The notes below the pieces were generated by a model, which had not been told where the DNA came from, ran no database searches, and saw only the letters and a list, made by a program, of their open reading frames with translations. From contig CADATP010000013.1 in NCBI GenBank assembly GCA_902790935.1, positions 1-43,336 of the forward strand: a stretch of 43,336 nt of DNA, written 5' to 3'. Source of the DNA: an uncultured Lachnospiraceae bacterium (GTDB lineage: Bacteria; Bacillota; Clostridia; Lachnospirales; Lachnospiraceae). A program made the translations under genes and the position numbers. Below, in pieces: positions 1-43,336 of this stretch. Each line of letters begins with the position of its first letter. The first letter of the stretch is position 1.

Positions 1-2
1 CG

Positions 3-170
3 CAGTTCGTCCGCACGGACGACCCGGAGATCCTGCGTTACGCCGAGGCGCTGATCCTGCTCTACGGCGAGGGTGTCGGAACGACCGCCGCCGAACTCGA
101 CGAATCCGCCGCCGCGCTCGCCGCCGCATTCCGCGACAAAAAGCTCGCCGAGGGCCTGCACAAGACCGTC
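3..170 (+). CDS. Partial GC-rich coding fragment, foreign to the rest of the contig
   Basis: An open frame with strongly GC-biased third positions runs from base 3 and loses that bias at about base 172, where AT-rich DNA begins. The readable peptide contains QFVRTDDPEILRYAEALI, then LYGEGVGTT and a GLHKTV end. The pattern (PxF/QFV, a helix, VGxTxxELDE, GLxK) reminds me of the N-terminal half of the DUF790/Bax1-type nuclease family found in archaea and some bacteria. That is a recollection, not a search result, and the fragment is too short to be sure. Composition says it belongs to another organism. Both ends are missing. Confidence 0.35.
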
Positions 171-827
171 GTTAAAGTATTTATACGGGCATATCTCCAT
201 AACGAAATCTATAAAGGAATTGTCACATCTGTTTAAAAAGGCCTCATCCCAGTATCTGAACACATCCCTCCAGACATTTTGGTTCATCTCCTCGGACATA
301 TGCTCACCCATTTCAAGTCGGTTTACATAATAATAAACCGCCCTTGGGTATCCCAAGGATTCTCTGCATACCTTGCCCAGTATATCTTCGCTTACTTTTA
401 CCCCGCAGCTTTCAAAATACGCAGAAATCTCTTTCCTTCCGAGATAGAAGTCCTTTTCTGTGATCCTGACAAAATCAAGATCCATCTCCATATCCGATAG
501 GTACTTAGGGAACATACCTCTTGTTATAAGTATGGTCCAGATCCCTTCGCATCTTAAAAGATCCCTGATATAACCAATGGATTCATTGTCATCAAGCTTT
601 TGAAGATCGTCTATTATATAGATGCTCTTTCTCGAGGTATGGATATTGGGCATTTCCGTAAGCTTGCCGTCTATCACATAAAGATTCTGGGGATTCTTGT
701 ACTTAAAAAAGTGTCTTACAGCAGCACTCTTTCCCCAGCCGGTGGACGCCATAATACATACGTGCCTGTATTCACTTTCAGCTTTTTTCAGCTTCTCATA
801 TACAGCCGGGACTTTAATATAATCCAT
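171..827 (-). CDS. LuxR/MalT-type regulator, N-terminal ATPase part, cut off by the contig join
   Basis: The start is ATG at 827-825, 23 bases after the stop of the ABC exporter gene and on the same strand. About 219 residues are readable. A P-loop (ASTGWGKSAAV, about residues 26-36) is followed by a Walker B-like IYIIDDLQKLDD and by an ITRGMFP segment that fits the sensor region of STAND ATPases. LuxR-family regulators of the MalT type in Lachnospiraceae begin this way and end in a LuxR HTH, which would lie beyond the break. The frame stays open to base 1, but codon use becomes foreign near 171, so residues beyond that point should not be trusted. Regulation of the neighbouring exporter is possible and unproven. 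Confidence 0.65.
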
Positions 828-850
828 TCTCTCTCCAAATCATGATCCTA

Positions 851-2632
851 TCATGCCCCTTTTTCGTCCATCTGAGCTGTATACAGATGGTAGTATTGTC
901 CTTTCTTTGCGAGGAGCTCCTTGTGTGTTCCGGACTCTACGATTCCGCCGTCATCAATATACATGATGATATCGCAGTTCTTTATTGTAGAAAGTCTGTG
1001 TGCGATGATAAAGGTTGTTCTTCCCTTCATCATATTGTTAAGTCCCATCTGGAGTGCACGCTCTGTCTGAACGTCAATACTTGAAGTAGCCTCATCGAGC
1101 ACAAGGATCTTGGGGTCCGAAATAAGGGTTCTCGCAAAGGATATAAGCTGCTTTTGACCCTGAGAAAGAGTCGTTCCTCTCTCTCTTACTTCGCTTTCAT
1201 ATCCGTTTTCCATAGCGCTGATAAAGGAATCTGCACAAACAATCTTTGCTGCCTCTTTTATCTCCTCATCCGTAGCATCAAGCTTTCCGTAACGGATATT
1301 GTCCGCTATTGTACCCGAGAAAATAAAGCTGTCCTGAAGCATTATTCCCATCTGAGAACGAAGAGAGTGTAAAGTTACGCCGGAGATATCCTCTCCGTCT
1401 ATAAGTACCCTGCCTCTTCCCACATTGTAGAATCTTGAAATAAGGCTTACAATAGTACTCTTTCCGGCGCCGGTAGGTCCTACCAAGGCTACGCTCTGTC
1501 CGGGTTTAACGTTAAACGAAACATTCTTAAGTACAGGCTTGCCCTCTTCATAAGCGAAATCTACATTTTCAAATGTAACCTCACCCTTTATCTCGGGCAT
1601 AGTCTTCGCAAAAGGAGCATCATCAACGGTAACGGGCTCGTCAAGAGTCTGGAAGATCCTCTCAAGGTAAGCGATATTGTTGATGAAGGTGTTAAAGATA
1701 TTTCCAAGGTTCATAATAGGCTGCCAGAATCTTGAAGCGTAGCTGGATATAGCCAGAATAGTACCTACGGTCTTGTTTCCATGTCCGAAAACAACCATAC
1801 CGAATATAAATATAGCAGCTCTTACAAGTACGGAGATAGTGTCAATTCCGGGCCATACGAGGTTGTTGTATCTTACCGCCGTCATCCAGGTTTTTCTGCA
1901 GTCATCGGAAAGGCCCGAGAAAACCTGCGCATTATAGTCTTCTCTTGCAAATATCTGTGTGATGCGGGCTCCGACGATATTTTCCTGAAGATATGCGTTA
2001 AGATTAGAGTTTTTATTGGATACAGCCTGCCAGGCCTTACGCTGTTTGTTCTTGATCCAGAGCATAAATACCGCAAGTACGGGTACGCCGCAAAGAACAA
2101 CCAGTGAAAGCTGCCAATCTACGGCAAACATAAATACGATGATAAAGATCAGGTTAAAGATCTCAAGCACCACGTTGATAAGACCGTTGGAAAGCATATC
2201 GGACACAGAGTTAACGTAGTTGACAACTCTGATAAGGATCTTTCCGTGAGGTCTGTCGTCGTAATACTGGAAAGGCAGCTTTTGCAAATGTGCAAAGATA
2301 TCTTTTCTGATATCAAAGATGATACCCTGGCTGACCTTTATCATAATACGAGATCTTACGGTGGTCAGGATAATACTGATAACTACAGTTCCCGCAAGAG
2401 CAATACCAAGTCCTATGAGCATCCTCATATCAGAATTAGGTATTGCATCGTCAAGAGCCCTCTGGGTTATCATAGGCGAGATAAGTCCGATGGCTCCGCC
2501 TACGGCGGAAATAATAAGAGCAATGACCATTTTTACCGCATATTTTTTGATGTATACGCCTGCTCTTAAGAGGTGTTTGAAATTGAAAGGCTCATCGAGT
2601 CTTTCGTCCTGTTTATAAGTATTTCTTGCCAT
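851..2632 (-). CDS. ABC exporter half-transporter, catalytically canonical subunit
   Basis: This 593-residue protein has an N-terminal type-1 exporter membrane domain of six predicted helices (about residues 30-320) and a C-terminal nucleotide-binding domain. Walker A is GPTGAGKS near residue 385, the signature is LSQGQ near 490, Walker B is VLDEATSS near 511 with the catalytic glutamate present, and the switch histidine is in IAHRLSTI. The start is supported by GAGGAGGTG placed inside the end of the preceding gene, which stops only 3 bases upstream. It pairs with the 2636-4432 gene as a heterodimeric multidrug or peptide exporter like BmrCD or TM287/288. The substrate cannot be read from sequence. 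It overlaps no other gene. Confidence 0.9.
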   Translation of the reverse strand: MARNTYKQDERLDEPFNFKHLLRAGVYIKKYAVKMVIALIISAVGGAIGLISPMITQRALDDAIPNSDMRMLIGLGIALAGTVVISIILTTVRSRIMIKVSQGIIFDIRKDIFAHLQKLPFQYYDDRPHGKILIRVVNYVNSVSDMLSNGLINVVLEIFNLIFIIVFMFAVDWQLSLVVLCGVPVLAVFMLWIKNKQRKAWQAVSNKNSNLNAYLQENIVGARITQIFAREDYNAQVFSGLSDDCRKTWMTAVRYNNLVWPGIDTISVLVRAAIFIFGMVVFGHGNKTVGTILAISSYASRFWQPIMNLGNIFNTFINNIAYLERIFQTLDEPVTVDDAPFAKTMPEIKGEVTFENVDFAYEEGKPVLKNVSFNVKPGQSVALVGPTGAGKSTIVSLISRFYNVGRGRVLIDGEDISGVTLHSLRSQMGIMLQDSFIFSGTIADNIRYGKLDATDEEIKEAAKIVCADSFISAMENGYESEVRERGTTLSQGQKQLISFARTLISDPKILVLDEATSSIDVQTERALQMGLNNMMKGRTTFIIAHRLSTIKNCDIIMYIDDGGIVESGTHKELLAKKGQYYHLYTAQMDEKGA

Positions 2633-2635
2633 GAT

Positions 2636-4432
2636 CTACACCTCCTCTCCAAGCTGAAGCTTAACAAGGTCGCTGTAATAGCCTCCCTTTTTGATAAGCT
2701 CCTCGTGTGAACCCTCTTCGGTGATCTCACCGTTTTGGAGGATAATAATCTTATCCGCAAACTTGGTGGTTGAGATTCTCTGCGCAATGATGATCTTTGT
2801 GCAGGGGAAATCCAGGTGACGAAGGCTGTCCTGAATCTGCTTCTCCGTCTCCATATCAACCGCGGATGTGGTATCGTCAAGGATAAGGATCGAAGGCTCA
2901 ATGGCAAGGGCACGGGCAAGAGATATTCTCTGCTTCTGTCCGCCGGATAAGCCTACTCCTCTTTCTCCTACTATCGTATCGTAGCCCTCGGGCATCTTTG
3001 CGATAAACTCACTTGCCGCCGAATACCTTGCAAATTTAACAACCTGTTCAGCTGTGATATGAGGATCGCCGTAAGCGATATTACCCTCGATGGTGTCGGA
3101 ATAAAGCAGGACATCCTGGGTTGCTAAACCGATATTCTTACGGAGCTGTTCAAGCTTGTATTTCTTAATATCTACGCCGTCGATGAGGACCTCTCCTCCC
3201 GTAGGCTCGTAGAACCTGGGGATAAGATGGATAAGGGAAGTCTTTCCGCATCCGGTCTCGCCCATAATAGCCACCGTCTGTCCGGGCTCCGCCGTAAAGC
3301 TGATGTTCTTAAGAACGGGAAGATTTCCGTCAGAGTACATGAAGCTGACATTCCTAAACTCAACCTTGCCCTTAAAGCTTTCGGGATGATCGATGGCATC
3401 GGGAGCATCAACGATCTCGGGCTCCGAGTAGTAAATCTCCATTACCTTAGCAGAAGCTGCGGAAAATCTCTGGAACTCGTTCATAATGTTACCCATCATT
3501 CTCATAGGGTTCTGAATAGCCCAGATAAGACCCGAGAAAGCGACAAACTGTCCCATTGTGAGCTGTACATTATCGGGATTTGCAATACTGTAGATAAGGA
3601 AGGAGCCGCCAATAAGAAGGAGCGCAATGCTCATCATACTAGCCATACCTTCTACGAAGGGATAAAACTTAACCCAGACAAGGGCTGTTTCTCTGTTGGT
3701 ATCGCGGTAATCGGTATTTGCCTTGTCGAACTTTTTGATTTCGTAATCTTCGCGGGCGAAAGCCTTAACTACGCGGTTTCCGGAGATGTTTTCCTGGGCG
3801 TAGGTATTCATCTCAGCAAGCTTTTCACGGAGCTTTGCATGCATGGGGCGCACCTTTTGTCTGAACATATAAATGACAATAAAGATAAAAGGTGAGAGCA
3901 CCATAATACAAAGGGCCATCTTCCAGTTCATAATAAAGAAGTAGACCATAGCCGCGGTGTAGAGCGAGAAGGATTCAACGATCATTCTCACTACCCACGC
4001 CACCATATGTCTTACGGCATCAAGGTCTCCTGTAACTCTTGTCATAAGATCGCCGGTTCTGAAGGTCGAGTAGAACTTCATATCCTGACGCTGTATCTTG
4101 TCGTAGAGATAGTTGCGCACGCGGAAAAGAACATGCTGTGAAACATGCTCGTAACTCATACAGTCAAGATAAACGATCACAGTACGCAGGATGGTAACCC
4201 CTACCATCGCTCCCACAAGGTAAAAGAACATATTGCTGTTGTTTGCCCAGTTGTATGCCGCTTTCTCTCCGGAAAGGAACATATCAACAAGTTTGCTGGA
4301 AACATAGGGCACGGTAAGCTGCAAAATGTTGTAAACAATGGTTCCGATGATTGCTACAAAGAAAAGCAGCTTTCTGCCGGACATGTTCTCAAACAGCCAT
4401 CCTAATTTTGTTTTGGGGAATTTTTTTTCCAT
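2636..4432 (-). CDS. ABC exporter half-transporter with degenerate catalytic site
   Basis: This 598-residue half-transporter has an N-terminal six-helix membrane domain and a C-terminal ATPase domain. Walker A is GETGCGKT near residue 391 and the signature LSGGQKQRIS is intact. The residue after Walker B is aspartate instead of glutamate (ILDDTTSAVD, near 516), and the switch histidine is glutamine (IAQRIST, near 549). In known heterodimeric exporters such as TM287/288 and BmrCD, the subunit with these changes forms the non-hydrolysing site and its partner supplies the good Walker B. Here the partner is the next gene, 3 bases downstream. The gene starts 32 bases after lepA on the same strand, so read-through from lepA is likely. 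Confidence 0.9.
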   Translation of the reverse strand: MEKKFPKTKLGWLFENMSGRKLLFFVAIIGTIVYNILQLTVPYVSSKLVDMFLSGEKAAYNWANNSNMFFYLVGAMVGVTILRTVIVYLDCMSYEHVSQHVLFRVRNYLYDKIQRQDMKFYSTFRTGDLMTRVTGDLDAVRHMVAWVVRMIVESFSLYTAAMVYFFIMNWKMALCIMVLSPFIFIVIYMFRQKVRPMHAKLREKLAEMNTYAQENISGNRVVKAFAREDYEIKKFDKANTDYRDTNRETALVWVKFYPFVEGMASMMSIALLLIGGSFLIYSIANPDNVQLTMGQFVAFSGLIWAIQNPMRMMGNIMNEFQRFSAASAKVMEIYYSEPEIVDAPDAIDHPESFKGKVEFRNVSFMYSDGNLPVLKNISFTAEPGQTVAIMGETGCGKTSLIHLIPRFYEPTGGEVLIDGVDIKKYKLEQLRKNIGLATQDVLLYSDTIEGNIAYGDPHITAEQVVKFARYSAASEFIAKMPEGYDTIVGERGVGLSGGQKQRISLARALAIEPSILILDDTTSAVDMETEKQIQDSLRHLDFPCTKIIIAQRISTTKFADKIIILQNGEITEEGSHEELIKKGGYYSDLVKLQLGEEV

Positions 4433-4464
4433 AATCCTCGTTCCTCTAAGCTTATATCTCCGGA

Positions 4465-6270
4465 TCAGTTTTCGTCGAGCTTAAGAACGCTCATAAAGGC
4501 AGCCTGAGGAATCTCAACATTTCCTATCTGTCTCATTCGCTTCTTTCCTTCCTTTTGCTTCTCGAGGAGCTTCTTCTTACGGGTAATATCACCGCCGTAG
4601 CACTTAGCCAAAACGTCTTTTCTCATAGCCTTAACCGTCTCTCTCGCCACAATACGTCCGCCGACTGCGGCCTGGATCGGTATCTCAAAAAGATGTCTCG
4701 GAATCTCCTCTTTAAGCTTCTCGCACATCTTGCGTCCTCTCTCATAAGCAGAATCCGCATGTACAATAAATGAAAGCGCATCAACCTCTTCGCGGTTAAC
4801 TAAAATATCAAGCTTAACAAGCGAAGATTTTTCATATCCTTTTATATCGTAGTCAAATGAAGCATATCCCTTGGATCTTGATTTAAGCGCATCAAAGAAA
4901 TCGTAAATGATCTCGTTTAAGGGAAGCTCATACTTTAAAAGGGCACGGCTTGCTTCGATGTACTCCATTGAGATATATCTTCCGCGCCTTTCCTGGCAAA
5001 GTTCCATTATCGAGCCGACAAATTCCTTGGTAACCATTATCTCGGCGTTTACAATGGGTTCCTCCATATAGTCGATCTCCGAAGGATCCGGAAGGTTCGA
5101 AGGATTAGTAAGCTCGATAACCTCACCGTTTGTCTTGAAAACTTTGTAAACTACGCCGGGAGCGGTTGTCACAAGATCGAGGTTATACTCTCTCTCAAGT
5201 CTTTCCTGGATTATCTCAAGGTGCAAAAGTCCAAGGAAGCCGCATCTAAAGCCAAATCCGAGAGCTATTGAAGTCTCGGGCTCGTAGGTAAGGGAAGCGT
5301 CGTTAAGCTGAAGCTTTTCAAGAGCATCCCTAAGGTCCGGGTACTTCGCACCGTCCGCAGGATAAAGTCCGCAGTAAACCATAGACTGGACCTTTTTATA
5401 TCCCGGGAGGGGCTTGTCGCAAGGCCTTTCATCATCGGTAATCGTATCGCCGACCTGAGTTTCCTTAAGATTCTTGATTGAAGCTGTAATATAACCTACC
5501 ATTCCGGCAGAAAGCTCATCACATGGGAAGAACTGTCCCGCTCCGAAGGTACCAACCTCCACAACGTCCTCAACAGCCCCGGTAGCCATCATACGGATCT
5601 TTGTTCCGCGCTTTACGCTGCCTTCTTTAATACGGCAAAAGACAATGACTCCCTTGTAAGAATCGTAGAGTGAGTCGAAGATAAGGGCTTTTAAAGGTCC
5701 ATTCGGATCTCCTTTAGGCGCGGGGATCTTGTGAACGATTGCCTCTAAGACATCCTCTATACCGATTCCGTTTTTGGCAGAAATAAGCGGGGCGTCCTGG
5801 GCTTCGATTCCGATGACGTCCTCTATCTCGTCGATAACCCTCTGAGGATCGGCGCTTGGAAGATCAATCTTGTTGATAACAGGGAAAACGTCAAGGTCAT
5901 GGTCAAGGGCAAGATACACATTCGCAAGAGTCTGTGCCTCTATTCCCTGAGCCGCGTCTACCACCAGGATTGCTCCGTCGCATGCAGCAAGAGACCTTGA
6001 AACCTCATAGTTAAAGTCTACATGGCCGGGGGTATCGATGAGGTTAAAGATATACTCCTCTCCGTCCTTGGCCTTGTAAACGGTACGTACCGCCTGTGAC
6101 TTTATTGTGATCCCTCTTTCTCTCTCGAGATCCATATTGTCGAGAACCTGCTCCTGCATCTCACGGCTGGTAAGAAGTCCCGTCTTTTCAATGATCCTAT
6201 CGGCAAGCGTCGACTTACCGTGGTCAATATGTGCTACAATACAAAAGTTTCTGATTTTGCTTTGATCCAT
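4465..6270 (-). CDS. lepA: Elongation factor 4 (LepA), ribosomal back-translocase GTPase
   Basis: The 601-residue length and order are typical of LepA. The N-terminus is [20 protein letters not shown], with the G1 P-loop at residues 13-20. The switch region [10 protein letters not shown], the G3 motif DTPGHVDF and the G4 motif [10 protein letters not shown] follow, then domain II and the EF-G-like domains. The LepA-specific C-terminal domain is visible around [21 protein letters not shown]. LepA binds 70S ribosomes and remodels mis-translocated complexes, which affects membrane-protein and initiation-related translation. The start agrees with the family, although the Shine-Dalgarno sequence (AGGA about 11 bases upstream) is loosely spaced. 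Its own promoter lies at 6306-6334. Confidence 0.97.
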
Positions 6271-6305
6271 ACAGTTTCATATCCTATCAAAATAAGTATT
6301 GGTTT

Positions 6306-6334
6306 TATATAAATATATTTTTCATTAATGTTAA
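6306..6334 (-). promoter_or_regulatory. Promoter of lepA
   Basis: On the minus strand there is TTAACA (6334-6329), a 17-base spacer and TATATA (6311-6306). It lies in the 98-base gap between the metH stop and the lepA start and fits a sigma-A promoter. No regulator site is evident. Confidence 0.6.
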
Positions 6335-6368
6335 AAATATGCGCCGATCTCTCAGTGCCATTCAAGGC

Positions 6369-8819
6369 CTATTTACCAAGGCTTTTTTCAACCTCTTCGG
6401 CGTATCTGACCGTTTCCATCGCATCGCGGCAATACTTGTCCGCACCTATCCTGTCGGAGTACTCCTGAGTCATTACGGCTCCTCCGACGGTTACCTTAGC
6501 CCAGGGCGCCTGCTCCCTTAAAAGGCGGATCGTTTCCTCCATAGCGGGAACGGTCGTTGTCATAAGGGCTGAAAGCCCAACTATAGGCGCATGTATCCTT
6601 ACAACCTCATCGACTATTACCTGCTCCGGAACATCCTTACCCAGGTCATGAACATCAAAGCCGTAGTTTTCAAGGATCAGCTTAACGATGTTTTTTCCGA
6701 TATCATGAATATCGCCGTGGACAGTAGCAATTACAAAGCTGCACCTCTTAGGGCCGGCTCCGTCTGCGCTCTTTGCCATCTCTTTTTTGATTTCCTCAAA
6801 AGCTTCCTTTGAAGCTTCGGCAGCCATCAGAAGCTGAGGAAGATAAACCTTCTTTTCCTCAAAGTTTTTGCCGACGATATCCAAAGCAGGGATAACTTCC
6901 TGCTGAACAATATCAAGGGGCTTTGTATCCTTTAAAAGTTCCTTTGTAATATTTCCCGCCTGTTCCTTCAGCCCGCGTATTATAGCATTTTGAAGAGGCG
7001 ATACATTTAAAGCGCTGCTCCCCTTATCCGCGCCGCCTTCCGTCTTTGGCACCTGTGCCTGCCCCGCAGATGCCCCTGCGGGAGCAAGTACAGGAAGACT
7101 CTGGGCGTAGGTAATGTAATCAGTGCAATTCGCATCGAGATTGTGCAAAGCCCTGAAGGCATAGTAAACATTCATCATCTCGGTGGCGTAAGGGTTCATA
7201 ATACCCGCCGAAAGCCCCTGCTCAAGACATAGAGCAAAGAAGGTCGAGGTGATGATATTTCTTGAAGGCAGTCCGAAAGAAACATTGGATACTCCAAGCG
7301 AAGTATTTACGCCAAGGCCGAATCTTATGTCATGAACAGCCTGTATAGTTGATAGGGCTGCGGTTGTATCGGCGCTTATCGTCATAGCAAGAGGATCGAA
7401 GATAAGATCCTTTTTGGCGATACCGTACCCGGCTGCCTTTTTTATTATCTTCTCGGCAATCTTTACCCTCTCTGCAGCACTCTCAGGGATTCCTCCCTCG
7501 TCAAGAGTAAGGCAGACAACGAATCCGCCGTATTTTGCGACAAGAGGGAACACAGCCTCCATAACCTCATCCTTGCCGTTTACGGAGTTGACCATAGCCT
7601 TTCCGTTGTAGCAGCGAAGCCCCCGTTCCATAGCGACGGGGTCAGATGTATCGAGCTGAAGAGGAAGATCCGTTACCGCCTGAAGCTCCTTTGAAACCGT
7701 CTCGAGCATCTTCGGCTCATCGATCTCCGGAAGTCCTACGTTTACGTCGAGTACCTGGACTCCGGCGTCAGCCTGCTTAAGGCCTTCGTTTAAGATATAA
7801 TCAATATCATTTTCCCTGAGCGCCTGCTGGAAACGCTTTTTTCCCGTAGGGTTGATCCTCTCTCCGATAAGGATGGGGGATTTTCCAAACTCTACGGCAT
7901 GTGTATAGGAGGACACAAGGGATCTGTTCTTTTCTGTAACGGGAACAGGCTTAACCGCCTTAGCCTTCTCAACAACAGCTTTTATATACTCCGGAGTAGT
8001 TCCGCAGCATCCTCCGACGATTCTTACTCCCTTTTCGAGGAGGTTCTTTAAACATTCGGAAAACTCCGGAGGATAAACATCATAAACCGTCTTTCCGCCC
8101 TCATCTCTCGGGAGGCCTGCATTTGGCTTAATAAGTACTGGAACGGAAGCGTACTCAAGATACTCTTCCATAACCCCGATCAGCTGCTCCGGTCCTAGGG
8201 AGCAGTTGGCTCCGATGGCATCCGCATGCATTCCCTCAAGCATCGCAACCATTGACGCAGGATTAGCTCCTGTCATCAGCTTTCCGTCACTTCCGTAAGC
8301 ATTGGATACAAAAACGGGAAGATCGCAGTTTTCCTTGACGGCAAGAAGAGCCGCCTTGGTATCGTAGCTGTCGTTCATAGTCTCGATAAAGACTAAGTCC
8401 GCTCCTGCTTTTACGCCAAGCTTTACGGTCTTTGCGTAAGCTTCTACCGCATCCTCAAATTCGAAATCCCCGTAGGGCTTAAGGAGACGTCCCAAAGGGC
8501 CTATATCCAGGGCTATGAATTTTTCCTGGGATCCGATACTTTCCTCTTTCGCTTTTCTTGCATTGTCAAAAGCGGCATTTATAAGTCTTTCAAGCTCCTC
8601 GTCGTCAAACTTTAAGCAGTTTGCTCCGAAAGTATTGGCAAGAAGGACATTTGTTCCCGCATCAAAGTAGGACTTTTGGATCCTTATTATCTCCTCAGGT
8701 CTTGTCACATTCCATCTTTCGGGAAGTTCGCCCGGTTTTAGCCCCGCTTCCTGCAAAAGAGTGCCCATTCCTCCGTCGAGGAAAATGAAATTATCGCGCA
8801 TGTAATCAAGAATCTTCAT
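6369..8819 (-). CDS. metH: Cobalamin-dependent methionine synthase lacking the reactivation domain
   Basis: The 816-residue protein has three modules. The first is an N-terminal homocysteine S-methyltransferase barrel (FLDGGMGT at residues 9-16, zinc-binding cysteines in ANCSLG near 203 and GGCCGTTP near 269). The second is a pterin-binding barrel (ILIGERINPTG through about 560). The third is a B12 cap and Rossmann domain with the cobalt-ligand histidine in GDIHDIGKN near 702. A Gly/Ala/Pro-rich linker lies near 600. The E. coli-type C-terminal AdoMet domain is absent; a separate protein at 9391-10095 supplies it. An upstream in-frame ATG at 8855 exists, but GGAGAC seven bases before 8819 and the family N-terminus support 8819. 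Confidence 0.93.
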   Translation of the reverse strand: MKILDYMRDNFIFLDGGMGTLLQEAGLKPGELPERWNVTRPEEIIRIQKSYFDAGTNVLLANTFGANCLKFDDEELERLINAAFDNARKAKEESIGSQEKFIALDIGPLGRLLKPYGDFEFEDAVEAYAKTVKLGVKAGADLVFIETMNDSYDTKAALLAVKENCDLPVFVSNAYGSDGKLMTGANPASMVAMLEGMHADAIGANCSLGPEQLIGVMEEYLEYASVPVLIKPNAGLPRDEGGKTVYDVYPPEFSECLKNLLEKGVRIVGGCCGTTPEYIKAVVEKAKAVKPVPVTEKNRSLVSSYTHAVEFGKSPILIGERINPTGKKRFQQALRENDIDYILNEGLKQADAGVQVLDVNVGLPEIDEPKMLETVSKELQAVTDLPLQLDTSDPVAMERGLRCYNGKAMVNSVNGKDEVMEAVFPLVAKYGGFVVCLTLDEGGIPESAAERVKIAEKIIKKAAGYGIAKKDLIFDPLAMTISADTTAALSTIQAVHDIRFGLGVNTSLGVSNVSFGLPSRNIITSTFFALCLEQGLSAGIMNPYATEMMNVYYAFRALHNLDANCTDYITYAQSLPVLAPAGASAGQAQVPKTEGGADKGSSALNVSPLQNAIIRGLKEQAGNITKELLKDTKPLDIVQQEVIPALDIVGKNFEEKKVYLPQLLMAAEASKEAFEEIKKEMAKSADGAGPKRCSFVIATVHGDIHDIGKNIVKLILENYGFDVHDLGKDVPEQVIVDEVVRIHAPIVGLSALMTTTVPAMEETIRLLREQAPWAKVTVGGAVMTQEYSDRIGADKYCRDAMETVRYAEEVEKSLGK

Positions 8820-8845
8820 AATGTCTCCGTAACCGCAAATTCGGT

Positions 8846-8874
8846 ATTTTATCATAGACGTACAGTCTGTTTAA
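8846..8874 (-). promoter_or_regulatory. Promoter of metH
   Basis: On the minus strand TTAAAC (8874-8869) is followed by a 17-base spacer and an extended -10, TGATAAAAT (hexamer 8851-8846). The spacer holds the small palindrome AGAC-tgtac-GTCT, a possible repressor contact. Transcription would start near 8839, leaving a leader of only about 20 bases, so no cobalamin or SAM riboswitch fits here. Confidence 0.65.
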
Positions 8875-8925
8875 GTATAATTTAATTGGGAAAAAAAGTA
8901 AATGAAAACAAAGCCATAAAATAGG

Positions 8926-8954
8926 TTGACTTTATCGGAAAATAAGCAGATATT
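8926..8954 (+). promoter_or_regulatory. Promoter of the zinc-ribbon gene
   Basis: TTGACT (8926-8931), a 17-base spacer and GATATT (8949-8954) lie 36 bases before the ATG at 8990. This promoter is divergent from the metH promoter in the same 170-base gap. Confidence 0.5.
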
Positions 8955-8989
8955 TATATGGTAAGTTTATAAAAAGGAGGATTTTTATC

Positions 8990-9388
8990 ATGAAAATGAG
9001 GTACAGATGTTCTCAGGGACATGTTTTCGACGGAAATGAGGATACTAAGGTATGTCCCAACTGCGGAGAAGCCCTGCAGCTTGATAACTGCGGTGCCATC
9101 CAGCTTTATCGTATGGGAAATATGATGGGTATGGCTGTAGGAATGGGCATTTATATTGACGTTACACCCTACGGACATATCGGAAATACCGAAAGCGTAC
9201 GCATCGTTCTTCCCTTCGGAGAGCACAAGATCCACGTTACACATACCACAACAAGAAAATGTAACGACCCTGTCGTAACCCTATCTGCCCAGCAGCCCAT
9301 CGCTTATATGAAGTGCCACCTTGCGGCTATGGGATTCAAGATTCAGGTAGACGCTGCAAAGCCTGAAGAAATGCCTAAGATGGTATAA
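8990..9388 (+). CDS. Small zinc-ribbon protein with a beta-rich domain, function unknown
   Basis: This 132-residue protein is not one I recognise. Cys7, His11, Cys22 and Cys25 (CSQGH...CPNCG) form a single zinc ribbon at the N-terminus. A methionine- and glycine-rich link (MGNMMGMAVGMG) follows, then alternating beta-strand-like segments from residue 50 (IYIDVTPYGHIG, VRIVLPFGEHKIHVTH), which resemble PEGA or related beta-sandwich modules. Two more cysteines occur near residues 84 and 104. AAAAGGAGG nine bases upstream fixes the start. It is the only plus-strand gene inside the methionine cluster and stops 2 bases before the convergent 9391 stop. No signal peptide is visible. Confidence 0.8.
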   Translation: MKMRYRCSQGHVFDGNEDTKVCPNCGEALQLDNCGAIQLYRMGNMMGMAVGMGIYIDVTPYGHIGNTESVRIVLPFGEHKIHVTHTTTRKCNDPVVTLSAQQPIAYMKCHLAAMGFKIQVDAAKPEEMPKMV

Positions 9389-9390
9389 TC

Positions 9391-10095
9391 TTACTCAATA
9401 CCGATGATGGCTGTAACCGATTTAGATGGAGACATCATAAGGGAAGCATTTAAGGTAATACCAAGACGTCTTTCGGCGTCTACAAGTTTAAGAAGTTGGG
9501 GCTGAACCGTGATCGGAAGGTCACCGTATCCCGGAGAATATCTCGGATGCGCTTTCAGCCCTGCTTTTTTTGCCTCTTCTTTGACGAGTTCGTTAAAAGC
9601 ATCAACCATTGATTCAACTCTCTCAGCCCCTATTCCCTGTAAAAGGATTCCGGTAGCGGGACTCGTTCTTTCGTACCTTCTTATAAGTCTGTCGATCCCC
9701 GCCCCTATAGTTGCGGCAAAGATTATAACTCCCTTACAGTTTTCAAGATTTCTTTTAAGATCGGAAGAATGCTGTTCAAAAGGCAGAACAGGATAACCGT
9801 CGGCATCTCGATCTATTTTTGCGCAAACGTAGGAAATCCTGAATGTCAGCTGACCTTTTGTTAGAACTATAACATCCTCAAGTTTCTTTGAAAGCTCTTC
9901 ATCGGAAGGTATTTCCATAAAGGATTCGTCTTCCTTCCCCTTTCCCTTTGCCCGCAGGACTGCTGCCGGAAATCCGGCATACCTTAGGATCTCTCCTCTA
10001 TTTAACTTAGGCTCTTCGGGCTCTAAGTGGATAGGGGTAAAAGCGCCTTCTTTTCTATCTATTCCATTCTTTAAATCTTCAAGAAATTCTTTCAT
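9391..10095 (-). CDS. Stand-alone methionine synthase reactivation (AdoMet-binding) domain protein
   Basis: The 234-residue sequence matches the MetH activation-domain fold. It has a central ATIGAGIDRLIRRYE segment, a GAERVESMVDAF helix, the SAM-binding RYSPGYGDLPI motif (family pattern RxSxGYxxxP) near residue 182 and a C-terminal MSPSKSVTAIIGIE. In E. coli this domain is fused to MetH and uses AdoMet plus an electron donor to remethylate inactive cob(II)alamin. Here it is a separate polypeptide, as in many Clostridia. It lies 35 bases downstream of metF on the same strand and probably shares its transcript. The metH it would serve is on the other side of the divergent zinc-ribbon gene. Confidence 0.88.
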   Translation of the reverse strand: MKEFLEDLKNGIDRKEGAFTPIHLEPEEPKLNRGEILRYAGFPAAVLRAKGKGKEDESFMEIPSDEELSKKLEDVIVLTKGQLTFRISYVCAKIDRDADGYPVLPFEQHSSDLKRNLENCKGVIIFAATIGAGIDRLIRRYERTSPATGILLQGIGAERVESMVDAFNELVKEEAKKAGLKAHPRYSPGYGDLPITVQPQLLKLVDAERRLGITLNASLMMSPSKSVTAIIGIE

Positions 10096-10130
10096 TATCA
10101 GTCTCTTACAAAAACAAATACCGGGCAGGA

Positions 10131-11021
10131 TTATCTTCCAAAGTCTTTGCCCAAAATACTTGAAAGGTTATCCATAATAGCCTTTGCCACGTCAGGTTTA
10201 TTCATAGAATATACGTGCACATTGGTTATTCCGTTGGCGTAAAGATCGATTATCTGATCGGTTGCGTAAGCGATACCTGCCTGCTTCATAGCGTCGGGAT
10301 CGCTTCCGAAATAATCCACAAGACTCTTAAACCTCTGGGGCATAAATGAGCCTGAAAGTTTTATCGCTCTCTCAACCTGCTTTGCATTGGTAATGGGCAT
10401 GATCCCGGGAAGTACAGGGCACTCTACTCCCGCCTCGCGTAGTTTATATAAAAAGCTGAAGAAAAGATTATTGTCAAAAACCATCTGTGTCGTGAGGAAA
10501 TCCGCTCCCGCCTCTACCTTTTCTTTAAGGTGAAGAATATCTTCCTTTTGGTTAGGGCTGTCGGGATGCACCTCCGGATAGCAGGCTGCGCCTATGCAAA
10601 AATCCGAATCACTCTCCTTTAGTTCTCTAACAAGCTCTACAGCATGGCGATAGTCCCAGGTAGCGGGATCGGTACCTTCAAGCTCCGGCGTAAGATCTCC
10701 CCGAAGAGCCATAACGTTTTTGATCCCCGCTGCCTTCATATCCTCGATGCGCGCTTTTACTGTCTCGCGTGATGATGAAACGCAGGTTAAATGCGCAAGG
10801 GTAGGCACGCCGTATTTCTCGCTGATATTTCTGGCGATATCTAAGGTGTACTTGCTTGTTCCCCCGCCCGCTCCGTATGTAACGCTCATAAACGCGGGAC
10901 CACAGGCGGCAATCTCTTCGGTAGCGGTCTTTACGCTTTCAAAACCACTCTCCTTCTTAGGCGGAAAAACCTCAAAAGAAAGAGACATATTCTTTTTATT
11001 AAGGATATCAATAATCTTCAT
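10131..11021 (-). CDS. metF: Methylenetetrahydrofolate reductase
   Basis: The 296-residue length is normal for bacterial MetF, an FAD-containing TIM barrel that makes 5-methyl-THF for methionine synthase. Visible motifs are SFEVFPPKKESG near residue 15 with the conserved glutamate, FMSVTYGAGG, LAHLTCV, NVMALRGD, GAACYPEVHP, AGADFLTTQMVFDN, and PVLPGIMPIT. The start is set by AGTAGGGAGTAGGA just before the ATG. It heads a unit with the activation-domain gene, and together with metH these complete the B12-dependent methionine route. The 100-base upstream region has AT-rich promoter-like DNA but no recognisable riboswitch. Confidence 0.95.
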   Translation of the reverse strand: MKIIDILNKKNMSLSFEVFPPKKESGFESVKTATEEIAACGPAFMSVTYGAGGGTSKYTLDIARNISEKYGVPTLAHLTCVSSSRETVKARIEDMKAAGIKNVMALRGDLTPELEGTDPATWDYRHAVELVRELKESDSDFCIGAACYPEVHPDSPNQKEDILHLKEKVEAGADFLTTQMVFDNNLFFSFLYKLREAGVECPVLPGIMPITNAKQVERAIKLSGSFMPQRFKSLVDYFGSDPDAMKQAGIAYATDQIIDLYANGITNVHVYSMNKPDVAKAIMDNLSSILGKDFGR

Positions 11022-11116
11022 TCCTACTCCCTACTCATTCTTCCCATAGATAATATCTCTGTTATAGTTTTTACCTATAGCGAATTATACATAATAATTA
11101 TAACATTTCATATACT

Positions 11117-11150
11117 AAAAAAGTACCTGTATGACGGGTACAGGTACTTT
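11117..11150 (-). terminator. Rho-independent terminator of rpsT
   Basis: On the minus strand a stem of AAAGTACCTGTA and TACAGGTACTTT with a short loop is followed by six T residues (11122-11117). It lies 21 bases past the rpsT stop. Confidence 0.9.
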
Positions 11151-11171
11151 CAGTAATCTATAATTTTAAGA

Positions 11172-11435
11172 TTAAGCCATAGCGTTAACAGCCTTGCTGA
11201 TGCGGGAAACCTTGCGGGCAACGTTGTTCTTGTGATAAACGCCCTTGGTACCTGCCATCTCGATTGTCTTGGTGGCTGCAACAAGCTCAGCCTGAGCTGC
11301 CTTCTTGTCACCGCTCTCGATTGCTGCATAAACTTTCTTTATAGCGGTCTTAACCTCTGAACGCTCTGCCTTGTTCTTATCAGCATTGCGACGGCTAACG
11401 AGAATTCTCTTCTTTGCAGATTTGATGTTTGCCAT
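11172..11435 (-). CDS. rpsT: 30S ribosomal protein S20
   Basis: The 87-residue basic protein starts MANIKSAKKRILVSRRNADK, as S20 proteins do, and keeps the family core (EVKTAIKKVYAAI) and the HKNNVARKVSRISKAV tail. S20 binds 16S rRNA early in 30S assembly. The frame can be extended upstream to 11591, but the AAAGGAGGTG at the correct distance before 11435 and the conserved N-terminus decide the start. It is monocistronic, with a promoter at 11563-11591 and a terminator at 11117-11150. The ~120-base leader between promoter and gene contains small stems (CCTC/GAGG and GGAA/TTCC), which could be a site of autoregulation; this is inference only. Confidence 0.97.
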   Translation of the reverse strand: MANIKSAKKRILVSRRNADKNKAERSEVKTAIKKVYAAIESGDKKAAQAELVAATKTIEMAGTKGVYHKNNVARKVSRISKAVNAMA

Positions 11436-11562
11436 TTGATACACCTCCTTTGATTTTATAGGATGATGCTTCGGAAACCAGTTCACCTTCCCCAAGATCT
11501 TAAATCCTCTAAAAGCTTGAGGAAAGCGAACTTGACACGGGAGCTTCCACGCACACTCCAAT

Positions 11563-11591
11563 AATTTAACGCTTCGCAAGAAAATTGTCAA
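11563..11591 (-). promoter_or_regulatory. Strong promoter of rpsT
   Basis: On the minus strand there is a consensus TTGACA (11591-11586), a 17-base spacer and TAAATT (11568-11563). It is among the best -35 boxes in the window, in keeping with a ribosomal protein gene. Confidence 0.85.
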
Positions 11592-11638
11592 TATCTAAAA
11601 GCGTATTTTTTTATCCAATAATGATATTTTAGGGAAAC

Positions 11639-12187
11639 TTACCTGTAGATTATTCCCGTAGCTACGTCATCTACCTTATCCTTGCTTACAAATTGCTCCG
11701 CTATCTTTAATGCAAACTCGATGGATACGCCCATTCCTCTTCCGGTGATAACATTATCTGATTTTTCAACAGGATTCTGTGAAACGACTGCCCCGAGAAG
11801 ATGTCCTTCAAAAGAGGGATAGCTGCAGGCAATCCGTCCGTTTAAGATATCTCTGTGTCCTAAGATACTGGGAGCAGCGCAGATCGCCGCAATAAGCTTA
11901 TCGGACTTGTAAAACTCATCAATCTTTTCCATAAGGGGCTCGCAGGCTTCAAGATTCTGAGTTCCTTTAAGTCCACCGGGAAGAACGATCATATCGATAT
12001 TTCCGAAATCTGTATTTTTAAAGGTATCATCTGCAATAACGGGAATCTTGTGGGATCCCATAACACATTTATCATCTGTGATTGATACCGTAACAACCTC
12101 GATACCGCATCTTCTGCAGATGTCAACAACGGTAAGTCCCTCAATCTCTTCAAAACCTTCTGCCAGCATAACCGCGATCTTAGCCAT
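11639..12187 (-). CDS. DJ-1/PfpI superfamily protein (YajL/ThiJ-like)
   Basis: The 182-residue single-domain protein has the DJ-1 layout: AVMLAEGFEEIE with the conserved glutamate near residue 14, LPGGLKGTQNL, the nucleophile elbow AAICAAPSILG with the reactive cysteine near residue 103, and ITGRGMGVSIEFAL near the C-terminus. Family members act as glyoxalase/deglycase-like or oxidative-stress proteins, and the exact activity cannot be read here. A TTG four codons upstream could be used, but GGAG at a good distance before the ATG at 12187 supports the shorter form. It is on the opposite strand to the CYTH gene, with a 115-base AT-rich divergent gap between them. Confidence 0.9.
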   Translation of the reverse strand: MAKIAVMLAEGFEEIEGLTVVDICRRCGIEVVTVSITDDKCVMGSHKIPVIADDTFKNTDFGNIDMIVLPGGLKGTQNLEACEPLMEKIDEFYKSDKLIAAICAAPSILGHRDILNGRIACSYPSFEGHLLGAVVSQNPVEKSDNVITGRGMGVSIEFALKIAEQFVSKDKVDDVATGIIYR

Positions 12188-12302
12188 TTTTGTCTCCAAT
12201 CTTTAGAAATACTTAATTTTCTATGACTTTTATTTTCTATAAATATAGTTTATACTATTTTAGTACGATAAAGTACAGAATATTTTTTGGACGGAGCGTC
12301 AG

Positions 12303-12812
12303 ATGGAAATCGAACGTAAATTTTTAATTAAGAAAATCCCTGCCGATCTTGAGTCTTATCCTTCAAAGCGTATTGAACAGGCATACCTTAATATTTCTCC
12401 GGTTGTAAGAATCCGTCGTGAGGACGACGATTATTATATGACATACAAAGGCTCCGGGATGCTGGCCCGTGAGGAAATGAATCTTCCTCTTACCAAAGAT
12501 GCTTACTATCATCTCCTCTTAAAGGCCGACGGAAACGTTATCTGTAAGAGACGTTATATTATTCCCCTTGAGCATCCTAAGGTTGTCGAGGGAGCCCCAA
12601 AGCCCCCCGACGGTTACTCTCTTATCATCGAGCTCGATGTATTTGACGAGCCCTTTGCCCCCCTAGTTATGGCAGAGGTTGAGTTCGGAAGCAAGGAAGC
12701 TGCCGATGTGTTTCTCCCTCCCGACTGGTTCGGAGACGAAGTTACCTACATCAAAGAATTCCACAACTCAAACATGGCAATGGCCGATGTCTACAAGGAC
12801 GATCCGGAATAG
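12303..12812 (+). CDS. CYTH-domain protein, probable triphosphate tunnel metalloenzyme
   Basis: The 169-residue protein opens with MEIERKFLI, the ExExK signature of the CYTH superfamily. It continues with alternating charged strands that line the tunnel: VVRIRRE, YYMTYKG, CKRRYIIPL, LIIELDVF and MAEVEFGS. Short bacterial CYTH proteins of this kind hydrolyse inorganic triphosphate or related triphosphates with a divalent metal. It starts after GGACGGAG and ends 22 bases before a strong terminator, so it is monocistronic. The upstream gap contains AT-rich repeats (ATAGT/ACTAT) but no confident -35 box. Confidence 0.9.
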   Translation: MEIERKFLIKKIPADLESYPSKRIEQAYLNISPVVRIRREDDDYYMTYKGSGMLAREEMNLPLTKDAYYHLLLKADGNVICKRRYIIPLEHPKVVEGAPKPPDGYSLIIELDVFDEPFAPLVMAEVEFGSKEAADVFLPPDWFGDEVTYIKEFHNSNMAMADVYKDDPE

Positions 12813-12834
12813 ATCTGTATAAAACAATTTGATT

Positions 12835-12864
12835 GAGCCTCCCGTTTGGGGAGGCTCGTTTTTT
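12835..12864 (+). terminator. Rho-independent terminator of the CYTH gene
   Basis: Nine-base arms GAGCCTCCC and GGGAGGCTC enclose a 5-base loop and are followed by a T run (12859-12864). Confidence 0.92.
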
Positions 12865-12921
12865 CTTATAGTTTTATTTGGAAAGTTCTTCAAACTTTCG
12901 TGGAATTACTATGCGAGATTC

Positions 12922-14436
12922 TCACGCCTTTTCGGGCTTTTCAGGTTTCTTCGGAAGTCTTCCGTAAGTCTTTGCATATCCCCTGATGTATTTGGCAAGA
13001 GTTTCGTTTAACTCTTTTTCATCTATTCTCCATCTCCAGTTGATACCGAGAGTGGAGGGCGCATTTATTCTGGCTTCATTTCCCAGGAACATGTAATCCT
13101 GGATGGGGATCACGCAGGTCTCCGCCGCTGTCTGGTGTGCCGCACGGAGATATCCTTCGGGGAGCTGCTTTCTCTTCTTTACATTAAGATACTTCTTTGC
13201 AAACTTCACATCCTCTTTCCCCATCTGATCGATCCACGCCTTCAGGGTGAAGTTATCATGAGTTCCGGTATAAACAACATAGTTTTTGTCACAATAATGA
13301 GGAAGATGCTCACTGTCCCCGCCCGCATCAAACGCAAATTGAAGGATCTTCATTCCGGGATATCCGCATCTTTTTATGAGATTTCTTACGCTGTCCGTGA
13401 TGAATCCCAGATCCTCAGCGATGATCCTTCCGGTTCCAAACTCTTTATTGATCGCCGCAAAGAGACTGTATCCGGGACCCTTCAGCCATTTTCCGCCCAC
13501 AGCTGTTTTATCACCGTAGGGAACAGCCCAGTACTCATCGAATCCTCTGAAGTGATCGATACGAACGACATCATAGAGTTCAAAGCACTTCTTCATGCGG
13601 TTAAGCCACCACTTGTATCCGGTCTTTTTATGTTCAGGCCATTTGTAAAGAGGGTTGCCCCAGAGCTGTCCGTCTGCGGTAAAGCAATCGGGAGGACATC
13701 CCGCAACCTTGGTGGGGAATCCCTTGGCATCAAGTTCGAAAAGTTCAGGATTTGCCCAGGTATCCGCACTGTCAAACGCAACATAAATGGGAATATCTCC
13801 GATGATCTCTATACCCTTTTTATTTGCATATTTCTTTAGCTTCTCCCACTGGGTGGCAAAGAGGAACTGCTGGAACTTGTAGCATTCGATCTCATCAGCC
13901 AGTTTCTTTTCGTAAGTAGCGATGGCTTTTTTGTCACGTCTTCTGATGGGCTCATCCCACTCCATGAAATTCACACCGCCGAAGGAATCCTTTACCGCCA
14001 TATAAAGGGCGTAATCCTCAAGCCAGTAGGAATTATTCTTTACAAACTTTTTGTATTTTGATGAAGCGATAATTCCCTTTTTCTTCGCAGCATCATATGC
14101 TTTACGATAAAGCTTAAAACGTCCGAAATAGAGCTTTTCGTAATCTATATCAAAAGGATTGTCTCCGAAGTTTACGGCGTCACACTGCGCCTTTGTCAGA
14201 AGTCCCTCCTCTATAAGGGTCTCAAGATCGATAAAATAAGGATTTCCGGCAAAGGATGAAAAAGACTGATAAGGGCTGTCGCCGTAGCCGGTAGGTCCAA
14301 GGGGGAGAATCTGCCAGATGGACTGGCCTGCCTCCTTTAGAAAATCAACAAAAGCGAAGGCCTCTTTGCCGAGAGTACCGATTCCGTAAGCCCCGGGAAG
14401 GGAAAATACGGGGAATAAAATACCTGCTTTTCTCAT
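12922..14436 (-). CDS. malQ: 4-alpha-glucanotransferase (amylomaltase, GH77)
   Basis: The 504-residue protein begins RKAGILFPVFSLPGAYGIGT, the standard GH77 opening, and has LPLGPTGYGDSPYQSFS. The catalytic aspartate is in VVRIDHFRGF near residue 293, the acid/base glutamate in IIAEDLGF near 340, and the third carboxylate in YTGTHDNFT near 394. These positions match the crystallised Thermus enzyme closely. It moves maltosyl or longer units between alpha-1,4-glucans and is used for glycogen and maltodextrin metabolism. It has its own promoter and an upstream operator of the LacI/CcpA type (14579-14590). A Lys/Glu/Pro tail (KKPEKPEKA) ends the protein. Confidence 0.97.
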   Translation of the reverse strand: MRKAGILFPVFSLPGAYGIGTLGKEAFAFVDFLKEAGQSIWQILPLGPTGYGDSPYQSFSSFAGNPYFIDLETLIEEGLLTKAQCDAVNFGDNPFDIDYEKLYFGRFKLYRKAYDAAKKKGIIASSKYKKFVKNNSYWLEDYALYMAVKDSFGGVNFMEWDEPIRRRDKKAIATYEKKLADEIECYKFQQFLFATQWEKLKKYANKKGIEIIGDIPIYVAFDSADTWANPELFELDAKGFPTKVAGCPPDCFTADGQLWGNPLYKWPEHKKTGYKWWLNRMKKCFELYDVVRIDHFRGFDEYWAVPYGDKTAVGGKWLKGPGYSLFAAINKEFGTGRIIAEDLGFITDSVRNLIKRCGYPGMKILQFAFDAGGDSEHLPHYCDKNYVVYTGTHDNFTLKAWIDQMGKEDVKFAKKYLNVKKRKQLPEGYLRAAHQTAAETCVIPIQDYMFLGNEARINAPSTLGINWRWRIDEKELNETLAKYIRGYAKTYGRLPKKPEKPEKA

Positions 14437-14540
14437 AGAATAATCCTCTTGTCTGGTGAATGATTTAAATCAGTTGCGCCCGGTTTCCTACCTCTCTGCG
14501 GAAACCGTTTTTACAGATGTAAAAAACTCTGCATAATTGT

Positions 14541-14569
14541 AATATACTATGGTTCTGTGAAAGTTTCAA
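14541..14569 (-). promoter_or_regulatory. Promoter of malQ
   Basis: On the minus strand TTGAAA (14569-14564), a 17-base spacer and TATATT (14546-14541) give a leader of about 98 bases. That leader contains an 8-bp hairpin, CGGTTTCC/GGAAACCG (about 14489-14516), of unknown role. Confidence 0.75.
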
Positions 14570-14578
14570 TATATTTTT

Positions 14579-14590
14579 GAAAACGTTTTC
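14579..14590 (-). promoter_or_regulatory. LacI/CcpA-family operator upstream of malQ
   Basis: The perfect 12-bp palindrome GAAAACGTTTTC has the central CG typical of LacI-family and cre sites. It sits 9 bases upstream of the malQ -35 box, a position that fits either activation or repression by a sugar-responsive regulator. Confidence 0.7.
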
Positions 14591-14603
14591 CCGCCTATTC
14601 CCG

Positions 14604-15752
14604 TCAATTTTGGTTTTTTTCCGAGTACTCACCATACTCACATCCAAGATGGCTTACGCTGATATCGTCGATGAGCTTAAGGCTTCCGTCAAAACTCTTT
14701 TTGTAAAGTAGTATCCTGCCCTCTCCGGTTCCGCCGTTCCAAAGTCTGTTGTGACGCTTTTGTCCGTCGGGAGACTCGTAATTAACAAGGAGCATCTCCT
14801 TCTTTTTACATCTGAAACGTGTTCTTATCATTGAGTCGGCATTATCCATATTTACATGCCAGATAATCTCGTCATCCGTCTCCTCGCACTTAAAACGTGT
14901 TCGCGGAAGAGTCCAAAGCTTTGAGAAATTGTATTCAAACTCTCTTCCTTCGTAGTAAAGGGCTCCGAGAAGTTTTCTGTCAAATTCAAATCCGAAGGCT
15001 TTCGGTCTTCCTCCGCCTATATCAAAAACGCTGTTTTTAAGCTGTTTGCCCGTGATATTGCTTGTAAGGCAGTTCGAGGAAAGCCATACCCAGGGACTTG
15101 TAAAATTCTCGCCCCAGTTTTTGTCCGCATATCCGTAGCAGGTATCTTCCGAAACATTATACTTTACGCCATTGTAATATACATATCCGCTGTAGAGCGT
15201 CTTCATCCCTTCGGCATGCCAATACATCTCAAAAGCCTTTAAATTTCTAAATGTTTTTCCGGCACCGTATCCGACATTGAAAGCGATCTTTTTGTTTATA
15301 TTAAGCTTCCAGGTCATCTCACCGCTTTCGCACATATACTCGGGATGGGCCTCCGCCTCCTCGTCAAAAACGCTTACGCTGCCGCGAAGCTCGGTTTCCG
15401 ACAGGTAGCAGTCGTCAGCCTCTATACAAAAGGGCGCTTTTTTACGGATATCAACCTTATCCCATCCGAAGAATCTGTGTATCTGGCAGGCGTCTTCACC
15501 CCAGCAGCCCGCCTTTATCATAAGATATGACGGTCTTATGCCGAACTTTTTATTCTCCGGCAGCTGGCCAAGTACCGGCTTATCCTCTCCAAGCTCCGGA
15601 TTACAGGTGAAAAACTCAATAAAGAAAGCTTTCTCCTCTCCGGTCTTTTCACTGATTCCCGTAAAGGAATGCCACCACCAGTCGTATCCTTCCTCGGCGA
15701 AAATGCCGTCGAGCATAAATTCATCTCTTGTAATATCGTGAATATTAAACAT
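14604..15752 (-). CDS. Tocopherol cyclase-like (lipocalin-type) protein
   Basis: The 382-residue protein resembles the tocopherol cyclase/CrtC-like family. It has an N-terminal DWWWHSFTG strand, GSVSVFD, a conserved W in MTWKLNI, EMYWHAEG, the hallmark GYADKNWGENFTSPWVWLSS near residue 210, and a C-terminal hydrophobic barrel. Members in gut Firmicutes lack a tocopherol pathway, so cyclase activity is not expected, and a lipid or hydrophobic-ligand role is a guess. No signal peptide is seen. It lies head-to-tail with malQ, but malQ has its own promoter just past this stop. The upstream neighbour is the divergent tRNA-Leu. Confidence 0.75.
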   Translation of the reverse strand: MFNIHDITRDEFMLDGIFAEEGYDWWWHSFTGISEKTGEEKAFFIEFFTCNPELGEDKPVLGQLPENKKFGIRPSYLMIKAGCWGEDACQIHRFFGWDKVDIRKKAPFCIEADDCYLSETELRGSVSVFDEEAEAHPEYMCESGEMTWKLNINKKIAFNVGYGAGKTFRNLKAFEMYWHAEGMKTLYSGYVYYNGVKYNVSEDTCYGYADKNWGENFTSPWVWLSSNCLTSNITGKQLKNSVFDIGGGRPKAFGFEFDRKLLGALYYEGREFEYNFSKLWTLPRTRFKCEETDDEIIWHVNMDNADSMIRTRFRCKKKEMLLVNYESPDGQKRHNRLWNGGTGEGRILLYKKSFDGSLKLIDDISVSHLGCEYGEYSEKNQN

Positions 15753-15857
15753 AGAAATTCCTCTTTGATAGCCGCGCCGGGCGCTGCCGGTTTTGGCCGT
15801 TTATCTTACAGCAGGTTATAAATTAATTGTACCCCGCTGAAAGATTTTGTCAAATGA

Positions 15858-15886
15858 TTGACTAAAAGTCTAAAATGCTGTAAAAT
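15858..15886 (+). promoter_or_regulatory. Promoter of tRNA-Leu
   Basis: TTGACT (15858-15863), a 17-base spacer and TAAAAT (15881-15886) lie 11 bases before the tRNA 5' end. Confidence 0.85.
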
Positions 15887-15897
15887 AGCCATGTTTT

Positions 15898-15977
15898 GCG
15901 GATGTGATGGAATTGGTAGACATGCAAGATTTAGGTTCTTGTGCGTAAGCGTGTGGGTTCGAGTCCCTTCATCCGCA
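15898..15977 (+). tRNA. tRNA-Leu (anticodon UAG)
   Basis: The cloverleaf closes with acceptor GCGGATG/CATCCGC plus discriminator A, anticodon stem CAAGA/TCTTG around loop TTTAGGT (anticodon UAG), a long class II variable arm (GCGTAAGCGTG) and T-arm GGGTTCGAGTCCC. CCA is not encoded. Its 3' 20 bases serve as the attachment core of an integrated island, so the gene is restored after insertion while its original terminator has been displaced to 24646-24677. Confidence 0.97.
15958..15977 (+). repeat. att core, left copy (tRNA-Leu 3' end)
   Basis: The 20-base sequence from TTCGAG to CCGCA, covering the T-loop to discriminator of tRNA-Leu, recurs exactly at 24615-24634 in direct orientation. Flanking bases differ on both sides, which defines the core. 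Confidence 0.92.
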
Positions 15978-16008
15978 CTTCTATTGCCCGAGAAATGGGC
16001 ATCCGAGA

Positions 16009-16026
16009 TGGTACAAATGTGGTACA
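16009..16026 (+). repeat. Integrase arm-type direct repeats, left end
   Basis: Two TGGTACA heptamers are separated by 4 bases (TGGTACA-AATG-TGGTACA), an 11-base period of about one helical turn, and begin 31 bases from the att core. The same arrangement occurs at the other end (24537-24554). Confidence 0.7.
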
Positions 16027-16057
16027 GCCCTTGCTGTTACCGCATTTGTATTTTTTT
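16012..16057 (+). terminator. Island-borne terminator behind tRNA-Leu, overlapping the int stop
   Basis: A long imperfect stem (TACAAATG-GGTA-CAG against CTG-TTACC-GCATTTGTA) is followed by seven T residues (16051-16057) on the plus strand. It replaces the tRNA terminator moved away by the insertion. Its 5' arm contains the TGGTACA repeats and its T run overlaps the integrase stop codon. Confidence 0.75.
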
Positions 16058-17300
16058 ACCCAAACATCCTGTTCCAAGTATCAGGCTCGATCTTCTTACC
16101 GAGTTTTTCCGGTCTCTTATAGTGATTCGTCGTAGCAGGATCGGCATGACCCGCTGTGTATTGAATCACATAGTCCGGCAGGTTTGAATCATACATTGCG
16201 GTAACCGCCCAGAATCTGATCTTATGAGAAGATAGATAACCTACTCCCGCCTGCTCACAGATATGTTTGAGTTTTCTGTTGACCATATTGGTCTGTAAAG
16301 GATGACCGTTTGATACAAAGACATATTCGCTAAAAGCGGTTTCCTTGCGCTGTTCCTTTAGAAAGGATATCGCAAGTTCAGACAGATTCTGATATCTGTT
16401 GCATTTCTTCTTTCTGCCTTTGGTACGGTCGACGCATTTTTCCTTGTATACGCCATCTTCCTTTATCTGGATCATTGAACGATGAATAAATACCCTTTTG
16501 TTCTCAAAATCAACATCAGACCACTTTAAAGCCTTCATTTCCCCTACTCTTACACACAGGCAGAACATCAGCCCAATACATCTGGAATAGACATCATTAC
16601 GGCTAATACAGACCTTTAAGACCTCATTCCTTTCCTCATCACTGTAAACCTTGTCCTCATTATCCGTTTCCTTACAGCTAAGGTCCAGGGTTCTGATATC
16701 ATGAGTATTGATCACTGGCAGATTCTTATCACGGGCATAATCAAAAATGTGGTTTATAAGCGTTTTGACATTATTGAGATTCTTCCGTGTAATAGTCTGA
16801 TTTGCAGTAATACCGGCGTAATAGCTCTTTATCTCCTGATAGGTAATCTTTGTAATATCCTTGTTCTCAAGTTCTGAACCGGCAAGATGTTTACGATAAT
16901 CACTCTCGTAATGTCTTTTACTTCCAACAGATCTGTGCCCCTGCTCTATCAGAATGTCGTATTCTTTAAGCCATTGAGGATACAAAGTCTTTATCGTATT
17001 CCTCCTACGAGTATTGAGTGGCGTTTTATGAAAGTAATATTCATAAAGAGCGATCAACAGCTCAAGCTTTGTCTTTTTAATAACCTGTGGGTTATGAGTC
17101 TTAAACCGTCCGTCTGCAGTCTGACATATTTTGTTTTTATGTACTCCCTTCAGTTTTTTCTCTATTTGGGTTTCTAAATCTCTACGCATATCGTTCACTG
17201 CGTGGCTATTTAGATAGATTTTATCATATCCGAGAGCACTTTGGTATCTGAGTATTAAATTGTCAATATCTCCGCAGTAAAGTCCCTCGGATTCATTCAT
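16056..17300 (-). CDS. int: Tyrosine recombinase (phage-type integrase)
   Basis: The 414-residue protein has an N-terminal arm-binding region, a SAM-like core-binding domain (about residues 110-200) and a C-terminal catalytic domain. Catalytic residues visible are Arg in CVRVGEMKALKW near 249, His and Arg in SHKIRFW near 358-361, His in GHADPATTNHY near 384 and the nucleophile Tyr near 393. A GGAGG nine bases before the ATG at 17300 decides the start; the in-frame ATG at 17309 touches the same Shine-Dalgarno and would be too close. The stop lies about 80 bases from the att core. The 158-frame neighbour ends 21 bases upstream, so the two are probably co-transcribed. Confidence 0.95.
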   Translation of the reverse strand: MNESEGLYCGDIDNLILRYQSALGYDKIYLNSHAVNDMRRDLETQIEKKLKGVHKNKICQTADGRFKTHNPQVIKKTKLELLIALYEYYFHKTPLNTRRRNTIKTLYPQWLKEYDILIEQGHRSVGSKRHYESDYRKHLAGSELENKDITKITYQEIKSYYAGITANQTITRKNLNNVKTLINHIFDYARDKNLPVINTHDIRTLDLSCKETDNEDKVYSDEERNEVLKVCISRNDVYSRCIGLMFCLCVRVGEMKALKWSDVDFENKRVFIHRSMIQIKEDGVYKEKCVDRTKGRKKKCNRYQNLSELAISFLKEQRKETAFSEYVFVSNGHPLQTNMVNRKLKHICEQAGVGYLSSHKIRFWAVTAMYDSNLPDYVIQYTAGHADPATTNHYKRPEKLGKKIEPDTWNRMFG

Positions 17301-17321
17301 AGCGCTCATCCTCCGGATAGT

Positions 17322-17762
17322 TTACTGTGATATTACATCAGAGGAACTGTCGATATCCCCATAGGTATCCCGATATTTGCCGATTAGCTTCTCCAGGTTC
17401 CAGATTTTACTTCGAAGCTGGCGTATGCATTCCTCCAATTCCGCATTTTCTTTTTTGATTCTTTTTACCTGCGATTCATGATCAAGCAGAAAGTCTATGT
17501 TTTCATAGAATTGATCAACAAGATCCTTGTCGAGCCGGAGCTGGTTTTTCTCTTCATCATAATTAAATAATCCCTTATTGGATCCAGTAAGATCCTTAAC
17601 CATTGCTCTTGCCGTTGATTCAGGCTTCCTCGCATAATCCATGATCATATCTTTTAATTGCTTAGGTGACATTGGACCATCCAATGCGAAAAAATAGGCA
17701 TCCAAGTGGGTTGCCAGGTGTCTGAAAATCTTTACATAATCGCTGTCTTTATAATCCTCCAT
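17322..17762 (-). CDS. Small helical/coiled-coil protein upstream of integrase, possible regulator
   Basis: The 146-residue protein is not recognised. The first ~85 residues look like a helical DNA-binding domain (SPKQLKDMIMDYARKPESTARAMVKDLTG), followed by a strong heptad-like segment from about 95 to 135 (HESQVKRIKKENAELEECIR, then LRSKIWNLEKLI). AAAGGAG six bases before the ATG at 17762 decides the start; a longer frame from 17798 has no proper site. Its place directly before int, with an inverted repeat at its 5' end, fits an excision or integration control factor, but that is inference from position only. Confidence 0.7.
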   Translation of the reverse strand: MEDYKDSDYVKIFRHLATHLDAYFFALDGPMSPKQLKDMIMDYARKPESTARAMVKDLTGSNKGLFNYDEEKNQLRLDKDLVDQFYENIDFLLDHESQVKRIKKENAELEECIRQLRSKIWNLEKLIGKYRDTYGDIDSSSDVISQ

Positions 17763-17799
17763 TTTAGGCTCCTTTCCGATTGGCTTTTTGCCTTTCATC

Positions 17800-17818
17800 C
17801 CTTATGTGGGACATAAGG
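17800..17818. promoter_or_regulatory. Inverted repeat upstream of the int-proximal operon
   Basis: Perfect 8-bp arms CCTTATGT and ACATAAGG surround GGG, 38 bases upstream of the 17762 start. This may be an operator or an mRNA hairpin. A second near-palindrome, CGCAGATAATCTGCG, lies near 17863-17877. Confidence 0.5.
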
Positions 17819-18252
17819 AGTTCTAATCCGTGAAAGGATCGTAATTTTTTTATATTTTTTTCCGCAGATAATCTGCGATGCTTTCCGCTCCCAACTCTAA
17901 GTTGCAGAAAATATGCGCTACTTATTCGTTATCTGTAATATGCGGGAATTCCTTTATTTATCAGCTTTCCAAACAAATTAAAGAGGCCGCACAAAAGCTG
18001 CGCAGCCTCGGAAATGCCCTGTTTTTTCATTTGTATTTTCACTTTATATAGATTCCGACTTATCGGAATACCTGCACTGCTACAAGATTCTTTATTGCAG
18101 AAAATGTACGCCTAATTCCGCAGTAGCAATAAATCCCGGCAAAAAAGGATAACAGGATACGCCAAAAGTTGCAGTTGCAACTTTTTCGCAGAAAAACTGC
18201 ACGGCCACGCCATTTAGAATAGGGCGTTCCCTATGACCCAACGAAAACTATG
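17819..18252. other. Intergenic region with several palindromes, no gene seen
   Basis: No convincing ORF is present. It holds CGCAGATAATCTGCG (about 17863); a stem GAGGC/GCCTC at 17983-18009 that could end transcription of the 137-residue gene on the minus strand, with a weak T tract; a 10-bp-arm palindrome AAAAGTTGCA-GT-TGCAACTTTT at 18164-18185; and ATAGGG-cgtt-CCCTAT at 18219-18234. The mix of regularly spaced palindromes suggests regulator or recombinase binding. It contains no recognisable origin. Confidence 0.5.
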
Positions 18253-18666
18253 TCAGCCTACATCGTTGATGTTTTCTCTCAGTATTTCTAATTGCTCCTG
18301 GTGTTGTAATTCTGTTATTGTTCCTTTCTTAACAGCATATAGTAAGCATTTTTCAACTATAAACATAAGCTTATCGCCCGGCTTAGAATCATCCAGCATT
18401 CCACGATAAATATGTAATTGTCCAGAAGAAAGCACATCAAAAGCCACATTGTAAACAGCTGTATGTGCTATTCTATCTATATCTGTCTCATCAGTCCATC
18501 TTTCGATTTGATCTTTTGATTTTGATATCACCATATCCAATGGACCTTTTATATATGGCATGCATGGTGGAGTAGAAAACTTTTCATCCGCTTCATTAAC
18601 GATTTCATCCACATATTGCATAAAAGTGCTCAGATTCTTTTTATAGTTTTTCCTTCTAAAAAACAT
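18253..18666 (-). CDS. Hypothetical 137-residue protein in the island
   Basis: This protein is not recognised. It begins MFFRRKNYKK, a basic N-terminus similar in style to the MWFFKKKKK start of the HTH-like protein at 23924. It then has mixed helical segments with no membrane span or signal peptide. CMPYIKGPLDMVISKSKD and DRIAHTAVYNVAFDVLSSGQ look like the core of a compact alpha-helical domain. GGGAGAGG four bases before the ATG supports the start. An extended -10 box (TGATATAAT, hexamer at 18742-18737) lies about 70 bases upstream, so it seems to have its own promoter. Confidence 0.7.
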   Translation of the reverse strand: MFFRRKNYKKNLSTFMQYVDEIVNEADEKFSTPPCMPYIKGPLDMVISKSKDQIERWTDETDIDRIAHTAVYNVAFDVLSSGQLHIYRGMLDDSKPGDKLMFIVEKCLLYAVKKGTITELQHQEQLEILRENINDVG

Positions 18667-19249
18667 AATACCTCTCCCTAATAATTTTAGACAATAATCT
18701 TGTTTCTTTCTAAATAGTTGCTTAATCCCACAAACAATTATATCACTTTATATGCAAAGCTTGGCTTTTTATATGACTTTATCAAGAAAATCACCATACA
18801 GATTTCTTTTTCAAAGATTATTTGCTAGCAAATCACCGTTTTCAACTGTACTCATCTCATTCATCATCATGAATCAAAAAGGAAAATCCACACGCAATAT
18901 TGCATATAGATCCTCCTTACCTATATCGCGGAGATGGAGTTTGGAGATAAATTTCACGTTCGCATCTCTAATAGGCTTTCAACCTACATCACAGAAATGG
19001 AGTCCGGACATGTGTCCTCGATCGCATTCCTAGTAGTTTTCTACATTAAGAATATTATTCCCTAATACCCAAGTCAACTATTTGTATGTCTCTTTATAAA
19101 AGACACATTATCCTTTATAAGACCTTGTATTGTCTAGCAAGGTATATTAAATTGCTCTTAAGAGATGCATTTCCCCCGGGACCACTTATCTCCATGAGAT
19201 AAACCCCGCTCTTTGAAAAGGGAAAAGCATCTTTTTATCGTAGGATTTT
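18667..19249. other. Island non-coding region with direct and inverted repeats
   Basis: No credible protein-coding gene is seen. The minus strand carries an extended -10 promoter for the 18253-18666 gene (18737-18742). Other contents are an ATTTGCTAGCAAAT palindrome (about 18820) and a hairpin ATATAG/CTATAT with AAGGAGG in its minus-strand loop (18904-18926), followed on that strand by a 12-codon frame. There are also two 21-bp direct repeats with 17 of 21 positions identical (18920-18940 and 18983-19003, beginning CCTA and ending ATGGAGT). A structured plus-strand hairpin ends the region at 19236. Confidence 0.55.
19163..19236 (+). ncRNA. Structured RNA hairpin with terminator tail (candidate)
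   Basis: Nested helices on the plus strand are AGATGC/GCATCT, TTCCC/GGGAA, CGGG/CCCG and the tip TTATCTC-cat-GAGATAA, followed by five T residues (19232-19236). It ends 14 bases before the convergent WG-gene stop. It could be the 3' end of a plus-strand RNA from the 18.7-19.2 kb gap, or a terminator between converging units. No promoter is clear. Confidence 0.45.
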
Positions 19250-22200
19250 TTACTTCTTCTTGATATACTTAACAGCCTTACACCCAAAATCATTTGAGAG
19301 AACAAAAGTGTTATTATTTACGTATATTATGTCACTGTACTCTACTGGTAATAGTTCCTTCCCATTAACTGTTATAAGGCCTTTCACCGTGTCATCACCT
19401 TTTCTCATTTTAACAATAAGAAGTCCGTTATCGCATACTCGTATATCATCATATAAGGGTTCTAACACTAGCGTTTCATCAAAGTCGCAGAGACCAAGTT
19501 TACCATATTTTTTGAATATATACTTTCTCTTATCGAACAGTTCTCTACCTCCTCTAATAACATCGTACTTAAAAGGAACTATTACATTTCCATCTTTATC
19601 AAGTAGACCTTCTTTGGTTTTCTCTTCGATTTCCTTTTGGGCATATATATATGGGTAAGATGAGAAACAACCTATGTATTTATACTCCGAGCAAAATACT
19701 TCATTACCATCTACATCAAGAATCTTGGCTATCGTCTTTCCGCTTTCCTCATCGTATGTAACAACTTTTAATCTGCCGTCCTCGATAAAATCTATCTCTG
19801 AATATTGGGGCTCAATTACGATTCTTTTTTGTTTAGTATCATATACCCCCTCCAAAGGATCCTCAAATCCTACGGACGATTCGAATATAAACCTCCCATT
19901 AGCAAATTCGTATCCTATATATTCAAAAATCGGATCTGCTAACCAATTACCTTTACCATCAATTATCCCCCAGTGACCGTTTTCCCCTCCTCCATAATGG
20001 ACCTTAAATACCGTTTCGTCCTCTTTATTAGAATTCATACTGTTAATTTCATCGAAAATGAATGGAATAACCGCTTCCCCGGCTTTATTAATTCCACCCC
20101 AAAGCATTTCCTCTGACCAATACTTACCTTTACGAGAATCCGTGTCCCATTTGGGCTCTTTTGTCCATTCTCCCTTGCAGGCAATAGCTATTCCTTTTTC
20201 GAAGCGATATGCGAAAATATACTGAGGTTTTATCACCTCTTCACCGAATTCGTTTATGAATCCCCACAATCCTGCAGCGCTCGCATCATCAGAATAATAG
20301 GCCAAATCGTCTAAATCAAGTTTCATTGTGGAAACAGCACACATTCCTTCTGCGAAAAAACCAACATCTTCGTATGGCTTTCCGTCTTTTCCTGTAACAG
20401 TTATTTCGTTACCCTTGGTATCAATGAATAAACATTTGTCCTTATCGTGTATGTCATATACTTCAGCATGTCCGCCATCAAACCCATGCGCACTGCAATA
20501 CTTAGGCGGTGTCACAAATTCTCCATTTGTATTTACAAAACCGTATCCTTTGTTTGCTATTCCTACCCGAAACATTCCTTCAAATGCATCTTCAAGACGA
20601 GCAAAATCTATAGTTGTCAACCTATCTCCGGCTGTCGTAATAAGCGTGGTCCTATGCTTACTATACAAATCTTTGTTATCAAAAACTGCTAAGAGTCCTT
20701 CTTCTGCATCCCAGACATCCTTACCACTCCAGTTCCAGAGAGCTTTAAGTTCTTCCTCATCATCTTCATAAATTGTATAACTGCATTTTTTAGGTTCTGT
20801 ATATTTTTCTCCAAGTTTAAAACACTTCCATGTAGAAATACATAAACCATTACTAAATCTTATAGCTGGACCTCCGTCAGGATATTCTCCATATGTAGAC
20901 TTATGTGAATCAACTAATTCCGCCGATTTCCAAATAGCATCAGATAGCTTTACATCCCTATATATGACTTCTTCTTTCTTTTCATCTTCATCTTTTATAG
21001 GCAAGACATATTTTCTTGTTTCTCCGTTATCATAATCAACCAAAACCGCAAAACGTTCTGTTAATACAGGAGGCAAAACCTTGACTGATTTAGCAGACGC
21101 TAGATACTTAAATGTCCAGTTTGGAACATCCTCTTCGGCTTTCAGAAAATCGATTACTGTTTCGTCAAACTTATGTGCCTCTAACTCGATGATAAGATCA
21201 TCTCCATTTACAGTAAAACTGAACCATCCGTATCCATGTATATAAAAAACTTCGAAGTATACTTCGCCATCTTCGGAAAGATATCCGCAAAGCATTTTCC
21301 CATATTCTCTATAAATCTCTCGTAGCCGTGTATAAAAAGCTCTGTTTTCGAAAACTTTACCTTCTTCAAATTCTATGAATTTCGGGTTGTCGTCGGAAAC
21401 GGAACACTCGAATGCATCAACACTTTCATAATCGAAGGCGTACATAAACTCATCAAATACGTCATACATCTCTTTTCTTGGAAAATAAACAAGAACATCT
21501 TTCCCCATAATATTGTGTGGATGCCACAGCTCAATAACAGTATCACGAGAATCTTCATTAAATCCTACATAATAACGAAAGGCCTTGCCACGCATTACTC
21601 GCTCCACTTTTAAGTTTGTCACCAAAACAAACCCCCGCGAAAATCGTCTTTTCCCTAACTTTACGCAATATTCTCCTGTGACCGGTGAAACTCCTTTTAC
21701 ACTAGATGCATACATATAAACTGTATATGTAATAGAGTTTCTTACGCATTGATATCCTATAGAATCATCAAATATCTCCGATTCTTTGATCTTATAGCCT
21801 TCGTCTTCGAGCCATTGTCTGAAATACTCGTTTGCCTTTCTCCAGATATATACCTCGTCATCATCCAAATCTTCGTAATCTGGCTTCACCACCGTGATCT
21901 TATATTTCTCTTTTCTTTTTTCTTCTCTATGAGAAATCGGTCTCACTGTATATGGAGTATCCCTAGGTGAATCCTCAAAGTCATCAAAAAATATTACATC
22001 AAACCATTTTTTATTCCTTGAAAGCTGTATTTCAGACACTTTACAATCAGGTGTGAATTTAAAGAACACAACCGCAGTCGGTTTCTCCATATCATAGTGA
22101 TACATAAGTAAACCAAATTCAAATACGTTATAATCCGTGTCTCTACCTAAGTCACTCAGAGAAATGCCGTCCTTTAACACCGAAGCCAGTTCCATCATAT

Positions 22201-22411
22201 CGCATCTATACGGATACTCTTCTTCGTATATCTTAACGTTTTTTGCTACCCTATTCATGCTTTCTATTATTGATTCCGATGATCTTAGGTGTTTTTTTGC
22301 ATAATCCGAGTCATATTTACACTTGTTAAAGAGGTATTCTTCCAAAGATTTTGCATTTACCTCTCCTGAAAAAGCACTTCCAATTAATTCTATAATTTGT
22401 TTTTTATTCAT
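19250..22411 (-). CDS. Large WG-repeat protein, island cargo
   Basis: The 1053-residue acidic protein has a non-repeat N-terminal half of unknown fold. From about residue 620 to the end it has roughly eight degenerate WG/KWG repeats: GYGFVNTNGEFVTPPKY, LWGFINEFGEEVIKPQY, WGGINKAGEAVIPFIF, HWGIIDGKGNW, EGLLDKDGNVIVPFKY, KLGLCDFDETLVLEPLY and others. WG repeats form beta-propeller-like or solenoid surfaces thought to bind partners. No signal peptide, membrane span or enzyme motif is seen. GGAGGTG before the ATG at 22411 decides the start over an ATG at 22441. It follows the 134-residue HTH-like gene by 54 bases, probably in one operon. Its AT-richer codon use differs from the surrounding chromosome and fits transfer. 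Confidence 0.85.
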   Translation of the reverse strand: MNKKQIIELIGSAFSGEVNAKSLEEYLFNKCKYDSDYAKKHLRSSESIIESMNRVAKNVKIYEEEYPYRCDMMELASVLKDGISLSDLGRDTDYNVFEFGLLMYHYDMEKPTAVVFFKFTPDCKVSEIQLSRNKKWFDVIFFDDFEDSPRDTPYTVRPISHREEKRKEKYKITVVKPDYEDLDDDEVYIWRKANEYFRQWLEDEGYKIKESEIFDDSIGYQCVRNSITYTVYMYASSVKGVSPVTGEYCVKLGKRRFSRGFVLVTNLKVERVMRGKAFRYYVGFNEDSRDTVIELWHPHNIMGKDVLVYFPRKEMYDVFDEFMYAFDYESVDAFECSVSDDNPKFIEFEEGKVFENRAFYTRLREIYREYGKMLCGYLSEDGEVYFEVFYIHGYGWFSFTVNGDDLIIELEAHKFDETVIDFLKAEEDVPNWTFKYLASAKSVKVLPPVLTERFAVLVDYDNGETRKYVLPIKDEDEKKEEVIYRDVKLSDAIWKSAELVDSHKSTYGEYPDGGPAIRFSNGLCISTWKCFKLGEKYTEPKKCSYTIYEDDEEELKALWNWSGKDVWDAEEGLLAVFDNKDLYSKHRTTLITTAGDRLTTIDFARLEDAFEGMFRVGIANKGYGFVNTNGEFVTPPKYCSAHGFDGGHAEVYDIHDKDKCLFIDTKGNEITVTGKDGKPYEDVGFFAEGMCAVSTMKLDLDDLAYYSDDASAAGLWGFINEFGEEVIKPQYIFAYRFEKGIAIACKGEWTKEPKWDTDSRKGKYWSEEMLWGGINKAGEAVIPFIFDEINSMNSNKEDETVFKVHYGGGENGHWGIIDGKGNWLADPIFEYIGYEFANGRFIFESSVGFEDPLEGVYDTKQKRIVIEPQYSEIDFIEDGRLKVVTYDEESGKTIAKILDVDGNEVFCSEYKYIGCFSSYPYIYAQKEIEEKTKEGLLDKDGNVIVPFKYDVIRGGRELFDKRKYIFKKYGKLGLCDFDETLVLEPLYDDIRVCDNGLLIVKMRKGDDTVKGLITVNGKELLPVEYSDIIYVNNNTFVLSNDFGCKAVKYIKKK

Positions 22412-22465
22412 ATAGCACCTCCATGTTTCCATTAACTCCAAAAATATTAAATCTAATCGGTACTT

Positions 22466-22870
22466 TTAATATCTCAGGATCTTCTCTTTTTTTCTGAACA
22501 ACAGACAATTGACTGTATCAAAGTCATAGATTCCGTTATCGATGCAAAACCATATAACCCTATCCCAACCAATGGATAGCGATAAACTATACCCGGCACT
22601 TTTAAGAAGTTCTTCCGTCTCCTCCATGTTTAGCTCAAGCCCAAGGCAACACATGATTGCGGTCTCTTTGCTTGGCATATAGCTCACATTATTGTTTATG
22701 GTAGAAAACAGCTTCCTTCCAAGCCTAGCCTTTTTATAGAACTCTTTACCAGAAATTCCCTTTTCCGAAATAATCTTTAGCAGTAGTACAGAAAAAGTGG
22801 GTTCTGTATGCATATTCTCATCCCATAGGTCATATTCAGTTTTAATCCGATTATCTCTATCATCCAGCAT
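22466..22870 (-). CDS. Small HTH-like protein, paralogue of 23283-23924
   Basis: The 134-residue protein consists almost entirely of one domain (about residues 24-130) shared with the 213-residue protein upstream: EFYKKARLGRKLFSTINNNV, then KETAIMCCLGLELNMEETEE, AGYSLSLSIGWDRVIWFCI and a C-terminal NCLLF. Similar domains, which I recall at the C-termini of macrodomain and other stress-type proteins in Clostridia, look like XRE-type helix-turn-helix folds (KxFYKKAxxxRKLFSxI as the HTH). DNA or RNA binding is plausible and unproven. It is the first gene of a unit with the WG-repeat protein, and a structured repeat element lies 40 bases upstream. Confidence 0.7.
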   Translation of the reverse strand: MLDDRDNRIKTEYDLWDENMHTEPTFSVLLLKIISEKGISGKEFYKKARLGRKLFSTINNNVSYMPSKETAIMCCLGLELNMEETEELLKSAGYSLSLSIGWDRVIWFCIDNGIYDFDTVNCLLFRKKEKILRY

Positions 22871-22909
22871 ATATTCTGCCTTTTTAACTAATGTCTATAC
22901 TAAAAGGGA

Positions 22910-23038
22910 GTGGATACAGCTGAGAGTTTTCGCTCTGCCGCAGCTCATTCACACTCCCCAAGAACCCTACTCCGACGTCAGCTGCATTCAACCACTGGCA
23001 CAGACGCCCTAAGCGATACGGAAAACAGTTCTTATAAT
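22910..23038. ncRNA. Structured repeat element E, copy 1
   Basis: This 129-base element recurs as an imperfect copy at 24321-24450. Conserved blocks are GTGGATAC, CATTCACAC, ACCCTACTCCG, CTGCAT, ACGCCCTAAGCGA, ACGGAAAACA and TATAAT. Helices here are AGCTG/CAGCT, GAG/CTC, AAGAAC/GTTCTT and GTCAG/CTGGC. In the other copy the paired bases change together, which is the signature of a conserved RNA fold. The strand is uncertain, as wobble pairs do not settle it; neighbouring genes read from the minus strand. It lies just upstream of the 134-residue HTH-like gene. Confidence 0.6.
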
Positions 23039-23083
23039 ATAAATATCATGTTGAAAAAAGATAATGGTCGTTTCAGAAAGGAC

Positions 23084-23147
23084 AAAAACGGATTGCCGTT
23101 AAGCGAGGCGCCCATATATGGACGTAATCTCACCGGCAATCCGTTTT
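23084..23147 (-). terminator. Long hairpin Y, terminator-like on the minus strand
   Basis: Perfect 14-bp arms (AAAACGGATTGCCG against CGGCAATCCGTTTT) enclose a 35-base loop. On the minus strand the stem is followed by five T residues, so it can end transcription after the X element at 23155. The large, structured loop is unusual for a simple terminator. Confidence 0.6.
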
Positions 23148-23154
23148 CTATGAT

Positions 23155-23215
23155 AGCAGCCCAAATACCGCGGGGATCAAATGATCCAAACTCCGTGCGT
23201 GATGGCAACGCTGCT
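23155..23215 (-). ncRNA. Structured hairpin element X, copy A
   Basis: AGCAGC/GCTGCT outer stem, a conserved ACCGCGG strand, inner hairpin GGATC-aaat-GATCC and a CCGTGCGTGA strand. It shares outline and the CCGCGG and CCGTGCGT blocks with the elements at 24111 and 24257. It lies between the end of the 213-residue gene and hairpin Y. Confidence 0.5.
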
Positions 23216-23282
23216 AATTATCATTATACTCACTATCTAATTATCGTGGTCTTTAGGAAAAAGACATTTTCGAATTAACCCT

Positions 23283-23924
23283 TTATTTTTCACCTATGCA
23301 TTTCTCACCTGCGGCATATAATACCTGGTTAACCTGATCTATTGCGTAAATTCTGTGCTGAATGCAGTACTTGATCACCATATCCCATTTGATTGAATCA
23401 GAGAGGGCATATCCTGCAGTTTCCAGAAGATCCCTGGTATCTGTCATATTAAGCTGCAAACCTAGGCAACATGCAACAGCGGTTTCTTTTTTAGGTTTAT
23501 AATATACGTTACTGTTGATAGCAGAGAAAAGCTTTCTGTCAATCCATGCAGCTTTATAAAATTCTACATTAGACATATTCTTGTCTTCCAAACATCGCAA
23601 TAGCATTTCCTGAAATGTATAACTCCGTCTTTCAAATGCATCAACCGGAACTTCTATACAGAACTTCTTTCCTGATGATACTGCCTGTTCATCTTCTTCA
23701 GATCGTCTATTTTCTTCTGCAATAGCGTTTAGTATTTCACTAATCTTCTCTTCCGAAAGAGGCACCTCGGATTTTGAAGGAGTCAGTCTTTCATTTGAAT
23801 TCGAAAACGGTAGTTCCATCATATACATCCTACGTCTACTAGTCTTACCCAGTAAAAAATCCATATAAAGATCTTCTTCATTGAATGTTACCTCAGGTTT
23901 CTTTTTCTTCTTAAAAAACCACAT
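23283..23924 (-). CDS. HTH-like protein with basic/acidic N-terminal extension
   Basis: The 213-residue protein has a lysine-rich start (MWFFKKKKKPEV) and a low-complexity acidic middle (SEEKISEILNAIAEENRRSE). Its C-terminal domain of about 105 residues is homologous to the 134-residue protein at 22466: EFYKAAWIDRKLFSAINSNV, KETAVACCLGLQLNM, AGYALSDSIKWDMVIKYCI. GGAAGGAG before the ATG gives a good start, and an extended -10 box (TGCTATAAT, hexamer at 23981-23976) lies about 50 bases upstream. So it has its own promoter, downstream of the Y' hairpin. Function is unknown; a regulator or sensor module is the best guess. Confidence 0.7.
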   Translation of the reverse strand: MWFFKKKKKPEVTFNEEDLYMDFLLGKTSRRRMYMMELPFSNSNERLTPSKSEVPLSEEKISEILNAIAEENRRSEEDEQAVSSGKKFCIEVPVDAFERRSYTFQEMLLRCLEDKNMSNVEFYKAAWIDRKLFSAINSNVYYKPKKETAVACCLGLQLNMTDTRDLLETAGYALSDSIKWDMVIKYCIQHRIYAIDQVNQVLYAAGEKCIGEK

Positions 23925-24029
23925 GGATTTAGTCTCCTTCCACTTTTTTTACTTGATTGAAATACCTATAAACAAATTATAGCACAGCAATTTTCTCGTT
24001 TGTTCAACTGTAAATAAATATTATAAAAA

Positions 24030-24084
24030 TACCGATTAACAAGTGTACTAGGCTCCAATTGCCGTTCATACTTGTTAATCGGTA
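24030..24084 (-). terminator. Long hairpin Y', terminator-like on the minus strand
   Basis: Perfect 15-bp arms TACCGATTAACAAGT and ACTTGTTAATCGGTA enclose a 25-base loop with a small stem GGC-tccaatt-GCC. On the minus strand the stem runs into TATTTTTATAA. The loop 14-mer AGGCTCCAATTGCC recurs at 24212-24225, where the surrounding arms are lost. Confidence 0.65.
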
Positions 24085-24110
24085 CTTTGATTTTGCGTCT
24101 TAACAGCAAA

Positions 24111-24171
24111 AAAGCAGATCGAATTCCGCGGAGAGCATTTGCTCATCTACCGTGCGTAACGACTCTGCTTT
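24111..24171 (-). ncRNA. Structured hairpin element X, copy B
   Basis: Outer stem AAAGCAGA/TCTGCTTT extends with TCG/CGA, followed by CCGCGG, inner hairpin GAGC-attt-GCTC and CCGTGCGTAA. On the minus strand it is followed by six T residues. It is closely related to the copy at 24257. Confidence 0.55.
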
Positions 24172-24256
24172 CTTGCTAAATTATTATGATGAAAACAGCG
24201 CTACAATCGTCAGGCTCCAATTGCCTTAGATGGTTCAGACACTTCATTTTCACCAA

Positions 24257-24311
24257 AAGCAGGTCAAACCGCGGAGAGCATACGCTCACCTACATGCCGT
24301 CGATTCTGCTT
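24257..24311 (-). ncRNA. Structured hairpin element X, copy C
   Basis: Outer stem AAGCAG/CTGCTT, ACCGCGGA, inner hairpin GAGC-atac-GCTC and a CCTACATGCCGT strand. It shares CCGCGGAGAGCAT and CTCA-CTAC with copy B. It lies between element E' and the 14-mer repeat at 24212. Confidence 0.5.
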
Positions 24312-24320
24312 ATAAACGAT

Positions 24321-24450
24321 GTGGATACGGCAGAGGATATTAAAATCCTGGCACTGCCCATTCACACATCATAGGGACCCTACTCCGGCGCCAACTGCAT
24401 CAGCCATTGACACACACGCCCTAAGCGACACGGAAAACAATCCCTATAAT
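24321..24450. ncRNA. Structured repeat element E', copy 2
   Basis: This 130-base counterpart of 22910-23038 starts GTGGATAC and ends CCCTATAAT. Helices are GGCAG/CTGCC, GGAT/ATCC, ATAGGGA/TCCCTAT and CCAA/TTG(A). These differ in sequence from copy 1 but keep pairing in the same places. It is the cargo element nearest the right att site, about 165 bases from the core. Confidence 0.6.
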
Positions 24451-24536
24451 CAGCATAGCATTTATTCCGTAAAAAGCAAGTATGTATCTGTCCCTTCTGA
24501 AATGACAACTATTCAATTCTCTCATTCTATTATAGC

Positions 24537-24554
24537 TGGTACAGAAGTGGTACA
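24537..24554 (+). repeat. Integrase arm-type direct repeats, right end
   Basis: TGGTACA-GAAG-TGGTACA has the same heptamers and 4-base spacing as the left-end copy at 16009-16026, in the same orientation. It ends 60 bases before the right att core. Confidence 0.7.
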
Positions 24555-24614
24555 AAGGGAATCAATAGCCACGCAAACTCCTTTCTTACTGGGTTTTCCG
24601 TATTATCTCGATTA

Positions 24615-24634
24615 TTCGAGTCCCTTCATCCGCA
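24615..24634 (+). repeat. att core, right copy
   Basis: Exact 20-base duplicate of the tRNA-Leu 3' end (15958-15977) in direct orientation. It marks the distal junction of the island. A partial third match, CCCTTCATCCGC, lies at 24798-24809. Confidence 0.92.
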
Positions 24635-24645
24635 TATATACGAAG

Positions 24646-24677
24646 CAGCCCTGCTCAATTAAGAGCAGGGCTGTTTT
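24646..24677 (+). terminator. Original tRNA-Leu terminator, displaced by the island
   Basis: Perfect 11-bp arms CAGCCCTGCTC and GAGCAGGGCTG with a 6-base loop are followed by TTTT. Outer bases ATATACGAA/TTCGTATAT extend the pairing. It starts 11 bases after the right att core, which is where the tRNA terminator would lie before insertion. Confidence 0.88.
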
Positions 24678-24684
24678 CGTATAT

Positions 24685-24872
24685 GCGCCGAGGGAGCCCT
24701 CGAACCCACGGGTTCTCTGTCTCCTCGGCGCAGAGCGCCTTCGTCGGTCCGTTCGGCGGAAAAATGGTCCACCGGACCATTTTCTATTTCCGCCTCACCC
24801 TTCATCCGCTTTCTTCCCCCTGCGGATGCCCCAAACCCACGGTTCTTAAGTCTCGCAGGCGTAAACGCCTGC
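24685..24872. repeat. Chain of palindromes with tRNA 3'-end-like segments
   Basis: Successive perfect stems are GCGCCGAGG/CCTCGGCGC (24685-24731, enclosing GAACCC/GGGTTC), AAAATGGTCC/GGACCATTTT inside GGCGGAAA/TTTCCGCC (24755-24794), CATCCGC/GCGGATG (24803-24828) and GCAGGCGT/ACGCCTGC (24855-24872). Minus-strand stretches GTGGGTTCGAGGG and GTGGGTTTGGGGCATCCGCA resemble tRNA T-arm and acceptor ends. A 73-codon minus-strand frame through it is most likely spurious. It looks like a dispersed palindromic repeat composite, and I recall similar sequence near tRNA genes in Lachnospiraceae, unchecked. Confidence 0.6.
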
Positions 24873-24893
24873 TCGGTCAAATTTTGTAAATCT

Positions 24894-25175
24894 GTGCCTA
24901 AGATACGCCATGGATTGCTTCTTAGGCACTCTTATTTGTTCATACTTACCCTTATTTTCTCTTGTTTCCACTCAATTTGTGCCTAACCTCCTCTACATTT
25001 CCATTCTTAGGCACAAAAAACGCTTCAAGATAATAAATAAATATGAACGATTCTGGAAAATCTAAAAGATTTCTGTGCCTAAAACCCGCCTCGGCCCCCT
25101 CCTTAGGCACAAAACCTGCAAAATATCAAAAAGCTTCTGTGCCTAAAACCCGCCTCGGCCCCCTCCTTAGGCACA
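24894..25175. repeat. Four GTGCCTAA/TTAGGCAC inverted-repeat units
   Basis: Units at 24894-24929 (9-bp arms), 24976-25017 (11-bp arms), 25074-25111 and 25138-25175 (9-bp arms) each have TGTGCCTAA on the left and TTAGGCACA on the right, with a 16-21-base centre. The first two centres differ completely while the arms stay fixed; the last two units are identical. No ORF crosses the block. Confidence 0.8.
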
Positions 25176-25183
25176 AAACCTGC
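25071..25183 (+). repeat. Exact 49-bp direct repeat, two copies
   Basis: The copies are 25071-25119 and 25135-25183, starting TTCTGTGCC and ending AAAACCTGC, with a 64-base period. Each contains one full inverted-repeat unit, showing recent tandem duplication. Confidence 0.9.
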
Positions 25184-25297
25184 GTACAAGCTTGCATTTT
25201 CAAATGGCGTAATTAATGTGAATCACATTATTTTCCTTTTTTGTTCACAGTTTTTTCACCTTCTAAAAGTAATCTAAACAAAAAGGATGTAAAAACT

Positions 25298-26245
25298 ATG
25301 AAAAAAAACATATTTACAATTATATATATGCTTCTACTGGCCGGATTCACCGTGTATGTATTGTTGGATACCTTTGTTATTCCGAGAGCTATAACTGTAG
25401 CTTACACCGGGAACTATTCAAATATCTGTTCCGAAACAGGTTCTGATAACGATTCCCAAACCGATTACGAAGAATCCTTATACTCTTCTGTCCCGGCCAG
25501 CGACGGTGATTCCGAGAATTACGTCACAGAAAAAGCCTCCGTTTCTCCCGAGATTACTATACAGACCTACCGTGAATATGACACCACGATTTATGTTGCG
25601 GATATAACCATCGATTCGCCTGATATGTTAAAAACAGCCTTTGCAAATGATACTTACGGTAAAAACATCAAAGATGAAACATCTGCGATAGCTGAAAGCG
25701 TCGGGGCAATACTTGCGATAAATGGGGATTTCTACGGTTCAAGAGAAACCGGATACTGTATAAGAAACGGCGTCCTCTACAGATCTGCTCCCGACATTGA
25801 TGCGGAAGATCTTATGATCTACACTGATGGAAGCTTTGAAATCATAAAAGAATCGGAAATATCAGCAGAACAGCTCCTTGAAAATGGAGCATGGCAAGTA
25901 CTCTCTTTTGGGCCAGCCCTTATAGAAGATGGGGAAATAGCCGTATCCGAAGACGATGAGGTTGGAAAAGCTATGGCAAGTAATCCAAGAACCGCTATCT
26001 GCTATGTGGGTGAAAACCATTACCTCTTTATCGTATCCGATGGGCGAACTGACGAAAGCGAGGGTCTGAGTTTGTATGAGCTTGCCTGCTTTGCCAAATC
26101 TCTCGGCGCAGAGACGGTCTACAACCTTGATGGCGGTGGCTCATCAACCATGTATTACAACGGTGAAGTAATAAATACACCGGTTTCAGGGAAGCGTTCA
26201 AACGGTGAAAGGAGCGTGAGTGACATTGTCTATATTGGCTATTGA
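25298..26245 (+). CDS. Membrane-anchored phosphodiester glycosidase-family protein
   Basis: The 315-residue protein has an N-terminal membrane anchor (about residues 5-25, IFTIIYMLLLAGFTVYVLL), a Ser/Asp-rich spacer and a NAGPA/phosphodiester-glycosidase domain. Motifs are AINGDFYGSR near residue 148, the PRTAICYVGENHYLFIVSDGR segment, LYELACFAKSLGAE and the hallmark YNLDGGGSSTMYYNG with a C-terminal SDIVYIG. The family removes sugar from phosphodiester-linked glycans; the bacterial substrate is not known here and an exopolysaccharide or teichoic-type polymer is possible. AAAAGGATG before the ATG at 25298 is preferred over a frame opening at 25241. It overlaps the next gene by 26 bases. Confidence 0.88.
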   Translation: MKKNIFTIIYMLLLAGFTVYVLLDTFVIPRAITVAYTGNYSNICSETGSDNDSQTDYEESLYSSVPASDGDSENYVTEKASVSPEITIQTYREYDTTIYVADITIDSPDMLKTAFANDTYGKNIKDETSAIAESVGAILAINGDFYGSRETGYCIRNGVLYRSAPDIDAEDLMIYTDGSFEIIKESEISAEQLLENGAWQVLSFGPALIEDGEIAVSEDDEVGKAMASNPRTAICYVGENHYLFIVSDGRTDESEGLSLYELACFAKSLGAETVYNLDGGGSSTMYYNGEVINTPVSGKRSNGERSVSDIVYIGY

Positions 26246-26636
26246 TAAAACTGCGGAAGAGACCAAAAAAAGAATTTTAGAATACCTTATTCTTACAATA
26301 TTTTTTGCGTTGTTCGGTGCAATCTATGAAGTTCTCAGTCATGGTGTTTATTCCTACCGGATGATATATGCTTTCGGTTACCCACTTATGCTCGGGCTTG
26401 TTCCGATGCTTATAATACATTTTTCAAGAATCAAAAAAATGCCCGGAACACTGTCCGGGCAATTGTGTAGATGCGGCATTTATGCGCTAACCATTGGTTC
26501 TGTAGTGAAAGGCGTTCTCGAAATATACGGAACCACCAGCAGACTGAGCGACCTATATACTCCCGCAGGCTATTTGCTGATTCTGGCAGGTTTTCTTCTT
26601 TTCCTGATCGGGAACCTGCTTGCAAAAAATAAATGA
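26220..26636 (+). CDS. Small multi-spanning membrane protein
   Basis: This 138-residue protein with about four hydrophobic helices (residues 20-36, 48-66, 85-102 and 115-134) is not one I recognise. It starts with GTG at 26220, supported by AAAGGAG five bases before, all inside the 3' end of the glycosidase gene, so translational coupling is likely. The cytoplasmic loop IHFSRIKKMPG is basic. Its tight coupling suggests a partner of the phosphodiester glycosidase at the membrane. It converges with the methyltransferase gene at 26661. Confidence 0.75.
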   Translation: MTLSILAIDKTAEETKKRILEYLILTIFFALFGAIYEVLSHGVYSYRMIYAFGYPLMLGLVPMLIIHFSRIKKMPGTLSGQLCRCGIYALTIGSVVKGVLEIYGTTSRLSDLYTPAGYLLILAGFLLFLIGNLLAKNK

Positions 26637-26660
26637 TTGTTACTACCTTCACTTAGTTTA

Positions 26661-27518
26661 TCATATTTCGGCTTGTTTGCATATTTCCCAGAAGATCACG
26701 GCGCTTGCAGCAGCTACGTTGAGCGAATCCACACCGTGCATCATAGGTATTTTAACGCGGTAGTCGCATTCCAATATTACTTCCTTTGGAAGTCCGTCTC
26801 CCTCGGTACCCATAATAACTGCCAATTTTTCATTTGCCAGCATTTCTTTATCGTCAGGGCATACTGAATCATCTGTGAGCGCCATGGCCACTGTTTTATA
26901 TCCGAGGTCTTTAAGATCTCGTATCAGTTTTATTCCTGCAGAGCCCTCTTTGTGGATTCTTGTCCAGGGAAGCTGAAAAACTGTGCCCATACTTACTCTG
27001 GATGATCTCCTCGTAAGAGGATCCACCGATGCGTGCGTCAGAACCGCGCCATCCATTCCGAGAGCTGCGGCGCTTCTGATTATAGCGCCCACATTGGTTG
27101 GGTTTACAACATCAAAGAGAACTGTGAGCTTGCTTTTATCTTTACAGAATTCATAAAAGTCCGGTACCGCTTTTCTCTTAAAAGCTGCCCAGAGCCCCCT
27201 TACAAGGGCATAGCCCGTCACCCCCGATAAAATATCGGTGTCCGCGGTATAGACAGGGATTCCCTCCGCAACTGCATCTCCCAGTTTTTCCCGTATCATT
27301 TTAAATACCGGTCCTGCCTCTGCCTCCATGCGGTTTTCTTCAACAAGTATTGATAAGGGTGCGTACCCGGCCTCAAGTGCCCGCAGGATCACATAGGCAC
27401 TTTCAGCTATAAAAATGCCCTCATCGGGTTCATTGTAGTGATATAGTTTTGTTTCTGACAGTCCGGTAAACAGCTCTAGCTTTGGATCCGACCGATCCGT
27501 AATATGTATAATGTTCAT
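26661..27518 (-). CDS. SpoU/TrmH-family RNA 2'-O-methyltransferase
   Basis: The 285-residue protein has an N-terminal substrate-binding domain and a SPOUT catalytic domain. SpoU motif 1 is NPTNVGAIIRSAAALG near residue 140, followed by RVSMGTVFQLPW, motif 2 IMGTEGDGLP and motif 3 IPMMHGVDSLNVAAASAV, which together form the knot that binds AdoMet. Targets of this group are 23S rRNA or tRNA riboses. The gene starts 4 bases after the ABC-2 permease stop with only a weak Shine-Dalgarno sequence, so it probably depends on translation from upstream. The exact RNA substrate cannot be told. Confidence 0.9.
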   Translation of the reverse strand: MNIIHITDRSDPKLELFTGLSETKLYHYNEPDEGIFIAESAYVILRALEAGYAPLSILVEENRMEAEAGPVFKMIREKLGDAVAEGIPVYTADTDILSGVTGYALVRGLWAAFKRKAVPDFYEFCKDKSKLTVLFDVVNPTNVGAIIRSAAALGMDGAVLTHASVDPLTRRSSRVSMGTVFQLPWTRIHKEGSAGIKLIRDLKDLGYKTVAMALTDDSVCPDDKEMLANEKLAVIMGTEGDGLPKEVILECDYRVKIPMMHGVDSLNVAAASAVIFWEICKQAEI

Positions 27519-27522
27519 TTGT

Positions 27523-29130
27523 TTAATTTCTTAACATTTGGCGGTTTAGTCTTGAATAAAAAAGTATCGCGAGCAGAAGGTACACTGCGCTCAGCAAACC
27601 AATGGTTATAGGCAGAATCTTGAATGCAATGCCGAGTGCAACCGCTCCGCCTCCTATGAACATTGTTCCGAGCATATTTGGAAGTAGGTAAGACGCAACC
27701 GCTCTTCCCTGTTTTATGACCTGTATCTCATTTTCCCAGTCAAGCTGCATGTTCTTTGCCCCGACCAGCATTCCGTATGTTGTCGAAAAGAGATTGGCAG
27801 TGATCGTGAAACATAATGCCACTATGACTTCCACAAAATTTGCCTTAAGAGAAATGCAGGACATGACAGTCGCAAATAATCCTACCGGAAGGAAAAGGAA
27901 AAGGTTAAAAAGCATCTTTCCCTTAAGTACATCCATCATTTTGACCGGCAGAGTCTGTATGATCCAGTAGTTTTTTCCTTCAAGTGACATGGAACAGGCC
28001 GTGGAGGGTACCATTCCCGTAAAGAAATAAACCAGAACCGGCACCACAAGTGAAGCCGAGACACTACTTAAGTCAACCTCCACTCCTGCCATGGAACTGA
28101 TCATTTTATTAACATTTATAAACAGGATCGCAATACCGAAAACAACAGACATGACTGCTCCCATTCCGATATTTGTCATGTATGTGACAGATCCTGTGAA
28201 GCGCTTTGCTTCTTTGAAGCAGATACTCATGACAACGCTTTCGGCCCTAAAGTCTTTGTCCTTTATCTTCGCCTTTGAGGTGTGGGATTCACTCAGCTTT
28301 GAATTGATCCTCTTATAGAATTTCGAGAATACAAAGAAGAAAACTTCATAAGCCGTTATCGATATTGCAAAGATCAAAACGATGGCCGGGATGCTGTGAT
28401 CATTTACCGCATCGGAAAACCATTTTGCCGTGGGGATGAAATCCGAGGCATTTGAAAAGGCATCGGCGGAGCCGGTGACTACCTCTTCTATCTTGTTATT
28501 CTTGATCGTATCTTCGATAAAAAAGCGCACAAAGAAAAGAGGGATAACAAGAATGAATGTGAGGATCGTAAGCACGATGTTTTTGTGTTTGAATCCTGCG
28601 CCGATCCCGCCGACCAGAGCGCTTATTAAAGCCGCGACAAGCATCGGTATGACCGGAAGAAAAAACGTAAGTACCACCCAGATGATGACCGAAAGAGCAG
28701 ATGGTCTTCCACCGATGATATATCCGATAAGTGATGAAAATGACAGCACCAGGGTCCACTTGAGATTTTCAATATACATGAAAAGGAAACGGCTTGATAC
28801 CACATTTTTTACAGTAAAGGGCATCGACATCAGTAAGTCGATCTCTTTGAATCCGAACAGGATCCCATGGGCCTTAAAAAGCGTCAGGAAAAAAGAAAGT
28901 GCAAAGATAATCGTTGCAGGTAAAACCGGTACAGACTCGGAGAGTCCAAAATATGACATGCCAAAGGAAACGCCTCCGGTATACATCGCAAGAAGCAGAT
29001 ATATGAAGCCAAAGCCTATGATATTGCCAGTGGCCATGCTGCGCTTTTTCTTGTCATCACTGTGTCTGAGCACATTTATATTGCTGGACGAAGTCAGCAT
29101 TGTTTTAAGAAGAAGTATTTGCTCATTCAT
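27523..29130 (-). CDS. ABC-2-type exporter permease
   Basis: The 535-residue protein has about twelve hydrophobic helices in two groups, with a central charged cytoplasmic segment (KFYKRINSKLSESHTSKAKIKD). It contains no ATPase motifs. It starts inside the end of the ATPase gene through an ATGAATGA overlap of 8 bases, so it is coupled to it. Together they form an ABC-2 exporter of the kind moving peptides, lipids or drugs. The substrate is unknown. The SpoU gene follows on the same transcript. Confidence 0.85.
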   Translation of the reverse strand: MNEQILLLKTMLTSSSNINVLRHSDDKKKRSMATGNIIGFGFIYLLLAMYTGGVSFGMSYFGLSESVPVLPATIIFALSFFLTLFKAHGILFGFKEIDLLMSMPFTVKNVVSSRFLFMYIENLKWTLVLSFSSLIGYIIGGRPSALSVIIWVVLTFFLPVIPMLVAALISALVGGIGAGFKHKNIVLTILTFILVIPLFFVRFFIEDTIKNNKIEEVVTGSADAFSNASDFIPTAKWFSDAVNDHSIPAIVLIFAISITAYEVFFFVFSKFYKRINSKLSESHTSKAKIKDKDFRAESVVMSICFKEAKRFTGSVTYMTNIGMGAVMSVVFGIAILFINVNKMISSMAGVEVDLSSVSASLVVPVLVYFFTGMVPSTACSMSLEGKNYWIIQTLPVKMMDVLKGKMLFNLFLFLPVGLFATVMSCISLKANFVEVIVALCFTITANLFSTTYGMLVGAKNMQLDWENEIQVIKQGRAVASYLLPNMLGTMFIGGGAVALGIAFKILPITIGLLSAVYLLLAILFYSRLNRQMLRN

Positions 29131-29842
29131 CTTTTACAGCCTCCAGGAATACTTCCTCAAGTGTCCTTTCACCTATGAGCTCCTCTACATTTCCGTTTGC
29201 GATGATCTTACCTTTTTTGATGATCGCAATCTTGTTGCAAAGCCTTTCAGCCACATCAAGCACATGTGTCGAAAAGAATACGGCACTTCCGTTTTCACAC
29301 ATTTCATGCATTATCTCTTTTAATGTGAAAGCAGCCTGAGGGTCCAGCCCCACAAAAGGCTCATCCATAACAAGGAGCTTTGGACTGTGTATAAGTGCAC
29401 CGATGATGGCAACTTTTTGTTTCATGCCGTGTGAGTATGAAGAGATCAGGCTCTTCAGCGCATCCGCTATACCGAAACGCTTCGCGTAATCTGTGATCTT
29501 TTCCTTTCTCTCAGCCTGACTGATACCGAAGGCATCCGCAACGAAATTAAGGTACTGGATACCGGTAAGATTCTCGTAAAGATCGGGATTATCTGGGATG
29601 TATGCTGTCACTTTTTTGCATTCCCGTGCCTCTTTTCTGACATCATGACCGTCAATTTCTATAGTGCCTTCATCAAAGTCCATGACTCCGACAACCGCAC
29701 GGATTGTCGTACTCTTTCCCGCCCCGTTGTGCCCTATAAAGCCGAAGATATCTCCGCTTTCCACCGAAAGGCTGACATTATCGCAGGCCTTTTTGTTACC
29801 GCCGTATATCTTTGTGTAGTTCTCGATCTTTAATACGCTCAT
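29123..29842 (-). CDS. ABC-2 exporter ATP-binding protein
   Basis: The 239-residue ATPase has Walker A GHNGAGKST near residue 38, a Q-loop/VVGVMDFDEGTI region, signature YSHGMKQKV near 132, Walker B LLVMDEPFVGLDP near 155 and the switch histidine in FSTHVLD. The length and the C-terminal LEEVFLEAVKD tail fit the CcmA/YhaQ group. GAGGG a few bases before the ATG at 29842 is better than the GTG at 29854. A promoter lies upstream at 29898-29927, divergent from the ABC-F leader. Confidence 0.92.
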   Translation of the reverse strand: MSVLKIENYTKIYGGNKKACDNVSLSVESGDIFGFIGHNGAGKSTTIRAVVGVMDFDEGTIEIDGHDVRKEARECKKVTAYIPDNPDLYENLTGIQYLNFVADAFGISQAERKEKITDYAKRFGIADALKSLISSYSHGMKQKVAIIGALIHSPKLLVMDEPFVGLDPQAAFTLKEIMHEMCENGSAVFFSTHVLDVAERLCNKIAIIKKGKIIANGNVEELIGERTLEEVFLEAVKDE

Positions 29843-29897
29843 AAAAGCCCTCACTTATTTCAATAACATTTATAATAGCAACCGGATTTAACATTAT

Positions 29898-29927
29898 TGT
29901 ATATCTTTTAAGCCGATTGTCTATCAA
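29898..29927 (-). promoter_or_regulatory. Promoter of the ABC-2 operon
   Basis: On the minus strand TTGATA (29927-29922), an 18-base spacer and TATACA (29903-29898). A second AT-rich -10-like box (TATAAA) lies nearer the gene. Confidence 0.5.
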
Positions 29928-29987
29928 TAAAGTATAACATTTATGCCGGAAAAAATGGTAAAAATAGTTGCGCTTACAAATATGCTA

Positions 29988-30016
29988 TTGCTTTACACAG
30001 ATTTTTGTGTTATCTT
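29988..30016 (+). promoter_or_regulatory. Promoter of the ABC-F leader
   Basis: TTGCTT (29988-29993), a 17-base spacer and an extended -10, TGTTATCTT (hexamer 30011-30016). The transcript would start near 30023, giving a leader of about 365 bases. Confidence 0.65.
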
Positions 30017-30063
30017 ACAACTAAATTAAAAAAGAAAGGCACAGCTTTAGTGTTGGTGAAGAA

Positions 30064-30075
30064 ATGAAGAACTGA
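30064..30075 (+). CDS. Three-codon upstream ORF (Met-Lys-Asn) in the ABC-F leader
   Basis: ATG AAG AAC TGA follows GGTG five bases upstream and lies about 40 bases into the leader RNA. Very short upstream ORFs are known in leaders of antibiotic-inducible ABC-F genes. Here the stop codon overlaps GATAAT, which can pair with the 5' strand of the anti-terminator, so a drug-stalled ribosome would free that strand. This is inference from sequence. Confidence 0.5.
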   Translation: MKN

Positions 30076-30144
30076 TAATTTGATCCGGTATACGAACATT
30101 GTAGGAATTACGCCCCTTTGGGGCTTGTTTGTGATAGCCGAATT

Positions 30145-30318
30145 AGATTATCGTATTCATTAAAACCAACGGTTACAGTGAAAAACAGCGCTTAGTATAT
30201 TGCATTATCTGTATTGCATTCAGAAGTTCTTAAAAATACGCTGCCCTGTAAGTGCCTCTTATATATTGGTTTTAATTGTGTTAGATAATCTGCTTTCGGC
30301 ATCGAGGGCAGATTTTTT
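30145..30318 (+). promoter_or_regulatory. Transcription attenuator of the ABC-F gene
   Basis: The terminator is AATCTGCTTTCG (30287-30298), loop GCAT and CGAGGGCAGATT (30303-30314) with a T run to 30318. The anti-terminator pairs AGATTATC (30145-30152) with GATAATCT (30284-30291), and continues as ATTAAAACCAA (30159-30169) with TTGGTTTTAAT (30266-30276). GATAATCT overlaps the terminator's 5' arm, so the two folds exclude each other. The gene starts 72 bases beyond the terminator. Confidence 0.8.
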
Positions 30319-30389
30319 GTTTTTAAAGGTACTGTCTGCATTTTCCTTAAAGCAAAAACTCTCCTGTCCTCACAAAGTCAGGAGGTATT

Positions 30390-31919
30390 ATGGCACAGAT
30401 ACAAGTTAATGATCTAACCTTTGGTTACGAAGGAAGTTTTGATAATGTTTTCAATGGGATAAGTTTTAAGATCGATACGGACTGGAAGCTGGGGCTTATC
30501 GGCAGGAACGGGAAGGGAAAGACCACCCTGCTGAATCTTTTTATGGGAAAATACGAGTATAAAGGAAGTATTGTAAGCAGCACCCGTTTTGACTATTTTC
30601 CATACTCCGTCTCGGAATCTGATAATGAGAAAACCGCTTCCGAGCTGATGGAAAAGTGGAAGCCGGATATAGAAAGCTGGCAGGTTCTGATCCAGATGGA
30701 TCTGCTTAAGATGGATCCCGAATGTCTCTACAGGCCCTTTAAGACCTTGAGCTTTGGCGAGCGGACAAGAGTAATGCTTGCAGTACTCTTCGCTTCTGAA
30801 AATGAGTTTCTATTAATAGACGAACCGACCAATCATTTGGACACTGCGGCACGGGATATTGTTAAAAAATATCTGGCATCTAAAAAGGGATTCATACTGG
30901 TTTCCCATGACAGAGATCTGCTGGACGGCGTATGCGATCATATCCTGGCCTTTAATCGTGAAACTATCGAAGTACAAAGCGGAAACTTCTCTTCCTGGTG
31001 GGAGAACAAAGAAAAAACCGACGCCTTTAAGAAAGCCGAGAATGAAAAGCACTTAAAAGAGATCGGAAAGCTGAAAGCTGCGGCAGATAGAGCGGAAAGA
31101 TGGGCAGAGAAAAATGAAAATACAAAGATCGGCTTCGACCCTATAAAGGAACACGACAGATGCCTCTCCACCCGCTCATTTATAGGCGCCAAAACTAAAA
31201 AAATGCAGTCCAGGGTGAAATCCTTTGAGACTCGTATAGACCGCGAGATAGAGGAAAAGACCGGGCTTTTGCAGGATATAGAAAGAGTCAGAGATCTAAA
31301 GCTCACCCCACTTGAGCATCATAAGGAAGTTCTGATAAATGCGGCAAACTTTTCTCTAAAGTACGCAGATTCCGAACAAAACCTGTTTGATGGCTTGAGA
31401 TTTCAGGTAAAGCGTGGTGACCGCGTCGTCATATCCGGTGAAAACGGCTACGGGAAATCAAGCTTAATAAAGCTTATCCTGGAAAAAGCCGGGTATGAGT
31501 ACGCGGAAAAGAAAAGCTCAGGGCTGCTATACTCCGGTACCTTTGATGTTGCCTCAGGTATGATAATATCCTATATAAGTCAGGATACTTCTTCTCTGTC
31601 GGGATCACTCACGGATTTTTGTAAAGAAAGAAATATTGACAGGAGTCTGTTTTTAACGGTTTTAAGACAGCTCGATTTTAGCCGCGAACAGTTCGCGAAG
31701 GATATGAAAGATTTTTCCGAAGGCCAGAAAAAGAAGGTTCTTATATCCGCGAGTCTGATCACTCCGGCTCATTTATATATCTGGGATGAACCCTTAAACT
31801 ACATCGATGTGTTTTCAAGAATGCAGATAGAAAACATCATCCTTAAATACGAACCCACCATGCTTTTAGTCGAGCACGACATCAGGTTCCGGGAAAGGGT
31901 CGCCACTGAAGTGGTTTAG
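30390..31919 (+). CDS. ABC-F ribosomal protection protein, Lsa-like
   Basis: The 509-residue protein has two ATPase domains and no membrane segment. Domain 1 has Walker A GRNGKGKTT near residue 38, signature LSFGERTRV near 119 and Walker B LLIDEPTNHLD near 141. Domain 2 has GENGYGKSS near 350, FSEGQKKKV near 444 and IWDEPLNYIDVFSRMQIE near 464. The interdomain linker (about 200-300) is long and charged, as in antibiotic-resistance ABC-Fs. The opening MAQIQVNDLTFGYEGSFDNVF matches the Lsa/Vga-type pattern. Such proteins displace lincosamides, pleuromutilins and streptogramin A from the ribosome. CAGGAGG before the ATG fixes the start, and the attenuator leader supports drug induction. Confidence 0.9.
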   Translation: MAQIQVNDLTFGYEGSFDNVFNGISFKIDTDWKLGLIGRNGKGKTTLLNLFMGKYEYKGSIVSSTRFDYFPYSVSESDNEKTASELMEKWKPDIESWQVLIQMDLLKMDPECLYRPFKTLSFGERTRVMLAVLFASENEFLLIDEPTNHLDTAARDIVKKYLASKKGFILVSHDRDLLDGVCDHILAFNRETIEVQSGNFSSWWENKEKTDAFKKAENEKHLKEIGKLKAAADRAERWAEKNENTKIGFDPIKEHDRCLSTRSFIGAKTKKMQSRVKSFETRIDREIEEKTGLLQDIERVRDLKLTPLEHHKEVLINAANFSLKYADSEQNLFDGLRFQVKRGDRVVISGENGYGKSSLIKLILEKAGYEYAEKKSSGLLYSGTFDVASGMIISYISQDTSSLSGSLTDFCKERNIDRSLFLTVLRQLDFSREQFAKDMKDFSEGQKKKVLISASLITPAHLYIWDEPLNYIDVFSRMQIENIILKYEPTMLLVEHDIRFRERVATEVV

Positions 31920-32008
31920 TGACACAGGGGGACGGGGTTGGGGGTTCATAGTCAAAATACTCTCAAAGTTGTCTGACTATGACACAGCACCCCCGTCCCT
32001 GGGGGTCA
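31920..32008. repeat. REP-like imperfect palindrome, copy 1
   Basis: An ~89-base palindrome begins TGACACAGGGGGACGG right after the ABC-F stop and ends CCGTCCCTGGGGGTCA, whose last bases form the stop codon of the convergent permease gene. A homologous copy is at 39818-39906. The arms resemble REP sequences mobilised by TnpA-REP (RAYT) transposases; no such gene is in the window. Confidence 0.85.
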
Positions 32009-34642
32009 TCCGATTTCGCGGATCCGCTCAACGATGCTTGCTTTGGAGAAGCCGCTGTATGAAAGAAGTGGTACAAATATGCCGAGCAGTACCATAAAAG
32101 GCAGCATCAGCAAAACGGGAACAAGTGTAAAATTGCTCGAGTAAAACCAGAAGAAGCTGCTTGATGCGCTGTTAACCAGCGGACCAAAGATAAGCGATAA
32201 AATCAGTGCCAAAAGTCCGGATCCGACAGTGTAAATCATGCCTTCTGTCATCAGCATGCCCTTAACCTGCTTGCCGGTCATTCCTATAGCCTGGAGAACC
32301 GCTATCTCATTCTTTCTTGCGATAATCCCGGCCATTATAGTGTTAAAGAAGTTGAGTATTCCCACAAAGCCTATGATCAGGCAGAGCACTCCTCCCAAAA
32401 GGGTAAACATCCTCTTAAAGTCTTCAAACTCTGCCCGAAGAACAGCCTTACTCTCATAACTGATATCTGAATTCTCTTCACTGAATCTGTTAATGAAGCT
32501 TTCCGCTTCTGCCTCCGCATCAGGTGACACGGTATCAAAGGCATAGAATACGGGCACCACACTTTCTCCGAAATCCTGTTTTAATGAGTCTGAGCTAAGT
32601 ATTGCATTGAAACCGAAGGCTTCATTTCTAAGGCTGATTCCCTGCGGAACAGATACATATGCGCATACAGTGTATTCATATTCAGACACGCCTGTATATG
32701 TCCCCTTCAGAAACTCAGACTGTTCATAGGCTACGTCGGTGGGCGTCTTGCCTGTCCTCGTATCAATGAAGCTCACCCCTGTAGCTTTGGCAATGGTAAC
32801 CTTATCTCCTATTTTATGCCTTGTAACATCGTTGACATAGAAGCCGTTCTCATCCTTGTGGGTGATGAGTGCGATATATCTTCCGCTTTTATCATTTAAA
32901 AGTGAAACATCTCCCTCATAAACTGTCAGTTTATCTAAAAGATAATCGTCCATTCCCTGAATATTACCGCTTTTGCAGGGCTTTCCGTTTTCCAGAGTAT
33001 AGGGAATATCCCCTATGTGCATTTCCTGATATTCATCATACTCATCGTCCCCAACCTCCATAAGTGAATACACATCCGCAGTCGCCTCATATGCGACTCC
33101 TCCGTCCTGTATCTCAACATTATCCTGTAAATACCTGATATCTTCTTCGGTTATGGAATCAGTCCAGGCACCCCTGAATTGAAAATAGGGGTACTTTGCC
33201 ACAAGGAAATCTGAGGATGTGGTTGCGTCAAGCCATTTTTCAGAATCAAAACCTCCCACGAACAAACTTACCGCATTGAGTATAACCATTGAAAGAGCCA
33301 GTGATATAAAGACAAGAACAGTTTTCTTTTTATTACGCTCCGTATTTGCAAAGGCCATCTGCCAGGGCTTTGCGCCTCTTGTAGCCTTTTTCTTTTTACC
33401 ACAGACTGCACCCTCATTAAACCTTAAGGCTTCGATGGGAGAAACCTTTCCGGCCATCCTTCCGGGCTTGCTTATGGACATTAAAACAGTGATGAGTTCA
33501 AAGAAAGCTGCCGCGATAAAAATGACAGGTGAAGTACTTATGGTGAGGGAGTTCTGTGAAAAACTGGATGTTGCCAAAACTGCGGGAGTCAGCACCGTTC
33601 CAAGTATGTATCCAAGAATAAGTCCTACAGGAATACCGACGAGGCAAAGAAAAAGAGCCTGCAGGCGGATGATCCTCTTAACCTGCCTTTGAGTGGTTCC
33701 TATAGTCTTAAGAAGTCCGTAAAATCTGATATCATTGGAGACGGAAATCTGAAAAACATTGTATATTATCAGATATCCCGTAAAAATAACAAGAAGCAAA
33801 AATACCCCCAACGGAACAGCAGTTTCTACAAGATTGCTTCCATCAATCCCACTCATTGTGTATCCGGGATTAACGCCCATTTTTATACCTTCCGAATCGC
33901 TGTTTTCTCCGTAGGTGTATCCGCATTCTTCAATAACGGATAACATCCTGCTTCCAACGTTTAGAGATGATGAGAGCATCACATCAAGGTCTGTCAAAGC
34001 TGGCTCGTAACCCATCTCTTCAATTATTTTCGATATTTCAATGGCAAAATCCTTTGACACATTGATGAAATGAGCCGGGCACATGGTGTCGTAATCCCAA
34101 TAACCGGTTAAGATAAATGAGGCAGAGTAATCACCCGCTTCCTCGGGAACTCCGAATAGATCAAAAGTAAGATCGATACTTTCTCCGATCACCGGCTCGA
34201 AACCTAGAAGTTTTATGGATTCTGCGTCCATCACAACTTCATTTTTTTCTACTGGCATATGTCCCTCTTTAAGATCAACATAGGACCATTTGGCAGTATT
34301 ATCATCCATGAAGCTGATTTCTGCAGTCTTATTTCTGAAGGGTTCATCGGAGATTGTACCGATGATAATTCTCTCTCCGTATGCTTTGATCTTTTTGTTT
34401 GCAATAAGTCTTTCTTCCTGCTCCTCAGTAACATCCTTAAAGGTTCCGTGCGCATATCCCCCAAGTTGTCTGAAGGTGCCGGTCTCGTATGACGCATTGA
34501 TGGAGAGCATAATGGTAAAAAGCGAAGTAAATAATACGGCAGTCAGTATAATGGCAAATATGGTTATCAGGTTTCTTCTCTTATTTGCAAAAAGAAGTCT
34601 GGTTGCCATTTTTGTAATGCATTTTCTATTATTAACCTTCAT
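32006..34642 (-). CDS. FtsX-family ABC transporter permease (MacB/BceB-like)
   Basis: The 878-residue permease has an N-terminal helix (about residues 22-48), a large extracellular domain, three helices (about 285-400), a second duplicated set with a helix near 440-465, another large extracellular domain and three C-terminal helices. FtsX motifs are seen in IRFYGLLKTIGTTQRQVKRII and RKNEIAVLQAIGMTGKQVKGM, the coupling-helix regions. The two-fold duplication is typical of lipoprotein, antimicrobial-peptide or cell-envelope systems that transduce force rather than translocate. It follows the ATPase gene by 6 bases, and a dedicated two-component system lies upstream. Its stop codon lies inside a REP-like palindrome. 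Confidence 0.9.
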   Translation of the reverse strand: MKVNNRKCITKMATRLLFANKRRNLITIFAIILTAVLFTSLFTIMLSINASYETGTFRQLGGYAHGTFKDVTEEQEERLIANKKIKAYGERIIIGTISDEPFRNKTAEISFMDDNTAKWSYVDLKEGHMPVEKNEVVMDAESIKLLGFEPVIGESIDLTFDLFGVPEEAGDYSASFILTGYWDYDTMCPAHFINVSKDFAIEISKIIEEMGYEPALTDLDVMLSSSLNVGSRMLSVIEECGYTYGENSDSEGIKMGVNPGYTMSGIDGSNLVETAVPLGVFLLLVIFTGYLIIYNVFQISVSNDIRFYGLLKTIGTTQRQVKRIIRLQALFLCLVGIPVGLILGYILGTVLTPAVLATSSFSQNSLTISTSPVIFIAAAFFELITVLMSISKPGRMAGKVSPIEALRFNEGAVCGKKKKATRGAKPWQMAFANTERNKKKTVLVFISLALSMVILNAVSLFVGGFDSEKWLDATTSSDFLVAKYPYFQFRGAWTDSITEEDIRYLQDNVEIQDGGVAYEATADVYSLMEVGDDEYDEYQEMHIGDIPYTLENGKPCKSGNIQGMDDYLLDKLTVYEGDVSLLNDKSGRYIALITHKDENGFYVNDVTRHKIGDKVTIAKATGVSFIDTRTGKTPTDVAYEQSEFLKGTYTGVSEYEYTVCAYVSVPQGISLRNEAFGFNAILSSDSLKQDFGESVVPVFYAFDTVSPDAEAEAESFINRFSEENSDISYESKAVLRAEFEDFKRMFTLLGGVLCLIIGFVGILNFFNTIMAGIIARKNEIAVLQAIGMTGKQVKGMLMTEGMIYTVGSGLLALILSLIFGPLVNSASSSFFWFYSSNFTLVPVLLMLPFMVLLGIFVPLLSYSGFSKASIVERIREIG

Positions 34643-34648
34643 AGCCCT

Positions 34649-35329
34649 CTATCTCCTTTCAGACTCAGACACTATATGTCCGTCTTCGATCCTGATCACG
34701 CGATCTGCAAGCTGGGCGATCTCGTCATTATGCGTGATCATTACGATGGTCTGTCCGTACTTTTCTGCGGAAACCTTCAAAAGACTCAAAACATCCTGTC
34801 CCGTCTTTGAATCAAGATTACCCGTCGGTTCGTCGGCTAAAATGATGGCCGGTCTGAAAGCAAGTGCTCTTGCTATTGCAACTCGCTGCTGCTGACCGCC
34901 GGATAGCTGATTGGGCAGCACTTGCTTTTTCGATGTCAGCATAAGTGTGTCTATGATCTCTTCCACAAATTCCTTATCAATTTTCTCTCCGTCAAGTTCA
35001 AGGGGAAGCACAATGTTTTCGTATACATTAAGGACCGGTACAAGGTTAAAAGCCTGAAAAACAAATCCTATCTTTCTTCTTCTGAATATGGTCAGCTCAT
35101 CATCCTTAAGCTTTGAAATTCTGTGACCGTCAACGATCACTTCTCCCGATGTAGGTCTGTCCAATCCTCCCAGCATATGAAGGAGAGTTGATTTACCGCT
35201 GCCGGAGGTTCCGACTATAGCAAGAAACTCACCCTTGTTCACTTCAAGATTTACACCGTCAAGGGCGTGAACGGTGTTTTCACCCTGCCCATATATCTTT
35301 ACCAGATTCTTTGCTTCTAAAATGCTCAT
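34649..35329 (-). CDS. ABC transporter ATP-binding protein (MacB/LolD type)
   Basis: The 226-residue ATPase has Walker A GTSGSGKST near residue 38, FVFQAFNLVPVL as the Q-loop, signature LSGGQQQRVAIARAL near 140, Walker B ILADEPTGNLD near 160 and the switch histidine in MITHNDEIA. FNLVPVLNVYENI is characteristic of the LolD/MacB/BceA group that pairs with FtsX permeases. It is transcribed first with the permease. A likely response-regulator binding site lies upstream (35457-35493). Confidence 0.95.
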   Translation of the reverse strand: MSILEAKNLVKIYGQGENTVHALDGVNLEVNKGEFLAIVGTSGSGKSTLLHMLGGLDRPTSGEVIVDGHRISKLKDDELTIFRRRKIGFVFQAFNLVPVLNVYENIVLPLELDGEKIDKEFVEEIIDTLMLTSKKQVLPNQLSGGQQQRVAIARALAFRPAIILADEPTGNLDSKTGQDVLSLLKVSAEKYGQTIVMITHNDEIAQLADRVIRIEDGHIVSESERR

Positions 35330-35399
35330 ACTTAAACCTCTCTTATTTTTCTTCCTTTTATACGTCTCTACGCGTGTTCATGATTTTTAACTATCAAAA

Positions 35400-35437
35400 A
35401 ATCAGTGCATAGAAGTTTTCCTTTCTACACACTGATT
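35400..35437 (-). terminator. Hairpin/terminator between the two-component system and ABC genes
   Basis: On the minus strand AATCAGTG-tGTAGAA pairs with TTCTAtG-CACTGATT and is followed by a run of six T residues. It can end the RR-HK transcript. Being downstream of the direct repeats it may also attenuate the ABC mRNA. Confidence 0.75.
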
Positions 35438-35456
35438 ATTACATTTAATTCTTTCC

Positions 35457-35493
35457 AGATTCTTTCAGTTTTAAAATAGATTCTTACAGTTTT
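35457..35493. promoter_or_regulatory. Tandem direct repeats, likely response-regulator site
   Basis: Two 16-base copies with one mismatch (AGATTCTT-T/A-CAGTTTT) start at 35457 and 35478, exactly 21 bases apart, on one face of the helix. An AT-rich -10-like TAATAAT follows on the minus strand. OmpR-family regulators bind such repeats to activate weak promoters. Confidence 0.65.
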
Positions 35494-35508
35494 GAAAGAT
35501 TTTGATCC

Positions 35509-36408
35509 CTACTTTTTCAGGTAAATAAGAAATTCCGATCCCTCCCCGGGCTTTGATTTTACTTTAATATAGCCGCCTTCTTTGGAGATGATCTCCCTTG
35601 CAAGGTACAGTCCGATGCCGACGCCCTCTTTTTCACGGGAGGATGAAAGCCTTCCGAATCTAGAAAAGATCTTTGGAATATCTTCCTCCGCGATACCGAT
35701 GCCGGTGTCCTTAACAGATATGCAGGCAAACATCTCGGTAGCCGTAAGGGCTATTGATATGCCGCCCTTTTCAGTATATTTTACCGCATTATCAACAATG
35801 TTGCTTAAAGCCTCCATTGTCCATTTATAGTCAAAGGTCGCGCTTATGCTTTCTTCGGAAACGGTAAATTTAAGCCCTTTTGTCTCGGCCTTTTTTCGCA
35901 TTGCAGCGTCTATATCCCTTATAAGTCTGCTTGCGTCATCTTCTTTTGGCTCAACCGTAAGTATTCCGTTTTCAAGGCGCGACAGCTTAACAAGAGCATC
36001 AACAAGAAACCTGAGCTTTTCGGCTTCGTTTCCGATAGCATCAAGACTCTCCTTCTGGTCATCTGACAGATCGGTTTCCCGAAGCAGTTCGCTGTGAAGA
36101 AGAAGGTTTGTTATAGGCGTTTTCGTCTGATGGGAAATATCAGCGATAAGAGTCTTTATCTTATCACGGTCCTTTCTGACATTTTCTGCAGAAAGAGTCG
36201 AAGAAGCCAGATAATCCGCCAGCTTTGATTCTATCTTTGATACCCTCTCTTCAGAAAAATGCTCTTCGTGAAACTCACCCTTTATAGCTTCGTCCAGCAT
36301 TTTTTCCACATTATCGAGAGCCTTTTTGTTTTTATTGCTGTTATAAATTGAAAACGCTACAGCACATACCGTCACCAGACCGGCCAAGGCAAAAAACCAC
36401 TCATTCAT
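35509..36408 (-). CDS. Sensor histidine kinase
   Basis: The 299-residue kinase has a single N-terminal membrane helix (residues 5-22) and almost no outside domain, a short helical linker, a HisKA domain with the phosphoacceptor His93 in ISHQTKTPITN, and an HATPase domain with N box DNAVKYTEKGG, G1 DTGIGIAEEDIPKIF and G2 GVGIGLYLA. Lack of an extracellular sensor suggests that it senses in or near the membrane, or through the FtsX transporter, as in Bce-like modules. This is inference. Its start overlaps the regulator stop by ATGAATGA. Confidence 0.92.
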   Translation of the reverse strand: MNEWFFALAGLVTVCAVAFSIYNSNKNKKALDNVEKMLDEAIKGEFHEEHFSEERVSKIESKLADYLASSTLSAENVRKDRDKIKTLIADISHQTKTPITNLLLHSELLRETDLSDDQKESLDAIGNEAEKLRFLVDALVKLSRLENGILTVEPKEDDASRLIRDIDAAMRKKAETKGLKFTVSEESISATFDYKWTMEALSNIVDNAVKYTEKGGISIALTATEMFACISVKDTGIGIAEEDIPKIFSRFGRLSSSREKEGVGIGLYLAREIISKEGGYIKVKSKPGEGSEFLIYLKK

Positions 36409-37087
36409 TATCCTTTACCCACATATATCCAAGTCCGTAAACCGTCTTAATATAATCCTTAGCCCCCAGTTTATCCCGAAGCCTCTTTATAGCTACGGAT
36501 AAGGCATTCTCGTCAACGTATTCGGCGCCGTCGGTCCAAAGTCTGTCTATTAAATCATCCCTTGAAAGTGTGATCCCCCTATTGCATACAAGGAGCTTTA
36601 AAAGGCGCTGCTCCGTCTTGCTAAGGGAAATCTCCTCGCCGCCCGCCGTAAAGATCATGCGCTCAAAATCAAAGGAAAAACCGTCAAAGGAAATAACTTC
36701 ATTTCCGGTAAGCGCTTCATTTTTCCTAAGCTGCGTATTAACTCTTGCCCTGAGTACGCTAAGTGAAAAGGGCTTTGTAACATAATCATCCGCCCCAAGC
36801 TCGAGCCCTTTTACCACATCAGCATCCGTGTCATTTGCGGAAAGAAGGATCACCGGGTATGCCAGATTCTTGTCTCTTATCTCTTTTACAAGATCAAGAC
36901 CGTTTCCGTCCGGAAGATTGATATCCAAAAGGATAAGGGATGGATTTGTCAAAAAGATCTGTTCTCTTGCGCTTTTAAGATCCCCGCAGGAAACAATGCT
37001 TCTCGATTCATCCTTTAAAGCCTTGCACAAACCGGCGCAAAGGTCTTTGTCATCTTCAACAATAACTATCTGAGAATTCTTTTGCAT
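36401..37087 (-). CDS. OmpR-family response regulator
   Basis: The 228-residue protein has a receiver domain with acidic pocket E11/D12/D13, phosphoacceptor Asp55 in LLLDINLPDG and Lys in YVTKPFSL. A winged-helix output domain follows (LSKTEQRLLKLLVCNRG, then DRLWTDGAEYVDENALSVAI and VYGLGYMW). A longer frame reaches 37198 inside the GH31 gene; AAGGAAAG and family length support the ATG at 37087. It sits 19 bases after the GH31 stop, so the GH31 transcript may run into it. The probable target is the repeat site upstream of the ABC genes. Confidence 0.94.
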   Translation of the reverse strand: MQKNSQIVIVEDDKDLCAGLCKALKDESRSIVSCGDLKSAREQIFLTNPSLILLDINLPDGNGLDLVKEIRDKNLAYPVILLSANDTDADVVKGLELGADDYVTKPFSLSVLRARVNTQLRKNEALTGNEVISFDGFSFDFERMIFTAGGEEISLSKTEQRLLKLLVCNRGITLSRDDLIDRLWTDGAEYVDENALSVAIKRLRDKLGAKDYIKTVYGLGYMWVKDNE

Positions 37088-37106
37088 AATTCTTTCCTTA
37101 CGTTTA

Positions 37107-39374
37107 TCAGTTTTTAATCGTGGTAAGTTTATACTCTCCCTTTTCGTAGGCGTATCCGTCACCGGCATCCTCGTACAGCTCATACGAAGCCTTGCCATCC
37201 GATGAAAAGACCTTGAATTCTATCTCTCCGGACTGTTCTTCGCAAGAAAGCGCCGCCTTCTGCATCGGAATAATGCTTCCGTCCTTCACAAACAAAGGAA
37301 TCCTGTCAAGGCTTGCATCCACGATTGCCAGTCTTCCGCCTTCATACCTTTCGCCCGTATAAAAGTCGAACCAGGCGCATCCTTCGGGAAGGTAAACCGG
37401 CCAGGTCTTTACAGAATCCTTTATCTCCTCGCCATTTTCATCAAAGTACATAGCCTCCGTAACAGGGCAGACCATTATTGATTCTCCGAACATATACTGG
37501 TCATCGATATCCCAGGTCTTTTTATCCTCCGGGAAATCAAAGGCAAGAAAACGGATAAATGACCTGTCCTTTAGCCAGACTTTTCCCATCTCGGAATAAA
37601 TATAGGGCATAAGCGAGTATCGCAACCTGTTTGCTTTTAAAAGCGCATCATAAAACTCTCCCTTAAAGTTCCAGACCTCTCTTCTGCAGTCTGTTCCGTG
37701 GGCTCTAAAGACGGGAAGAAAAGCTCCGAACTGATACCATCTTGTATACAGTTCGCAATAACCATTGTTTAGTACGGTATCATCGTATTTACCGTCCCAA
37801 TACCAAAAGCTGCCCTTTTTTACAAAGAATGCACCTATGTCCATAGTCCAAAAAGGAAGTCCGGAAGCCGAGAAATGAAGTCCTATGGCTATCTGATTTT
37901 TGTAGGTCTCCCAGCTTGCATCCGTATCCCCGGACCACATGATTGTTCCGTATCTTTGCTGTCCTGTATAGGCGCTTCTTGTAAGATTGCAGACTCGCTT
38001 TTCCTCGGATGCCGCGCGCTGGTTTTCGTAAATCCCCATAGCGTGGAAAAGAGGAAAGCTGTTACTTAGCTCGTAGTCCATGCGAAGCCCCGCCTCACTG
38101 CAATACTCTCTGTAAAGGTCTCCCTCCTCAGGGCGCATTACATGGTTCCACTCGGGAGTTAGCGGCTCGCTGCTATCGCACCACCATGCGTCGGTACCGT
38201 AGGAAAAATGGGTACGCTTTAACTGATCGAAATATAAATCCCGTGCCTCTTTTTTGAAAGCGTCATACACGCTGCAAGCAGGCAGGAAAAGCTTCTTTTC
38301 GGCAAACTCTTTATGATTTTCCGTATTTGAGGCCATCGTAGGCCAGATTGAGATCATAAAATGAACATGATCACTGTGAAGCTCATCAATCATCCCCTTA
38401 GGATCCGGAAATCTTACGGGATCATAGGATTTCTGTCCCCATTCATTGTCCCTCCAGCTTATCCAGTCAAGGACAATGCAGTCCATTCCGATGCCAAGTT
38501 CCCTTGATCTCTTAACGGTATCAAGGATTTCTCTTTGATCCTCATAGCGCTCCTGGGACTGAATATATCCAAGACTCCACTTAGGAAGAAGAGAGGCCTT
38601 TCCGGTAAGAAATCTGTATCCGGCCACAACCTCGTTCATATCTCCGGATATGAAGTAATAGTCCGATTCCTGATCAGCTTCGGTATAAATATAGGTTCCA
38701 TCCGAATTGTCGTTAAAGATGAGCGGGCTGTAGGTGTCGGTAAGAATGCCATAACCGTTTGTTGACACAAACATAGGAACCGCTATCTTACGATTTCCCT
38801 GATGAATATAAAGCCTCCTGCCACGGAGGGATGCAAACCCTTTTTCCTGCTGGCCAAATCCGTAAAGAGCTTCATCTCCCAGTTCAAAGCTAAATCTTAT
38901 ATGAAAGCTTTTTCCCGTGGAAATCTTGACGGGCTCCTCAAGGACTTCCTTTTTACCGTCAGCGGTATCTATTATTCTTGTTTTTTGCTCCACATCTGCA
39001 AGTTTGAAAGTCTCGAACTCCTCAAACTGCTTTGGTTCAAAATCCCTTTCCTTAAAAAGGAGCTTTCCCAAGCCGCCCCAAAAGCTCACCGATCCGGTGT
39101 CCCGGTTAACTCTAAGAGTAAGCACGTCCGAAACATCTATTTCTATAAATTCATCATTTTCCTCAATTCTTTTAAAGGGCAGCGTATCTTTGTATAAAGT
39201 TCCGGGTTTTTCCTTATCTGAAAAGCTCTCCTTTACCGAAAATCTGACTCTTACTATTTTCTCGGACTTAGCTTCAAGCGAAAGCGTACCGTACTGCGAT
39301 TTTAAAAAAAGCTCGTTTCCTTCTTCGTATACTTTTTCGATTTTTCTGCTTTTTGGGCCTATAGCTGTAAGCAT
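37107..39374 (-). CDS. GH31 alpha-glycosidase (alpha-xylosidase-like)
   Basis: The 755-residue enzyme has an N-terminal beta domain, a catalytic barrel from about residue 255 and C-terminal beta domains. Motifs are WSLGYIQSQERY, GMDCIVLDWISWRD, the nucleophile aspartate in DAWWCDSSEP near 398, TRSAYTGQQRYGTIMWSGD with the acid/base aspartate near 482, and FRAHGTD. The WWxDxxEP form of the nucleophile motif is the one I associate with GH31 alpha-xylosidases and transglucosylases rather than classical alpha-glucosidases. No signal peptide is seen, so it acts in the cytoplasm on imported oligosaccharides. Its downstream neighbour is the response regulator. Confidence 0.92.
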   Translation of the reverse strand: MLTAIGPKSRKIEKVYEEGNELFLKSQYGTLSLEAKSEKIVRVRFSVKESFSDKEKPGTLYKDTLPFKRIEENDEFIEIDVSDVLTLRVNRDTGSVSFWGGLGKLLFKERDFEPKQFEEFETFKLADVEQKTRIIDTADGKKEVLEEPVKISTGKSFHIRFSFELGDEALYGFGQQEKGFASLRGRRLYIHQGNRKIAVPMFVSTNGYGILTDTYSPLIFNDNSDGTYIYTEADQESDYYFISGDMNEVVAGYRFLTGKASLLPKWSLGYIQSQERYEDQREILDTVKRSRELGIGMDCIVLDWISWRDNEWGQKSYDPVRFPDPKGMIDELHSDHVHFMISIWPTMASNTENHKEFAEKKLFLPACSVYDAFKKEARDLYFDQLKRTHFSYGTDAWWCDSSEPLTPEWNHVMRPEEGDLYREYCSEAGLRMDYELSNSFPLFHAMGIYENQRAASEEKRVCNLTRSAYTGQQRYGTIMWSGDTDASWETYKNQIAIGLHFSASGLPFWTMDIGAFFVKKGSFWYWDGKYDDTVLNNGYCELYTRWYQFGAFLPVFRAHGTDCRREVWNFKGEFYDALLKANRLRYSLMPYIYSEMGKVWLKDRSFIRFLAFDFPEDKKTWDIDDQYMFGESIMVCPVTEAMYFDENGEEIKDSVKTWPVYLPEGCAWFDFYTGERYEGGRLAIVDASLDRIPLFVKDGSIIPMQKAALSCEEQSGEIEFKVFSSDGKASYELYEDAGDGYAYEKGEYKLTTIKN

Positions 39375-39394
39375 ATCTCTTCTCCTTTTCCCCT

Positions 39395-39799
39395 CTATAC
39401 TCCAAGTTTAAATCCCGTACCTACAAACTGGGCCACATCACGGCCTGTATCATCGGTCACATCCACGATTATAACGGTTGAATTCTTACCGGACTTTCGA
39501 CAAGTAGACTTTGCGAAAAGCTTCTCTCCCTTCGGCGCACCGAGAAAATTGATGCTGACCTGCTGGGCTACTGTGGGAAGGTGAATGCTGTTTGCAAGAA
39601 CAGCAAAAGCAAAATCAGCCAGTGTAAATATCACTCCGCCCATAATCCCGCCGTTTGCGTTTTTGTGTCCTTCTCCAAGGACCAGACTGCATACTACATA
39701 CTCCTCGCAGACCTCGTCTATCTGCATCCCGTTATCCGTAGCAAATCTGTCGTTTTTGAAGTATTCCCTCGTCTTTTCAAGATCTGTAAAATTTCCCAT
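39395..39799 (-). CDS. PaaI-type hotdog-fold thioesterase
   Basis: The 134-residue protein has the PaaI/YbgC-like hotdog layout: NGMQIDEVCEEYVVCSLVLG, the long central helix HKNANGGIMGGVIFTLADFAFAV in which the Asp of the LADFA stretch is the usual catalytic acid, TVAQQVSINFLGAPKG, and STVIIVDVTDDTGRDVAQFVGTG. It probably hydrolyses small acyl-CoA esters. AAAGGAAGAG before the ATG at 39799 decides the start. The frame remains open upstream through the REP-like palindrome, which would add implausible residues. The GH31 gene follows 20 bases downstream. Confidence 0.9.
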   Translation of the reverse strand: MGNFTDLEKTREYFKNDRFATDNGMQIDEVCEEYVVCSLVLGEGHKNANGGIMGGVIFTLADFAFAVLANSIHLPTVAQQVSINFLGAPKGEKLFAKSTCRKSGKNSTVIIVDVTDDTGRDVAQFVGTGFKLGV

Positions 39800-39817
39800 T
39801 TCTCTTCCTTTCAAAAA

Positions 39818-39906
39818 TGACCCAGGGGGACGGAGATGGGGGGTCATTATCAGAATACTTTTAAAATATTCTAAAAATGACACACCAACTCCGTCCCCGG
39901 GGGTCA
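39818..39906. repeat. REP-like imperfect palindrome, copy 2
   Basis: An 89-base palindrome starts TGACCCAGGGGGACGG and ends CCGTCCCCGGGGGTCA, homologous to 31920-32008 with divergent central bases (about 20 AT-rich positions). It lies 3 bases past the FecR-protein stop and 18 bases upstream of the thioesterase start. Confidence 0.85.
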
Positions 39907-39909
39907 TAA

Positions 39910-40851
39910 TTAATAGCCGGCTGAAATCAGCGACTCATATATTCTCATACCAGCGTTTGCGATGTATTCAGCGCCGGGTACATCCTTAGATTCAAGGTAT
40001 TCCTTTAACCCTTCAGCATCTCTGTCTAAGGCGTAGCCCGCAATCCTGAAAACCATCTCAAGCTGTTCAAGGGCGGTTAAAACATCACCATAGGCATTGT
40101 ATGAACCATATGAATAGGTGTAGGGCTCGTAACCTACGGTTTCATCCCAAAGTACTGCGTCAAGTTCCTCTTTACCTATATCCTCTGAAATCTTTTCCTT
40201 AAGTTCCTCGTTTAAAAGGATATAATTTCTTGCAAACGCAGGGATGATTTCTGAAGTAAGCTTTTCAAACTCAAAGAAAAAGTTCTCAAGCCCCTCTTTA
40301 TACTCCCCGTATACCTTAAGCTGCTCTCCTGCACTTACATCCGTCTCCTTTACCTCTCCGGTTTCGGGATCGATAAGAGTCACATGAACAACACCATCGG
40401 TTACGATCAGTCTTTCCGTTCCGTCATCGTAAACCTCAACATATCCGGATGTTCCGCGGATACCACAGATCATAGTTGATGTTCTGATGTTAAAGGTCTC
40501 ATCCGCCTCAAGAGGCTTTTTAACCTCAAAGAATATGCTTCCCTTTGTAAGGGTCATTTCCAGTTTCTTTCCCTCCTGGGTAAACTCGGCAACGCTTTCC
40601 TGATCCATAGAGACAACTTTAACATCATCAAGACCTATCGTAGCGCTGGAATAATAAGAAGTTTTTATCTCACTGCCGCTGTTTATCCTGAGGTTCTCCT
40701 TGATCTTTTTATGCTTTCCGTTTTCCTCAAGGGTAATTCTTCCTTCGTGGCCTATAAGACGCATAGTAGTTGCCTTTAATCTTCCGCATCCCACCAAAGA
40801 ACATGCAGCCACCAAAAGTACGAGGGCCATCGCCAAAAATCTTTTTTTCAT
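39910..40851 (-). CDS. FecR-domain lipoprotein
   Basis: The 313-residue protein has a lipoprotein signal with lipobox LVGC (lipid-anchored Cys22) and a FecR-like beta domain at about residues 40-175 (RINSGSEIKTSYYSSATIGLDD, TLTKGSIFFEV, RTSTMICGIRGTSGYVEV, VSAGEQLKVYG). The C-terminal half is helical and acidic. FecR domains outside iron signalling occur in surface proteins and may bind glycans or other proteins. It lies 22 bases downstream of the prepilin-like gene and is probably co-transcribed with it. Confidence 0.88.
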   Translation of the reverse strand: MKKRFLAMALVLLVAACSLVGCGRLKATTMRLIGHEGRITLEENGKHKKIKENLRINSGSEIKTSYYSSATIGLDDVKVVSMDQESVAEFTQEGKKLEMTLTKGSIFFEVKKPLEADETFNIRTSTMICGIRGTSGYVEVYDDGTERLIVTDGVVHVTLIDPETGEVKETDVSAGEQLKVYGEYKEGLENFFFEFEKLTSEIIPAFARNYILLNEELKEKISEDIGKEELDAVLWDETVGYEPYTYSYGSYNAYGDVLTALEQLEMVFRIAGYALDRDAEGLKEYLESKDVPGAEYIANAGMRIYESLISAGY

Positions 40852-40873
40852 AAATCTCTCAATTCCTTAAAAA

Positions 40874-41485
40874 CTATTTCGTATAGGCATCATCAGGATT
40901 CGGCCAAAGTCTGAAACAGGGATATCCGCCGTATCTGTTATGGTCCGCGGTCCAGACTTCAAGCTGTCCGTTGTCTACCCGCTTGCAGATTCTCCAGGTG
41001 TCAACATTACTGAAATTCTGGTTTTTTCCGGGTAATTTACCTTCTCTTTTTATCTTGTAGCTCGGTACAAGGGAAGGATTATGGGCTTTTGTACTGGCTC
41101 CCATCTGAGAGTTTAAACTTCCGTAAAAGCCGGTACTTCCGTCGGATTTTCCGAAATATCCAACGGTTCCGTGAAAGCAGTTGTAAGGGTTACTTTCGTT
41201 GGAAACAATAAGATAAACGTTATAGGTTTCCGTTACTCCGTCAACCGTAGCGCTGACTTTTGCTTTTAAATCTGTACCCTTCTCCCATTGATAAAACGCG
41301 TCTGTGTTTTCGGCAAGGGCTACATATGTCGCGGTAGAAATCCTCTCTGCGGTAACGAGGTCTTTAGCTTTTCTGGATTTGTTAACCTGTTTAACAAACA
41401 TCGGCGTCAGTACACCTATCAGTATCGCCATAACAGCCACAGCAATGATCAGCTCAAGAAGTGAAATTCCTTTGTTTTTCTTCAT
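40874..41485 (-). CDS. Type IV prepilin-like protein
   Basis: The 203-residue protein begins MKKNKGISLLELIIAV, a class III (prepilin) signal cleaved after Gly6. Glu at +5 is followed by a hydrophobic helix to about residue 30. The mature C-terminal part is globular, with paired cysteines (near residues 102, 166 and 190) and an aromatic tail (YGGYPCFRLWPNP). Pseudopilins need a prepilin peptidase, ATPase and platform protein, and none is in the window. GAGGG eight bases before the ATG at 41485 supports the start over one eight codons earlier. It has its own promoter (41550-41577). Confidence 0.87.
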   Translation of the reverse strand: MKKNKGISLLELIIAVAVMAILIGVLTPMFVKQVNKSRKAKDLVTAERISTATYVALAENTDAFYQWEKGTDLKAKVSATVDGVTETYNVYLIVSNESNPYNCFHGTVGYFGKSDGSTGFYGSLNSQMGASTKAHNPSLVPSYKIKREGKLPGKNQNFSNVDTWRICKRVDNGQLEVWTADHNRYGGYPCFRLWPNPDDAYTK

Positions 41486-41549
41486 AACATTTCCCTCTTT
41501 TCCAAACAACCGTGAAGCCTGATAAAAATATCACCTATATGATATTAAG

Positions 41550-41577
41550 ATTATACTACAAAATCCTCCGCTATAAA
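41550..41577 (-). promoter_or_regulatory. Promoter of the prepilin-FecR unit
   Basis: On the minus strand TTTATA (41577-41572), a 16-base spacer and a consensus TATAAT (41555-41550). It lies in the gap after the carboxylesterase stop. Confidence 0.65.
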
Positions 41578-41584
41578 CATATTT

Positions 41585-41939
41585 TTAATTCAGATCCCAT
41601 CCCTGCATCTTATCAAGAACGTCAAAGAGCGCATGTTTTCTCTCCGAAGTCATACCGATATAATCTCCAAATTCCATTACATCTGAAGAATTAAGATTCT
41701 CGGTCCATAGAGGAAGTCCCTCACCGTTAGGGTCTCCTGTCTTTATATAATTGGCAAAGTATCCCTTCATCACATCGCTTAAAACTCTGTCCGTTTCATC
41801 GTAGAGCTTAGATCCTTCCGGAATGTTTCCGTATAAATATACTTCCTCTCCGCTGTGCCAGTTGCCGAGCCTGCCGTTATCCTTTACAAAATAGTACTGA
41901 TAAACGGGGATCTCGTTAACAACTGCAAGCCTGTTTAAA
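41585..41939 (-). CDS. Type B carboxylesterase, C-terminal fragment, cut by the contig join
   Basis: About 118 C-terminal residues of a type B carboxylesterase are readable: RLAVVNEIPVYQYYF, the catalytic-histidine segment NWHSGEEVYLYGN, then VMKGYFANYIKTGDPNGEGLPLW and a stop at 41585. These are hallmark C-terminal motifs of the alpha/beta-hydrolase family (PF00135). The 5' part, with the nucleophile Ser and acidic residue, is missing because the sequence switches to Bacteroidales-like DNA at about 41940. The gene itself was probably intact in the source genome. Confidence 0.85.
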
Positions 41940-41988
41940 CAGTAGTGGGGATAATCAAAAAATACAGCAAAGCCAGGAAGTAGATGAC

Positions 41989-43336
41989 ATGCTCTCCCTG
42001 CGCGATATCCTTGACATTTTCATCTATAACTGGAAATGGTTTGTTCTCTCGGTCATCCTCTGCCTGATAGCAGGGCGCTTGTATCTGTACACGAAGCCCA
42101 ATATCTACAAACGCTCCGCTGTCATGCTCGTGAAGGATGACTCCGGTAGCACTCAGTCCAGTTCCCGTTCCAGGGGCGGCACGGATGCCTTGATGCAGCT
42201 CAACGGCGTGATGATGGGAACCAGCGTGAAGAACGAGGTGTATATCCTGCAGAGCCATCAGCTGATGATTCAGGTGGTGCGCGACCTGCATCTGGATGTG
42301 TACTACTCCTACCGCCACCACCTGCAGACGCGCAACCTATATGCCACACGCCCGTTCACGGTGCAGTTCGACAGCATCGACGTGGAGACGTTGCGGCCCT
42401 ACAGCTTCGATGTGGAGATAGATGGAACCCGCGCGCATATCAGCAATTTCATGATGGCGCCGAAGGATGACGAAGTGGTGCCGGAAGTGGACTTGCTAGT
42501 GGAGTTCGGCAAGCCTTTCCGCCTTCCTGCCACGCAGCAGGAGGTGGTGCTGCAGCCCAACGAGAAGTTGCTGGACAAGTTCGACGGAGAGACAATCACC
42601 GTGGCGCACTACACGGTGGAAGCTGCCGCCAATTCCTATGGAGGCGCTCTCGAAGCCGGAGAACTGGACAAGCAGAGTACCCTGGTGGGCATCACCTATG
42701 CCGACCAGGACATCAAACGGGCGGAGGACATCCTGAATGCCGTGCTCGATGCCTATCGGCGCAGCATCATCGACGACAAGAACCGTATTGCCGAGAGCAC
42801 GGCTGCATTCATCGACGAACGCATAGAACTCATCAGCCGAGAACTGAGCAAGGTCGAAGGAGACCTGGCCAGCTTCAAGCAGAGAAACAGACTCGTGGAC
42901 GTCAAGACCGACGCCAACCTATACCTCCAGCAGAGCAGCCAGGCTCGCCAGCGCAGTGTGCTGCTGGAGTCCCAGGTCAGTGTGGTGCAATACCTGCTGG
43001 ACTACCTGCGGGACAAGTCGCAGGGCAACAACCTGATTCCCTCGCTGGCCGGACTGACCGATGCCGGCATCCAGGCACAGATATCGCGCTACAACGAGCT
43101 GATGCTGGAGCGCAACCGCCTCATCGAGAACACCAGCGAGACCAGTCCGCGCATCAAGCAGATAGACCAGAACCTGAACCAGATGAGGCTGACCATCATC
43201 GCCAGTACCGAGGCTTATCTCTCCTCGCTGAACGTGCAGCTGCGCCGCTCGAAGCAGGAGGAGAGCGGACTGAGCCAGGCTATCTCATCCGTGCCGGAGA
43301 AGGACTGCGCCTGTGTGCCGGGGCGGAGCTGCTCCG
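41989..43336 (+). CDS. Bacteroidales-type polysaccharide chain-length/tyrosine-kinase protein (Wzz-like), partial
   Basis: The frame reads MLSLRDILDIFIYNWKWF, an N-terminal membrane helix, then YKRSAVMLVKDD and QLNGVMMGTSVKNEVYILQS. A long periplasmic region follows with ITYADQDIKRAEDILNAVLDAY, coiled coil around AESTAAFIDERIELISRELS, and SPRIKQIDQNL. This is the Wzz/GumC domain of Bacteroides and Prevotella capsule proteins, usually fused to a C-terminal tyrosine kinase that is not reached. The frame is open upstream of this ATG to about 41940 (QQSQEVDD), so translation may start earlier in the source genome. GC content and codon use differ sharply from the rest. The last ~33 bases no longer fit the expected VPEKE continuation. 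Confidence 0.85.
   Translation, partial: MLSLRDILDIFIYNWKWFVLSVILCLIAGRLYLYTKPNIYKRSAVMLVKDDSGSTQSSSRSRGGTDALMQLNGVMMGTSVKNEVYILQSHQLMIQVVRDLHLDVYYSYRHHLQTRNLYATRPFTVQFDSIDVETLRPYSFDVEIDGTRAHISNFMMAPKDDEVVPEVDLLVEFGKPFRLPATQQEVVLQPNEKLLDKFDGETITVAHYTVEAAANSYGGALEAGELDKQSTLVGITYADQDIKRAEDILNAVLDAYRRSIIDDKNRIAESTAAFIDERIELISRELSKVEGDLASFKQRNRLVDVKTDANLYLQQSSQARQRSVLLESQVSVVQYLLDYLRDKSQGNNLIPSLAGLTDAGIQAQISRYNELMLERNRLIENTSETSPRIKQIDQNLNQMRLTIIASTEAYLSSLNVQLRRSKQEESGLSQAISSVPEKDCACVPGRSCS

What the first reader, a model, noticed from the sequence alone, without database searches (positions are those of the whole stretch)
22910..24450. Two copies of a ~130-nt element with compensatory base changes: candidate new structured RNA family
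Elements at 22910-23038 and 24321-24450 share long identical blocks (ACCCTACTCCG, ACGCCCTAAGCGA, ACGGAAAACA). They differ mainly where the bases pair. AGCTG/CAGCT becomes GGCAG/CTGCC, AAGAAC/GTTCTT becomes ATAGGGA/TCCCTAT, the tip GAG/CTC becomes GGAT/ATCC, and CAG/CTG becomes CAA/TTG. Several helices changing in step within one island is strong evidence of selection on RNA structure. I cannot match it to a family I know.
Basis: seen in the sequence. Interest (0 to 1): 0.88.

Follow-up and report, generated by a model that had tools for sequence, protein, structure and literature searches.

The report
Paired orphan RNAs in mobile island
Two diverged copies of a folded RNA-like element sit beside two related regulator genes in a small mobile DNA island of a bacterium; the fold is well supported, but no third copy was found and its job is untested.

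Summary
Two ~137-nt elements (22905-23039, 24316-24451) share core blocks and differ by compensated changes. None of 300 column-shuffled alignments folded as well on either strand (z about -8). Changes show no codon rhythm and Rfam has no match at its thresholds. (1) Read on the minus strand the fold is larger: 42 pairs, 83 of 84 cells paired, 10 pairs changed on both sides; the same helices as plus-strand RNA pair in 71 of 84. (2) Minus is the sense of two paralogous HTH genes; copy 1 ends 34 nt before one start codon, copy 2 391 nt before the other, so [RNA + HTH gene] looks tandem-duplicated. All lies in an 8.66-kb element in tRNA-Leu; a sister genome has the empty site. No third copy: own genome only among 397 family, 31 genus and 275 order genomes; exact core patterns in 84,980 species and in viral contigs gave only false hits. 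Best reading: a leader or small RNA tied to the HTH regulators; function is inferred.

The parts
22903..23041 (-). RNA element A, copy 1
   Evidence: Model R2 match 160.7 bits (built from it, so by construction); 42-pair fold. On the minus strand the last hairpin is followed by UUUU.
24314..24453 (-). RNA element A, copy 2
   Evidence: Model R2 match 162.7 bits (built from it, so by construction); compensated against copy 1.
22466..22870 (-). 134-aa HTH protein gene P0001; start codon 34 nt past copy 1
   Evidence: 54% identical over 108 aa to P0002; Pfam HTH_19 E 0.01, below its cut-off; AlphaFold2 mean pLDDT 88.6, all-helical; Foldseek top rows are XRE-type controllers, weak, best E 0.05.
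23283..23924 (-). 213-aa HTH protein gene P0002; start codon 391 nt past copy 2
   Evidence: Paralogue of P0001; C-terminal domain widespread in relatives.
15978..24634 (.). 8.66-kb integrated element that holds both copies
   Evidence: 20-nt direct repeats 15958-15977 and 24615-24634; sister genome G404 has tRNA-Leu joined straight to the same downstream terminator.
16056..17309 (-). tyrosine recombinase (integrase)
   Evidence: Pfam Phage_integrase 6.7e-24; PHROG integrase 2e-37.
16010..16026 (+). GGTACAAATGTGGTACA, probable integrase site, left end
   Evidence: Pattern match, mean 0.00 in shuffles; role inferred.
24538..24554 (+). GGTACAGAAGTGGTACA, probable integrase site, right end
   Evidence: Pattern match, mean 0.00 in shuffles; role inferred.
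23154..23218 (+). second hairpin element B, copy 1
   Evidence: R3 70.4 bits (model built from it).
24112..24172 (+). element B, copy 2 (on the minus strand followed by T6)
   Evidence: R3 83.5 bits (model built from it); one of two minus-strand terminator-like sites, a number not above shuffles.
24257..24313 (+). element B, copy 3
   Evidence: R3 63.8 bits (model built from it).
23085..23147 (.). strong hairpin
   Evidence: Inverted repeat 19 nt 89%; fold z -3.5 for 23076-23160 plus; the other minus-strand terminator-like site lies in its arm.
24050..24063 (+). element C, AGGCTCCAATTGCC hairpin core, copy 1
24212..24225 (+). element C, copy 2

Best explanation
Element A is a structured RNA transcribed on the minus strand, with two domains: a long closed domain (P4 enclosing P5, P6 and a small CGC/GCG hairpin) and a terminal bulged hairpin (P1-P3). 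It is the leader, or a small RNA cut from the leader, of a module made of RNA plus a short XRE-like HTH regulator gene. The module was duplicated in tandem inside a mobile element, and both halves then diverged while the RNA kept its fold. Most likely it acts in cis on the HTH gene: the terminal hairpin, followed by UUUU in copy 1 and 34 nt before the start codon, could stop transcription unless the upstream domain binds something. Shown: the fold, the compensation, a strand preference by wobble pairs, the gene order, the mobile element. Inferred: transcription, the attenuation, the link to the HTH protein.
For: Fold and compensation. Strand: of the 36 pairs drawn on plus, the 3 broken in copy 2 are U-G on minus; over the 42 pairs drawn on minus, 83 of 84 cells pair on minus and 71 of 84 on plus. 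Gene order: both copies lie upstream, in sense, of the paralogous HTH genes. Not coding: 12, 9 and 13 changes at the three codon positions over 133 columns, phase shared only from column 85 on. The terminal hairpin folds at -22.8 kcal/mol in each copy.
Against: Copy 2 is 391 nt from its gene with hairpins between, one of them terminator-like by scan, so a leader role is weaker there; copy 2 has GUUUAU, not a U run, after its hairpin. Promoter-like (5, shuffles 6.3) and terminator-like (2, shuffles 1.6) sites are not above chance. No A-like element near HTH-domain genes in 30 relatives' loci with filters off (28 genus loci plus L006, L007; best 8.7 bits, E 3.9) or in 7 more family loci with default filters. 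Single-sequence z-scores favour plus in both copies (-3.68 and -4.12 against -1.97 and -3.73) and alifold z is about equal (-8.2 and -8.0). The 42-pair fold was drawn on minus, which biases 83 against 71. No expression data.
Confidence: 0.42

Rival explanations
1. A free-standing small RNA that acts in trans, or an RNA partner of a protein of the element, placed beside the HTH genes only because the segment was duplicated whole.
For: Two closed domains like a compact free RNA; a conserved ATTATA lies at the minus-strand 5' edge in both copies, overlapping the first two bases of P4; copy 2 is far from its gene; other structured stretches lie in the element.
Against: No clear terminator after copy 2. 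In the element's proteins no RNA-binding or toxin family passes a curated cut-off in Pfam or NCBIfam (the only RNA-related name, Gar1 for P0003, is far below its cut-off at 14.9 of 106 bits), nothing below 0.001 in PADLOC, and the one sub-0.001 PHROG match of P0002 has no known function.
Confidence: 0.27
2. A DNA element: a hairpin region that works as single-stranded DNA during transfer of the mobile element, such as a single-strand origin.
For: It lies in a mobile element that also has an oriT-like stretch shared with relatives; the strands fold as DNA too (z -2.2 to -3.8). ICEBs1 has such an origin, with three stem-loops, orientation-specific (PMC4595007, passages seen).
Against: Copy 1 has no blastn match among 72,556 plasmid records at E up to 0.1, where such origins are common (recalled); no TAGCG(T/A) box (recalled as the usual conserved box) in either copy; conserved G-U pairs suit RNA better than DNA.
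Confidence: 0.15
3. A duplicated inverted-repeat-rich stretch with no present function.
For: Only two copies known; found in one genome.
Against: 10 pairs changed on both sides with one unpaired cell in 84 is hard to get without selection on pairing.
Confidence: 0.08
4. A known RNA family too diverged to score, or a decayed coding sequence.
For: Both copies lie in open plus-strand frames (122 codons at 22910-23278, 176 codons at 24319-24849), which share a 17-residue match, 11 identical, E 3e-4 for this one comparison.
Against: The two frames are in different phase up to column 84 of the alignment and in the same phase only after it; changes fall evenly on codon positions, 12, 9, 13 of 45, 44, 44, and 4, 3, 2 of 18, 17, 17 in the same-phase part. 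At E up to 10 the only Rfam match over either copy is a 15-bit lncRNA one, E 9.7.
Confidence: 0.05

Closest known systems
Orphan candidate structured RNA motifs found by comparative genomics of bacterial intergenic regions (for example PMC8040213 and PMC11109978; search listing and start of abstract seen only)
   Same: Conserved fold with compensated changes in an intergenic region, no function assigned (recalled as the usual case).
   Different: Those motifs rest on several genomes (recalled); here there are two paralogous copies in one genome.
5' leader attenuators of bacterial genes (recalled)
   Same: Folded RNA ahead of a gene, ending in a hairpin plus U run in copy 1.
   Different: No antiterminator shown; copy 2 is 391 nt away without a U run; no ligand or antitermination motif known.
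Single-strand origin of ICEBs1 (PMC4595007, passages seen)
   Same: Orientation-specific multi-hairpin region in a mobile element.
   Different: No match of copy 1 to plasmids; wobble pairs point to RNA.
Pistol ribozyme (recalled)
   Same: Likeness of a CCCUAAGCG string, probably chance.
   Different: No Rfam match; the pseudoknot partner is not evident by eye.

Membership tests
Any Rfam 15 family | Score at or above the curated gathering threshold | tested here: not met
   Only the tRNA at 15898-15977 passes in the window; over element A nothing better than 15.2 bits against a threshold of 70.
New structured RNA family | Base-paired fold kept through compensatory changes | tested here: met
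   10 of 42 pairs changed on both sides, 83 of 84 cells paired; alifold z about -8. Two sequences only.
New structured RNA family | Independent homologues beyond the founding copies | tested here: not met
   Own genome only in 397 family, 31 genus and 275 order genomes; 8 genome-contig and 7 viral-contig pattern hits have no R1 match. Filters and candidate limits could hide a diverged copy.
Cis-regulatory leader of an HTH gene | In-sense position just upstream of the gene in each case | tested here: inconclusive
   34 nt for copy 1, 391 nt for copy 2.
Cis-regulatory leader of an HTH gene | Transcribed with the gene and changes its expression | not testable with these tools
   Needs RNA-seq and reporters.
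Single-strand origin | Sequence likeness to plasmid origins or the TAGCG(T/A) box | tested here: not met
   No plasmid match of copy 1; box absent from both copies; box recalled, not from a call.
Protein-coding sequence | Kept frame with third-position changes | tested here: not met
   Changes 12, 9, 13 by position over 133 columns; phase differs before column 85; 17-residue match only.

The most novel reading that the evidence does not exclude
A mobile-element-borne module in which each short HTH protein has its own cognate structured RNA, the two pairs having diverged in step so that each protein reads only its own RNA; a new RNA class known so far from two paralogues.
Probability: 0.13. Interest if true: 0.65.

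Novelty: new member of a known kind. Interest (0 to 1): 0.42.

Why it matters
Small mobile elements may carry private structured RNAs that homology-driven surveys miss because they occur in one genome. Here a duplication inside the element supplies the covariation that is normally drawn from many species. If the RNA and the HTH genes do form pairs, it would be a simple natural test of co-divergence between an RNA and its partner gene.

Tried and rejected
Known RNA family: rejected after Rfam at gathering and at E up to 10. Plus-strand reading: kept as possible, judged less likely on wobble pairs, against the single-sequence z-scores. Fixed partner of the HTH domain: rejected, since 30 loci with the domain show no A-like element with filters off and 7 more none with default filters. 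Defence system: no PADLOC match below 0.001 for the 8 proteins scanned, 6 of them in the element (lowest 0.0026). Coding: rejected. Pistol ribozyme likeness: not pursued beyond Rfam.

Pattern hits in viral contigs (1, 6) and genome contigs (8) have no R1 match (default filters) and are not counted as homologues. One B pattern was mis-spaced; used, it could not match the window's own copies, so those two calls are not counted as negatives. A corrected one found only the own genome, 1 of 299, and a stricter one 0 viral stretches. R3 found B only where its model came from, over 58 sources. A tblastn of part of the G405 frame that holds B found nothing in phages. P0002 in viral contigs: no relative. 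The 1,841-base region in E. coli genomes: no match.

Limits: several genome searches scored only a few candidates per genome or used strict filters, so a diverged copy could be missed. The genome-contig scan was by one exact core pattern. Phages and plasmids were searched with copy 1 only.

Full report
OBSERVATION. The window holds two elements of about 137 nt, 22905-23039 and 24316-24451, in direct orientation 1.41 kb apart. The blocks ACCCTACTCCG, ACGCCCTAAGCGA and ACGGAAAACA are identical in both. 99 of 133 aligned positions agree; blastn gives 79% over 103 nt. No third match is in the held genome, which is 94 contigs at 83% completeness. The alignment has a 2-nt and a 1-nt indel, both in loops of the fold.

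FOLD. Read on the plus strand, 36 pairs can be drawn, of which 9 changed on both sides between copies and 3 are broken in copy 2. Read on the minus strand, helices grow: P4 8 pairs, P5 5, P6 8, a 3-pair CGC/GCG hairpin, then P1 9, P2 5 and P3 4; 42 pairs, 83 of 84 cells paired, 10 pairs changed on both sides and 3 on one side. Shuffling columns within gap and identity classes gave no alignment as stable in 300 trials on either strand, z -8.2 plus and -8.0 minus. Re-dealing partners reached 10 double changes in 3 of 500 shuffles and sliding partners gave 0-1; both controls are weak with two rows. Unpaired positions are not clearly more conserved than paired ones (36 of 47, gap columns counted as different, against 59 of 84, p 0.54).

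STRAND. All three pairs broken on plus in copy 2 are U-G on minus; the one pair broken on minus (C-A in copy 1) is U-G on plus. Several invariant U-G pairs extend P4, P5 and P6 only on minus. The same 42 pairs read as plus RNA give 71 of 84. That comparison leans to minus because the helices were drawn there, but the 36 pairs drawn on plus also do slightly better on minus (71 of 72 against 69 of 72, counted by hand). Against this, single-sequence z-scores favour plus in both copies (-3.68 and -4.12 against -1.97 and -3.73), and alifold z-scores are about equal. I take minus at about 0.75.

NOT CODING, NOT RFAM. Both copies lie in open plus-strand frames of 122 and 176 codons. The two frames are in different phase up to column 84 and share only a 17-residue match, 11 identical. 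Changes fall evenly on codon positions: 12, 9 and 13 of 45, 44 and 44. Rfam 15 gives only the tRNA at its thresholds, and at E up to 10 only a 15-bit lncRNA match over copy 1 and none over copy 2.

SURROUNDINGS. The nearest annotated-size genes left of and between the copies run on the minus strand. P0001 (22466-22870) and P0002 (23283-23924) share an HTH-like domain, 54% identical over 108 aa. Copy 1 lies 34 nt before the start of P0001; copy 2 lies 391 nt before the start of P0002. So the order, in sense, is A, gene, A, gene, as after a tandem duplication. AlphaFold2 makes P0001 an all-helical domain at mean pLDDT 88.6. Foldseek's best rows are XRE-type controllers, and SinR is among the rows, but at E 0.05 or worse; Pfam HTH_19 is below its cut-off, and a profile search of PDB sequences gives SinR only at E 0.36. 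The domain is common: 38 of 100 family genomes and 27 of 31 genus genomes, the own genome included in both. In relatives it is often the C-terminal part of larger proteins; of 7 plasmid records with it, 3 are annotated there as macro-domain or O-acetyl-ADP-ribose deacetylase proteins. No A-like element lies in 30 such loci (filters off) or 7 more.

MOBILE ELEMENT. tRNA-Leu (15898-15978) ends in 20 nt that recur exactly at 24615-24634. An integrase gene lies next to the tRNA. GGTACANANGTGGTACA occurs once near each end. In G404 an intact tRNA-Leu runs straight into the same downstream terminator, so the element is an insertion of about 8,657 bp. In G400 the same site seems to hold another insert.

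OTHER HAIRPINS. Three copies of a second element, B, lie between or beside the A copies. A fourth lies in G405 inside an open frame of at least 822 codons. Its hairpin carries a 3' bulge like that of A's P2-P3, by eye. Alifold z for the three own copies is -6.1 plus and -4.4 minus, so B leans to plus, unlike A. C, a 14-nt hairpin core, occurs twice. What these do is unknown.

SEARCH FOR MORE COPIES. Blastn with copy 2: own genome only, 1 of 299 family genomes. R1: own only, 1 of 397. The 1,841-base region: 10 of 31 genus genomes match somewhere, none over A but the own genome. R2: own only, 1 of 31 genus and 1 of 275 order genomes. Exact core patterns gave 0, 1, 6 and 0 viral stretches and 8 genome-contig stretches. 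Those 15 stretches carry no R1 match at E up to 10. Copy 1 in phages and plasmids: none. Two literature searches listed general surveys of structured RNAs; from titles and abstract starts none names this element, and supplements could not be read, so I do not claim that it is absent from print.

MECHANISM. Most likely a minus-strand leader or leader-derived RNA tied to the HTH regulators. Copy 1's terminal hairpin (-22.8 kcal/mol) followed by UUUU and a gene 34 nt on fits attenuation; copy 2, with an equally stable hairpin but no U run and a distant gene, fits it less well. Rivals are a trans-acting RNA, a single-stranded DNA element for transfer, and a functionless duplication. Expression is untested.

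VERDICT. A sound observation and a credible structured RNA, with strand and context corrected; not yet a family.

Noticed in passing
window 18840-19245, minus strand: A second large structured stretch (fold z -4.4) downstream of the WG-repeat gene, with two ~30-nt direct repeats 63 nt apart and a strong hairpin with U5 near its end; no Rfam match of note. Pairwise alifold of the repeats alone is weak (z -1.0 and -1.6).
   Followed up: partly
window 18141-18240: About 100 nt shared with several relatives (80% in G421, 79% in G413, 75% in G404), with a palindrome and ATCCTG on the minus strand, which recalls a relaxase nick region (recalled); possible oriT of a mobilizable element.
   Followed up: partly
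L036 1498-1558 (G405): Element B inside a long open frame of another genus member, with its outer stem changed to AACAGA/TCTGTT; may be a small mobile palindrome.
   Followed up: partly
window 24891-25174: Four spaced hairpins with arms GTGCCTAA/TTAGGCAC outside the element, terminator- or REP-like.
   Followed up: no
L034 1340-1640 (G400): The same tRNA-Leu site seems to hold a different insert in a sister genome.
   Followed up: no
window 19250-22441: 1063-aa WG-repeat protein, cargo of the element, function unknown; partial relatives in four phage records.
   Followed up: no
window 30390-31919: ABC-F protein above the general ribosomal-protection ABC-F cut-off (442 of 380 bits) and below the Lsa one (622 of 750).
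   Followed up: no
window 23033-23038 and 24445-24450: TATAAT on plus (ATTATA on minus) conserved at the same edge of both A copies; promoter part on one strand or the other, unresolved.
   Followed up: partly
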